Source: Caulobacteraceae bacterium
Lineage (GTDB): Bacteria > Pseudomonadota > Alphaproteobacteria > Caulobacterales > Caulobacteraceae
Assembly: GCA_947475845.1 (NCBI GenBank)
Contig: CANJMO010000016.1
Location: 1 to 43,727 of the forward strand
Direction of reading: 5' to 3'
Length of the DNA stretch: 43,727 nt
A program made the position numbers and the translations under genes. A model generated the notes under the pieces. The model made no database searches. It was not told the DNA's origin and saw nothing but the letters and a program-made list of their open reading frames with translations. Shown one piece after another: positions 1-43,727 of the stretch (its first letter is position 1; the number at the start of each line of letters is the position of its first letter).

Positions 1-2
1 GG

Positions 3-434
3 GTGAAATCCTACCTCGACTACGGCGCCTTCACGCCGATCCAGGTGGCGGCGGCCAGCGCCCTCAATGGGCCGCAGGATTGCGTCGATGACATCCGCGC
101 AATCTACAAGGGTCGCCGCGACACCCTGATCAGCGCCATGGCCCAGGCCGGTTGGAACATTCCCGCGCCGCCCGCCTCGATGTTCGCCTGGGCGCCGCTG
201 CCCGAGCAGTTCAAGGACGCCGGCTCGATGCTGTTCGCCAAGCTTTTGATCGAGGAAGCCGGCGTCGCTGTGGCCCCCGGCGTCGGCTTCGGCGAGTACG
301 GCGAGGGCTACGTCCGTGTCGGGCTGGTGGAGAACGAACACCGCATCCGTCAGGCGGCGCGCAACGTGCGCAAGTTCCTCGGCAACGCCGAAGAGATCCT
401 GGCGCGGGCGCACAACAAGGAACCCGCCCTGTGA
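3..434 (+). CDS. Class I/II aminotransferase, C-terminal part (5' end outside window)
   Basis: This is the C-terminal third of a PLP-dependent fold-type I aminotransferase. The reading frame is open from the first bases, so the apparent GTG at position 3 is an internal valine and the gene begins upstream of the window. The text VKSYLDYGAFTPIQ followed by PPASMFAWAPLP and GEGYVRVGLVENEHRI is typical of the AlaC / LL-diaminopimelate aminotransferase-like group; the VRVGL arginine is the expected carboxylate-binding residue. In many alphaproteobacteria a gene of this type sits directly before homoserine dehydrogenase, as here: its TGA overlaps the GTG start of hom. The substrate cannot be settled from this part. 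Alanine, aspartate and LL-diaminopimelate are all possible, with amino-acid biosynthesis the likely role. Confidence 0.85.
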   Translation: MKSYLDYGAFTPIQVAAASALNGPQDCVDDIRAIYKGRRDTLISAMAQAGWNIPAPPASMFAWAPLPEQFKDAGSMLFAKLLIEEAGVAVAPGVGFGEYGEGYVRVGLVENEHRIRQAARNVRKFLGNAEEILARAHNKEPAL

Positions 435-1711
435 GTAAAACCTGGCGTATCGGCGTCGCGGGCTTGGGCACCGTCGGCGGCGGGCTGGTCAAGTTCCTGG
501 CCGAGGCGCCGCTCTACGCGCCGCAGGGCGGGCGGGCCGAGGTGGTGGCGGTGTCCGCGCGCTCGCGCAAGCGGGACTTCGACATCTCGGCCATGACCTG
601 GTTCGACGACGCGGTGGCTCTGGCCGCTTCGCCGGACATCGACATCTTCGTCGAATTGATCGGCGGCTCGGACGGTCCGGCCAAGGCCGCGGTCGAGACC
701 GCTCTGAAACACGGCAAGCCCGTGGTCACCGCCAACAAGGCCCTGATCGCGGTGCATGGCCAGGCCTTGGCCGCATTGGCCGAGCAGAACGGCGCGCCCC
801 TCCTGTTCGAGGCGGCGGTGATGGGCGGCGTACCCGCCGTGAAGATCGTGCGCGAGGCCCTTGTCGGCGAGGACCTGGTGGCCATCGCCGGCATCCTCAA
901 CGGCACCTGCAACTACATCCTGACGGAGATGGAGGCGACGGGCCGCTCGTTCGCCGATGTCCTGGCCGAGGCCCAGCGCCTGGGCTACGCCGAGGCCGAC
1001 CCGACGACCGACGTCGGCGGGTTCGACGCCGCGCACAAGATCGTCATCCTGGCCGCCCTGGCCTTCGGCAGCGCGCCCAACTACGCCGATGCCGAGATCG
1101 AAGGCATCGAAAAGATCGAGCTGGCCGACATCCGCCTTGCCCACGACCTGGGCTACCGCATCAAGCTGGTCGCTTCGGCCGAGAAGATCGGCGACGGCGT
1201 AAGCGTCCGCGTGCATCCGGCGCTGGCGCCGCTCAGCCATCCGCTGGCCCAGGCCGGCGGTGCGCTCAACGCCCTGTTCATCGAGGGGCGCCGCGTCGGG
1301 CGCATCTTCGTTCAGGGCAGGGGAGCAGGCGAGGGGCCAACCGCCGCCGCCGTGGCCGCCGATATCGCCGACGTCATGGCCGGCGCCGTCCGCCCGGTGT
1401 TCCAGAAGCCTGGCGCGCAATTGGTCAAGGCGCCCGCGATCGAGGGCGAACAACGCCTGACCCAAGCCTATGTGCGCCTGCTGGTGAAGGATGAGCCGGG
1501 GGTAATCGCGGCGGTGTCGGAGACCCTGGCCGAGGAGAACGTCTCCATCGACAGCTTCCTGCAGAAGCCGGTGCATGACGCCGGCGGCGTGCCGATCGTG
1601 CTGACCACCCATGCGACACCGGAGCCGGTGCTGTTGCGGGCGATCCAGCGTATAGGCGCTCTGCCGCAGGTGCTGGAATCGCCCCGGATGATACGAATCG
1701 CGCGGGTCTAA
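431..1711 (+). CDS. hom: Homoserine dehydrogenase
   Basis: This enzyme reduces aspartate semialdehyde to homoserine with NAD(P)H, the branch point to threonine and methionine. The product has 426 residues. It starts at a GTG that overlaps the upstream stop (GTGA) and begins SKTWRIGVAGLGTVGGG, a Rossmann nucleotide-binding loop. The catalytic homoserine dehydrogenase domain follows, with the GILNGTCNYIL and DPTTDVGGFDAAHK segments typical of the family. The last ~80 residues (LLVKDEPGVIAAVSETLAEE onward) form an ACT domain, usually the site of threonine feedback inhibition. Length and domain order are normal. The overlap with the aminotransferase suggests co-transcription; glpX follows after 41 bases with its own ribosome-binding site. 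Confidence 0.96.
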   Translation: MSKTWRIGVAGLGTVGGGLVKFLAEAPLYAPQGGRAEVVAVSARSRKRDFDISAMTWFDDAVALAASPDIDIFVELIGGSDGPAKAAVETALKHGKPVVTANKALIAVHGQALAALAEQNGAPLLFEAAVMGGVPAVKIVREALVGEDLVAIAGILNGTCNYILTEMEATGRSFADVLAEAQRLGYAEADPTTDVGGFDAAHKIVILAALAFGSAPNYADAEIEGIEKIELADIRLAHDLGYRIKLVASAEKIGDGVSVRVHPALAPLSHPLAQAGGALNALFIEGRRVGRIFVQGRGAGEGPTAAAVAADIADVMAGAVRPVFQKPGAQLVKAPAIEGEQRLTQAYVRLLVKDEPGVIAAVSETLAEENVSIDSFLQKPVHDAGGVPIVLTTHATPEPVLLRAIQRIGALPQVLESPRMIRIARV

Positions 1712-1752
1712 GAATCCCCCACAAATAAGCGCCCTCTGCGCAGGAGAAGACG

Positions 1753-2703
1753 ATGAGTTCGCCGCAGTTCGACAGCAACCTGATCATGCATGCTGTCCGC
1801 GTGACCGAAGAAGCCGCCATCGCGTCCTGGAGCCAGGTTGGCCGGGGCGACGAGAAGGAGGCCGACCGCGCCGCCGTCGAAGCCATGCGCGACACCCTCA
1901 ACACCCTCGATATCGCCGGCGAGATCGTCATCGGCGAGGGCGAGCGCGACGAAGCGCCGATGCTGTTCATCGGCGAGAAACTGGGCAAGGGCGGCGTCGC
2001 CATCGACATCGCCGTCGATCCGCTGGAAGGCACCACCCTGACGGCCAAGGCCATGGACAACGCTCTGGCGGTGATGGCCTGGGCGCCCAAGGGCACGCTG
2101 CTCAACGCCCCCGACACCTATATGGACAAGATCGCCGTCGGCCCGGGCTATCCGGCCGGCGTGATCGATCTGGACAAGAGCCCGGCGGACAACGCGCGCG
2201 CCATCGCCAAGGCCAAGGGCTTACCTGTCAACGAGATCACCGCCTGCGTCATGGACCGTCCGCGCCACGCCGAGATCATCGCCTCCTTGCGCGCCGTCGG
2301 CGTGCGCGTGGCCCTGATCACCGACGGCGATGTGGCCGGTGTGATCAACACCACCAATCCGGATACCGGCATCGACTTCTATGTCGGGCAGGGCGGAGCG
2401 CCCGAGGGCGTGCTGGCCTGCGCCGCGCTGAAGTGCGTCGGCGGCCAGTTCCAGGGCCGCCTGGTGTTCCGCAACGCCGACGAGCGCGCCCGCGCCGCGC
2501 GCTGGGGTATCAAGGATCTGGATCGCAAGTACGACCTGCACGACATCGTTCAGGCCGAGGCCATCTTCTGCGCTACAGGCGTGACCAAGGGCATGCTGCT
2601 GGACGGGGTCAAGATCGGCGGCGGCTATGTCCGCACCCACACCCTGGTGATGGACAGCCTGACCCAGACGGTGCGCGAAGTGCGCATGCAGCGGCCGGCG
2701 TAG
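1753..2703 (+). CDS. glpX: Class II fructose-1,6-bisphosphatase
   Basis: This enzyme hydrolyses fructose-1,6-bisphosphate to fructose-6-phosphate in gluconeogenesis and is metal-dependent. The product has 316 residues, the usual length for the GlpX family. The metal/phosphate motif VDPLEGTT lies near residue 92, and an ITDGDVAGVI segment follows later. An AGGAGA ribosome-binding site sits about 8 bases before the ATG. In alphaproteobacteria glpX is often placed between hom and recJ, exactly as here. recJ begins one base after the glpX stop, so the two are probably translationally coupled. Nothing unusual was seen. Confidence 0.96.
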   Translation: MSSPQFDSNLIMHAVRVTEEAAIASWSQVGRGDEKEADRAAVEAMRDTLNTLDIAGEIVIGEGERDEAPMLFIGEKLGKGGVAIDIAVDPLEGTTLTAKAMDNALAVMAWAPKGTLLNAPDTYMDKIAVGPGYPAGVIDLDKSPADNARAIAKAKGLPVNEITACVMDRPRHAEIIASLRAVGVRVALITDGDVAGVINTTNPDTGIDFYVGQGGAPEGVLACAALKCVGGQFQGRLVFRNADERARAARWGIKDLDRKYDLHDIVQAEAIFCATGVTKGMLLDGVKIGGGYVRTHTLVMDSLTQTVREVRMQRPA

Positions 2704-2704
2704 C

Positions 2705-4513
2705 ATGCCAGACGGCGGCTCCGCCCTGTCGGCCGCCTTTCTCAACGTCACCCGCTCCCTGAGCGGGCGGGCCTGGCGCGAGCGGCCGGCCGACGCCGGT
2801 TTAGCCCGCGCTCACGCCATGAGACATGGCCTGTCCGAGCCCCTGGCCCGGGCCCTGGCCGCGCGCGGCGTGGGCGAAGGTCAGGCGGCGGACTTTCTGG
2901 CGCCGACGCTGAAGGCGCTGTTTCCGGACCCGTCGTCGTTCCTCGACATGGACTGCGCCGCCGAGATCCTGATCGACGCGATCGAGCGCGACCGGCCGAT
3001 GGTAGTGTTCGCCGACTACGACGTCGACGGCGCCTCCAGCGCCGCCTTGCTGGTCCGCTGGTTCAGGGCCATGGGCAAGACCCTGCCGATCTATGTGCCC
3101 GACCGCATCCTGGAGGGCTACGGGCCGAGCCCCGCCGCTTTCCGACGCCTGCGCGCCGAGGGGGCCGAGCTGGTGGTCACCGTCGATTGCGGCGCCGCCG
3201 CCTATGACGCCATCAAGACCGCCGCCGAGGTCGGGCTGGAAGTGGTGGTGGTCGATCACCACCTGATGCGCGAGGACCCGCCGGCCGCCGCCGCCGTGGT
3301 CAATCCCAACCGGCCCGGCTGCAACTCGGGGCAGGGCAACCTGGCCGCCGCCGGGGTCGCCTTCGTCCTGCTGGCCGCGCTGAATCGCGAGGCAAGGCGC
3401 AGAGGCCTGTTCGCCGGGCGGCCGGAGCCGGACCTGCGCCAGTGGCTCGATCTGGCCGCCATGGGCGCGATCTGCGATGTGACCTCCTTGACCGGCTTCA
3501 ACCGCGCCCTGGCGTCTCTGGGGCTGAAGACCATGTCGGCCTGGGCCAATCCCGGACTGAACGCCCTGATGCAGGTGGCCAAGGCCGAGGGGCCCGCGGG
3601 GGTGTTCCACGCCGGGTTCATCCTGGGCCCGCGCATCAACGCGGGAGGGCGCATCGGCCGGGCCGATCTGGGCGCGCGCCTGCTGTCCACCGACGATCCC
3701 GCCGAGGCCCTGGCCCTGGCCGAGGAACTGGACGCGCTCAATATCTCGCGCAAGGACGTCGAGCGCGAGGTCACCGAACAGGCCATCGTCGCCGTCGAGA
3801 AGGCCGACAGCCGTCCGGGCGACAGCCCGGCGATCGTGGTGTCGGGCGAAGGCTGGCATCCCGGCGTGGTTGGCATCGTGGCGGGACGGCTGCGCGAGCG
3901 ATACCGCAAGCCCGTGGTGGTGATCGGCGTCGATCCGGTGCTGCGGATAGGCAAGGGCTCGGGCCGTTCACAACCGGGGGTCAATCTGGGCCGAGCGATC
4001 CAGGCTGCGTTCGAGGACGGGCTGCTGCTGGCGGGGGGCGGGCACGCCATGGCCGCCGGCCTGACCGTGCGCGACGAGGGCATCGACGCCTTCCGCGGCT
4101 TCCTGCTCGACAAGCTGATCCACGAGAGCGCCGCCGCCGCCGAACTCGACGTGGTGGAGATCGACGCCCTGATCAGCCCGCGCGGCGCCGACCGGCAGCT
4201 GTTTCAGGACTTCCAGCGGCTGACGCCGTTCGGCCCCGGCAATCCCGAGCCGATGTTCGCCGCCGCCCATGTCGTGGTCGATTATCCGCAGGCCATGCGC
4301 GGCGGTCATATCCGCTGCACCCTGACCGATGGGGCAGGGGCTAAGCTGAAGGCGATCGCCTGGCGCGCGGAGGACACCGACCTGGGCCGCCGTCTGCTCG
4401 CGGGGGGCGGCGGGCTTCATGTCGCGGGCCGCCTGAAAGCGGACGACTGGAACGGCCGCGAGGGCGTACAGTTAGAGATCGAGGACGCTGCGGACCCACG
4501 CGCGTCCAACTGA
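2705..4513 (+). CDS. recJ: Single-stranded-DNA-specific exonuclease RecJ
   Basis: RecJ is the 5'-3' single-strand exonuclease used in recombinational repair (RecF pathway), mismatch repair and processing of stalled forks. The 602-residue product carries the DHH phosphoesterase signatures: FADYDVDGASSAALL near residue 100, TVDCGAAA near 160, and the DHH motif in VVVVDHHL near 182. LGPRINAGGRIGRAD and the DHHA1 motif GGGHAMAAG follow, with an OB-fold region at the C terminus. The start one base after glpX fixes the ATG at 2705. After its stop come about 80 untranslated bases and a tRNA gene, so it is probably the last gene of the hom-glpX-recJ unit. Confidence 0.95.
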   Translation: MPDGGSALSAAFLNVTRSLSGRAWRERPADAGLARAHAMRHGLSEPLARALAARGVGEGQAADFLAPTLKALFPDPSSFLDMDCAAEILIDAIERDRPMVVFADYDVDGASSAALLVRWFRAMGKTLPIYVPDRILEGYGPSPAAFRRLRAEGAELVVTVDCGAAAYDAIKTAAEVGLEVVVVDHHLMREDPPAAAAVVNPNRPGCNSGQGNLAAAGVAFVLLAALNREARRRGLFAGRPEPDLRQWLDLAAMGAICDVTSLTGFNRALASLGLKTMSAWANPGLNALMQVAKAEGPAGVFHAGFILGPRINAGGRIGRADLGARLLSTDDPAEALALAEELDALNISRKDVEREVTEQAIVAVEKADSRPGDSPAIVVSGEGWHPGVVGIVAGRLRERYRKPVVVIGVDPVLRIGKGSGRSQPGVNLGRAIQAAFEDGLLLAGGGHAMAAGLTVRDEGIDAFRGFLLDKLIHESAAAAELDVVEIDALISPRGADRQLFQDFQRLTPFGPGNPEPMFAAAHVVVDYPQAMRGGHIRCTLTDGAGAKLKAIAWRAEDTDLGRRLLAGGGGLHVAGRLKADDWNGREGVQLEIEDAADPRASN

Positions 4514-4593
4514 CCCAAAACTAGGCCCTGACAGGCGTTCGCGAGCTTGCACCCCTGGGGGAAGGCGGATATATCGCCGTCTCCCGCGACCGT

Positions 4594-4668
4594 GGTCCCT
4601 TCGTCTATCGGTTAGGACACTAGATTTTCAATCTAGGAAGAGGGGTTCGACTCCCCTAGGGACTACCA
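4594..4668 (+). tRNA. tRNA-Glu (anticodon TTC)
   Basis: A complete cloverleaf can be drawn. The acceptor stem GGTCCCT pairs with AGGGACT (G-U at the first pair). The anticodon stem CTAGA/TCTAG encloses the loop TTTTCAA, giving anticodon TTC. The T-arm has GGTTCGACTCC. The discriminator is A and CCA is encoded at 4666-4668. It stands alone between recJ and the cold-shock gene. Confidence 0.96.
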
Positions 4669-4788
4669 TCGCGGGTATCCCAACCTTACAGCCGTCTTAC
4701 GCCTGTCTTGCTAAGCCCCCTGGGGACTGGCATCGTATTCAGACGGCGAGACAATCCCCCCGTTCGGTTTCGCCGGGTCGACCCCGTT

Positions 4789-4899
4789 GTTGCAGACTCA
4801 ACTCTGCGACGAATCGGATGTTTGACTTTTGCGCATTGACGACCACTGTTCTTGGAAGAACAGTGTTATGATTACGGGGTTCATCCAGTGTTCGGATGA
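4789..4899 (+). promoter_or_regulatory. Hairpin-rich 5' leader of the cold-shock gene
   Basis: Three inverted repeats lie in the ~130 bases before the cold-shock start. The first pairs GTTGCAGA (4789-4796) with TCTGCGAC (4803-4810), allowing one G-U. The second is perfect: CACTGTTCTT (4844-4853) and AAGAACAGTG (4856-4865) around GG. The third pairs TCATCC (4881-4886) with GGATGA (4894-4899). The stretch is clearly more AT-rich than its surroundings, and a TTGACG (4836-4841) could serve as a -35 element, though no well-spaced -10 was found. Structured leaders are known on cspA-type mRNAs. Whether this is an RNA thermosensor, an operator (the 22-base palindrome) or both is inference. Confidence 0.45.
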
Positions 4900-4915
4900 G
4901 CTTGAGAGGTGCGGG

Positions 4916-5515
4916 ATGTCTGATTACCACTTCGATGATGTCGAGGCGCACGAGGAGTCCGTGCGCATCAGCGGACGGGTGAAATGGTTCGACCCTGGCA
5001 AGGGTTACGGCTTCATCGTTCCCGACGACCCCTCTCAGACCGGCCTCAAGGATGTGCTGCTGCACGTCACCAGCCTGCGCCAGGCGGGCCGCGAGAGCGC
5101 CCTGGAAGGCTCCGTCATCGTTTGTGAAGTGGTCAAGCGGCCCAAGGGCTGGCAGGTCTCGGAAATTCAGGAACTGGACGAGACCTCGGCCGCGCCGATG
5201 GCCTCGCGTCCGCCCCGCGCCGACGGCTTCGGCCGCGATGCGCCTCGTCCGATGCGCGACGACGGATTTTCACGCACCCCGCGCCGCGCGGCGCCGGCCA
5301 CCGGCCCGCCGGAACGGGTCAAGGTGAAGTGGTTCAATCGGACCAAGGGGTACGGCTTCGTCGTGCGCGACGGCCAGCCGGGCGACATCTTCATCCACAT
5401 CGAGACTCTGCGCCGCAGCGGCCTGGAAGACCTGCAGCCCGGCGAGGACGTCATGGTCCGCTTCGCCGAGGGCCCCAAGGGGCTGGTCGTCGCCGAGATC
5501 GAAGGCGAGCACTAA
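4916..5515 (+). CDS. Double cold-shock-domain protein
   Basis: A 199-residue RNA/DNA-binding protein with two cold-shock domains. Domain 1 (residues ~17-85) contains [15 protein letters not shown] (RNP1) and DVLLHVT (RNP2). Domain 2 (~134-198) contains [16 protein letters not shown] and GDIFIHIE. A charged, proline- and arginine-rich linker of about 45 residues joins them. Double-CSD proteins of this layout are characteristic of Caulobacter and relatives and serve as RNA chaperones in cold or stationary phase. The start at ATG 4916 (MSDYHFDD) is preferred over the upstream ATG at 4829, because GAGAGG precedes it at good spacing and the upstream extension has no conserved content. The leader is described separately. 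Confidence 0.93.
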
Positions 5516-5581
5516 CCGCGCCGCATTGCGGCGGCCGACGCCCCGTGCAAGAACCCCGCTCCCGACTATAGGGGCCAAGAT

Positions 5582-5658
5582 CGGAGCGTAGCGCAGCCTG
5601 GTAGCGCATCTGCTTTGGGAGCAGAGGGTCGCAGGTTCAAATCCTGCCGCTCCGACCA
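5582..5658 (+). tRNA. tRNA-Pro (anticodon TGG)
   Basis: The acceptor stem CGGAGCG pairs with CGCTCCG. The anticodon arm CTGCT-TTGGGAG-CAG presents TGG. The T-arm has GGTTCAAATCC, and CCA is encoded at 5656-5658. It lies between the cold-shock gene and the NDUFS4-like gene. Confidence 0.95.
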
Positions 5659-5735
5659 CTTGAAAAATCGGGTTGCAGGACCGCCAAACCCAAGTAGGGA
5701 TGGTCGCAATTCGCTGATCGGGAATCTGGACGACC

Positions 5736-6041
5736 ATGCTCGCGCGCATCTATCGCCCCGCCAAGACCGCCATGCAGTCCGGCCTGGCCAAGACCAACGT
5801 CTGGGTGCTGGAGTTCGAACCGGCCAGCGCGCGCAAGGTCGACAGCCTGATGGGCTGGACCAGCTCCAGCGACATGAACGGCCAGATCCGCCTGACCTTC
5901 GGCGGGCGCGAGGAAGCGGTGGCTTACGCCAATGCCCATGGCATCCCGTTCCAGGTGATCGAGCCGCAAGAGCGCAAGAAGATCATCAAGGCCTACGCCG
6001 ACAATTTCGCGCCCGGCAGAAGACAGCCCTGGACGCACTAG
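5736..6041 (+). CDS. NADH-ubiquinone oxidoreductase NDUFS4-type accessory subunit
   Basis: A 101-residue protein of the ETC complex I subunit family related to mitochondrial NDUFS4 (18 kDa, AQDQ). It begins MLARIYRPAKTAMQSG. The central part WVLEFEPASARKVDSLMGW followed by QIRLTFGGREEAVAYANAHGIPFQVIEP is diagnostic, and the family ends in a basic NFAPGRRQPWTH tail. In alphaproteobacteria this subunit stabilises the NADH-dehydrogenase arm of respiratory complex I and, as here, is encoded away from the nuo operon. The gene stands alone between tRNA-Pro and tRNA-Arg. The ATG has only a weak ribosome-binding site (GGGAAT). Confidence 0.92.
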   Translation: MLARIYRPAKTAMQSGLAKTNVWVLEFEPASARKVDSLMGWTSSSDMNGQIRLTFGGREEAVAYANAHGIPFQVIEPQERKKIIKAYADNFAPGRRQPWTH

Positions 6042-6068
6042 ATCGGGCCCGCGGGTCCGTGCGGACCG

Positions 6069-6145
6069 GCGCCCTTAGCTCAACCGGATAGAGCACTCGC
6101 CTTCTAAGCGAGCGGTTGCAGGTTCGAGTCCTGCAGGGCGCGCCA
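6069..6145 (+). tRNA. tRNA-Arg (anticodon TCT)
   Basis: The acceptor stem GCGCCCT pairs with AGGGCGC. The anticodon arm CTCGC-CTTCTAA-GCGAG presents TCT. The T-arm has GGTTCGAGTCC, the discriminator is G, and CCA is encoded at 6143-6145. The next gene converges on it from the minus strand, ten bases away. Confidence 0.95.
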
Positions 6146-6154
6146 CCCTTGGCC

Positions 6155-6943
6155 TTAAAAGACCAGCTTGCCGCCCACGAACGCCAGCGTCGACGCCAGG
6201 ATCGGGCGCAGCACGCGGTCGGGAACGCGCGAGGCGACCAGGCTGCCGATGATGATGCCGGGTATCGAGCCGATCAGCAGCGACGCCAGCAGGTGGAAGT
6301 CCACCGAGCCGATCATCCAGTGTCCGAGACCGGCGATCAGGGTCAGGGGCACGGCGTGGGCGATGTCGGAGCCGACCACCTTACCGGCGGGCAGGTCCGG
6401 ATAAAGGATCAGCAGGACCGTCACCCCAATGGCGCCGGCGCCGACCGAGGACAGGGAAACCAGGACGCCCAGGACCGCGCCCAACAAGATGGTGAAGCCC
6501 ATGGTCCGCCGGACGTTGATCGGTCCGAACCGGCGCTTGAAGAACTCCAGGAGCATGTTGCGGAACAGGATCGCGGCCGCGGTCAGGAGCAGGGCGATGC
6601 CCAGGACGAAGGTGATCAGGTGGCTGGCGACCCCGACCTGTTTGCCGACATGGGCCAGGACCATCAAAGTCAGGATGGTGGCCGGCACACTGCCCGCAGC
6701 CAGCTTGCCGACGATCTTCCAGTCGACGGTGCCGCTGGCCCCGTGAACGGCGGTGCCGACGGTCTTGGTCGCGGCGGCGTAGAGAAGGTCGGTGCCGACC
6801 GCGGTGGCCGGATGGATGCCAAACAGCAGCACCAGCAGCGGCGTCATCAGCGATCCGCCGCCGACTCCCGTCAGTCCGACGAGGATGCCGATCACGAAGC
6901 CCGATAGCGAGTAGAGCGGATTGATGGACGCCAGGAACTGCAT
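6155..6943 (-). CDS. TSUP (TauE/SafE) family membrane permease
   Basis: A 262-residue inner-membrane protein with about eight hydrophobic segments and the TSUP signature near the N terminus, LVGLTGVGGGSLMTP. A second half-repeat carries LVSLSSVGAGAIGVT, the internal duplication typical of the family. TSUP permeases move small sulfur- or carbon-containing anions such as sulfite, sulfoacetate and taurine breakdown products. The exact substrate cannot be read from sequence. The ATG at 6943 (MQFLASINPLYSLSG) is chosen over an upstream start at 7126 because it has AGAGGG before it and removes a non-hydrophobic extension that would run into the divergent lipoprotein gene. Confidence 0.88.
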   Translation of the reverse strand: MQFLASINPLYSLSGFVIGILVGLTGVGGGSLMTPLLVLLFGIHPATAVGTDLLYAAATKTVGTAVHGASGTVDWKIVGKLAAGSVPATILTLMVLAHVGKQVGVASHLITFVLGIALLLTAAAILFRNMLLEFFKRRFGPINVRRTMGFTILLGAVLGVLVSLSSVGAGAIGVTVLLILYPDLPAGKVVGSDIAHAVPLTLIAGLGHWMIGSVDFHLLASLLIGSIPGIIIGSLVASRVPDRVLRPILASTLAFVGGKLVF

Positions 6944-7061
6944 GGCAAACCCTCTAGCGGAGCCGTGGCGCAGTCCAAATCGTGAAAATATGAGCGCGCC
7001 TATAGGTTTTAGAGAAATGAGCGCTAGCGGCACTGAACGCGGGTTCAGGCGTTGTGGCCGT

Positions 7062-7565
7062 ATGAACGCTCGAACCCTGCTTTTGGCGGCCTGCGCCCTA
7101 AGCCTCGCCGCCTGCGAAACCACCACCGTCTACGCTCCGGCGGGGCCCGACGGACGTACATCCGGTTTCTGGGATCAGCCCATCGAGCACGACCGCTTCC
7201 GCGTCTCGTACAGAGGGGGTGACGGCGCTCCGCCGGCCCAGGTCGAGGACTACGCCTTGTTGCACGCGGCCGAAGTGACCCTGGCCAATGGCGACGAGTG
7301 GTTCCTCGTGATCGACCGCTTCGGCATGGCGGCCCCGCGATCGGGCGCGAGCCTGTCGTTCGGCATCGGCGGCGGCGGTTTCGGCCGAGGCGGCGGCGTT
7401 GGTTACGGGCTCGGCTCCAGTGTGCCGATCGGCGGCGGCGATCAGTTGACCAGCACGCTGGAGATCAAAACCGGGAAGGGCGCTTCGCCCCAGGGCGCCT
7501 ATAACGCCCGCGACGTGCAGGGCTCGATCAGCGCGCGGCTGCCGCCGCCCCCGCCGCCGCGATAG
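7062..7565 (+). CDS. Small exported lipoprotein, function unknown
   Basis: A 167-residue protein starting MNARTLLLAACALSLAACETTT: a lipoprotein signal peptide with lipobox LAAC at about residue 18. The mature part has one conserved-looking stretch, FRVSYRGGDGAPPAQVEDYALLHAAEVTLANG, then a glycine-rich region (residues ~105-130) and a poly-proline end (PPPPPPR). It resembles the Caulobacter lipoprotein family known only by locus names (CC0125/CC1285-like), but I could not confirm that. The upstream ATGs in the same frame lie over the divergent permease start, so the ATG directly before the signal peptide is used. Its last 38 bases overlap the 3' end of the convergent gene. Confidence 0.75.
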   Translation: MNARTLLLAACALSLAACETTTVYAPAGPDGRTSGFWDQPIEHDRFRVSYRGGDGAPPAQVEDYALLHAAEVTLANGDEWFLVIDRFGMAAPRSGASLSFGIGGGGFGRGGGVGYGLGSSVPIGGGDQLTSTLEIKTGKGASPQGAYNARDVQGSISARLPPPPPPR

Positions 7566-8436
7566 GTTTCTGCAGCGCCAGCTGGTCGTGGGCGATCTGC
7601 TGCAGGGCGTGGGTCTGGGCCGGCGAGATGCCGAAATCCTCGGCTACCCGCTCGAACTGGCCCAGCGACAGCGGGTCGTGGCCGGTCACCTTGCCGAACA
7701 CCACCAGGGCTTCCAGGTAATAGCCGAACAGCGAGGCGTGGTAGTTGTCATAGGCCCACAGATCGATCTGGCCGGGGCCGATGCCGGCATAGGGATCGGG
7801 CGCGGCGAGGCCCACGGCGATGGCGCGGTTGAAGGCTAGCCCCACGGGGATCAGGCCGGCGATCCTGGGGGCGCCGTTCAGGGCGACTTCGTAGCCCGCG
7901 TGGATATCCTCGCCCATCTGGTGGATCGGCTTGCCGCTCCAATGATGTCCGGCCGGGAAGGTCAGGTCCGGGCGGCTCCAGGTGGTCGACAGGTAGATTT
8001 TCGCCTCGGGATTACGCGCGGTCAGGGTGTCTGCGAACAGCCTGGAATAGTGGATCAGCAGGGCAGGGTCGCCGGGGCGGTCGGCGTCGAGAGTTGAGAA
8101 GCTCTGCAGCACCACGTCGTCCCAATGGCGGTCGAGCAGGGCCAGCTTGCGGGTGTAGTGATAGTCCAGACCCATGCCGCCGACGGTTTCTAGGCTGACC
8201 TCGTACTCAAGGCCGGCTTCCCGCGTCAGTTCCTTGAAGATGGCGGGCATGCCGCCGATGGTGCGGCCGCTGCCGTCCGGGCCATTGAGGTCGGTGACGG
8301 TATTGGACTGATAGCGCTTTGCCGCGGAGTATTCGCCGTAGGTGAAGCTGTTGCCGACGAACAGGATCGAGCGCGCCCAGGCCGGCGCGGCGGCCAGACT
8401 CAATATCGCGGCGATACAGACGATCGATTTCTTCAC
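7528..8436 (-). CDS. Secreted SGNH-hydrolase-like protein
   Basis: An exported protein of about 302 residues. A signal peptide (VKKSIVCIAAILSLAAAPAWA) is followed at once by ILFVGNSFTYGEY. The GNSFT block resembles block I of SGNH/GDSL-like proteins, where the serine would be the nucleophile. A block near the C terminus, WAYDNYHASLFGYYLEALVVFG, has the Asp/His spacing expected of a catalytic DxxH (D-N-Y-H). Esterase or carbohydrate-deacetylase activity is plausible but not shown. The GTG at 8436 puts the basic signal-peptide start at the N terminus with a GGGG ribosome-binding site; an ATG at 8463 would add nine residues. The C terminus is an alanine run overlapping the neighbouring lipoprotein gene tail-to-tail. 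Confidence 0.75.
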   Translation of the reverse strand: MKKSIVCIAAILSLAAAPAWARSILFVGNSFTYGEYSAAKRYQSNTVTDLNGPDGSGRTIGGMPAIFKELTREAGLEYEVSLETVGGMGLDYHYTRKLALLDRHWDDVVLQSFSTLDADRPGDPALLIHYSRLFADTLTARNPEAKIYLSTTWSRPDLTFPAGHHWSGKPIHQMGEDIHAGYEVALNGAPRIAGLIPVGLAFNRAIAVGLAAPDPYAGIGPGQIDLWAYDNYHASLFGYYLEALVVFGKVTGHDPLSLGQFERVAEDFGISPAQTHALQQIAHDQLALQKPIAAAGAAAAAR

Positions 8437-8498
8437 GCGTGGTGCCCCCCGGCGATGTCGCACGACCCTTCCCGCCGAGGCGGGCTCAGGTCAAGCGG

Positions 8499-9689
8499 TC
8501 AGCGGGTCGCAGCCGCGTAGGCGTCCAGAGCTCCGCGCAGATCGCCGATCAGGTCCTGCGGGTCCTCCAGGCCGACGTGCAGCCGCACCAGCGGTCCGCC
8601 AAGCGGCCTGTGAGCGGTGCGGTAGCCCAGTTGCGGGTCGCAATGGATCGCCAGGCTTTCGAACCCGCCCCAGGAGAAACCCAGGCCAAACAAGGTCAGG
8701 GTGTCGATGAAGGCTTCGGTCGCGTCCTCGGACCCAGGCTGCAGCACCACGCCGAACAGCCCGTTGATTCCCTTGAAGTCCCGCTTCCACAGGTCGTGGC
8801 CGGGGGCGCCGGCAAGGGCGGGACAGAGCACCTGCTTCACCTCGGGCTGATCCTGCAGCCAATGAGCGACCTTGAGCGCGTTCTCGCCGTGACGGGCCAG
8901 CCGGACCTCTAGCGTACGCAGGCCGCGCAGCATGAAATAGGCGTCGTCGGGAGAGACGCCGATGCCGGCGTCGCGCAGATAGGCGTCGATGCGGGCCAGG
9001 AGCTTGGCGTCGATGCTACAGGCCGACCCCATGAATACATCCGAATGACCGCCGACGTATTTGGTCAGGGCCTGGACGCTGACGTCGACGCCGAGCGCCA
9101 AGGGTTCGTAGAGCAGGCCCACGCCCCAGGTGTTGTCGAGCACGGTCAGGATGCCCCGTTCGCGCGCCGCCTTGGCGATGGCGGGGACGTCCTGAATCTC
9201 GAAGGTCAGGGAACCGGGAGATTCCAGCAGGATCAGGCGGGTCGCCGGGCCCGCCATGGCCATCACCACATCTGGCGAAGCGTCGGGCGCGAAATAGCGG
9301 GCGCTGACGCCATAGCGCTTCATCACGCCGTCCAGGAACCGGCGGCTGGGGCCGTAGACGCAGTCGGTGACCAACACCTCGTCGCCGGTCTTGAGCAGGG
9401 CCTGCAGCGTGCCGGTGACGGCGGCGAGACCCGAGGAGAACAGGCGCGCCGGGCCGCAGCCTTCGACGGCGCCGACCGCCTCGGCCAGGGCGTTCTGCAC
9501 CGACAGGCCGAGGCGGCCGTAGGTCGGTTTGGAGGTGTCGTAGAGGGCCTTGGCGTTGGCCACCAGCACCGTGGAGCCGCGCTGGACCGGCGGGGCGACG
9601 GTGCGCGCTTCAAGCTCCATCGGCGATCCGGCGTGCAGCAGGCGGGTCTGTCTGGAGGCCTTGTCCCGACCTGACGGGGGTTTGCTCAT
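8499..9689 (-). CDS. metC: Cystathionine beta-lyase (PLP-dependent trans-sulfuration enzyme)
   Basis: A 396-residue member of the Cys/Met-metabolism PLP enzyme family. It cleaves cystathionine to homocysteine, pyruvate and ammonia in methionine synthesis. The features visible are the N-terminal PPVQRGSTV, YGRLGLSVQNALAEAVGAVEG (PLP phosphate region), the ESPGSLTFEIQD motif, DNTW with the cofactor-binding Asp near 185, and the PLP lysine K210 in ALTKYVGGHSD. SPGS rather than the SP[ST]NP of cystathionine gamma-synthases, together with HRPLGG near the end, points to MetC. The ATG at 9689 gives the family's usual length; upstream in-frame ATGs would overlap the divergent gene. The group also includes other C-S lyases. 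Confidence 0.9.
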   Translation of the reverse strand: MSKPPSGRDKASRQTRLLHAGSPMELEARTVAPPVQRGSTVLVANAKALYDTSKPTYGRLGLSVQNALAEAVGAVEGCGPARLFSSGLAAVTGTLQALLKTGDEVLVTDCVYGPSRRFLDGVMKRYGVSARYFAPDASPDVVMAMAGPATRLILLESPGSLTFEIQDVPAIAKAARERGILTVLDNTWGVGLLYEPLALGVDVSVQALTKYVGGHSDVFMGSACSIDAKLLARIDAYLRDAGIGVSPDDAYFMLRGLRTLEVRLARHGENALKVAHWLQDQPEVKQVLCPALAGAPGHDLWKRDFKGINGLFGVVLQPGSEDATEAFIDTLTLFGLGFSWGGFESLAIHCDPQLGYRTAHRPLGGPLVRLHVGLEDPQDLIGDLRGALDAYAAATR

Positions 9690-9799
9690 CGCTTGACGGT
9701 CCGGAACGCTGGAGGCGAATTGGAAGACGGCGGGGGTATATTCCCGTATTCGGTCGAGCATAGAGCCCGCGCGAGCGAGGCGATCAAGGAGCAACACGC

Positions 9800-10936
9800 A
9801 TGCGGCCGAGGGTCTTTGCGACCCCTTCACTGAGTTTGGCCGCCGCCCTGACCCTCATGGCTGCAGTCCTGGGCGCGTGCGGACGCAAGGCGCCGCCGCC
9901 GCCGCCCGCCGCGGAAGTCGCCCAGCCGGTCGATGCGACCCTGCAGAAGATCAAGGAGCGCAAGCGCCTGCGGTGCGGCGTCAGCGAGGGCGTGCCGGGG
10001 TTCTCCGAGCGCGGCCTGACCGGCTGGCGCGGCTTCGACATCGACATCTGCCGGGCGGTCGCCGCGGCGGTGCTGGGCGACTCCCGCGCCGTCAGCATCA
10101 CCGGCCTCAGCAGCCGCACGCGCTATGCGGCCCTGCAATCGGGGACGGTGGACCTGCTGCCGGGCGGCTCCTCGTTCACCTTCACCCACGATGTATCGCT
10201 GGGCCTGACCTATGCCGGCGTCAGCTACTACGACAGCCAGGGCTTCCTGACCTCGGCCCCGCGCACCCCCCCGCCGCCGCGTCCGCGCCGGGGCGCGACT
10301 CCTTCGCCGCCCCTGGAGAAAACTGTCGCTGCGCTCAACGGCGCGCGCATCTGTGTTCAGGGCGGCTCGCCGGCGCAACAGGTGCTGGCCGAAAGCTTCC
10401 GCGCCCGGGGCATGGCCTACCGGCCCGTGGTCAAGGAGGACCGGCAACAGGCGCTGCAGGCTTATCAGCGCGGCGAATGCGATGCGGTCAGCGACGACCT
10501 GGCCATGCTGGCCATCGACCTGTCGTCACTGAGCAATCCCGAACGGCATGTGATCCTCAACGAGACCCTGGCCGACGAGCCGCTGGGTCCCGTGGTGCGC
10601 CACGGCGACGAACGCTGGGCCGATGTGGTGCGGTGGACGCTCAACGCCATGATCCTGGCCGAACAGAGCAAGCTGAACTCGCGCGATGTCGAGGACGCGC
10701 GGCAGAACTCGGTGGAGCCGCAGGTGCGCCGCCTGCTCGGGCTGGAGGGCGACGCCGGACGCAGGCTCGGCCTGGCCGACGACTGGGCGTTCAAGGTAAT
10801 CCGCCAGGTGGGAGCCTACGACGAGGTGTTCGAGCGGCACCTCGGGCTGAACACGCCGCTGAAGATGGAGCGGAGCAGGAACGCCCTATGGAACGCCGAT
10901 AAGCCGGGACAGCTCTACGCGCCGCCGCTGCGCTAG
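9800..10936 (+). CDS. Extracellular solute-binding lipoprotein (amino-acid ABC type), orphan
   Basis: A 378-residue periplasmic binding protein of the SBP_bac_3 type. The signal peptide ends in a lipobox (VLGAC, Cys near residue 27) and a short proline run follows. LRCGVSEGVPGFSERG, GWRGFDIDICRAVAAAVLGD and RYAALQSGTVDLLPGG are the standard N-lobe motifs for polar amino-acid binding proteins, close to general L-amino-acid binders. A Pro/Arg-rich insert (residues ~153-172) interrupts the fold between lobes. No permease or ATPase genes lie nearby, so it either works with a transporter encoded elsewhere or is a sensor. It is divergent from metC and convergent (4-base overlap) with sseA, suggesting a sulfur amino-acid ligand, but that is inference from position only. 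Confidence 0.85.
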   Translation: MRPRVFATPSLSLAAALTLMAAVLGACGRKAPPPPPAAEVAQPVDATLQKIKERKRLRCGVSEGVPGFSERGLTGWRGFDIDICRAVAAAVLGDSRAVSITGLSSRTRYAALQSGTVDLLPGGSSFTFTHDVSLGLTYAGVSYYDSQGFLTSAPRTPPPPRPRRGATPSPPLEKTVAALNGARICVQGGSPAQQVLAESFRARGMAYRPVVKEDRQQALQAYQRGECDAVSDDLAMLAIDLSSLSNPERHVILNETLADEPLGPVVRHGDERWADVVRWTLNAMILAEQSKLNSRDVEDARQNSVEPQVRRLLGLEGDAGRRLGLADDWAFKVIRQVGAYDEVFERHLGLNTPLKMERSRNALWNADKPGQLYAPPLR

Positions 10937-11772
10937 GCGCCCGTTGCGATGTCCACGTTGGGTTGAGAGGCCCATTCCGTCCACGAGCCGTCGTAGACCG
11001 GCGCATCCCAGCGGCCCAGGCGGGCCAGAGCCAGCGCGATGATGGCGGCGCTGACGCCTGAACCGCAGGTGGTGACAATGGGCTGGTCGAGATCGACGCC
11101 CTCGGCCTTGAACAGAGCTTCGAGCTCTTCCCTGGATTTCAGGGCGCCGTTGGCGATCAGCTCACCGTGAGGGGTGTTGAAGGCGCCGGGCATGTGGCCG
11201 GAGGGCAGACCGGGCCGGGGTTCGGGCGCTGTGCCCTGGAAGCGGTCGCGGGCGCGGGCATCGAGCACCTGGACGTTGTTAGAGAGCGCGGCTTTCACCT
11301 GATCGATGTCGCGCACTAGCTCGGGGCGGAATTTGGCGGTGAACGGCTGGGTGATGCTGGTGACGGGACCTGAGGCGAGCGGGCGTCCCTCGGCGATCCA
11401 GCGAGGCAGGCCGCCGTCCAGCACATAGACCTCGTCATGGCCCATGGCGCGGAAGTTCCACCACACTCGGCCGGCCGATAGCAGACCGATGTGGTCATAA
11501 ACAACGATACGGTGGCCCTCACCGATGCCTAACGCGCCGACGGAGGCGGCGAAGGCCTCGGGCGAGGTCAGCATATGGGGCAGGGGGTTGGACTTGTCGG
11601 AGATGGCGTCGATGTCGAACAGCACCGCGCCGGGGATGTGTTCCTTCTCGAACTCGGCCTGCTTCGTGCGCGGGTCGCCCGGCATATAGAACGGCGCATC
11701 GACGATGCGCAGGTCCGGCTCTTTCAGTCGGTCGGCCAGCCACTGGGTCGAGACAATCGGATCGTGATGCAT
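10933..11772 (-). CDS. sseA: 3-mercaptopyruvate sulfurtransferase
   Basis: A 279-residue tandem-rhodanese enzyme that transfers sulfur from 3-mercaptopyruvate to a thiol or cyanide acceptor. The N-terminal domain (residues ~5-135) is non-catalytic. The C-terminal domain has RPGLPSGHMPGAFNTPH and the active-site loop CGSGVS with Cys236, the loop type that separates mercaptopyruvate sulfurtransferases from thiosulfate sulfurtransferases (CRxGxR). The start is taken as the ATG overlapping the cysK stop (TGATG); an ATG 12 bases upstream is also possible. The overlap with cysK indicates an operon, linking cysteine synthesis to cysteine-derived sulfur transfer. Confidence 0.94.
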   Translation of the reverse strand: MHHDPIVSTQWLADRLKEPDLRIVDAPFYMPGDPRTKQAEFEKEHIPGAVLFDIDAISDKSNPLPHMLTSPEAFAASVGALGIGEGHRIVVYDHIGLLSAGRVWWNFRAMGHDEVYVLDGGLPRWIAEGRPLASGPVTSITQPFTAKFRPELVRDIDQVKAALSNNVQVLDARARDRFQGTAPEPRPGLPSGHMPGAFNTPHGELIANGALKSREELEALFKAEGVDLDQPIVTTCGSGVSAAIIALALARLGRWDAPVYDGSWTEWASQPNVDIATGA

Positions 11773-12773
11773 CAGACCAGCCATTGGGGCACGGGCAGGT
11801 CCTTTTCGCGCAGGAACGCCGGGTTGAAGATCTTGCTCTGGTACCTGCTGCCGTGGTCGCACAGCAGGGTGACGATGGTCTTGCCGGGCCCGAGCTCGCG
11901 GGCCAGACGGATGGCGCCGGCGATGTTCACGCCCGTCGAGCCGCCCATGCACAAGCCCTCGTGCTGGACGAGATCGAAGACCACCTCAAGCGCCTCGGAG
12001 TCTGGGATTTGATAGGCATGATCGATTTTCAGGCCTTCGAGATTGGCGGTGACGCGGCCCTGGCCGATGCCTTCGGTGATCGAGGTCCCTTCGGATTTCA
12101 ATTCACCCGCCGTGTACCAGCTGAACAGGGCAGCGCCGAACGGGTCGGCCAGGGCGATCTTCACATCGGGGTTGTGCTCGCGCAGGCCGATGGCGACCCC
12201 GGCCAGGGTGCCGCCGGAACCGACCGCCGAGACGAAGCCGTCGACCTTGCCGCCGGTCTGGGTCCAGATTTCCTGAGCCGTCGTCTCGATGTGGGCTTGG
12301 CGATTGGCGACATTGTCGAACTGGTTGGCCCAGATCACCCCCTTGGGCTCTGTCTTGGCAAGTTTCTCGGCCAAAGTACCGGAATACCTGACGTAATTGC
12401 CGGGGTTGGAATAGGGCAGAGCGTCCACCTCCACCAGTTCGGCGCCCAGCAGGCGGATGGCGTCCTTCTTCTCCTGGCTCTGGGTGCGGGGGATGACGAT
12501 CACGGTCTTGTAGCCGAGCGCCGAGCCGACCAAAGCCAGGCCGATGCCGGTGTTGCCTGCCGTGCCTTCGACGATGGTCCCGCCCGGCTTCAGGTCGCCG
12601 CGCCGTTCGGCGTCGCGGATGATGTAGAGCGCGGCGCGGTCCTTGACCGACTGGCCGGGGTTCATGAACTCGGCCTTGCCCCAGATCTCGCAGCCGGTCG
12701 CTTCGCTGGCGCGGTTGAGGCGGATCAGCGGGGTGTCGCCGATGGCTTCGACAACGCTACGGCTGAGTTTCAT
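11772..12773 (-). CDS. cysK: Cysteine synthase A-like PLP enzyme
   Basis: A 333-residue beta-family PLP enzyme. The PLP lysine is K44 in NPGQSVKDR. The phosphate/substrate loop reads EGTAGNTGIGLA (70-80), and GSGGTLAG binds the cofactor phosphate further on. It should form cysteine from O-acetylserine and sulfide. The loop reads GTAGNTG rather than the PTSGNTG of E. coli CysK, and the protein is about 15 residues longer. This subgroup also contains cysteine desulfhydrases and fungal-type cysteine synthases, so direction and substrate are less certain than the fold. Its stop overlaps the start of sseA. Upstream it is divergent from kdsA across 113 bases. Confidence 0.88.
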   Translation of the reverse strand: MKLSRSVVEAIGDTPLIRLNRASEATGCEIWGKAEFMNPGQSVKDRAALYIIRDAERRGDLKPGGTIVEGTAGNTGIGLALVGSALGYKTVIVIPRTQSQEKKDAIRLLGAELVEVDALPYSNPGNYVRYSGTLAEKLAKTEPKGVIWANQFDNVANRQAHIETTAQEIWTQTGGKVDGFVSAVGSGGTLAGVAIGLREHNPDVKIALADPFGAALFSWYTAGELKSEGTSITEGIGQGRVTANLEGLKIDHAYQIPDSEALEVVFDLVQHEGLCMGGSTGVNIAGAIRLARELGPGKTIVTLLCDHGSRYQSKIFNPAFLREKDLPVPQWLV

Positions 12774-12886
12774 CGGGGGTGCTCGCGGCGGGACAGGAAC
12801 TGCGCCAGACAGGTGTGGATTTTGCGGCCTTGTGTCAATCGACCCGGCAAGCCACTTGTACGGCCAGCCTGCACCGGAGCGTTAAG

Positions 12887-13747
12887 TTGACCACGTCGAA
12901 CCTCGTCCATCTGAAACGCTGGAACATCTCCATGGGCGCCGGTCAGCCTTTGGCGGTGATCGCCGGATTGAACGTGCTGGAGAACCTGGACCTTGCTTTG
13001 AAGGTCGGGGCGCACCTGAAGGCGGCGACCGCCGAACTCGGTTTGCCGTTCGTGTTCAAGGCCAGCTTCGACAAGGCCAACCGTTCGTCGATCAAGAGCT
13101 ATCGCGGGCCTGGCCTTAAGGACGGTCTGGTCATGCTGGCCGAGGTCAAGCGCCAGCTGGACGTGCCCATCGCCACCGACATCCACGAGATCGATCAGGC
13201 CGAGCCGGTGGCCGCCGTGGCCGACATCGTGCAGATCCCCGCCTTCCTCTGCCGTCAGACCGATCTCGTGAACGCCGCCGCCATCGCGACCGCGGCCGAA
13301 GGCGGCTGGCTGCATGTGAAGAAGGCCCAGTTCCTGGCGCCCTGGGACTGCAAGAACATCATCTCCAAGTCGCGCGAGGCGGCGCCGGACCTGCAGATCG
13401 TGCTGTGCGAGCGCGGCTCGTCGTTCGGCTATAACAACCTGGTGGTCGACATGCTTGCCATCGGCGAGATGCAGAAGCTGGGCGTGCCGGTGACCATCGA
13501 CGCCACCCACGCGGTGCAGCTGCCCGGCGCCGATCCGCGCACCGGCGGGCAATCGGCCGGCGGGCGGCGCGAGGGCGTCCCGATCATCGCCAAGGCGGCG
13601 GTGGCGGCGGGCGCCGACGGGGTGTTCCTGGAGTTCCATCCCGAGCCGGACAAGGCCCTGTGCGATGCGCCCAGCTGCCTGGCCCTGGACGAGTCGGCGG
13701 GCCTGCTCAAGACGCTGAAAGCCCTGCATCAGGCCATCCGCGCCTAG
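12887..13747 (+). CDS. kdsA: 3-deoxy-8-phosphooctulonate (KDO-8-P) synthase
   Basis: This enzyme condenses phosphoenolpyruvate with arabinose-5-phosphate to give KDO-8-phosphate, the precursor of KDO in lipid A-core LPS. The product has 286 residues. FVFKASFDKANRSSIKSYRGPG, TDIHE, QIPAFLCRQTDL and DATHAVQLPG are all KdsA signatures. Residue 29, in AGLNVLE, is Asn. In metal-dependent KdsA this position is Cys, so this is predicted to be the metal-independent class, as in E. coli. The start is a TTG at 12887 with CGGAG seven bases before it; the ATG at 12779 would add non-conserved sequence and overlap cysK's promoter region. It leads the LPS heptose genes. Confidence 0.93.
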   Translation: MTTSNLVHLKRWNISMGAGQPLAVIAGLNVLENLDLALKVGAHLKAATAELGLPFVFKASFDKANRSSIKSYRGPGLKDGLVMLAEVKRQLDVPIATDIHEIDQAEPVAAVADIVQIPAFLCRQTDLVNAAAIATAAEGGWLHVKKAQFLAPWDCKNIISKSREAAPDLQIVLCERGSSFGYNNLVVDMLAIGEMQKLGVPVTIDATHAVQLPGADPRTGGQSAGGRREGVPIIAKAAVAAGADGVFLEFHPEPDKALCDAPSCLALDESAGLLKTLKALHQAIRA

Positions 13748-13799
13748 CCGCTCACCGAGTGGGGATGACGAAGCGGGCGCAACGCCCTAGAACGAATCC

Positions 13800-15284
13800 A
13801 TGAATCTCTCCGCCCTTCAGCCCCTGCTGCAGGCCGTGCGCAACGCGCGGGTCGTGTGCGTCGGCGACATGATGGTCGATCGCTATGTCTATGGCGAAGT
13901 GGCGCGGGTTTCGCCCGAGGCGCCGATCCCGGTGCTGCTCAAGGGCTCCGAACAGACCATGCTCGGCGGCGTCGGCAATGTGGCGCGCAACGTGGCGGGG
14001 CTGGGCGGGCGCGCGGCCCTGGTCGGGGTGATCGGCGACGATCCCGGCGCCAGCGAGGTCCTGGCCTTGGTTGGGGCCGATCCGGGCCTCGAGAGCAATC
14101 TGGTGGTGGCAAAGAACCGGCCGACCACGGTCAAGACCCGCTTCGTGGCGGGCGGCCAGCAGCTGCTGCGGTTGGACTCCGAGGATTCGCGGCCGATCCG
14201 TCGCGAGGTCGAGGCCGGGGTGATCCGCGCCATCGAACACGCCGCCGAAGACGCCGGGGCGATTCTGCTGTCCGATTACGCCAAGGGCGCGGTGACCCCT
14301 GCCGTGGTCGAGGCCTGCCTGCGCGCGGCGAGGGACACCGGCGCGGTGCTGATCGTCGACGCCAAGGCCCACAGCCTGGTCAAGTACGGCGAGGCCGACT
14401 TGATCAAGCCCAACGCCCTGGAGCTGTCGGTCCTGACCCGCCTGCCGACCGAGACCGACGAGGAGGTCGAGGCGGCCCTAGCGGCCGTGCTGGATAGCTG
14501 CACGGCCAAGGCGATCCTGGTGACGCGCGGGTCCAAGGGCATGTCGGTGGCGCAGCGCGGGCAGCCCGTGCGCCATATCCGCGGCGTGCCGCGCCGGGTG
14601 TTCGACGTGTCGGGCGCCGGCGACACCGGGCTGGCGGCCCTGGGTCTGGCCCTGGCCGCCAAATCGGAGCTCTACGAGGCCGCCGCCTTCGCCGTGCTGG
14701 CGTCGGGCGTGGCCGTGACCAAGGTCGGCACCGCCGTGGTGACGCCGGCCGAGTTGATCGACGCTGAACTGGCCGCCCATCTGGGTTCGGCCGAAGCTAA
14801 GATCGTCACCCTGGAGCAGGCGCGCGCGGAGTCCGAGCGCTGGCGGGCGCAGGGGCTGAAGATCGGCTTCACCAACGGCTGCTTCGACATCCTGCATCGC
14901 GGACATGTCGCCTATCTGACCCAGGCGCGGGCGTGGTGCGATCGGCTGGTGGTGGGACTGAACAGCGACTCGTCGGTCAAGGCGCTGAAAGGCGAGGGCA
15001 GGCCGGTCAACGATCTGGAATCGCGGGCCCTGGTCCTGGCGGGCCTGAGCCACGTCGATCTGGTGACGCCGTTCTCCGAGGCGACGCCGATCGAGCTTAT
15101 CAAGGCGGTGCGGCCCGACGTGCTGATCAAGGGCGCCGACTACACGCTCGACACCGTGGTCGGGGCCGATGTGGTGGCGTCCTACGGCGGGCAGGTGCGG
15201 CTGGCCGATATCGTCGACGGCTATTCAACGACCGCCGCCATCGCCCGCATGACCGAGTTGAAGCGCTCGGCGGAGGCGTCATGA
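13800..15284 (+). CDS. hldE: Bifunctional heptose-7-phosphate kinase / heptose-1-phosphate adenylyltransferase
   Basis: HldE makes ADP-D-glycero-beta-D-manno-heptose for the LPS inner core in two separate domains. The 494-residue product has the full fused form. Residues ~1-320 are a PfkB/ribokinase-like kinase, with GGVGNVARNVAGLGG near 60 and FDVSGAGDTGLAAL near 270. Residues ~350-490 are a nucleotidyltransferase with FTNGCFDILHRGHV, where H-x-G-H is the catalytic signature. It follows kdsA by 52 bases, and its TGA overlaps the hldD ATG (ATGA), so the phosphorylation, adenylylation and epimerisation steps are translationally coupled. Confidence 0.96.
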   Translation: MNLSALQPLLQAVRNARVVCVGDMMVDRYVYGEVARVSPEAPIPVLLKGSEQTMLGGVGNVARNVAGLGGRAALVGVIGDDPGASEVLALVGADPGLESNLVVAKNRPTTVKTRFVAGGQQLLRLDSEDSRPIRREVEAGVIRAIEHAAEDAGAILLSDYAKGAVTPAVVEACLRAARDTGAVLIVDAKAHSLVKYGEADLIKPNALELSVLTRLPTETDEEVEAALAAVLDSCTAKAILVTRGSKGMSVAQRGQPVRHIRGVPRRVFDVSGAGDTGLAALGLALAAKSELYEAAAFAVLASGVAVTKVGTAVVTPAELIDAELAAHLGSAEAKIVTLEQARAESERWRAQGLKIGFTNGCFDILHRGHVAYLTQARAWCDRLVVGLNSDSSVKALKGEGRPVNDLESRALVLAGLSHVDLVTPFSEATPIELIKAVRPDVLIKGADYTLDTVVGADVVASYGGQVRLADIVDGYSTTAAIARMTELKRSAEAS

Positions 15285-16282
15285 GCCGGCGCACCGTGCT
15301 GGTGACCGGCGGGGCAGGTTTCATCGGCTCCAATATCGTCGCCCGGCTGAGCGAGGGCGGGCTCTATGACGTGGCGGTGTGCGACCGGCTGCGCCAGGCG
15401 GACCTCGGCAAATGGCGCAACATCGCCAAACATCCGATCACCGATTTCGTCGAGCCTGAAGGCCTGTTCGGCTGGCTGGAAGACCACGAGGGCGACATCG
15501 AGACCGTCGTGCACATGGGCGCCATCTCCTCGACAACGGAGCCCGATGCCGACGCCATCGTGCAGAACAACTTCGTGCTGTCGCGGGACATCTGGCGCTG
15601 GTGCGCCGAGCATAGGCGCCGGCTGATCTACGCCTCGTCCGCGGCCACCTATGGCGACGGCGACCACGGCTTTTCAGACCAGGACGACGCCGAAACCCTG
15701 GCCCGCCTGCGCCCGTTGAACGCCTACGGCTGGTCCAAGTGGCTGTTCGACATCTACGCCATGCGCGAACGCGAGCGCGGCCATGGTCCGCCGCAGGTAG
15801 TCGGGCTGAAGTTCTTCAACATCTATGGCCCCAACGAGGGGGCCAAGGGCGCGATGCAGTCGGTGGCGGCGCAGAAGTGGCCGCAGGCCTCGAAGGGCGA
15901 GCCGGTCACCCTGTTCAAGTCGCACAAGGATGGGGTCGCCGATGGCGGCCAGTTGCGCGACTTCGTCTATGTCCGCGATGCGGCCGAGGTGGTGGCCTGG
16001 CTGCTGGAGAACCCGCAGGTGCAGGGGGTCTATAACCTGGGTTCGGGCCAGGCGCGCTCGTTCGCCGATCTGGCGTCGGCCCTGTTCCGCGCGGCGGGGC
16101 ATGAACCCAACATCGCCTATGCGCCCATGCCCGAGAGTATCCGCGACAAGTATCAGTACTTCACCCAGGCCGACATGAGCCGGCTGGTGGAAGCGGGCTA
16201 CGACAAGCCCTTCACTTCGCTGGAAGACGGGATCGGCGACTATGTCGCCCGCTACCTGTCCCAGGCCGACCCCTATCGCTGA
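15281..16282 (+). CDS. hldD: ADP-L-glycero-D-manno-heptose-6-epimerase
   Basis: This enzyme converts ADP-D,D-heptose to ADP-L,D-heptose, the donor for LPS inner-core heptoses. The 333-residue product is an extended short-chain dehydrogenase fold. TGGAGFIGSNI at residues ~9-19 binds NADP, HMGAISST follows, and YGWSK is the YxxxK catalytic pair near 148-152. VGLKFFNIYGPNE and FVYVRDAAEVVAW are typical of HldD. The start overlaps the hldE stop by four bases. With kdsA and hldE it forms an LPS inner-core precursor block. Confidence 0.95.
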   Translation: MSRRTVLVTGGAGFIGSNIVARLSEGGLYDVAVCDRLRQADLGKWRNIAKHPITDFVEPEGLFGWLEDHEGDIETVVHMGAISSTTEPDADAIVQNNFVLSRDIWRWCAEHRRRLIYASSAATYGDGDHGFSDQDDAETLARLRPLNAYGWSKWLFDIYAMRERERGHGPPQVVGLKFFNIYGPNEGAKGAMQSVAAQKWPQASKGEPVTLFKSHKDGVADGGQLRDFVYVRDAAEVVAWLLENPQVQGVYNLGSGQARSFADLASALFRAAGHEPNIAYAPMPESIRDKYQYFTQADMSRLVEAGYDKPFTSLEDGIGDYVARYLSQADPYR

Positions 16283-16295
16283 GGAAAGGCCGCCG

Positions 16296-17609
16296 GTGCG
16301 CGAAGTTTGGGAAGGCTTCAAGGACCGGCTGCAGTGGCTTTCCGGACGCGCCGGTCTGGCGCGGCTGTCACGGCGCAAGCGTTGGGCCGTGATGATCAGC
16401 GTCGCATTCCTGGGCGTGCTGGGCGTGGCCCTGATCGCCACCTGGGACGACATCATGCGCACCGGGCTCGATCCCAAGGAGCCGTTCCAGACCTATGCCA
16501 AGCCCAAGGCACCCGATTACTCCCAGGCGTCGTCCTGGGCGCTCAATCCTGTGGCCCAGAACCAGCACATGCAGACCGGGCCGGTGGACGTGTTCTTCAT
16601 CCACCCGACCACCTTCAACGGCGGGCGCGACTGGAACGGGCCGATCGACGACGTGAGCTCGCAGCGGCAGCTGGAGAAGGTGATGCTGCCCAACTATGCC
16701 GGGCCATTCGTGAGGGTGGGCCGCATCTTCGCCCCGCGCTACCGCCAGGCCAGTCTCTATGCCGAAGAGATGACCCTGCGGGAGGACGCCCGCGACGCGC
16801 GGGCGCTGGCCTATGTGGATGTGCTGGCCGCCTTCCGCTTCTATATGGCGCACTACAATCTCGGCCGGCCATTCATCCTGGTCGGGGTGGAGCAGGGGGC
16901 TGTGATAGCCGACCGCCTGCTGCGTGAGCAGGTCGGGCGCAACCCCGGCCTGGCCCAGAAGATGGCCGCCGCCTACCTGGTCGACGCCGTGGTCGCGGCA
17001 AGGACCTACCGCGCCGGCGCGCCGATCCCGGCCTGCGTCGACAAGGGTCAGGCGCGCTGCGTGGTCGGCTGGATGGGGGTGGACGAAGCCGATCCGAATC
17101 GCGCGCGCCAACTGTTCAACCGGGCCTTGGTGTGGACGGCTGAAGGGACACTGGTGAATCTCGAGGACGCGCCGCCGCTGTGTGTGAACCCGCTGCTCGG
17201 GGTGCAGTCGGACGCCTCCGCGCCGGCTCGGCTGAACCTCGGCGCCGCCAATGCGTCCGAGCTGGAGTGGGGCGCGCGTCCGGCCTTCATGCCGCGTCAG
17301 GTCGCGGCGCAGTGCGTGGGCGGGGTGCTGCGGATATCGCGGCCACGCTCGAACTCGCTGCGCCGGGCCGGCAATTGGCCCGACAAGTTCAAGGCGCCGC
17401 CCTACAACGCGTTCTTCGCCGACATCGAGGCGGACGCCATGCGGCGGGTCGCCACCTATTATGGCCGCAGGGATTTTCCACCCGGCGCGCCGCCGATCGA
17501 ACAGTCAGTAACCGTTCAGGCAGCACCTGTGCAATACTGTCGATTGATTGACTGCCTTGACTCTACAAGGCAAAGATCGCACTGGCGAAACGGTTTCGGC
17601 TCGTTATGA
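16296..17609 (+). CDS. DUF3089 (lysophospholipase-like) alpha/beta-hydrolase family protein
   Basis: A protein of about 437 residues with an N-terminal transmembrane anchor (residues ~30-49) after a basic cytoplasmic stretch (RLSRRKRW). The bulk matches the DUF3089 type: VDVFFIHPTTFNGG, RYRQASLYAE, DVLAAFRFYMAHYNLGRPFILVGVEQGAVIADRLL. The GVEQG segment sits where the nucleophile elbow GxSxG should be, with Glu in place of Ser, so classical serine-hydrolase activity is doubtful. The GTG at 16296 is chosen because GAGGAAAG precedes it and because upstream starts overlap hldD heavily. It lies 13 bases after hldD and may be co-transcribed, suggesting a cell-envelope role. The last ~25 residues look unconserved. 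Confidence 0.78.
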   Translation: MREVWEGFKDRLQWLSGRAGLARLSRRKRWAVMISVAFLGVLGVALIATWDDIMRTGLDPKEPFQTYAKPKAPDYSQASSWALNPVAQNQHMQTGPVDVFFIHPTTFNGGRDWNGPIDDVSSQRQLEKVMLPNYAGPFVRVGRIFAPRYRQASLYAEEMTLREDARDARALAYVDVLAAFRFYMAHYNLGRPFILVGVEQGAVIADRLLREQVGRNPGLAQKMAAAYLVDAVVAARTYRAGAPIPACVDKGQARCVVGWMGVDEADPNRARQLFNRALVWTAEGTLVNLEDAPPLCVNPLLGVQSDASAPARLNLGAANASELEWGARPAFMPRQVAAQCVGGVLRISRPRSNSLRRAGNWPDKFKAPPYNAFFADIEADAMRRVATYYGRRDFPPGAPPIEQSVTVQAAPVQYCRLIDCLDSTRQRSHWRNGFGSL

Positions 17610-17640
17610 TCGATTCACAAGCCTTCGGGAGGACTACAAT

Positions 17641-18114
17641 ATGAAGTTTGGTAATTGGGGTAAGGTTGCGGTTGTGGCGCTTGGCGTCGCTGCTCTCAGC
17701 TCCACGGTGTCCGCTCAGGACAAAGAAACCCTGGTCAAGAATCGGGTCGACTTCATGAAGGCCGCTGCGGCCGACAACAAGGCGATCGGCGACTATGCCA
17801 AGGGCATGGCGACTAAGGAACAAGCGACCAAGGCCATCAACGACCTGGTCGAACGCTCCACCAAGATCGTGGCCCTGTTCCCGGCCGGCACTAGCTCGGC
17901 CGACATGCCGGGCAAGAGCAACGCCAAGCCGGACATCTGGACCGACCACGCGAAGTTCGTCGGCATCGCCGCCGCTCTGCATGACGCCGCGGTGAAGGAA
18001 GCCGAAGTGATCAAGACGGGCACCCCGGAAGAAGTCGGCACGGCTCAAGCCGCGCTCGGCCGCACCGGCTGCGGTGGCTGCCACGGTCCGTTCCGGGAAA
18101 AGCTCCCCGGCTAA
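17641..18114 (+). CDS. Periplasmic class II (c'-type) cytochrome c
   Basis: A 157-residue protein with a cleavable signal peptide (MKFGNWGKVAVVALGVAALSSTVSAQ). A four-helix-bundle-like sequence follows, with the single heme site CGGCH at residues 144-148, near the C terminus as in cytochrome c'/c-556. NRVDFMKAAA near the mature N terminus provides the R-x-x-x-M pattern seen at the heme face. Such proteins bind gases or shuttle electrons in the periplasm. It is preceded by GGAGGA and overlaps the next cytochrome gene by one base, so the two should be co-translated and work together. Confidence 0.9.
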   Translation: MKFGNWGKVAVVALGVAALSSTVSAQDKETLVKNRVDFMKAAAADNKAIGDYAKGMATKEQATKAINDLVERSTKIVALFPAGTSSADMPGKSNAKPDIWTDHAKFVGIAAALHDAAVKEAEVIKTGTPEEVGTAQAALGRTGCGGCHGPFREKLPG

Positions 18115-19043
18115 TGATGACACGACGTTCGTTCCCGGCGCTGAAGCTCAGCGCAACTTCGCTGGGAGCGCTCGTCGGCGTTCTCTGTCTCGCCGGTGCC
18201 ACGGCTGCTCACGCAGCCGGGCCCGGCAACGCAGCCCGCGGCGCGGTGATCTTCGCCGCGGGTGATTGCGTAGGTTGTCATACCGATTTGAAGGCCAAGA
18301 CCGCCCCATTGTCGGGCGGCGCGCCGATGCCGACCGATTTCGGCGTCTTCTACGCTCCGAACATCACCTCCGATAAGGTTCATGGGCTTGGCGCCTGGAC
18401 CGAAGCCGAGTTCAAGCGCGCAATGCGCGAGGGCAAGGGCAAGGGCGGCGAGTTCCTCTATCCCGTATTCCCCTATCCGGCATTCAGCGGCATGTCCGAC
18501 CAGGACATCAGCGACCTGTGGGCCTTCATGAAGACGGTCCCGGCCTCGAACCGCGCCAGCAAGGCGCACGAGACCAAGTTCCCGTTCGGCATGCGTCCGC
18601 TGCTGATCGGCTGGCGCGTGATGTTCTTCCACAAGGGGCCCCTGGCTCCGGTGGCGGGCAAGAGCGCCGAATGGAACCGTGGCCGTTATCTTGCCGAGGC
18701 CGTCGCCCACTGCGGCGAATGCCACTCGCCGCGCAACAAGCTCGGCGGCATCGACGAGAAGAACGCCTACGCCGGCAACCCGGCGGGCCCGGACAACCAG
18801 AACGCCCCGAACATCACCCAGCACAAGGACGGTATCGGGTCCTGGAGCGTGGGCGAGATCGAGGAGATCCTCAACAGCGGCGGTAAGCCCGACGGCGACT
18901 ATATCGGCGGGGGCATGGGCCTAGTGGTCGAAGGCACCGCCAAGCTCTCCGCGGCTGACCGCAAGGCGATCGCGGTCTACGTCAAGAGCCTGGAGGCCAG
19001 GGCCTCGACACCCAAGCCCGCCGCGGCCGCCAAGAAGGGCTGA
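18114..19043 (+). CDS. Di-heme c-type cytochrome
   Basis: A 309-residue exported cytochrome with a signal peptide to about residue 35 and two heme-binding sites, CVGCH (52-56) and CGECH (200-204). Each lies in its own class I cytochrome c domain; candidate axial methionines follow each (for example FSGMSDQDI). The arrangement is like the cytochrome subunits of membrane-bound alcohol, aldehyde or gluconate dehydrogenases, but no dehydrogenase gene is adjacent. The partner here is the c'-type cytochrome upstream, whose stop overlaps its start (TAATG). An electron-transfer pair is the likely role. A strong terminator follows. Confidence 0.9.
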   Translation: MMTRRSFPALKLSATSLGALVGVLCLAGATAAHAAGPGNAARGAVIFAAGDCVGCHTDLKAKTAPLSGGAPMPTDFGVFYAPNITSDKVHGLGAWTEAEFKRAMREGKGKGGEFLYPVFPYPAFSGMSDQDISDLWAFMKTVPASNRASKAHETKFPFGMRPLLIGWRVMFFHKGPLAPVAGKSAEWNRGRYLAEAVAHCGECHSPRNKLGGIDEKNAYAGNPAGPDNQNAPNITQHKDGIGSWSVGEIEEILNSGGKPDGDYIGGGMGLVVEGTAKLSAADRKAIAVYVKSLEARASTPKPAAAAKKG

Positions 19044-19066
19044 GCCCTCTGAAGTTCGCGAAGATC

Positions 19067-19097
19067 AGGCCGGGGCTCGCGCTCCGGCCTTTTTCTT
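19067..19097. terminator. Rho-independent terminator between convergent genes
   Basis: A ten-base stem pairs AGGCCGGGGC with GCTCCGGCCT (one G-U) around the tetraloop TCGC and is followed by TTTTCTTT. It sits 23 bases after the di-heme cytochrome stop. It faces the end of the minus-strand cyclophilin gene, though the T-run supports termination mainly on the plus strand. Confidence 0.88.
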
Positions 19098-19103
19098 TGA
19101 GCG

Positions 19104-19994
19104 TTACTTTGTCCGTGCTTTGCGCAGCGGCGGCAGGATGGTGCAGACGTCCACCGCTCCAGCGGGATGGATGAAGAAGTCGTCCTTGCGATTGGCCTTG
19201 AGGTCCGACCAGGCCTTGAAGCTGGGGCTGGCAGTTTTCATCACCTCGAAATAGGGCCGGTCTGGGCCAGTCAACTCGGACGCCAGACGCACCCGCCGGA
19301 TCGAGATGAACTGCGCCGGCTTGGTGTACATGCCCAGTTCGCCTTCGCCGCGCGGGAAGGAGGCGAGGATGTCCATGCCCTCCAGCACCCGGCCGACCAG
19401 GGCGATGTTGCGGTCCAGCGCGCGCGGCGCGTGGCCGATCACCGCGTAGAGTTCGCCGCCGGTCCCGGTGTCGGGGGAAAGATCGCGGCCGACGCCGACC
19501 ATACCGTAGCAGTGGGTCATCCAGGCGCGGCCGTCGGCGGACGCCATCGGCCAGGGTCCGGCGAACCCGGTCTGCTCGGCGTAGGTGTCCTTCCAGGGCA
19601 GGATGTAGGGCTTCAAGCCTTCGGCGGCGCGGTCGTATTCGGCGGGCGGGCGCTCGGCCACGCCTTTCGGCAAAGCCTTCTTGCCGCTGGGGTCGCCCCA
19701 CTGGGTGACGTAGTCGTCCTGCACCCGCTCGATGAACAACCCGTCGTACCACTGGGCGCGGGCCAGAGCGCGGATATTGGCCGCATGCGCCGGGGCGAAC
19801 TCGGGTGACAACTGAATGACGATGCGGCCGCCCTTGAACAGGTCGATGATCAGCAGGTCGTCGGGATCCACCGCCTGGAAATCGGCGGAGGGCGCGCGAG
19901 CGATGATGGCGCCGGGCGTGAGCGGACGCACCGGCTGGGCGAGGGCGGAGGTGGCCACGAGGGTGGCGGCGAGGGCAAAAAGGGTGCGTTTCAT
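19104..19994 (-). CDS. Periplasmic cyclophilin-type peptidyl-prolyl isomerase
   Basis: A 296-residue exported protein: signal peptide MKRTLFALAATLVATSALAQ, then a cyclophilin-like domain. LLIIDLFKGGRIVIQLSPEFAPAHAANIRALAR and QWYDGLFIERVQDDYVTQWGDP match the usual start of the fold. A long insert follows, and IALVGRVLEGMDIL with a C-terminal tail completes it. Several residues of the canonical active site (FHRV...FMIQGGD) are altered here to IERV...YVTQWGD, so catalytic activity may be reduced. It probably helps fold periplasmic or outer-membrane proteins. It converges on the cytochrome genes and lies just downstream of recG on the same strand (33-base gap). Confidence 0.85.
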   Translation of the reverse strand: MKRTLFALAATLVATSALAQPVRPLTPGAIIARAPSADFQAVDPDDLLIIDLFKGGRIVIQLSPEFAPAHAANIRALARAQWYDGLFIERVQDDYVTQWGDPSGKKALPKGVAERPPAEYDRAAEGLKPYILPWKDTYAEQTGFAGPWPMASADGRAWMTHCYGMVGVGRDLSPDTGTGGELYAVIGHAPRALDRNIALVGRVLEGMDILASFPRGEGELGMYTKPAQFISIRRVRLASELTGPDRPYFEVMKTASPSFKAWSDLKANRKDDFFIHPAGAVDVCTILPPLRKARTK

Positions 19995-20027
19995 GGCTTG
20001 AGCCTGCCATGGCGGAAGGGGCCGCGC

Positions 20028-22097
20028 CTACCCCACGTCCGGCCCCTCCGGTTTCCAGTCGAACAGTGCCCTTAGCGCCTGGATCGCCTGGCCGCGCGGG
20101 CTCTTGAACTGCGGATCGCGGGACAGAACTAGGCGCGCGTCGTCTGCCGCCGTAGCGATCAGGTCGCGGTGCGCCACGGGGTCGGCGAGTTTGTAGGCGG
20201 GGAAGCCGCTCTGTTTCAGGCCGAGGGGGTCGCCGCCGCCGCGTAGTTCGAGGTCTTTTTCGGCGATCAGGAAGCCGTCGTCGGTCTTTCTGAGGATATC
20301 GATGCGGGCTTCGGCAGTCTTGCCCAGCGGCAGGTCGTAGAGCAGGACGCAGGCGCTTTCGCGCGAGCCGCGGCCGACGCGGCCTCTGAGCTGGTGAAGT
20401 TGGGCCAGCCCAAAGCGCTCGGCCTGTTCGATGACCATGATGGTGGCGTTGGGCACGTTGACGCCGACCTCGACGACTGTGGTGGCCACCAGCACCGCCA
20501 GGTCGCCTTCGACGAACCGAGCCATCATCGCGTCCTTCTCGGCGTTGGGCAGCTGGCCATGGATCAGGCCGACCTTGTCGCCGAACATGGCCTTGAGCGA
20601 GGCGGCGCGGTGCTCGGCGGCGACCAGGTCGCTGTCCTCGCTCTCGGCCACCAGGGGACAGATCCAGAAGGCCTGGGCGCCGCTGTCGACGGCCGACTTC
20701 AGGCGCGCGACGATCTCCGGCAGGCGCGGCATGGGCACGGCGCGGGTGGCGACGGGGGTGCGGCCGGGGGGTTTTTCGTCCAGGCGAGAGACGTCGAGGT
20801 CGCCGTAGACCGTCAGTTCGAGGGTACGCGGGATCGGGGTGGCGGACATGGCCAGCAGGTGCGCGGCCTCGCCCTTGTCCTGCAGCCTCCGGCGGTCGGC
20901 GACGCCGAAGCGGTGCTGCTCGTCGATCACGGAGAAGGCCAGATCACGGTATGAGACATCGTCCTGGAACAGTGCGTGGGTGCCGACCGCCACCGCCGTC
21001 TCGCCCGAGGCCAGGCCACGCAGCTTCTCGGCGCGCAGGGCGCCCTTGTCGCGGCCGGTCAGCAGGACGACGTTGACGCCCTGGGACTGCAGGGGCGCGG
21101 CCAGGGTTTCGAAGTGCTGGCGAGCGAGGATTTCGGTTGGGGCCATCAGCACCGACTGGCGCCCGGCGGCAGCGACATCGGCCATGGCCAGCATGGCGAC
21201 CACGGTCTTACCCGAGCCGACATCGCCCTGCAGCAGGCGGGACATGCGCTCGCCGCTCATGATGTCGCCGCGGATTTCCGCCAGGGAGCGTATCTGGGCG
21301 CCGGTCAGGCTGAAGGGCAGGGCGGCTTCGGCTTCGCGCGAGATATCGCTGGCGGGGATGGCGGCGGCGGGCTGGGCTTTGCGACTGGATTTGCGTTCGG
21401 CCATGGCCAGCTGGTGGGCGAACAACTCGTCATAGGCCAGGCGGCGGCGGAATACCGACTGGGGCATCAGGTCGGCTTCGGAGCGCGGCGAGTGCAGGGC
21501 GGCCAGGGCCTCGCGCCAGTGGGGGAACTTCTCGCGGGCGGCGAAGGCGGGGTCGAGCCAGTCGGGCAATTCCGGCGCCCGTTCCAGGGCTTCAAGCACC
21601 AGCTTGCGCACGATGCGCGAAGTGACGCCTGCCGTGGCCGGATAGACCGGCTCGACCTCGGGGATGTCGGCGGCCCGTTCGGGCGCGACCATGTAGTCGG
21701 GGTGGGCGATCTGCAGCTCGGCGCCGCGCCGCTCGGCCTTGCCGCTGACGATACGGTCCGAGCCGACCGGATGCTGGCGCAGCAGGTGCGGGCCACCGCC
21801 CTTGAAGAAGGTCAGGAACAGGAAGCCCGTCGGATCGATGGCGCGGATGCGGTAGGGCGCGGGCGGGCGGTGCGGCGGCAGGTGGGCGTCGATGCGCACG
21901 GTGAAGGTCTGCACCTCGCCGTCGCGCGCCGTGGCCGCGTCGGCGGCGGTGCGGACGATGACGCCCTGCGGGGCCAGGAACAGCAGGTCGCGCGCCAGCG
22001 GCCCGGCCAATTTCTCGACCAGGGGCAGGATCTTCGGCCCCACGCCCTTCAGCGATGAGACCGGCGCGAACAGGGGAAACAGAATCTGCGGGCGCAT
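20028..22097 (-). CDS. recG: ATP-dependent DNA helicase RecG
   Basis: RecG regresses stalled replication forks and migrates branched DNA. The 689-residue product begins MRPQILFPLFAPVSSLKGVGPK, the standard RecG wedge-domain start. An OB-fold wedge (~60-180) is followed by the two helicase lobes, with Walker A LQGDVGSGKTVVAML, Walker B DEQHRFG, SATPIPRTL and the QLRGRVGRG motif VI. The longer open frame reaching 22481 reads antisense through sdhE, so the ATG at 22097 is the start. It is divergent from sdhE across 78 bases, and mfd, the other translocase of this family, lies just beyond. Confidence 0.95.
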   Translation of the reverse strand: MRPQILFPLFAPVSSLKGVGPKILPLVEKLAGPLARDLLFLAPQGVIVRTAADAATARDGEVQTFTVRIDAHLPPHRPPAPYRIRAIDPTGFLFLTFFKGGGPHLLRQHPVGSDRIVSGKAERRGAELQIAHPDYMVAPERAADIPEVEPVYPATAGVTSRIVRKLVLEALERAPELPDWLDPAFAAREKFPHWREALAALHSPRSEADLMPQSVFRRRLAYDELFAHQLAMAERKSSRKAQPAAAIPASDISREAEAALPFSLTGAQIRSLAEIRGDIMSGERMSRLLQGDVGSGKTVVAMLAMADVAAAGRQSVLMAPTEILARQHFETLAAPLQSQGVNVVLLTGRDKGALRAEKLRGLASGETAVAVGTHALFQDDVSYRDLAFSVIDEQHRFGVADRRRLQDKGEAAHLLAMSATPIPRTLELTVYGDLDVSRLDEKPPGRTPVATRAVPMPRLPEIVARLKSAVDSGAQAFWICPLVAESEDSDLVAAEHRAASLKAMFGDKVGLIHGQLPNAEKDAMMARFVEGDLAVLVATTVVEVGVNVPNATIMVIEQAERFGLAQLHQLRGRVGRGSRESACVLLYDLPLGKTAEARIDILRKTDDGFLIAEKDLELRGGGDPLGLKQSGFPAYKLADPVAHRDLIATAADDARLVLSRDPQFKSPRGQAIQALRALFDWKPEGPDVG

Positions 22098-22175
22098 GGG
22101 CGCGACTGTAGCCGCAAATCCTGCGCCGGGTAGCGCTGGCATCAGGGCTCGCGGCCCTCTATATCGACGCCTCCC

Positions 22176-22460
22176 ATGGACGACATCCGCCTCAAGAAAC
22201 TGCTCTACAGGGCTTCGCACCGCGGCTTCCGCGAGGCGGACATCATCGTGGGCGGTTTCGCCGAGGCGCATCTTCATCAGCTGTCGCCAGCTCAGTTGGA
22301 CGAGTTCGAGCTGCTGATCGACCAGGAAGACCAGTACCTCTACGCCTGGATCATCGGCCGCGAGCCGACGCCCGAGCAATTCGAGTGCGAAGTGATTGAC
22401 CTGATCCGCTCGTTCCGCTTTTTCGCCCACACGACCATCGGCGCCGATCGCGGCGCCTAG
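22176..22460 (+). CDS. sdhE: Succinate dehydrogenase assembly factor SdhE
   Basis: A 94-residue member of the SdhE/SDHAF2 (formerly DUF339) family, which promotes covalent attachment of FAD to the succinate dehydrogenase flavoprotein. The start MDDIRLKKLLYRASHRGFREADIIVGGFA contains the conserved RGxxE motif (RGFRE), followed by DQEDQYLYAWIIGRE. Length is normal. It is followed by mfd after 12 bases and is divergent from recG, an arrangement common in alphaproteobacteria. Confidence 0.95.
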   Translation: MDDIRLKKLLYRASHRGFREADIIVGGFAEAHLHQLSPAQLDEFELLIDQEDQYLYAWIIGREPTPEQFECEVIDLIRSFRFFAHTTIGADRGA

Positions 22461-22472
22461 GAACAGCGATCC

Positions 22473-25400
22473 GTGTCCCAAGCTTCCGATCTGAAACGCA
22501 TCGCCAGTGCGCCCGGCCGGCTGGACCTGGTCGGGGCGCCGGAGGGCTATGACGCCCTGGTGATGGCCGATGTGCTGCGCGCGCGCGGCGGGCTCAACGC
22601 GTTCATCGCGCGGGATACGGCGAGGGCGGCGGCGATCGCGGATTCGCTGAGGTTCTTCGCCGACGACATCGATATCATCCGCTTCCCGTCGTGGGACTGC
22701 CTGCCCTACGACCGCATCGGCCCGTCGCCCGGCGTAGCCGCCGAGCAGATGGCGGCGCTGAGCAAACTGGCCCTCAACCCCACGCCGAAAAAGACCACCC
22801 TGCTGGTGGCGACCGCGCCGGCCCTGCTACAACGCGTGCCGCCGCGAGAGGCGGTGACCAAGGCCAGCTATCTGGCGCGCACTGGCCAGGACGTGAATAT
22901 CAAGGACCTGGAGCGCTATTTCGCGGTCAACGGCTACCAGCGCGCCTCGACCGTGGCCGAACGCGGCGAGTTCGCCATCCGAGGCGGGGTGATCGACGTG
23001 TTCGCGCCGGGCGCCGAGGAGCCGGTGCGGCTGGACCTGTTCGGCGACACCCTGGAATCGATCCGCGCCTTCGATCCGGAGACGCAGCGCTCGACCAAGC
23101 AATTGAAGTCCATCGACCTGCTGCCGGTATCGGAAGTGCTGATGGACGCGGCGTCGATCGCCCGTTTCCGCACCGGCTACGTCGCCCGCTTCGGCGCGCC
23201 GGGCGACGACGCCCTTTATGCCGCGGTCAGCGAGGGCGCGCGGCGCTCGGGCGTGGAGCACTGGCTGCCGCTGTTCTACGAAAAGCTGGAGACCCTGTTC
23301 GACTATCTGGGCGACAGCGCCCTGATCGCGCTGGATCACCAGGCCACGCAGTCGCGCGACCAGCGGCTGGCGATGATCGAGGACGCGCACGACGCGCGCA
23401 TGGAGACCGGCAAGACCAAGGGCAGCGCCTATAACGCCCTCGATCCCACCGACCTCTACCTGAGCGCCGCGGAATGGGACCGGCGCCTGGCGGCGCATCC
23501 CAACCGGCACTTCACCCCGTTCCAGCGCGAGCAGACCGACGCGGTGATCGACATGGGCGCCAAGATCGGGCGCACCTTCGCTGCCGAGCGGGCGCAGGAC
23601 AGCGTCAACCTGTTCGAATCCGCCGCCGCCCACGCTGAGGCGCTGAGCAAGGCCGGCAAGCGGGTGCTGTTCGCCTCGTGGTCGGAGGGCTCGTCCGAGC
23701 GCCTGGGGGCCATGCTCGGTGATCATGGGCTGAAGCATGTGCCCTATGCCGCCTATTGGCAGGCGGCCAAGGCGGCCGACCCGAAGACCCCGCAGCGGGT
23801 CGTCCTGCCGCTCGACAACGGCTTCGAGACCGACACCCTGGCGGTGATCTCGGAAACCGACCTTCTGGGCGACCGGCTGGCCCGGCCACGCCGCCGCCGC
23901 CGCGCGTCCAACTTTCTGGCCGAGGCCGCGTCCCTGACCGTCGGCGACCTGGTGGTGCACATCGACCACGGCATCGGCCGCTACATGGGGCTGAAGACCC
24001 TGTCGGTGCAGGATGCGCCGCACGACTGCCTGGAGCTGCACTACGGCGGGGAGTCCAAGCTCTACCTGCCGGTGGAAAACATCGACCTTCTAACCCGCTA
24101 CGGTTCGGACGGGGAGGGCGTGCAGCTCGACCGTCTGGGCGGGGCCGCCTGGCAGGCGCGCAAGTCCAAGGCCAAGGAACGCCTGCGCGAGATGGCCGAG
24201 GGCCTGATCAAGATCGCGGCCGCGCGGATGCTGAACGCCTCGCCCTCGGTCGATCCGCCCCAGGGGCTGTTCGACGAGTTCTGCGCGCGCTTCCCCTACG
24301 AAGAGACCGAAGATCAGCTCAACGCCATCGCCGACGTGCTGGGCGACCTCAGCGCCGGCCGTCCGATGGATCGGCTGATCTGCGGCGACGTTGGCTTCGG
24401 CAAGACCGAGGTCGCGCTGCGCGCCGCCTTCGTCATGGCCATGACCGGCCAGCAGGTGGCGATCGTCTGTCCGACGACGCTGCTGGCGCGCCAGCACTAC
24501 AAGACCTTCACCGAGCGCTTCGCCGGATGGCCGATCAAGGTGCGCCAGCTGTCGCGCCTGGTGCCCGCCAAGGACGCCGCCGAGACCCGCGAAGGGCTGG
24601 CCAAGGGCGAGATCGAGATCATCGTCGGCACCCACGCCATCCTCGCCGAACAGGTCAAATTCAAGGACCTGGGCATGGTCATCGTCGACGAGGAGCAGCA
24701 CTTCGGCGTCAAGCATAAGGAGAAGCTGAAGGCGCTGCGCGCCGATGTGCACATGCTGACCCTGACCGCCACGCCGATTCCGCGCACCCTGCAGATGGCG
24801 CTGTCGGGCATCCGCGAGATGTCGATCATCGCCACCCCGCCGGTCGACCGGCTGGCGGTGCGCACCTACGTCATGCCTTACGATCCCGTGGTGGTGCGCG
24901 AAGCCCTGCTGCGCGAGAAGTACCGCGGCGGCCAGGCCTATTATGTCGCCCCGCGCCTGTCGGATCTGCCCAGCCTGGAACAGTTCCTGCGCGAGCAGGT
25001 GCCCGAGGTGAAGTTCGTGGTCGGCCACGGCCAGATGTCGCCGACCCAGTTGGAAGACGTGATGAGCGCCTTCTATGACGGCCAATACGATGTGCTGCTG
25101 TCGACCACGATCGTGGAGTCGGGCCTGGATATCCCAAGCGCCAACACGCTGATCATCCACCGGGCGGACATGTTCGGCCTGAGCCAGCTCTATCAGCTGC
25201 GCGGACGCGTCGGCCGGGCCAAGGCGCGGGCCTATGCCTATCTGACCACGCCGACCGAAAAGACCATCACCCTGTCGGCCGAGAAGCGGCTGAAGGTGCT
25301 GCAGTCGCTGGACAGCCTGGGCGCCGGCTTCCAACTGGCGTCGCACGACCTGGATATCCGCGGCGGCGGCAACCTGTTGGGCGAGGAACAGTCGGGCCAC

Positions 25401-25958
25401 ATCCGCGAGATCGGGGTCGAGCTCTACCAGCAGATGCTGGAGGATGCCGTGGCTGAGCTGCGCGAACTGGGCGGGCCGGAGATCGGAACCGCGCGGGGCT
25501 GGTCGCCGCTGATCAACACCGGAGCCTCGGTGCTGATCCCCGAGGAATATGTGCCGGATCTGAACGTTCGCATGGCGCTCTATCGCCGCCTGTCCGAAGC
25601 CGAACGGCCGGAGGACCGCGAGGCCCTGGCCGCCGAACTGATCGACCGCTTCGGGCCGCTGCCGCCGGAAGCCGACCAACTGCTCAAGGTGGTGGCGATC
25701 AAGGGGCTGTGCCGTCAGGCCAATGTCTCGAAGATCGACGTCGGGCCCAAGGGCGCCGTGGTCACCTTCCGCGAAGACAGGTTCGCCGATCCGATGGGTC
25801 TGGTTGGGCTGGTGCAGAAGAACCAGGCCTTCTGGCGCGTGCGGCCCGACCACAAGGTCGTGGTCAAGGGTGAGTGGGATACCCCCGATCAGCGGCTGGC
25901 CGCCGCCGAACGCATCCTCTCGCAGTTGGCGAAGGTGGCCCTGGCGGCCGCTGCTTAG
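22473..25958 (+). CDS. mfd: Transcription-repair coupling factor Mfd
   Basis: Mfd removes RNA polymerase stalled at DNA lesions and recruits UvrA. The product is 1161 residues, the usual length. Residues ~1-350 are the UvrB-like module (DIDIIRFPSWDCLPYDRI near 70). The CarD-like RNA-polymerase interaction domain is near 490-560 (VGDLVVHIDHGIGRYMGL). The RecG-like translocase follows, with Walker A CGDVGFGKTEVALRAAF near 640, DEEQHFG near 740, TATPIPRTLQMA and QLRGRVGRAKARAYAYL. The TRCF C-terminal domain closes it. A GTG start at 22473 gives MSQASDLKRIASAPGRLDL. It is coupled to sdhE, and its stop overlaps the stop of the opposing MipA gene by four bases. Confidence 0.96.
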   Translation: MSQASDLKRIASAPGRLDLVGAPEGYDALVMADVLRARGGLNAFIARDTARAAAIADSLRFFADDIDIIRFPSWDCLPYDRIGPSPGVAAEQMAALSKLALNPTPKKTTLLVATAPALLQRVPPREAVTKASYLARTGQDVNIKDLERYFAVNGYQRASTVAERGEFAIRGGVIDVFAPGAEEPVRLDLFGDTLESIRAFDPETQRSTKQLKSIDLLPVSEVLMDAASIARFRTGYVARFGAPGDDALYAAVSEGARRSGVEHWLPLFYEKLETLFDYLGDSALIALDHQATQSRDQRLAMIEDAHDARMETGKTKGSAYNALDPTDLYLSAAEWDRRLAAHPNRHFTPFQREQTDAVIDMGAKIGRTFAAERAQDSVNLFESAAAHAEALSKAGKRVLFASWSEGSSERLGAMLGDHGLKHVPYAAYWQAAKAADPKTPQRVVLPLDNGFETDTLAVISETDLLGDRLARPRRRRRASNFLAEAASLTVGDLVVHIDHGIGRYMGLKTLSVQDAPHDCLELHYGGESKLYLPVENIDLLTRYGSDGEGVQLDRLGGAAWQARKSKAKERLREMAEGLIKIAAARMLNASPSVDPPQGLFDEFCARFPYEETEDQLNAIADVLGDLSAGRPMDRLICGDVGFGKTEVALRAAFVMAMTGQQVAIVCPTTLLARQHYKTFTERFAGWPIKVRQLSRLVPAKDAAETREGLAKGEIEIIVGTHAILAEQVKFKDLGMVIVDEEQHFGVKHKEKLKALRADVHMLTLTATPIPRTLQMALSGIREMSIIATPPVDRLAVRTYVMPYDPVVVREALLREKYRGGQAYYVAPRLSDLPSLEQFLREQVPEVKFVVGHGQMSPTQLEDVMSAFYDGQYDVLLSTTIVESGLDIPSANTLIIHRADMFGLSQLYQLRGRVGRAKARAYAYLTTPTEKTITLSAEKRLKVLQSLDSLGAGFQLASHDLDIRGGGNLLGEEQSGHIREIGVELYQQMLEDAVAELRELGGPEIGTARGWSPLINTGASVLIPEEYVPDLNVRMALYRRLSEAERPEDREALAAELIDRFGPLPPEADQLLKVVAIKGLCRQANVSKIDVGPKGAVVTFREDRFADPMGLVGLVQKNQAFWRVRPDHKVVVKGEWDTPDQRLAAAERILSQLAKVALAAAA

Positions 25959-26743
25959 TCGGACAGAGCGAACCGAAGGCCCACGCCGGCCGAAAGCTGA
26001 TCGGCGGAGCCAAGCTGCTTGACCAGAGGGCTATTGGCGTCGTCGCCGAGCAGGCGGTGGTAGGTCATGTCGGCCGTCAGGCGCCAGCGCGGGCGCAGCT
26101 TATATTCGACATTGGCTTCCACCCCGGCGAAGTGTGAGCCGGCGCGGGCGCGATAGGGGTTGGCGATCAACGGGCTGGCCAAGGCTTCGCCCGGGGTCAC
26201 GCCGAAATAGGTTCCGTTGAAGCGGTCGTCGCCCCAGCTGTAGCGGGGGCCTGCCGCGATCATCCATTTGCCGGGGTGGGCGACGAAGTCGGCACCGGTG
26301 TTGACCAGCAGGCCGCTCTGGGCTGTCAGGCCCTTCAACGCTTCGACGTGCAGCCGCATGAAACTGGTCGGCCAGATGTTGACGAACCCGCCGCCCTGTA
26401 GCGACCAGCCGATGTTGCGCATGCCCACCAGGGTTTCGCTGTTGCCGCGGTCCTCGCGGATCGAGGCGGCCGCGCCGAAGGAGATGTGCTTGGTGTTGAC
26501 GATGGCGAAGCTGGCCGCATCGTCGGGCGCGGCATAGTCGTCGAACTGCCAGGGCCGGCTGATGGCCAGATTACCGCCGGGGAAGACCGAATACTTCTTG
26601 CCGCCCTCGTAGGTCGGCGCGGCTTCAGCCCGGATGGTGGCGTTGAGATGGTAGCCCCAGATGGTGAGGGGTTCGGCATTAGCCGCGCCGGCGCCCGCCA
26701 AGACAACCAGACCGCCCGCAGCCGCCGTCAAAATGGATTTCAC
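25955..26743 (-). CDS. MipA/OmpV family outer-membrane protein (copy 1)
   Basis: A 262-residue outer-membrane beta-barrel protein: signal peptide MKSILTAAAGGLVVLAGAGAANA, then alternating hydrophobic/polar strands. The family marks are RAEAAPTYEGGKKYSVFPGGNL, GPRYSWGDDRFNGTYFGVTPGEALAS and the end YHRLLGDDANSPLVKQLG..QLSAGVGLRFAL, with a C-terminal strand suited to BAM recognition. MipA was described as a scaffold for murein synthesis enzymes, but many OmpV-like members are simply small-solute or adhesion barrels. It is a tandem paralogue of the next gene, which shares YFGVTP.EAL, LLGDDANSPLV and NIGWSL-type segments. Confidence 0.88.
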   Translation of the reverse strand: MKSILTAAAGGLVVLAGAGAANAEPLTIWGYHLNATIRAEAAPTYEGGKKYSVFPGGNLAISRPWQFDDYAAPDDAASFAIVNTKHISFGAAASIREDRGNSETLVGMRNIGWSLQGGGFVNIWPTSFMRLHVEALKGLTAQSGLLVNTGADFVAHPGKWMIAAGPRYSWGDDRFNGTYFGVTPGEALASPLIANPYRARAGSHFAGVEANVEYKLRPRWRLTADMTYHRLLGDDANSPLVKQLGSADQLSAGVGLRFALSD

Positions 26744-26850
26744 TGTACTCTCCCCTAAGGTTCCAGGGGCTAACGCACAGCGCTTCCGCGGGATGCGCGG
26801 TCGAGGCCGCCGCCGGCTCGCCGCGCCAATTCTGCATCACCCCGCCGCGC

Positions 26851-27642
26851 CTAGTTGGGGAACATGAACCTGACGCCGGTGGAAACCGCGAACTGGTTGG
26901 CATTGCCCAGCTGGCGGACCAGGGGGCTGTTGGCGTCGTCGCCGAGCAGGCGCTTGTAGCGGGCGTAGAAGGTCTGCCGCCATTTCGGGCTCCACTTGTA
27001 CTCAGTGCTGGATTCGATCCCGGCGAAGTGCAGACCAGCGCGGGCGCGGTAGGGCGCGGCGATGTAGGGGTTGAGTAGGGCCTCGGTCGGAGTGACGCCG
27101 AAGTAGCGGTTGTTGAAGGCGTCGTCGCCGAACGTTAGACGCGGGCCGACCGAGAAGCGCCATTTGTCGCCGCGAAACACGTAGTCGGCGCCGGTATTGA
27201 CCTGCACCCCGTACTGGGAGGTCAGACCCTTCAGGGCTTCGACGTGGAAGCGGATGCTGGGTGTGGCCCAGTAGTTGAAGTAGCCGCCGCCATGGAGCGA
27301 CCAGCCGATGCTGCGCATGCCGGTCAGTTCGCGATTGTTGTCGCGCGGCTCGCGAACCGACGCGGCGATGCCGGTCTGGATGTACTTGTTGCTGAACAGC
27401 GAGAAGCTGGCCGCGTCGTCCGAGGCGGCGAAGGAGTCGAACTCCGAGGGCCGCGTGACCGCCAGGCTGCCGCCGGGAGCGGGACCGACCCGCTTGGAGC
27501 CATCGTAAGTGGAGGCGATCCAGCCGCGGATGGCGATATTGAGGGTGTAGCCGAAGACCGTGGCCTGCTCGGCTTTTGCGGCGGAGGCGGATACACCCGC
27601 CAGGATCACGCCGGCTGCGGCCGTCTTCAGGAGGGTGTTCAA
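26851..27642 (-). CDS. MipA/OmpV family outer-membrane protein (copy 2)
   Basis: A 263-residue outer-membrane barrel, paralogous to the neighbouring copy. It has a signal peptide to about residue 24 (ASAAKA), then IASTYDGSKRVGPAPGGSLA, GPRLTFGDDAFNNRYFGVTPTEALLN, RYKRLLGDDANSPLVRQLGNANQ and a barrel-closing VRFMFPN end with terminal Asn rather than the usual aromatic residue. The copies have the same length within one residue and align without large gaps, so this is a tandem duplication that has diverged. The 107-base spacer between them holds no gene. Upstream it has AGGAGG at good spacing before the ATG. Confidence 0.87.
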   Translation of the reverse strand: MNTLLKTAAAGVILAGVSASAAKAEQATVFGYTLNIAIRGWIASTYDGSKRVGPAPGGSLAVTRPSEFDSFAASDDAASFSLFSNKYIQTGIAASVREPRDNNRELTGMRSIGWSLHGGGYFNYWATPSIRFHVEALKGLTSQYGVQVNTGADYVFRGDKWRFSVGPRLTFGDDAFNNRYFGVTPTEALLNPYIAAPYRARAGLHFAGIESSTEYKWSPKWRQTFYARYKRLLGDDANSPLVRQLGNANQFAVSTGVRFMFPN

Positions 27643-27707
27643 AGGAGGCTCCCTCGTCTCATCGCCAAAGTGAACGCTTACTGAGATGTCACCTGATAGC
27701 GTGAGTC

Positions 27708-27905
27708 CTATAGTCCTGCTTGTCGCAGGGTAAAGCGGGCCATTTCAAGGTCTTCGTCGCGCACCATCAGACGGGTGGGGAAGGCGCCCTGCCACAAGCC
27801 CCCGGCGCCTGAATCGAAGACGTAGTGGTCGATGCCCGCGTCGGTCAGCACCGACTGCATCACCGACAGGCGCACGATGTCCAAGGTGCGCTCCAGCTCG
27901 ACCAT
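27708..27905 (-). CDS. DUF2007-type small protein (putative signal-transducing protein)
   Basis: A 65-residue protein starting MVELERTLDIVRLSVMQSVLTDAGIDHYVFD, followed by LWQGAFPTRLMVRDEDLEMARFTL. This is the DUF2007 pattern: a short ferredoxin-like alpha/beta fold whose members recognise effector or protein surfaces and are related in shape to the ACT/PII class. It starts five bases after the popA stop on the same strand, so it is probably co-transcribed with popA. A link to c-di-GMP or cell-cycle signalling is suggested only by that position. Confidence 0.85.
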   Translation of the reverse strand: MVELERTLDIVRLSVMQSVLTDAGIDHYVFDSGAGGLWQGAFPTRLMVRDEDLEMARFTLRQAGL

Positions 27906-27910
27906 AGGGG

Positions 27911-29236
27911 CTAGCTGGCTTGGGCCTGCTGCAGCCTGGCGGCCGCGCGCTCGAGGGCCATGCCGGCGGTCTCGCCGCGCTCGACCTCGGCCACGCCGAT
28001 ATCGAACTCCACCACGAACGGCGGGCGGTTCTCGCCGGCGTCGAAGGCGGTGCAGCCGATCACCGCGGCGATACGCTCGGCGGCGGCGCGTGCGGACAGC
28101 AGATGGGTCGAGGGCAAGGCGAGGGCGAAGGTTTCCGGACCCAGGCGGGCGGCGGTGTCTTCGGCGCGCACCAGGCGGCCGATCATCGATCCGATCTGCG
28201 GCACGGCGCGGTCCATCCAGCCGGCGGCGCGCAAGGCGGTCAGCTCGGCCCGCTCGGTCAGGCGCAGGACGCACACCGAAAGGGCCCGGTTGCGATGGCG
28301 CGAGGACTGGGTCAGTCGGGCGAGATGGGCGGCGAACAGGTCGCGGGTGAACAGCCCCGTGGCGGAGTCCATCAGGCCGGAGCTGCGGGCGCGGTTGAGA
28401 GCGCTGCGGATGGAGGCCTGGTCGCGATAGGCCTTGGCCAGCTCGATGACGCGGGCGGCGGTGTCGCTTTCGGGGGTGTAGGGGGTCGCCACGTCGGATA
28501 CGCCGCGATGGAACACCTCGCTCAGAGACAGGTCGGCGTCAGGCCGCAGATAGAGCAGGGCGGGGATATGATAGAGGCGGGTGTTGCGGCGCATGCCCGC
28601 GGCGATCGACAGCGACTCCGCCTGATCGTCGCCGGCCCACAGCACCACGGCCTCGAACGACTGATCGTGCAGATAGTCGAAGGCGGTGTAGGCCGTGAAG
28701 GCACCGACAACCTCGGCCCCGGCGTGCCTCAGGGCGTTTGACAGGGCCAGGAACTGGGGGGCGGGCTCGCCGATGGCCAGGACACGCCATGGGTCGTCGC
28801 CGGTATGGGGCGGGTCGAGCAGGCGGCCGCGCTCGGCGAAGGTCTCGGCGCGCAGTTCGTACTCTTCCTGGGCGGTGGCGGTGCGCACCAGCGATTCCAG
28901 GCGAAAGGCGGCCTGGGCCGGATGCAGGGGCGCGGCCAGGGTAAGGTCGAAAGCGGTCAGGTCGTTTTCAGGATTGGGCGGGCCGATGGCGATGATCGGC
29001 AGCCGCCGCGCGCCGCTGGCGGCCTTCAGCCGCTGGGCTAGTTCGCGGGCTTCCTCGCCATAGCTGGCGACATCGATGATGGCGGCCTGGATCTGCAGGT
29101 CGGCAAGAGCGGCGATGCCGGCATAGATCCCCCGGGCGGTGAGGGTGCGCCAGCCGAGACGGTCCAGCCCCTCAGCCAGCGGCCCGGCCAGGCTGTCGTC
29201 GCGCGCAAGGATCAACACTCGGGCGTGGACCGGCAC
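27911..29236 (-). CDS. popA: PopA-like c-di-GMP effector (REC-REC-degenerate GGDEF)
   Basis: A 441-residue protein with two receiver-like domains and a C-terminal GGDEF fold. REC1 (~5-120) keeps an aspartate at D55 in AAIIDVASYG. REC2 (~150-275) has Trp at the matching place (VVLWAGDD) and should not be phosphorylated. In the GGDEF domain (~280-438) the catalytic motif is degraded to GPETF (366-370). The inhibitory I-site RxxD is intact as RAED (357-360), at the usual distance before the active-site motif. So it should bind c-di-GMP but not make it. This is the layout of C. crescentus PopA, which delivers CtrA to ClpXP through RcdA at the cell pole. It forms a likely operon with the DUF2007 gene. 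Confidence 0.9.
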   Translation of the reverse strand: MPVHARVLILARDDSLAGPLAEGLDRLGWRTLTARGIYAGIAALADLQIQAAIIDVASYGEEARELAQRLKAASGARRLPIIAIGPPNPENDLTAFDLTLAAPLHPAQAAFRLESLVRTATAQEEYELRAETFAERGRLLDPPHTGDDPWRVLAIGEPAPQFLALSNALRHAGAEVVGAFTAYTAFDYLHDQSFEAVVLWAGDDQAESLSIAAGMRRNTRLYHIPALLYLRPDADLSLSEVFHRGVSDVATPYTPESDTAARVIELAKAYRDQASIRSALNRARSSGLMDSATGLFTRDLFAAHLARLTQSSRHRNRALSVCVLRLTERAELTALRAAGWMDRAVPQIGSMIGRLVRAEDTAARLGPETFALALPSTHLLSARAAAERIAAVIGCTAFDAGENRPPFVVEFDIGVAEVERGETAGMALERAAARLQQAQAS

Positions 29237-29321
29237 GAAGTTTCCTCAAAATTCGAGCTGGCTCCGGGCCCGGCTCCCCCAATTGCAGGCCTATTGATCA
29301 CCCTTCCCGTTACCAGAGGCT

Positions 29322-29561
29322 TTATGCGTGGGTCTTGGCCGCCTCGAAGATAAGCGTCGAGCCTTCGCTCGCGCTTGAGATCAGCCGATAGCCCTCGCTC
29401 GAGATGAAATGAGGGACGTCGATCCTGGCCAGGGGATCGTCGGCCAACAGGCGCACGACCTGCCCCGGGGCGGCGCGGTCCAGCGCGCGGCGCAGGCGCA
29501 AGGTGGTGACCGGGCAGCGGTGGCCTCGCGCATCGACCAGCACGGCCTCGGAATCACTCAT
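29322..29561 (-). CDS. TusA/SirA family sulfur-carrier-like protein
   Basis: A 79-residue protein of the SirA/TusA family. The conserved Cys-Pro of the fold is present at residues 16-17 (DARGHRCPVTTLRLRRAL), followed by PGQVVRLLADDPLARIDVPHFI and a C-terminal strand LIFEAAK. TusA relays sulfur in tRNA thiolation, while other members take part in redox or envelope processes. The specific partner is not evident. It is divergent from the Ku-fusion gene across 60 bases. The stop lies 85 bases upstream of popA on the same strand. Confidence 0.88.
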   Translation of the reverse strand: MSDSEAVLVDARGHRCPVTTLRLRRALDRAAPGQVVRLLADDPLARIDVPHFISSEGYRLISSASEGSTLIFEAAKTHA

Positions 29562-29621
29562 CTGAACAAAGCCCTCGCCAGCCGCGTTGTCCTGAAAACT
29601 GTGTCATCCAACGAGGCTATC

Positions 29622-30902
29622 ATGGCGACCCGTCCCACGTGGCAAGGACATCTGCGGCTGTCGCTCGTGAGCTGTCCCGTGGCTCTCTATACCGCCACGT
29701 CCGCCACCGGCGAGGTCCATTTCAACCTCCTGCACAAGGAGACCATGAACCGTATCCGCATGATCCCGACCGATCCGGAGACCGGGCCGGTGGAGCGCGC
29801 CGATCTGGTCAAGGGCTTCGAAGTCGACAAGGGCCGCTATGTCGTGATCACCGACGACGAGATCAAGGCGGTGCGGCTGGAGAGCACCCGCACCATCGAT
29901 ATCGAGCGCTTCGTCGACGCGACGGAGATCGACCGGCTCTATTGGAACAACCCCTACTACCTGGTCCCCGACGGCAAGATCGCGGCCGAGGCTTTCGCCG
30001 TCATTCGCGAGGCCATGTCTCAGTCGGGCAAGCTGGCCCTGGGCCGGGTGGTGCTGCACCAGCGCGAGCGGCTGATGGCGCTGGAGCCGCGGGACGAGGG
30101 CATCGTCGCCTACAGTTTGCGGACCTATGACGAGGTACGCCAGCCCAAGGACTATTTCGACGCCATTCCGGCCGCCAAGCCCGACGCCAAGATGATCGAC
30201 ATCGCTCGCAAGATCATCGAGCAGTTGGAAGGCCCGTTCGACCCGACCCAGTTCGACGACCGCTACGCGCTGGCGGTGCTCGACCGGGCCATGGTGATGC
30301 CGGACGGGGTCGAAGTCCGCCTGCCGTTCGCGTTCGGCACCACGGTAGAGACCGTTCCCGCCGATGTGCCCTATGTCCATGTGAGCCCGCGGGCGCGAGA
30401 GAGGTGGGGGGCGCGGTTGGGGGCGGGCAGGGACCGGATACGGGTGGGCCTGGCGTGGTCGGGCAACCCGGCACAGGCCACCGATCGTTACCGCAGCATG
30501 CCGTTCGAGGCTCTGCGGCCGCTGCTGGATGTGGACGCCGCCTTTTACTCCTTGCAGGTGAACTATCGTGACGGTGAACTGGCGGCTCTGGAAGCGGATG
30601 GGCGTATCACGAGTTTCCACAGTGAGATCAGTGACTTCATGGACACTGCCGCGTTGATCGAACAGCTCGATCTGGTGGTGGCCGTGGACACTTCGGCCGC
30701 GCACCTGACCGTCGCCCTGGGCAAGACCATGTGGCTGATGCTCGCCCACCGGCCGGACTACCGCTGGCACAACGGGCGCGAGGACAGTCCGTGGTACCCG
30801 ACCGCGCGCCTGTTCCTACAATCGGAGCAGGGCGATTGGACCAGTGTGATCGACCGGATCAGAATCCAGCTGAGCGAGGTGATCGGCGCGGCTCCCAGGT
30901 AG
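29622..30902 (+). CDS. ku: Chimeric ORF: bacterial Ku domain fused to a glycosyltransferase-type C-terminal domain
   Basis: A single uninterrupted frame of 426 residues. Residues 1 to ~215 are a near-complete bacterial Ku protein, the DNA-end binder of non-homologous end joining: TWQGHLRLSLVSCPVALY, NRIRMIPTDPETGPVERADLVKGF, LESTRTIDIERFVD, ALGRVVLHQRERLMALEPR, GPFDPTQFDDRY. Ku normally ends about 15-50 residues after that point with a basic tail (E-A-L..K-K). Here, from ~216-234 on, the sequence instead reads LPFAFGTTVETVPADVPYV, RIRVGLAWSGNP, DRYRSMPFEALRPLL, DLVVAVDTSAAHLTVALGK. That is the C-terminal half of TPR-linked glycosyltransferase (GT9/GT41-like) proteins. No ligD is in the window. 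The start ATG 29622 begins MATRPTWQGH; the 71-residue upstream extension overlaps tusA antisense. Confidence 0.85.
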   Translation: MATRPTWQGHLRLSLVSCPVALYTATSATGEVHFNLLHKETMNRIRMIPTDPETGPVERADLVKGFEVDKGRYVVITDDEIKAVRLESTRTIDIERFVDATEIDRLYWNNPYYLVPDGKIAAEAFAVIREAMSQSGKLALGRVVLHQRERLMALEPRDEGIVAYSLRTYDEVRQPKDYFDAIPAAKPDAKMIDIARKIIEQLEGPFDPTQFDDRYALAVLDRAMVMPDGVEVRLPFAFGTTVETVPADVPYVHVSPRARERWGARLGAGRDRIRVGLAWSGNPAQATDRYRSMPFEALRPLLDVDAAFYSLQVNYRDGELAALEADGRITSFHSEISDFMDTAALIEQLDLVVAVDTSAAHLTVALGKTMWLMLAHRPDYRWHNGREDSPWYPTARLFLQSEQGDWTSVIDRIRIQLSEVIGAAPR

Positions 30903-30951
30903 GGAGCCTGTCCGGGCGCGAAACCGCGCGCACTTTCGCCTGACAGGCTCC
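30903..30951 (+). terminator. Long inverted repeat between the Ku fusion and queH
   Basis: Perfect ten-base arms, GGAGCCTGTC (30903-30912) and GACAGGCTCC (30942-30951), enclose 29 bases that can themselves fold (GCGCG...CGCGC). The left arm begins directly after the stop codon. There is no T-run, so it may be a factor-dependent terminator, a processing signal or an attenuator in the queH leader. The type given is a best guess. Confidence 0.4.
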
Positions 30952-30989
30952 AGGTGGAAAAATCCGTCGGCCTTTGCTATCAGCCGCCC

Positions 30990-31655
30990 ATGAGCGAGAC
31001 CGCGCGACCAGTCCTGACGCCACCCGACGGGCACAAGAAGGTCCTGCTTCATTCGTGCTGCGCGCCATGTTCGGGCGAGGTGATGGAGGCCATGCTGGCG
31101 TCCGGCGTCGAGTACACCATCTTCTTCTACAACCCGAACATCCACCCTGAGCGCGAGTACCTGCTGCGCAAGGACGAGAATGTCCGTTTCGCCGACAAGC
31201 ACGGCATCGCCTTCATCGACGCGGACTACGACAAGGACAACTGGTTCGAGCGGGCCCGAGGCATGGAGCGCGAACCGGAGCGCGGCATCCGCTGCACCAT
31301 GTGCTTCGACATGCGCTTCGAGCGCACAGCCCTCTATGCCCACGAGAACGGCTTCCCGGTGATCACCAGCTCGCTTGGGATTTCGCGCTGGAAGGACATG
31401 AACCAGATCAACGACTGCGGCCATCGCGCCGCCGGCCGTTACGAGGGGCTGAGCTACTGGGACTACAACTGGCGCAAGGGCGGCGGTTCGGCGCGGATGA
31501 TCGAGATCAGCAAGCGCGAGGAATTCTACCAGCAGGAGTACTGCGGCTGCGTCTACTCCCTGCGCGACGCCAACAATTATCGGCGCGCCGTCGGGCGTCC
31601 GACGATCGAGATCGGGACCCAGTTCTACAAGAACACCCCCGCGGACGGCGAATAG
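30990..31655 (+). CDS. queH: Epoxyqueuosine reductase QueH
   Basis: QueH reduces epoxyqueuosine to queuosine in the wobble position of GUN-decoding tRNAs and replaces QueG. The 221-residue product has the cysteine sets of the family: HSCCAPC (C23, C24, C27), RCTMCF (C102, C105) and EYCGC (C185, C187), ligands for an Fe-S cluster and a second metal. The intervening text [17 protein letters not shown] and [11 protein letters not shown] is typical. The ATG at 30990 fits the family start better than the in-frame GTG at 30954, which lies in the inverted-repeat region. It is the last core gene before the accessory region. Confidence 0.95.
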
Positions 31656-31954
31656 GCGAGCGCCTGGCCTTGAGTCCACAAGACTTGGCCGAAATCCGGA
31701 CATCGGCTTAACCTACCGAGAGCGCCGACCCCGGTGGTGTCAGTCCAACGCGAACTTGTCTCCATCAAGGCGCAGTCCGCCCAATCCCGCCGGGGTTGCT
31801 GGCATTGACGCCACCTCCGGGCCCGAAGGCCGTGGCGACATGAGACTAGGCGCTAGCGCCTGGTGACCAATGCGGTGAAACTGCCTGAGTTGAGCGACAT
31901 CATGGCCTCCATTCTCATGAGCTGATCAACTTTCCTCCCAGGAGGCATAAGCGG
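31656..31954 (+). promoter_or_regulatory. Intergenic region upstream of the patatin operon
   Basis: About 300 bases with no credible gene. It holds one copy of an imperfect direct repeat (31741-31767, see separate entry) and a perfect 14-base palindrome AGGCGCTAGCGCCT (31848-31861), a possible operator about 100 bases before the operon. A strong ribosome-binding site AGGAGG (31940-31945) lies nine bases before the TTG start. No confident -35/-10 pair was found. Confidence 0.45.
31741..31767 (+). repeat. Imperfect 27-base direct repeat, left copy
   Basis: This copy matches the stretch at 37105-37131 at 23 of 27 positions, including the uninterrupted core AACTTGTCTCCAT. Both are on the plus strand and each is preceded by GGTGGTG a few bases upstream. 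The two copies bracket the patatin operon, the broken DUF4010 gene, the structured segment and the IS3 remnant (about 5.4 kb). They may be ends of a lost mobile element. Confidence 0.55.
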
Positions 31955-33118
31955 TTGAGTCGATCACGTTCGAATGGAGGGCTTTGGTCCGGGGCGACGC
32001 GGCTCCCGGCGCCCAAGCAGGCCTTGGCCAACATCAACGGATTTGACGGTGTTCGGCTCAGCTTCGGTCAGGCCGAAGACGCGCTCGAAGCGGAGGCTGA
32101 CCGTCTTTCGCTGCCCCGCTCGAACTTGGACGGCGGCGACCTTGACCTCCTGGCGATCTCGGGCGGCGCGTCCGGCGGGGCCTTTGGAGCCGGCGTTCTC
32201 ACGGGTCTGACCTTGGCCGGGCGACGGCCGACCTTCGCTATCGTGACCGGCGTGAGCACCGGTGCGCTTATCGCGCCCTTCGCCTTCCTCGGGTCGGCGT
32301 GGGACGGTCGCTTGCGCGATGCCTACACGGGAGGTCACGCTGAGGAGTCCTTTGGATTGGCGGCCCTGTCGCCCATCCTGGATGGCGCCCTGTTCCGGGC
32401 GGAGGCCCTGGAGCGTCTCGTCCATCCATTTGTAGACGACGAAATGGTGGCCGCGGTCGCCGCTCAGCACCGGCTGGGCCGGCGTCTCTTGGTCGCGACC
32501 ACCGATCTTGATCGAGAGGCGCCCTGCATCTGGGACATGGGGGCCATCGCGGTTCGCGGCGGCAGCGAGGCCACATCGATGTTCCGCGAGGTGCTGATCG
32601 CATCGGCCAGCCTGCCAGGCCTATTTCCGCCTCGGCGGTTCGAAGTCGAGGCGAACGGCGAAACCTTCGAGGAGATGCATGTGGACGGTGGGGTCGCCGC
32701 GCCTCTGTTCATCATGCCCGAGGCCCTGATGCATTGGCAGAAGCTCGGGCAGCGAATGCGTCGGGGCCGGATTTACGTGCTCATCAATACGGTCCTTGAC
32801 GCTTCGCCGCGGACGACCCCGCCAAACCTTCCCTCTATTCTGCTGCGCAGCTTCGACACCATGCTGAGGGTGTCCTACCGCCAGGCGTTGAACGTGGCGG
32901 TGACCTTCAGCGCGGCGCACAATCTGCCCCTCAGCGTGGCCTCCATCCCTGACGCGCCGCCCGGAGAGGAGACTGGAAGCATGTTGAGTTTCGACACTGG
33001 AACGATGAAGCGGACCTTCGACGCGGCGGTCGATGCGGCCAAACGCGAGGATTTCTGGAAGACGCCGACCGCACGTCAGGACCTGTGGTCCGACGTCCGG
33101 GACCTGTTCCAAGTCTGA
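31955..33118 (+). CDS. Patatin-like phospholipase
   Basis: A 387-residue lipid acyl hydrolase of the patatin family. The glycine-rich oxyanion loop is GGASGGAFGAG (70-80), the nucleophile is S101 in the GxSxG elbow GVSTG (99-103), and the dyad aspartate is D244 in the DGG motif (244-246); all key residues are present. There is no signal peptide, so it is probably cytoplasmic and acts on the inner-membrane face. A TTG start with AGGAGG nine bases upstream is used. Its TGA overlaps the next ATG (TGATG), opening a four-gene operon with an unknown membrane protein, a phospholipase D-like protein and ExoD. Preferred lipid unknown. Confidence 0.9.
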   Translation: MSRSRSNGGLWSGATRLPAPKQALANINGFDGVRLSFGQAEDALEAEADRLSLPRSNLDGGDLDLLAISGGASGGAFGAGVLTGLTLAGRRPTFAIVTGVSTGALIAPFAFLGSAWDGRLRDAYTGGHAEESFGLAALSPILDGALFRAEALERLVHPFVDDEMVAAVAAQHRLGRRLLVATTDLDREAPCIWDMGAIAVRGGSEATSMFREVLIASASLPGLFPPRRFEVEANGETFEEMHVDGGVAAPLFIMPEALMHWQKLGQRMRRGRIYVLINTVLDASPRTTPPNLPSILLRSFDTMLRVSYRQALNVAVTFSAAHNLPLSVASIPDAPPGEETGSMLSFDTGTMKRTFDAAVDAAKREDFWKTPTARQDLWSDVRDLFQV

Positions 33119-33765
33119 TGGTCGATGCGCTCGGCCATGGACGGGGTGGGAACCGGATTGGGTTTTGGTCGCGCGGCCCCACACGGCAACGTCCGATCGA
33201 ACTGAGGATCCAGAGCGTCGGCCAGCTGTTCCACACGCTCGATCCCCTGCCGTTCCGCGAACGGGACCTGGACGCCAGCGTCGAAGAATATGTTGTCGGA
33301 GGGGCGGGCGAGATGGGCGGCGAGCACCCCATCACCATCCTCGTCCGGCTGCCCGCAGCTGAGGCGCAGGGCGAGTCCGCCGCGCATATTGGCGACGGCT
33401 TTCGCAACTACTTCGCCTATCGGGCCGACGTGCTCAGTTGGGACCTGCGCAACCTGTTTCAAACCGGCCGCGTCTCGGCCCTCGTCGGCCTGTGCGCGCT
33501 TGGGGTCAGCATCATCCTCGGTCGCCTCAGCGAGGCGGTCCTCGGCGGCGGCTATTTCGCCCGGTTTCTCGACGAAGGTCTGATCATCGTCGGCTGGGTG
33601 GCCAATTGGCGGCCGATCGAGATCTTCCTCTACGATTGGTGGCCGATCGCGCGCCGGCGGCGTCTGTACCGTCGCTTGGCGCAAGCTGGCGTCGAGGTCG
33701 TGGTGGAGCCAGGGAGCGGCGATGCTCCGGCAGCCGCTCCCGGCGCCGCGCCTCTGCCCCTATGA
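33118..33765 (+). CDS. Unknown membrane protein of the patatin/PLD operon
   Basis: I do not recognise this 215-residue family. The N-terminal half (residues ~25-115) is soluble, with a regular alternation suggesting beta structure (IELRIQSVGQLFHTLDPLPF, HPITILVRLP). Two hydrophobic segments follow: ~118-136 (SALVGLCALGVSIILG) and ~153-172 (EGLIIVGWVANWRPIEIFL). The latter runs into a WW and a very basic patch (ARRRRLYRRL) that should face the cytoplasm. The end is an Ala/Pro-rich tail. Both ends overlap neighbours (TGATG with the lipase, ATGA with the PLD gene), so it is almost certainly made in fixed proportion with them and could anchor them at the membrane. Confidence 0.8.
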   Translation: MVDALGHGRGGNRIGFWSRGPTRQRPIELRIQSVGQLFHTLDPLPFRERDLDASVEEYVVGGAGEMGGEHPITILVRLPAAEAQGESAAHIGDGFRNYFAYRADVLSWDLRNLFQTGRVSALVGLCALGVSIILGRLSEAVLGGGYFARFLDEGLIIVGWVANWRPIEIFLYDWWPIARRRRLYRRLAQAGVEVVVEPGSGDAPAAAPGAAPLPL

Positions 33766-35186
33766 CGTTCTTTTCGCCGGGCCAATCCTGCTGGAGAGCC
33801 GCACGCGCCGGCCGTGTGGGCCTGCTCGTCGACAACCAAGCCTATTTCGATGCGCTCTACGAGGCGTTGCACGCTGCCGAACGGTCCATCCTGATCCTGG
33901 GCTGGGCGTTCGATCCACGGACCCGCTTGTCCCCCGATGGCAAGGAGGGTCCGGCCGATCCGGACGAGATCGGCCGGATCCTGATCGATCTTTGCCGGGC
34001 CCGGCCAGAGTTGGCGGCGCGGATTCTGGTCTGGAAGTCGCAGCTTGGGATCAACGGCTTTCAGGATATCCGGGGGCACCGCGCGAAACGCTGGTTCGCC
34101 AACACGCCCGTGGTGTTCCGAGAGGCGCACGACACGCCCTTTGGCGCCTGCCATCACCAGAAGCTCGTGGTGATCGATGATCGGCTGGCCTTTTGCGGTG
34201 GGGGCGACATCGTCACCAACCGCTGGGACAGCGAGCAGCATCTGCACGCCGAACCACGCCGCATCCTGCCCGACGGCGGCCGGCATCCGGCGCGTCATGA
34301 GGTGATGATGCTAGTAGAGGGGCAGACTGCAGCGTCCCTGGGGGAGTTGTTCCGCGAGCGGTGGCGCAACGCCACCGGCGAACATCTTGTCCCTTCGCTG
34401 CCAGCGGCGGCGGCGGATCCCTGGCCGAAAAGCGTCCCGGTCCGGCTGTCGGACGTCGAGGTGGTGATCGCCCGAACCCAGCCGGGGTGGCGGCAGCGGC
34501 CTCTCGTCCAGGAAATTCGGCGATTGACCGAAGACTGCATCGCCGGCGCGCGGAGGACGATCTATCTCGAAAATCAGTATTTCGCCTCCGCCCGCGTGAC
34601 CGACGCCTTGGCTGTCCGTCTCGCCGAACAGGACGGCCCCGAAATCGTCATGGTCCTGACCGGCCGGGCGCCGTCCTGGTTCGACCGGTTGACGATGGAT
34701 CGCGCGCGGAATCCCCTGATCGAACGGCTGCGGCGGGCGGACCGGTACGGACGGTTCCGGGCCTATTCGCCTCGCACGTCGGCGGGGGCAAAAATCATCG
34801 TCCACGCCAAGGTGGCCGTGGTCGATGACCGTATCGCGCGAATCGGCTCCGCCAACCTGAATAACCGCTCCGAGGGCTTCGACACCGAGTGCGACCTAGC
34901 GATTGAGGCCCGGGACGAAATCGCAAGCCGCGGCATTGCCGATTTTCGCCATCGGCTGCTGGGACACTACCTTGCGGTCGCGCCGGACCGCGTCCGCCAG
35001 GCTATCGAGATGGCCGGCGGGTTGATCGGGGCCATCGACAGCTTGAACGGGGCAGGGCGGCTGACGCCGTTCCCGAGCGTGCGGCCGATCTGGTTCGATA
35101 GGCTCGTTTCGGCCTACCGCCTTGGTGACCCGCGAGACGCGAAGGAAAGCTGGCGCCCGCTGGCGAGAGCTGACGGCGATGGCTGA
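33762..35186 (+). CDS. Phospholipase D-family protein (two HKD motifs)
   Basis: A 474-residue member of the PLD superfamily. Both catalytic HxKx4D motifs are intact: HQKLVVID (H132, K134, D139), followed by a GGGDI block, and HAKVAVVD (H348, K350, D355), followed by IGSANLNNRS. That makes it a complete two-lobe enzyme rather than a single-motif nuclease. It could be a phospholipase D, a phosphatidyltransferase or a cardiolipin-synthase-like enzyme. The spacing and WAFDP start resemble soluble bacterial PLDs rather than Cls, which has N-terminal membrane helices absent here. The ATG overlaps the preceding stop (ATGA), and its own TGA overlaps the ExoD start region by eight bases. Confidence 0.9.
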   Translation: MTFFSPGQSCWRAARAGRVGLLVDNQAYFDALYEALHAAERSILILGWAFDPRTRLSPDGKEGPADPDEIGRILIDLCRARPELAARILVWKSQLGINGFQDIRGHRAKRWFANTPVVFREAHDTPFGACHHQKLVVIDDRLAFCGGGDIVTNRWDSEQHLHAEPRRILPDGGRHPARHEVMMLVEGQTAASLGELFRERWRNATGEHLVPSLPAAAADPWPKSVPVRLSDVEVVIARTQPGWRQRPLVQEIRRLTEDCIAGARRTIYLENQYFASARVTDALAVRLAEQDGPEIVMVLTGRAPSWFDRLTMDRARNPLIERLRRADRYGRFRAYSPRTSAGAKIIVHAKVAVVDDRIARIGSANLNNRSEGFDTECDLAIEARDEIASRGIADFRHRLLGHYLAVAPDRVRQAIEMAGGLIGAIDSLNGAGRLTPFPSVRPIWFDRLVSAYRLGDPRDAKESWRPLARADGDG

Positions 35187-35808
35187 GCCGATGGCGCCCG
35201 AGGCGCATTTGTCGTTGTCGAGTCTGTTGCTGGTGCTCGCGGATCGGTCGCAGGGATCGGTTAGCGTCGCCCAAATCGTTGACCATTTCGGACCGCGCGC
35301 CTTTGGGGCCGTCCTGTTCGTCTTCGCCATTCCAAATCTGGCGCCGTTGCCCCCGGGCGGCACGACTGTCCTCGGCTTGCCGCTCCTGATCCTCGCCCCT
35401 CAGCTCGCGTTCGGGAGCAAGCGCCCCTGGATCCCGAAGGCGCTCGGACGCCTGAGCATCGACGGCCCATTGCTGGCGGGCGTCTGTCGTCGCGCGGTAC
35501 CGTGGGTGGCCCGCGGCGAGCGCCTGACCACCCATCGCCTTGGGTTCATGTTCGGCCTCGTCGGCGACGCGGGCATCGGCGTCGTCTGCAGCCTGCTGGC
35601 GGCGGTACTGATCCTGCCTATTCCCCTTGGGAATATACTCCCCACCGTGGCCATCGCGATCCTGGCGTTCAGCCTCGTCCAGCGCGACGGATTGCTCGCC
35701 ATTGCCGGCTATGCGCTGGCGTTGGCGAGTTTGGGGCTGCTCGTCCTCAGCGGGGCCCTGGTCGTGGAGGCGGTGGCGCGGTTGGGCGCGATCACCGGCC
35801 TCTGGTGA
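35179..35808 (+). CDS. ExoD family membrane protein
   Basis: A 209-residue integral membrane protein of the ExoD family. It has the N-terminal helix LSSLLLVLADRSQG, IVDHFGPRAFGAVLFVFAIPNLAPLPPGGTT, LPLLILAPQLAFGSKRPWIPK, and about four to five hydrophobic segments in total. ExoD was named from a Rhizobium exopolysaccharide mutant, and its molecular role is still poorly understood. The start ATG 35179 lies inside the end of the PLD gene, giving translational coupling. It is the last gene of the operon; the following gene is a broken MgtC/DUF4010 gene. Confidence 0.88.
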   Translation: MAEPMAPEAHLSLSSLLLVLADRSQGSVSVAQIVDHFGPRAFGAVLFVFAIPNLAPLPPGGTTVLGLPLLILAPQLAFGSKRPWIPKALGRLSIDGPLLAGVCRRAVPWVARGERLTTHRLGFMFGLVGDAGIGVVCSLLAAVLILPIPLGNILPTVAIAILAFSLVQRDGLLAIAGYALALASLGLLVLSGALVVEAVARLGAITGLW

Positions 35809-35864
35809 GTGCGGCGGGCCCTTGCGTGAAATCAAGACACCTTGGAGCCGGTATGGCACCCTGA

Positions 35865-36436
35865 GGCGGCGAACGCGAACGGCGCAAACGGGAACGGCAA
35901 TCCCCGTCCCCGGCCGGTATCCGGACGTTCGCCATCGCCGCGATCACCGGCGCTGTCGGCTTCATGCTGGGCGGACCGCTTCTTCTCGCTGTCGTGCTGG
36001 GGGCCGTGGCGGTGCTCGTGGCGATCGAGGCTCGCCGCATCCAAGACGCCGATCCTGGCGTCACCACCGAGGTGGCCCTTGTCCTGACGGTCCTGCTGGG
36101 GGCTTTGGCCGTACGCGATCCGGCCGTGGCTGCCGGAGTGGGCGTCACCTTGGCGATCCTGCTCGCGGCGCGGACCCCGATGCACAGGTTCGTCAGTTCG
36201 GTGCTCAGTGCGGGGGAGTGCGCGACGCCCTGATCTTCGCTGGCGCCACCTTGGTCATTCTGCCGCTCTTGCCCAACCGGGCCGTGGGTCCCTTCGCGGC
36301 GCTCAACCCACATTCGATCTGGGTGGTGGTGCTGCTGGTCCTGGCGATCGGCGCGGCCGGTCATGTGGCCGTCCGAGCCTTGGGCGCAAAATTCGGCTTG
36401 TCGCTTGCGGGCTTGCGCGTGGGTCCCATCTGGTGA
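35865..36436 (+). pseudogene. Broken MgtC/DUF4010-type membrane protein gene
   Basis: Two reading frames together carry one protein. From 35865 one frame reads ERERRKRERQ, then AGIRTFAIAAITGAVG and four hydrophobic segments to about 36210 (TPMHRFVSSVLSA). This is the MgtC-like N-terminal part of DUF4010 proteins. The homology then continues one frame away (VRDALIFAGATLVILPLLPNRAVGPFAALNPHSIW...) until a stop at 36436, well short of the family's ~400 residues. So it lacks its first ~30 residues, has a frameshift near 36205-36220 and has lost its C-terminal third. A sequencing error could explain the frameshift but not the truncations. Confidence 0.8.
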
Positions 36437-36439
36437 AAT

Positions 36440-36660
36440 GGGGGTGCCCCCCTGGGCTTGTTTGGAACCCAGCCCCCCGATGACCGGCGCGCAATGGTGG
36501 GTTGAAAGGTGGGTAGGATCCAATAACCCCAATAAACCATTGGTTTATAAGGGCGTATGGCGGAAGAGGTGTCCGCCATGTGGATAGCAATTACAATTAG
36601 TTACGGACTTTTTAAAAAAAATCCCCTAATCCGTCCCCTAATAATATCGCTGAACGGACG
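36440..36660. other. Structured, AT-rich non-coding segment resembling an integrase attachment region
   Basis: No gene is visible. The segment is packed with symmetrical elements. GGGGG/CCCCC (36440-36451) and TGGG/CCCA hairpins come first. A perfect 17-base inverted repeat ATAAACCA-T-TGGTTTAT lies at 36532-36548. Perfect eight-base arms ATGGCGGA/TCCGCCAT around seven bases lie at 36557-36579. Then come AT-rich sequence with an A-run and two direct copies of TCCCCTAAT at 36622-36630 and 36634-36642, twelve bases apart. Core inverted repeats beside short direct arm repeats are what tyrosine-recombinase attachment sites look like, but no integrase is in the window. Attachment site is inference. 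Confidence 0.4.
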
Positions 36661-36831
36661 CGAACGAGCCTGAATTCCCGCCCGTCTGCGTACTCCACTC
36701 ATCGCCGCACCCCCCACCCCCTATCGATCCCGACGGGGGGCTACCCGCATATCTACATATCGGCCTTACAAATGGGCTGCCGTTTTTGGATGTTGAGTTT
36801 CGCGAATGCACTGCGGGGATTGCCGCCCAGG

Positions 36832-36850
36832 CTGCCTAACGCGCCAAGGC
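36832..36850 (+). repeat. 19-base direct repeat, first copy
   Basis: CTGCCTAACGCGCC followed by AAGGC. It matches 42096-42114 at 18 of 19 positions (A/G at position 15). It lies at the truncated end of the IS3 remnant. Confidence 0.6.
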
Positions 36851-37037
36851 CCCGTTGGGCATCGCTGCGAGCCTCAGCCCGTGCCGGCGGCATACCTCCG
36901 CCACCGGTACGCCCGCCTCCTGCTCCCGCAGGATCCCGATGATCTGCTCTTCCGTGAACCTTGATCGTTTCATTCGTCCGTCCCTTCCTTGGGGCGGACT
37001 CTACTTATTTCTGGACGAGTTTCAGGGGGTCACGTCA
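36836..37037 (-). mobile_element. IS3-family insertion sequence remnant (left end and start of orfA)
   Basis: On the minus strand an ATG at 36973 opens MKRSRFTEEQIIGILREQEA, then GVPVAEVCRRHGL. This is the standard N terminus of an IS3-family OrfA helix-turn-helix protein. Homology stops after about 32 residues; the frame runs through unrelated sequence to a TAG at 36836. Upstream of the ATG the sequence TGACGTGACCCCCTGAAACT (ending at 37037) looks like the element's terminal inverted repeat. The rest of orfA, all of orfB and the other end are missing. Confidence 0.8.
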
Positions 37038-37421
37038 CCGCTGACGCCAGTCATCGGCTCTATTGCATCATACTGATTTCATTGAATTAAAATGGTGGTG
37101 GAGGCAGTCGGACGCTAACTTGTCTCCATGAGCAGGGCGTGGGCGCCGTGTTAGGTCGCTCACGCGCGCATCGGATGTTATCGGAAGTGGAGATGGGTTA
37201 AGAGCGAGCAAGTTCACCCGGCGAACGCTCGCGATACGATCGTGACACCGACAGCCGTGGGCAAAATTGGCCTCGAAGGCGCGAGTGGAGTTGGAACTGC
37301 ATCCACAAGCTCACCACTCAACAGTGGCGTCTCTAGGATGGCAGCCCCTATGATCTGTACAGAAGTTGGCCGCTCCCCATGATCGCCCACAAGGCGTGGA
37401 CAGCCGCGCTGGGAGGAAAAC
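37038..37421. other. Intergenic region with repeat copy and no recognisable gene
   Basis: It contains an AT-rich stretch (about 37058-37092), the right copy of the AACTTGTCTCCAT-type repeat (37105-37131), and further unassigned GC-rich sequence. A minus-strand open frame of 134 codons covers 37214-37618 but has no recognisable content and mostly opposes the next gene. A good ribosome-binding site GGGAGG (37411-37416) precedes the TTG at 37422. Confidence 0.5.
37105..37131 (+). repeat. Imperfect 27-base direct repeat, right copy
   Basis: Matches 31741-31767 at 23 of 27 positions. It lies about 70 bases beyond the preserved end of the IS3 remnant, so it is not part of that element's terminal repeat. 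Confidence 0.55.
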
Positions 37422-38243
37422 TTGAGGCTGAACCTCGTCGAGGGACTATGGGTCGGCGCCTGCATGGCGAGCGTATCTCTTCCTGCCTTGGCGCAGGAGT
37501 TGACCCCGGAACAGCAGGCGGCCAGGGCCGCTCGTCTCAGCGAGGAGATGAAGACCTGGGAGCCGGTCGCGCCGCCCACCGATCCGAGGGATTTCACGGG
37601 CCTGTGGGAAGTCCCCATCCCTCTGGTCGGCCTGCGTCAAACGGACGGCTCGCAGCCCCCGTTCACCGCTCAGGAGGCCAAGGACGTTCAGTTCCATATC
37701 GACTCGGCGAGAGCGGGTCAGGTGATCACCGATGCTTCGAGCCAGTGCTTTCCCCACGGCGTGCCGCGGCTGACTACCGCGCCCTATCCCCTGCGCTTCG
37801 CACACGCTCCGGGAATGGTCCTCATGCTGCACGAGGTGGCGCATAACGTCCGCTACATCCATCTCGACCGCCCGGCTCCGGCGAACGAGCCGTACACCTT
37901 TCTCGGCTATTCCACCGGCCATTGGGATGGGAACACTCTGGTGGTCGAAACCACCCACCTGAACCAGGACACCCTCTTGGATGGCAATATCTCGCACGGG
38001 CCCCGCCTGAAGGTCACCGAGCGGTGGACGAAGGTGAAGACGGCGTCGGGCAATACCCAACTGCAAAATGTCATCACCATCGAAGACCCGGACCACTTCA
38101 CCCGGCCATGGTCGACCCAGCGCAACTTCGCTTTTCGCTCCGACATAGCCAACAGCGCCGGGTCGGAAGGCCTGGTCGAGTACTCCTGTGAGGAGAACAA
38201 CCGCAACCAGCCTGGGGCCGACAAGATCGTGACGGCCCGATGA
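37422..38243 (+). CDS. Exported protein of unknown family (paralogue A)
   Basis: A 273-residue protein with a signal peptide (ending SLPALAQ near residue 25) and a Gln/Ala-rich start to the mature part. It belongs with the two paralogues nearby through shared blocks: DFTGLWEVP, CFPHGVPRL.TAPYPLRF, LMLHEVAHNVRYIHL, YSTGHWDGNTLVVETTHLNQ.TLLDG, ISHGPRLKVTERW and ITIEDPDHFTRPWS. The repeated His/Trp/Glu positions suggest a beta-rich ligand-binding or lipocalin-like fold, but I know no function. The TTG start has a GGGAGG site. Its TGA overlaps the ATG of paralogue B (ATGA). Confidence 0.82.
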   Translation: MRLNLVEGLWVGACMASVSLPALAQELTPEQQAARAARLSEEMKTWEPVAPPTDPRDFTGLWEVPIPLVGLRQTDGSQPPFTAQEAKDVQFHIDSARAGQVITDASSQCFPHGVPRLTTAPYPLRFAHAPGMVLMLHEVAHNVRYIHLDRPAPANEPYTFLGYSTGHWDGNTLVVETTHLNQDTLLDGNISHGPRLKVTERWTKVKTASGNTQLQNVITIEDPDHFTRPWSTQRNFAFRSDIANSAGSEGLVEYSCEENNRNQPGADKIVTAR

Positions 38244-38968
38244 GCAGCAGGTTCGCCTTGATCGCGCTGGCCGCTTGCGCCCTTGCCGCCCTTGATTGCG
38301 CCGGCGCGTCGGCCAAGGTCGATGCCTGGGCCGACGTTCCCTTGGCCCAGCGTCCCGTCGCCGGCACGCCCAACATCGGCGGCGTGTGGCAGATGCCGCG
38401 CAGGATCGTCGCCCTAAAGACCGTGGATGGTCGCGAACCGCCGCTCCTGCCGGCGGCTAAGGCGCAGTACGCCCGCAACATCGCCGCGCTGAAGGCCGAC
38501 CCGGGCGCGGACCCGATTAGCGGTTGCCTGATGCACGGCCTGCCGAGGTTGCTCTACGCGCCATATCCCGTGCTGATCAGTCAGGAACGGGACCGCATCA
38601 ATTTCGTCCACGAGGCCAACCACACGTTCCGCATCGTGACCCTGACCAAGCCTTTGCCGAAGGTCGATGAGGACCTGGATCCCCAGTGGCTGGGACATTC
38701 GGCCGGGCGATGGGAAGGACGCACCCTTGTCATCGACACCGTCGGCTTCAACGACAAGACCTGGCTGGACTATTCAGGCCTGCCGCACAGCGACCAACTC
38801 AGGATCCAGGAGCGTTACAAACTCGCTGGCCATGATCGGATTAAGGGTGAGATCACCATCACCGATCCGAGAACGTTCGCGGCTCCGTGGACCACTTCAT
38901 TCGTCCTGACACGCAAGCCCAACTACGACCTGAAGGAGTCAGTTTGCGCTCGCGACCACCGGATGTAG
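38240..38968 (+). CDS. Exported protein of unknown family (paralogue B)
   Basis: A 242-residue protein with a signal peptide to about residue 28 (GASA-K). It shares the family blocks: NIGGVWQMPRR, CLMHGLPRLLYAPYPVL, FVHEANHTFRIVTLT, LGHSAGRWEGRTLVIDTVGFN..TWLD, LPHSDQLRIQERY and ITITDPRTFAAPWTTSFVL. The conserved mature cysteine in CLMHG is also present in the other copies. The start overlaps paralogue A by four bases, so the two probably function together, perhaps as a heteromer. No catalytic signature was recognised. Confidence 0.82.
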   Translation: MSSRFALIALAACALAALDCAGASAKVDAWADVPLAQRPVAGTPNIGGVWQMPRRIVALKTVDGREPPLLPAAKAQYARNIAALKADPGADPISGCLMHGLPRLLYAPYPVLISQERDRINFVHEANHTFRIVTLTKPLPKVDEDLDPQWLGHSAGRWEGRTLVIDTVGFNDKTWLDYSGLPHSDQLRIQERYKLAGHDRIKGEITITDPRTFAAPWTTSFVLTRKPNYDLKESVCARDHRM

Positions 38969-39020
38969 CGCACGCGTTTAGCTGTGGAGCAGCGCAGTCT
39001 CACCAACAACAGGAGCTCAT

Positions 39021-39345
39021 GTGAAGCGAGCAGCCATTACCGTTTCCATCGCGCTTGCGGCGCTGTCCGCGACCTCGGCGCAAGCCGGCGAGAGCGCGAA
39101 GGAACAGGCCAACAAGAAGACCGTGATCGCGTTCTATGAAGCGGGGCTCAATAGGCTCGACTACGACGCCGCCGCCAAATACCTCGGCCCTGTTTACAGG
39201 CAACACAATCCGACCGCTCAGGAAGGAGCTGAGGGCTTCCGTGGCTTTGTGTCCTTCCTCAAGGACAAGTTTCCGATGACCCACAGTGAGATCGTGCGGT
39301 CCTTCGCAGACGGGGACTATGTCATCCTGCACGGCCATTCCCGAC
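39021..39345 (+). pseudogene. Exported SnoaL-like protein, truncated (fragment 1 of mosaic)
   Basis: A GTG start with AGGAG before it, a signal peptide (MKRAAITVSIALAALSATSAQA), then EQANKKTVIAFYEAGLNRLDYDAAAKYLGPVYRQHNPTA, EGFRGFVSFLKDKFP and SFADGDYVILHGH. This is the first ~105 residues of a SnoaL-like / NTF2-like protein that usually goes on for ~50 more residues. Homology stops near 39340; the frame continues through unrelated sequence to a stop at 39476. The missing part has been replaced by the nuclease-like fragment in another frame. Confidence 0.75.
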
Positions 39346-39595
39346 CGTGGCCCCTTCCCAGCATGGCTGCACAAGGGCGCTCAGTTCTCCGGGCCTGTGG
39401 CCTATATCGGAGACGGCGACAGCCTATGTGTGGCGGCTATGGCTGGCCGCGAGGTCGATCAATCGACATGGGTTGAGGTCAGGCTCAGCGACTTCTACGC
39501 CCCGGAGCTGCATGAGCCCGGCGGCCCTGAGGCCAAGGCGGCGCTGGAGCGGATCGCCATGGGCAGGCGTGTGGAGTGTGTCGCGGACCACCGAC
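39346..39595 (+). pseudogene. Thermonuclease-like fragment (fragment 2 of mosaic)
   Basis: In the second frame the text AQFSGPVAYIGDGDSLCVA, WVEVRLSDFYAPELHEPGGPEAKAALERIAMGRRVECVADHR matches the N-terminal two-thirds of a staphylococcal-nuclease-like fold. DGDS and RLSDFYAPE correspond to the DGDT and RLxGIDAPE blocks; Tyr occupies the catalytic Asp40-equivalent place. The fragment has no start of its own and ends near 39595, before the region that would hold the second catalytic arginine. A thermonuclease with proper motifs lies at the window end. Confidence 0.65.
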
Positions 39596-39859
39596 AAGCC
39601 AGTCAAGACGGTGGCCAGTTTTTGGCCCTACGCGACCACGGTGTTCGACTACGTCCGGCGGGCGATGCCGTGGCCGGCGCCGCAGTCGCTAAGCAACGAC
39701 GACGTCTATGCGGTGGTCGCCTACCTGCTGTCGGTGGATGGCATCGTGCCGGCCAATGCGCGGCTCGACGCCAAGACCCTGCCCCTCGTCAAGATGCCCA
39801 ACCGGGACGGCTTTGAGTCCTGGGCCGACAAGTACCGGCCGCGCACCGCCTCGCGCTGA
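39590..39859 (+). pseudogene. SoxD-like cytochrome c fragment (fragment 3 of mosaic)
   Basis: In the third frame, DKPVKTVASFWPYATTVFDYVRRAMPWPAPQSLSNDDVYAVVAYLLSVDGIVPANARLDAKTLPLVKMPNRDGF is the C-terminal ~80 residues of a sulfite-dehydrogenase-type (SoxD/SorB-like) cytochrome c. The methionine in RRAMPW or VKMPNRDGF would be the axial ligand. The heme-binding CxxCH half is missing. It joins fragment 2 near 39590 with a change of frame. The only long uninterrupted frame over the join (39347-39859) is in the cytochrome frame but meaningless in its first part. Confidence 0.72.
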
Positions 39860-39865
39860 GCCGCC

Positions 39866-40645
39866 TCAGCGGCCGGGCAGGGCCACGGTGGTCTTGCCGT
39901 TCTCGTCCGGGCGGTTGCGGTCGTGGTCGCAGAAGTACTCCATGATCCGGAAGCCCGGCATCTGCTTCATGGTCACGGTGTTGGTCCAGGGCGCGGTGAA
40001 GGTCTTGGGGTCGTCGTAGGTGCGGATCATCTCCAGGATCGGGCCCCGGCGGCGGATCCGCTCGACGACGTGCAGGTCGGGCGAATGGGGCACGCCGCCG
40101 ATGGTGGATTCCTCGTTCAGGCCGATGGTGTCGACCACCAGGGTGTCGCCCTCCCAATGGGCGATGGAGTCGCCGAAGTAGCCGGGCAGGGGATCCTCGT
40201 CGTGCTTGTTGGCCAGGCGGATGATGCGGAAGACGTTGAACTCCTCGAACAGCACGGTGATCTGCTTCTGCTCGGGAGACTCGATGATCTGCATCAGCAG
40301 CGGCGGCGGCGGCGACATCGACCCCGGCGTGCCGGTCGGCAGGCAGCGGGCCTTGGGCTCGGCGAAGGGATGTCCGGCGGCGGCGTCCTTGGCGCGCTTG
40401 TTCATGATCTCCTGGGCCCAGGGCAGGATGCCGACGGGCCTCCCGTCCGGGCCGATGCGCGGCTGGCGGGTCGCGGCGGCGATGTTGCCGATGCCGATCT
40501 TGCCGAAGTTTTCGTCGAAGATGGTGCTGACCCAGACCCCGCCGATGCTTCCGGGGCCAGACGCGGGCTGCGCGGCCACGGACCCAGTCACACAGGCGGC
40601 CGCGGCGGCGGCGACAAGACCAATACGGATCGACTTGATCGACAT
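39866..40645 (-). CDS. Exported protein of unknown family (paralogue C)
   Basis: A 259-residue protein with a signal peptide (MSIKSIRIGLVAAAAAACVT...VAAQ) and a GGAGGGG ribosome-binding site. It shares the family blocks of A and B: SIGGVWVSTIFDE, CLPTGTPGSM, LFEEFNVFRIIRL, YFGDSIAHWEGDTLVVDTIGLNEESTIGG, VPHSPDLHVVERI and IRTYDDPKTFTAPWTNTVTM. It has an additional middle segment (EIMNKRAKDAAAGHPFAEPKAR). It ends EYFCDHDRNRPDENGK, like the CEENNRNQPGADK end of A. It is inverted relative to A and B and converges on the mosaic pseudogenes, seven bases from them. Function unknown. Confidence 0.84.
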   Translation of the reverse strand: MSIKSIRIGLVAAAAAACVTGSVAAQPASGPGSIGGVWVSTIFDENFGKIGIGNIAAATRQPRIGPDGRPVGILPWAQEIMNKRAKDAAAGHPFAEPKARCLPTGTPGSMSPPPPLLMQIIESPEQKQITVLFEEFNVFRIIRLANKHDEDPLPGYFGDSIAHWEGDTLVVDTIGLNEESTIGGVPHSPDLHVVERIRRRGPILEMIRTYDDPKTFTAPWTNTVTMKQMPGFRIMEYFCDHDRNRPDENGKTTVALPGR

Positions 40646-40850
40646 ACGCCCCTCCGACGGCAATCTCGCCGGCTGGTCTAAGCGGACCGCTGGCGCCTGG
40701 GGCTTGGCGGCCCTTTGGAGGATGTTTTCACCTCGGTGGGCGCTCGGCAACCGGCATGACTGCCCGGCGCGCGCGCAGGCGCGGTCTGGACTTCGTCCAT
40801 GGCAGGCCTAGTGTCTCCAGCAGAAGACGACCTGACCAAGGGGGAAGACG

Positions 40851-41654
40851 TTGAAAGCCGCACCGTTCCTGGCGTTCGGGCTGGCGGCGGTCCTGACGCA
40901 GTCTGCGCAGGCCGCCCCGGACAATCGATCCTTGCTCATCATTCAGGACCGCCTGCCGGGCATGGACAGCCTGGCCGGCTACCTGAAAGCCCACGGCGGC
41001 CTTGAAACCAAGATCGTCGGCCAGGATGCGGCGCCGAGCGACCTGTCCGCCTTCAAGGCCGTCCTGCTGTATGTCGACCTGTATTACACCGACGCCGTCG
41101 AGAACAGCGTGGAAGCCTATGTCAAAGGCGGCGGCCGCCTGGTCGTCATCCACCACTCGATCAGCGGCAAGAAGCAGCCGAAGTGGCTGGATTTCGTGGG
41201 GATGAGACTGACCGGCGGAGGGACTCCACTGGCGGCGGAACCGTCGCAGCCGGGCGGGCACTACGCCTTCCGCTTCGGGATTTCCCAGACGATCGTCAAC
41301 GTCCAGCCCAAGCACTATATCACCTCGAACGGGATCAAGTGGCCCGAGACGGTCGACTTCAAGCCCGAGGGCGCCGCGGCATCAGCGCGTTTGCCTGCGC
41401 AAACCATCAAGGCGACCGAGTCCTACATGAACTTCGTGCCGCTCAGGCCCGGCAGCAGGCGGCCCATCTTGGGCTTCAAGTACAAGGACGACCGAAACGG
41501 CGCGGAGTTCATGCAGAACACCGCCGGCTGGACGGAGCGGATCGGCAAGGGCCAGCTGGTCTATCTGCAGCCCGGGCACTTCGGCGAAGAGTTCCAGGAC
41601 TCGATCCTGGATCAGATGATCCTGAATTCCATCACCTGGCGGCCGGGGCCCTAA
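40851..41654 (+). CDS. ThuA-like domain protein, exported
   Basis: A 267-residue protein with a signal peptide to about residue 22 (QSAQAA) and a class I glutamine-amidotransferase-like fold of the ThuA type (LIIQDRLPGMDSLAGYLKAHGG, AVLLYVDLYYTD, VEAYVKGGGRLVVIHHSI). The VIHHSI turn corresponds to the nucleophile-elbow region, where ThuA proteins lack the amidotransferase Cys. The later blocks NFVPLRPGSRRPILGFKY and LVYLQPGHFGEEFQD fit. ThuA-like domains occur with sugar metabolism and with exported heme/cytochrome proteins. The start is a TTG with AGGGGGAAG just upstream. It is divergent from paralogue C across 205 bases. Confidence 0.85.
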   Translation: MKAAPFLAFGLAAVLTQSAQAAPDNRSLLIIQDRLPGMDSLAGYLKAHGGLETKIVGQDAAPSDLSAFKAVLLYVDLYYTDAVENSVEAYVKGGGRLVVIHHSISGKKQPKWLDFVGMRLTGGGTPLAAEPSQPGGHYAFRFGISQTIVNVQPKHYITSNGIKWPETVDFKPEGAAASARLPAQTIKATESYMNFVPLRPGSRRPILGFKYKDDRNGAEFMQNTAGWTERIGKGQLVYLQPGHFGEEFQDSILDQMILNSITWRPGP

Positions 41655-41791
41655 GGCAACAGGGCCAGCAGGTCGTCCTCATTGGGCGCCGTGGCGTTCT
41701 TGCCGCCCCTGCTGGTCCTTGGTGTTGCGCTCGCCCTTGCGTGGGCGATGTGGGGCTTTCGAAATCATGCGTCCACGGGAGGCGATAGCAG

Positions 41792-42067
41792 ATGAACCGC
41801 TCGCTCACATCAGCCCTGCTCACCTTAGCGGCCCTGTCGCTTGTGGGGTGCGGCAAGCCTCCGGGCACCGGCGGTGTATCCCTTGTCGCGTCGACACCAG
41901 CTGGCGGGGTTGTCAGGTTCTCTGGCGTTCTCGTGGGGGACCCAATGATCAAAGCGCAAACGTCATGCCAAGAATATTCCGAGAAAAATGCTGTTCCAAT
42001 CGGCTTCTATAAGATTGGGGTTGATATCCTAAGCCGCGATCAATTCATGACATTTGAATGCAAATAG
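41792..42067 (+). CDS. Small lipoprotein of unknown function
   Basis: A 91-residue protein with a signal peptide and lipobox LVGC (Cys at residue 20), followed by GKPPGTGGVSLVASTPAGG. The mature part has two further cysteines (TSCQEY, FECK) that could form a disulfide. Codon use shifts to AT-rich in its second half (from about 41945). The 137 bases before it hold no recognisable gene. No homologue is recognised. Confidence 0.6.
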   Translation: MNRSLTSALLTLAALSLVGCGKPPGTGGVSLVASTPAGGVVRFSGVLVGDPMIKAQTSCQEYSEKNAVPIGFYKIGVDILSRDQFMTFECK

Positions 42068-42095
42068 GTCGCTCTGTGGCCTCGCCCCGCACCCA

Positions 42096-42114
42096 CTGCC
42101 TAACGCGCCGAGGC
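42096..42114 (+). repeat. 19-base direct repeat, second copy
   Basis: CTGCCTAACGCGCC followed by GAGGC, matching 36832-36850 at 18 of 19 positions. It lies in the gap between the small lipoprotein and the Sel1 gene. Confidence 0.6.
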
Positions 42115-42193
42115 TGATGTGACCGGGCACGCCCCCCGACTTGCAACCACCGCCCCCTAGGCGCAACCATCGGCCATTGTGGAGCTGGTGAGC

Positions 42194-42826
42194 ATGCGTA
42201 GGATTGTAGCCAGTACGATGATGATTGCGGTGCTGGCCGTCAGCCCGGCGGTTAGCATGGCTGCGGCGGCCAAGAAGACTGCCGTGGCCTCAGCCGTGTC
42301 TCAGTTCGATCAAGGCGTCGCTGCTTATGAACGCGGTGACTACTCCACCGCCTACAGCCTCTTCCGACCACTGGCTGATCAGGGGAATGCCGATGCGCAG
42401 TTCAACCTCGGCATTATGTACGAACTCGGCTGGGGCGTTCCGCAGGATTATGCTGCCGCTGTTAGCTGGTACCGCAAGGCGGCTGAGCATGGGAATGCCG
42501 ATGCGCACTACAACCTTGGTCTGATTTATTCTAAAGGTGAGGGTGTGCAGCAGGACTACGCTGCGGCTGCGTCCTGGTTCCGAAAGGCTGCTGAGCGGGG
42601 GCAGGTCGGGGGGCAGTACGCCCTCGCTTTGTATTACGCCCTCGGCCAAGGCGTGCCGGAAGACTACGTGCAGGCCCACAAGTGGTTTAACTTAGCTGCG
42701 GCTAAAGCCACTGACGCTGATGTGCGAGACGGCGCCCTGAAGTACCGAGATATCGTCGCCGCCAAGATGACCCCCGCACAGATCGCAGAGGCGCAGAGGC
42801 TGGCTAGTGCGTGGAAGGTGAAGTGA
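42194..42826 (+). CDS. Exported Sel1-repeat protein
   Basis: A 210-residue protein with a signal peptide (MRRIVASTMMIAVLAVSPAVSMAAA) followed by three to four Sel1/TPR-like repeats of 36 residues: ADAQFNLGIMYELGWGVPQDYAAAVSWYRKAAEHG, then ADAHYNLGLIYSKGEGVQQDY... and GGQYALALYYALGQGVPEDYVQAHKWFNLAAA. A short helix with MTPAQIAEAQRLA ends it. Such proteins are periplasmic protein-protein interaction scaffolds. The ATG at 42194 with GGAG nine bases upstream is preferred to the GTG at 42179. Its TGA overlaps the next ATG (TGATG). Confidence 0.88.
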   Translation: MRRIVASTMMIAVLAVSPAVSMAAAAKKTAVASAVSQFDQGVAAYERGDYSTAYSLFRPLADQGNADAQFNLGIMYELGWGVPQDYAAAVSWYRKAAEHGNADAHYNLGLIYSKGEGVQQDYAAAASWFRKAAERGQVGGQYALALYYALGQGVPEDYVQAHKWFNLAAAKATDADVRDGALKYRDIVAAKMTPAQIAEAQRLASAWKVK

Positions 42827-43296
42827 TGGATAACAAATCTCTTGGCGTCGGGTTAGCCCTTGCCATGGCCCTGTCGATGAACGGCCACGCCAAGGCTGAG
42901 ACTATCGATCTAACGCTTAGGTGCCGGGGCACTGAGGTTGTTCTATATACATCAAAACTAACCTACATAACCGACCCGCCGAAAATGAGGTCGGTTGATT
43001 TTTCAGTGTCGATAAAACAGAATATTAAAGATATTGTAATATTGACAGATGGGGATGGTGTTGATTTTTCAGCATCTGCGGATGGGAATTCTATTGATAA
43101 TTATTCTGATAATAAATCGTGGAATATCAAAACGACTTTTATAAAAATCGGCGTTAAAAGCGAACAAACATTATATATAAATCGTCTCAGCGGTCGATTT
43201 AGTTATCTGCGAGAATTCAATAATGACAAATCAGCAATTTCTACAAAGATAGAGGCCGAATGCTCGAAGCTTTCGCCAGAGGCGCGGAAGTTTTAG
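42826..43296 (+). CDS. AT-rich exported protein of unknown function
   Basis: A 156-residue protein. The first ~27 residues form a signal peptide of normal composition (LGVGLALAMALSMNGHAKA). The mature part is encoded by strikingly AT-rich DNA (about 42930-43260, with AAT/ATT/AAA codons) and is rich in Ile, Lys, Asn and Ser. It looks beta-rich (TIDLTLRCRGTEVVLYTSKLTYI), with two cysteines (RCRG, ECSK). I recognise no family. It is translationally coupled to the Sel1 gene, so the two may act together. The composition suggests recent acquisition from a low-GC source. Confidence 0.72.
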   Translation: MDNKSLGVGLALAMALSMNGHAKAETIDLTLRCRGTEVVLYTSKLTYITDPPKMRSVDFSVSIKQNIKDIVILTDGDGVDFSASADGNSIDNYSDNKSWNIKTTFIKIGVKSEQTLYINRLSGRFSYLREFNNDKSAISTKIEAECSKLSPEARKF

Positions 43297-43348
43297 CTAG
43301 ACAGCCTCTGAAGCCGCCCCTGTTCGGCCATAGCATTCTTACCCCACC

Positions 43349-43727
43349 CTAACGCTTACCCCGCCGCCACTCCCAAGGCGGTACGAACACCGAAGCCCAT
43401 AGCCCAGCCTTGCTACCCTTGGCCTCATCCTCATAAGGCACGTAGCGGACGCTGTATTCGCGGTAAGCCACCGCCCAGCCCTGTCGCACCATCTGTTCGT
43501 TGAGCTTGACCGATCCAGCCCAGCAGGTCGCTAGGAGCCGCCTGTAGCGGTCCTTGGCCTTGCCCTCGCAGCGGACTGCGCCGGCGCCGATCATCGACCG
43601 TAGCGCCTCTGTAGCTGCCAGGCCGCAGCGCCAGTCACCGTCACGCTTGCACACCTGCTTGGTCTCCGGCGCATCGATGCCGTCGAGCCTGATGTGTTGA
43701 CCTGCAATCACAAGCGTGTCGCCATCA
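43349..43727 (-). CDS. Thermonuclease (SNase-like) family protein, 5' end outside window
   Basis: The frame is still open at the window edge, where it reads DGDTLVIAGQHIRLDGIDAPETKQVC, so the N terminus lies beyond. DGDT and R-L-D-G-I-D-A-P-E give the calcium and catalytic residues of staphylococcal nuclease (Asp21, Arg35, Asp40 and Glu43 equivalents). DRYRRLLATCW holds the second arginine (Arg87 equivalent). VKLNEQMVRQGWAVAYREYS and SKAGLWAS complete the fold. Such proteins degrade DNA and RNA, usually outside the cell. Cysteines near the start and middle may form disulfides. It is convergent with the AT-rich gene. Confidence 0.9.
   Translation of the reverse strand, partial: DGDTLVIAGQHIRLDGIDAPETKQVCKRDGDWRCGLAATEALRSMIGAGAVRCEGKAKDRYRRLLATCWAGSVKLNEQMVRQGWAVAYREYSVRYVPYEDEAKGSKAGLWASVFVPPWEWRRGKR

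What the first reader, a model, noticed from the sequence alone, without database searches (positions are those of the whole stretch)
31955..35808. Overlapping four-gene operon: patatin lipase, unknown membrane protein, two-HKD phospholipase D and ExoD
All four genes overlap at their junctions (TGATG, ATGA, and an 8-base overlap), which implies fixed co-translation. Two lipid-cleaving enzyme families that attack different bonds, both with complete catalytic residues (S101/D244; H132-K134-D139 and H348-K350-D355), are joined to a two-helix protein of no family I know and to an ExoD membrane protein. I know of no named system with this content. Candidate roles are phospholipid remodelling at the inner membrane or an abortive, membrane-damaging defence module. 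Its place among mobile-element debris fits a transferable accessory module.
Basis: partly seen in the sequence, partly recalled or inferred. Interest (0 to 1): 0.8.

Follow-up and report, generated by a model that had tools for sequence, protein, structure and literature searches.

The report
Probable low-oxygen membrane-lipid gene module
A cluster of overlapping bacterial genes, apparently transferred in, joins two lipid-cutting enzymes to two inner-membrane proteins, one from a widespread unnamed family; relatives suggest it helps remodel the cell membrane when oxygen runs low, rather than acting as a weapon against viruses.

Summary
In detail: patatin, an unmodelled two-helix membrane protein ("mid"), two-HKD PLD and ExoD overlap exactly as described, with the stated catalytic residues. 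A fifth gene, a decayed MgtC/DUF4010, follows. A same-genus genome keeps the genes to the left but lacks the operon. The operon PLD is not the genome's vertically inherited copy.

The exact four-gene order was found nowhere else in the loci examined. Pairs recur: patatin-PLD in two other Caulobacteraceae genomes, mid-PLD in one Caulobacterales MAG, mid-ExoD in one alphaproteobacterium, patatin-MgtC once, mid-MgtC in 10 of 92. The PLDs of these patatin/mid-linked loci form one clade (100/99); they were found through patatin or mid, so that linkage is ascertained.

mid has no Pfam model. Its genes are enriched beside universal stress proteins, cation P-type ATPases and MgtC/DUF4010 (13, 11, 10 of 92 loci; 0 of 114 control loci). 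Perfect TTGA-N6-TCAA (FNR/FixK) sites lie upstream of 10 of 91; shuffles give 0.25. The window has a one-mismatch site 65 bp before the operon.

Best reading: an FNR/FixK-type, low-oxygen membrane-remodelling module. Defence is not supported. Regulation here and the lipid chemistry are inferred.

The parts
31890..31903 (.). FNR/FixK-like site TTGAGCGACATCAT, one mismatch to TTGA-N6-TCAA, 65 bp before the operon start
   Evidence: 13 sites with at most one mismatch in the window, 5.33 expected; chance 0.023 in shuffles of the 130 bp upstream. Suggestive only.
31940..31945 (+). Shine-Dalgarno-like AGGAGG before the TTG start
   Evidence: sequence
31955..33118 (+). Patatin-like phospholipase, 387 aa, no signal peptide or lipobox seen; Ser101/Asp244
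   Evidence: the 19 close relatives read (59-71% identity) also show no hydrophobic leader (by eye); lipobox-like motif in 20 of 28 more distant class relatives
33118..33765 (+). mid: unmodelled membrane protein, 215 aa, small N-terminal alpha/beta part and long two-helix hairpin
33762..35186 (+). Two-HKD phospholipase D family protein, 474 aa; H132/K134/D139 and H348/K350/D355
35179..35808 (+). ExoD family membrane protein, 209 aa
35901..36430 (+). Decayed MgtC/DUF4010 gene: two pieces in different frames, start and C-terminal half missing
   Evidence: MgtC/DUF4010 near mid in other genomes
30954..31655 (+). QueH, left flank shared with a same-genus genome that lacks the operon

Best explanation
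The cluster is a horizontally acquired, probably translationally coupled operon that remodels and stabilises the inner membrane under low oxygen or related stress, probably switched on by an FNR/FixK-type regulator. Proposed working: oxygen loss activates a CRP/FNR-family protein (the genome encodes one that looks FixK-type), which binds the site 65 bp upstream. Patatin removes acyl chains and the PLD hydrolyses or transphosphatidylates headgroups, both at the cytoplasmic face; mid and ExoD, and once an MgtC/DUF4010 protein, act in the membrane on ion permeability or lipid arrangement. Shown: gene content, overlaps, catalytic motifs, absence in congeners, PLD apart from the vertical copy, pairwise recurrence, stress and ion-transport neighbours of mid, FNR/FixK sites before some mid relatives and before one patatin-PLD operon. 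Inferred: regulation in this genome, lipid substrates, cooperation of the proteins.
For: Patatin followed directly by PLD in L284 and L288; operon-type PLDs (window, L131, L284, L288) form one clade 100/99, while the genome's other PLD groups with its congener's at 100/100. mid-PLD with ATGA overlap in L131; mid-ExoD adjacent in L137. Within 1.5 kb of 92 mid genes: Usp 13, cation P-type ATPase 11, MgtC/DUF4010 10; 0, 0, 0 beside 114 control loci. Pfam tally of 150 of 159 neighbour proteins: Usp 10, E1-E2 ATPase 8, DUF4010 6, MgtC 6, CBS 4. Perfect TTGA-N6-TCAA within 300 bp upstream of 10 of 91 mid genes (shuffle mean 0.25, maximum 2 in 60), other spacings and palindromes 0-2; controls 0 of 114. 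L288's patatin-PLD operon has a perfect site upstream and cytochrome b561, pyrimidine-phosphorylase and PRPP-synthetase genes downstream; the last two also follow mid in Bradyrhizobium. L284's pair too is followed by cytochrome b561 (opposite strand). CRP/FNR-family regulator in the genome.
Against: The window site has one mismatch and could be chance (0.023). 81 of 91 mid genes have no perfect site; 7 of 92 downstream stretches have one, so part of the signal may belong to neighbouring genes. L131 and L284 show no site at their operons, and 72 of 75 patatin loci have none with at most one mismatch; only 5 of 75 patatin loci have any of nine island markers within 6 kb. Most examined patatin, PLD and ExoD relatives have none of the other operon genes beside them. 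The PLD-clade members were found through patatin or mid, so their linkage is ascertained. No enzyme activity, lipid substrate or expression was tested. The MgtC gene is broken, so the locus may be decaying.
Confidence: 0.5

Rival explanations
1. A chance patchwork: accessory envelope genes gathered in one strain by transfer and read as one transcript, with no joint function.
For: Exact order seen only here; mid mostly stands among varied neighbours; patatin-PLD in only 2 of 75 patatin loci; the fifth gene is broken.
Against: The operon-type PLD clade occurs with patatin or mid in three other genomes; tight overlaps at every junction; several pairs recur.
Confidence: 0.33
2. A membrane-damaging anti-phage (abortive) module in which patatin and PLD kill the cell when triggered.
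For: Patatin and PLD-fold proteins occur in CBASS and DISARM (recalled); PADLOC matches to a phospholipase effector (1.8e-8) and DrmC (5.6e-9).
Against: Curated NCBIfam cut-offs missed by far; of ten neighbouring ORFs only two weak PADLOC hits, PtuA 8e-5 on a Sel1-repeat protein and SNc+LTD 1.9e-5 on a nuclease homologue; no defence family among the 25 families most often found beside mid; no mid relative in phage records or viral contigs; no sensor or nucleotide cyclase in the operon.
Confidence: 0.05
3. An ion or pH homeostasis unit centred on mid, ExoD and MgtC/DUF4010, with the phospholipases as passengers.
For: mid is enriched beside cation P-type ATPases and MgtC/DUF4010; an exoD mutant of S. 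meliloti is alkali sensitive (PMC3233446, passages).
Against: In L284 and L288 the phospholipase pair stands without mid, ExoD or MgtC nearby, so it is not a mere passenger of that unit.
Confidence: 0.12

Closest known systems
FNR/FixK-regulated microoxia gene islands of Alphaproteobacteria (e.g. Bradyrhizobium FixK2 regulon)
   Same: Universal stress, CBS, MlaE and host-attachment type genes are among those raised in microoxia (PMC6515984, passages); genes of these kinds lie near mid relatives; same DNA site.
   Different: No patatin-PLD-ExoD operon was seen in the passages read; the window site is imperfect and induction is untested.
Bacterial PLD-type cardiolipin synthases (ClsB) and the family PLD beside an EEP gene
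   Same: Two HKD motifs; ClsB model matched weakly (38.2 bits).
   Different: Far under the ClsB cut-off of 281 bits; no relative of the EEP gene in the window, unlike 43 of 57 PLD loci (the gene is Exo_endo_phos by Pfam in L210).
Patatin-like phospholipases of Alphaproteobacteria
   Same: Ser-Asp dyad, Pfam Patatin; match in 156 of 259 Caulobacteraceae genomes, the window's included.
   Different: Belongs to a clade without the lipobox common in more distant relatives and sits in an operon.
ExoD (PF06055)
   Same: Full-length Pfam match.
   Different: Linked to mid and PLD; no exopolysaccharide gene was recognised among the neighbouring ORFs scanned.
CBASS patatin effectors and DISARM DrmC
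   Same: Similarity at superfamily level.
   Different: Scores under the curated cut-offs and no accompanying defence genes recognised.

Membership tests
Patatin-like phospholipase | Pfam Patatin over cut-off; GxSxG and DGG/A dyad | tested here: met
   70.2 bits against 27.7; Ser101, Asp244
PLD superfamily, two-HKD | Two complete HxKx4D motifs and PLD domain over cut-off | tested here: met
Cardiolipin synthase ClsB | NCBIfam equivalog score over cut-off | tested here: not met
   38.2 against 281 bits
ExoD family | Pfam ExoD over cut-off over the full domain | tested here: met
   162 against 23.8 bits, residues 14-189
FNR/FixK regulon member | TTGA-N6-TCAA site at promoter distance | tested here: inconclusive
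   One-mismatch site 65 bp upstream, chance 0.023; perfect sites in 10 of 91 mid relatives and at L288
FNR/FixK regulon member | FNR/FixK-type regulator encoded in the genome | tested here: met
   PF13545 hit and TIETVSR recognition helix in the 219-aa protein of L259; the recognition-helix motif is recalled, the assignment is by eye
FNR/FixK regulon member | Induction under low oxygen | not testable with these tools
   no expression data
CBASS patatin effector | NCBIfam CBASS_lipase over cut-off | tested here: not met
   16.9 against 200 bits
CBASS patatin effector | Nucleotide cyclase beside the effector | tested here: not met
   none recognised by Pfam or PADLOC among the neighbouring ORFs scanned
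DISARM DrmC | DrmC over cut-off with drmA/drmB | tested here: not met
   41 against 133 bits; no DISARM partner among the ten neighbouring ORFs scanned
Any Pfam family (mid) | Pfam match of mid or relatives | tested here: not met
   0 for mid at E 1; among 24 members six families matched by one member each, best 0.0028

The most novel reading that the evidence does not exclude
A new oxygen-controlled membrane-remodelling system: an ancestral patatin-mid-PLD operon in Caulobacteraceae, from which genomes have lost parts, in which a previously unmodelled membrane protein family (mid) recruits or gates two phospholipases at the inner membrane during oxygen limitation.
Probability: 0.25. Interest if true: 0.65.

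Novelty: new variant of a known kind. Interest (0 to 1): 0.45.

Why it matters
If right, it links oxygen sensing to phospholipid editing in Alphaproteobacteria, where FixK/FNR regulons are known but contain genes without known function.

Tried and rejected
Rejected: a fixed four-gene system; defence; phage or viral origin of mid (no match in phages; 43 pattern matches, none a relative). Rejected after a closer look: my first thought that the window patatin had lost its signal peptide; the 19 close relatives read also lack one.

Led nowhere: fold comparison of mid. Foldseek best E 0.25; VIA-align best Z 7.9, rows covering mainly the long helices, so no fold claim is made; the N-terminal part was not predicted alone. 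PDB sequence search for mid gave only weak troponin C hits (E 0.011 and worse), read as chance. EcfG-type promoter pattern: 1 of 92 mid against 9 of 114 controls, so not supported. Paper searches: ExoD with cardiolipin 0 papers; universal stress protein with DUF4010 0; of 205 papers holding two of ExoD/phospholipase D/patatin the 20 listed showed nothing on ExoD. No claim is made beyond these searches.

Limits: upstream regions of controls are set from the match start, not the gene start. The 80 mid loci are the best of 553. Only 29 ExoD loci and 28 class patatin loci, the best of longer lists, were read for neighbours. In the neighbour tally 9 of 159 proteins were dropped to fit 150: likely wrong calls, far-off genes, a transposase fragment, and some only to fit. 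Neighbour genes were called by a simple GC-frame script, so some are wrong. mid loci were de-replicated at about 85% for the counts; relatedness remains, so the Fisher values are only a guide.

Full report
Observation. Pfam names patatin, PLD and ExoD; mid has no Pfam match, and NCBIfam gives it only one weak hit (E 0.066). A decayed MgtC/DUF4010 gene follows ExoD: parts matching residues 44-150 and 151-220 of a 426-residue relative are found in different frames; the rest was not found.

Accessory nature. The window otherwise looks chromosomal: homoserine dehydrogenase, GlpX, RecJ, RecG, a TRCF/Mfd-type helicase, MipA, Ku and QueH. In G600 (same genus) the Mfd-end, MipA, MipA, GGDEF, Ku and QueH genes are kept, but QueH is followed at once by a different gene (about 33% identical to three ORFs right of the operon) and the operon is absent. 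The comparison is one-sided: a gene further along in G600 has its relative on another contig of the window's genome (C30), so the right end of the island is not defined and a rearrangement is possible. Neither of two same-genus genomes has mid or a patatin match; one of them is only 79% complete. The genome's second PLD groups with a congener's PLD (100/99), whereas the operon PLD groups with L131 (100/100) inside another part of the family. The operon PLD is therefore most simply a transferred copy. No transposase, integrase or phage family matched among 36 window ORFs or pieces scanned.

Recurrence. mid matches in 16 of 289 class genomes and 16 of 259 family genomes, the window's included, in 26 plasmid records, no phage record and no viral contig. 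In genome contigs 553 relatives were confirmed and the best 80 kept. Among those 80 with up to 10 kb flanks: patatin 0, PLD 1 (L131), ExoD 1 (L137), MgtC/DUF4010 12; in 24 loci fetched before: patatin, PLD and ExoD 0, MgtC/DUF4010 1 (at least two loci are in both sets). Two of the 24, from Azospirillum and Skermanella, carry an annotated patatin four genes from mid that the window patatin did not find. In 15 other Caulobacteraceae mid loci with about 1.5 kb flanks, some of them in the 80 as well, PLD is adjacent once (L239, judged the same genome as L131 from identical percentages) and MgtC/DUF4010 three times. From the other side: none of 57 other PLD loci, 28 class patatin loci and 29 ExoD loci shows another operon member within about 1.5 kb. 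But among 75 patatin loci of Caulobacteraceae with up to 6 kb flanks, PLD follows directly in L284 and L288 and MgtC/DUF4010 in L294. The PLDs of window, L131, L284 and L288 form one clade, 100/99. These members were found through patatin or mid, so the linkage is ascertained. The usual family PLD has an EEP (Exo_endo_phos) gene close by in 43 of 57 loci; the window has none.

mid and its regulation. In a 78-sequence alignment P43, P45, L51, F99, G117, V161, W164, L171, W174 and P176 are invariant. The model has pLDDT 87 and two long helices without a convincing match. Within 1.5 kb of 92 mid genes: Usp 13, cation P-type ATPase 11, MgtC/DUF4010 10; controls 0, 0, 0 of 114 (Fisher p 1.7e-5, 9.9e-5, 2.4e-4, not corrected for relatedness). 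A Pfam tally of 150 neighbour proteins agrees. TTGA-N6-TCAA stands within 300 bp upstream of 10 of 91 mid genes against 0.25 in shuffles, and in 0 of 114 controls; in the -160 to -31 stretch 9 of 90 are perfect and 15 of 90 have at most one mismatch, shuffles 1.62. Against: 81 of 91 have no perfect site, and 7 of 92 downstream stretches have one, so some sites may serve neighbours.

The window operon. A one-mismatch site lies 65 bp upstream, and the genome has a CRP/FNR-family protein with an FNR/FixK-like recognition helix (helix motif recalled). In L288 the patatin-PLD pair has a perfect site upstream and cytochrome b561, pyrimidine-phosphorylase and PRPP-synthetase genes downstream; relatives of the last two follow mid in Bradyrhizobium, and cytochrome b561 is among mid's neighbour families (3 of 150). 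L284's pair is followed by a cytochrome b561 gene on the other strand but shows no site. L294's patatin-MgtC pair lies beside host-attachment and beta-CASP/MBL genes. Against: only 5 of 75 patatin loci have any of nine island markers within 6 kb, and 3 of 75 a site with at most one mismatch; L131 has no site.

Defence. PADLOC matches patatin to a phospholipase effector (1.8e-8) and the PLD to DrmC (5.6e-9), but the curated NCBIfam cut-offs are missed by far and no defence partner was recognised beside the operon.

Literature. PMC6515984 (passages) lists universal stress, CBS, host-attachment, Hsp20 and MlaE proteins among those raised in microoxia in Bradyrhizobium. PMC2908626 (passages) states that predicted FNR, FixK and DNR sites are virtually identical in Alphaproteobacteria. 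PMC3233446 (passages) reports an exoD mutant of S. meliloti sensitive to alkali with less EPS I. Other listings were seen only as listings.

Conclusion. The exact operon is unique in what was examined, but it is made of parts that recur in pairs, and several of those pairs share a low-oxygen and stress setting. The likeliest role is membrane remodelling under oxygen limitation; lipid chemistry and regulation in this genome remain inferred.

Noticed in passing
window 29409-30902: Ku followed in frame by a glycosyltransferase-9-like tail; in the same-genus locus L256 these are two separate genes, so a deletion may have fused them.
   Followed up: partly
window 37422-38243, 38240-38968, 39866-40750: Three related ORFs of about 240-290 aa without Pfam match; L256:10794-11645, which follows QueH in the same-genus genome, is a further relative.
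   Followed up: partly
L042-L070 and L210-L237: Alphaproteobacterial PLDs have an EEP-type gene close by in 43 of 57 loci, as recalled for E. coli ybhP-ybhO; a conserved pairing of unknown meaning.
   Followed up: partly
L017, L288, L294 and mid loci: A mix-and-match set of universal stress, MBL-fold, pyrimidine-phosphorylase, PRPP-synthetase, P-type ATPase and MgtC/DUF4010 genes recurs around mid, in part with FNR/FixK sites.
   Followed up: partly
L020, L023: In Azospirillum and Skermanella plasmids mid follows a patatin-GntP-RND efflux series, in Skermanella with VacJ and TamB-type genes behind it.
   Followed up: no
window 3488-3501: A perfect TTGA-N6-TCAA inside a RecJ-type ORF; sites with at most one mismatch are more frequent in the window (13) than in shuffles (5.33).
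   Followed up: no
G007 (loci L074, L092, L098, L099): One genome of the class carries four patatin relatives on four contigs.
   Followed up: no
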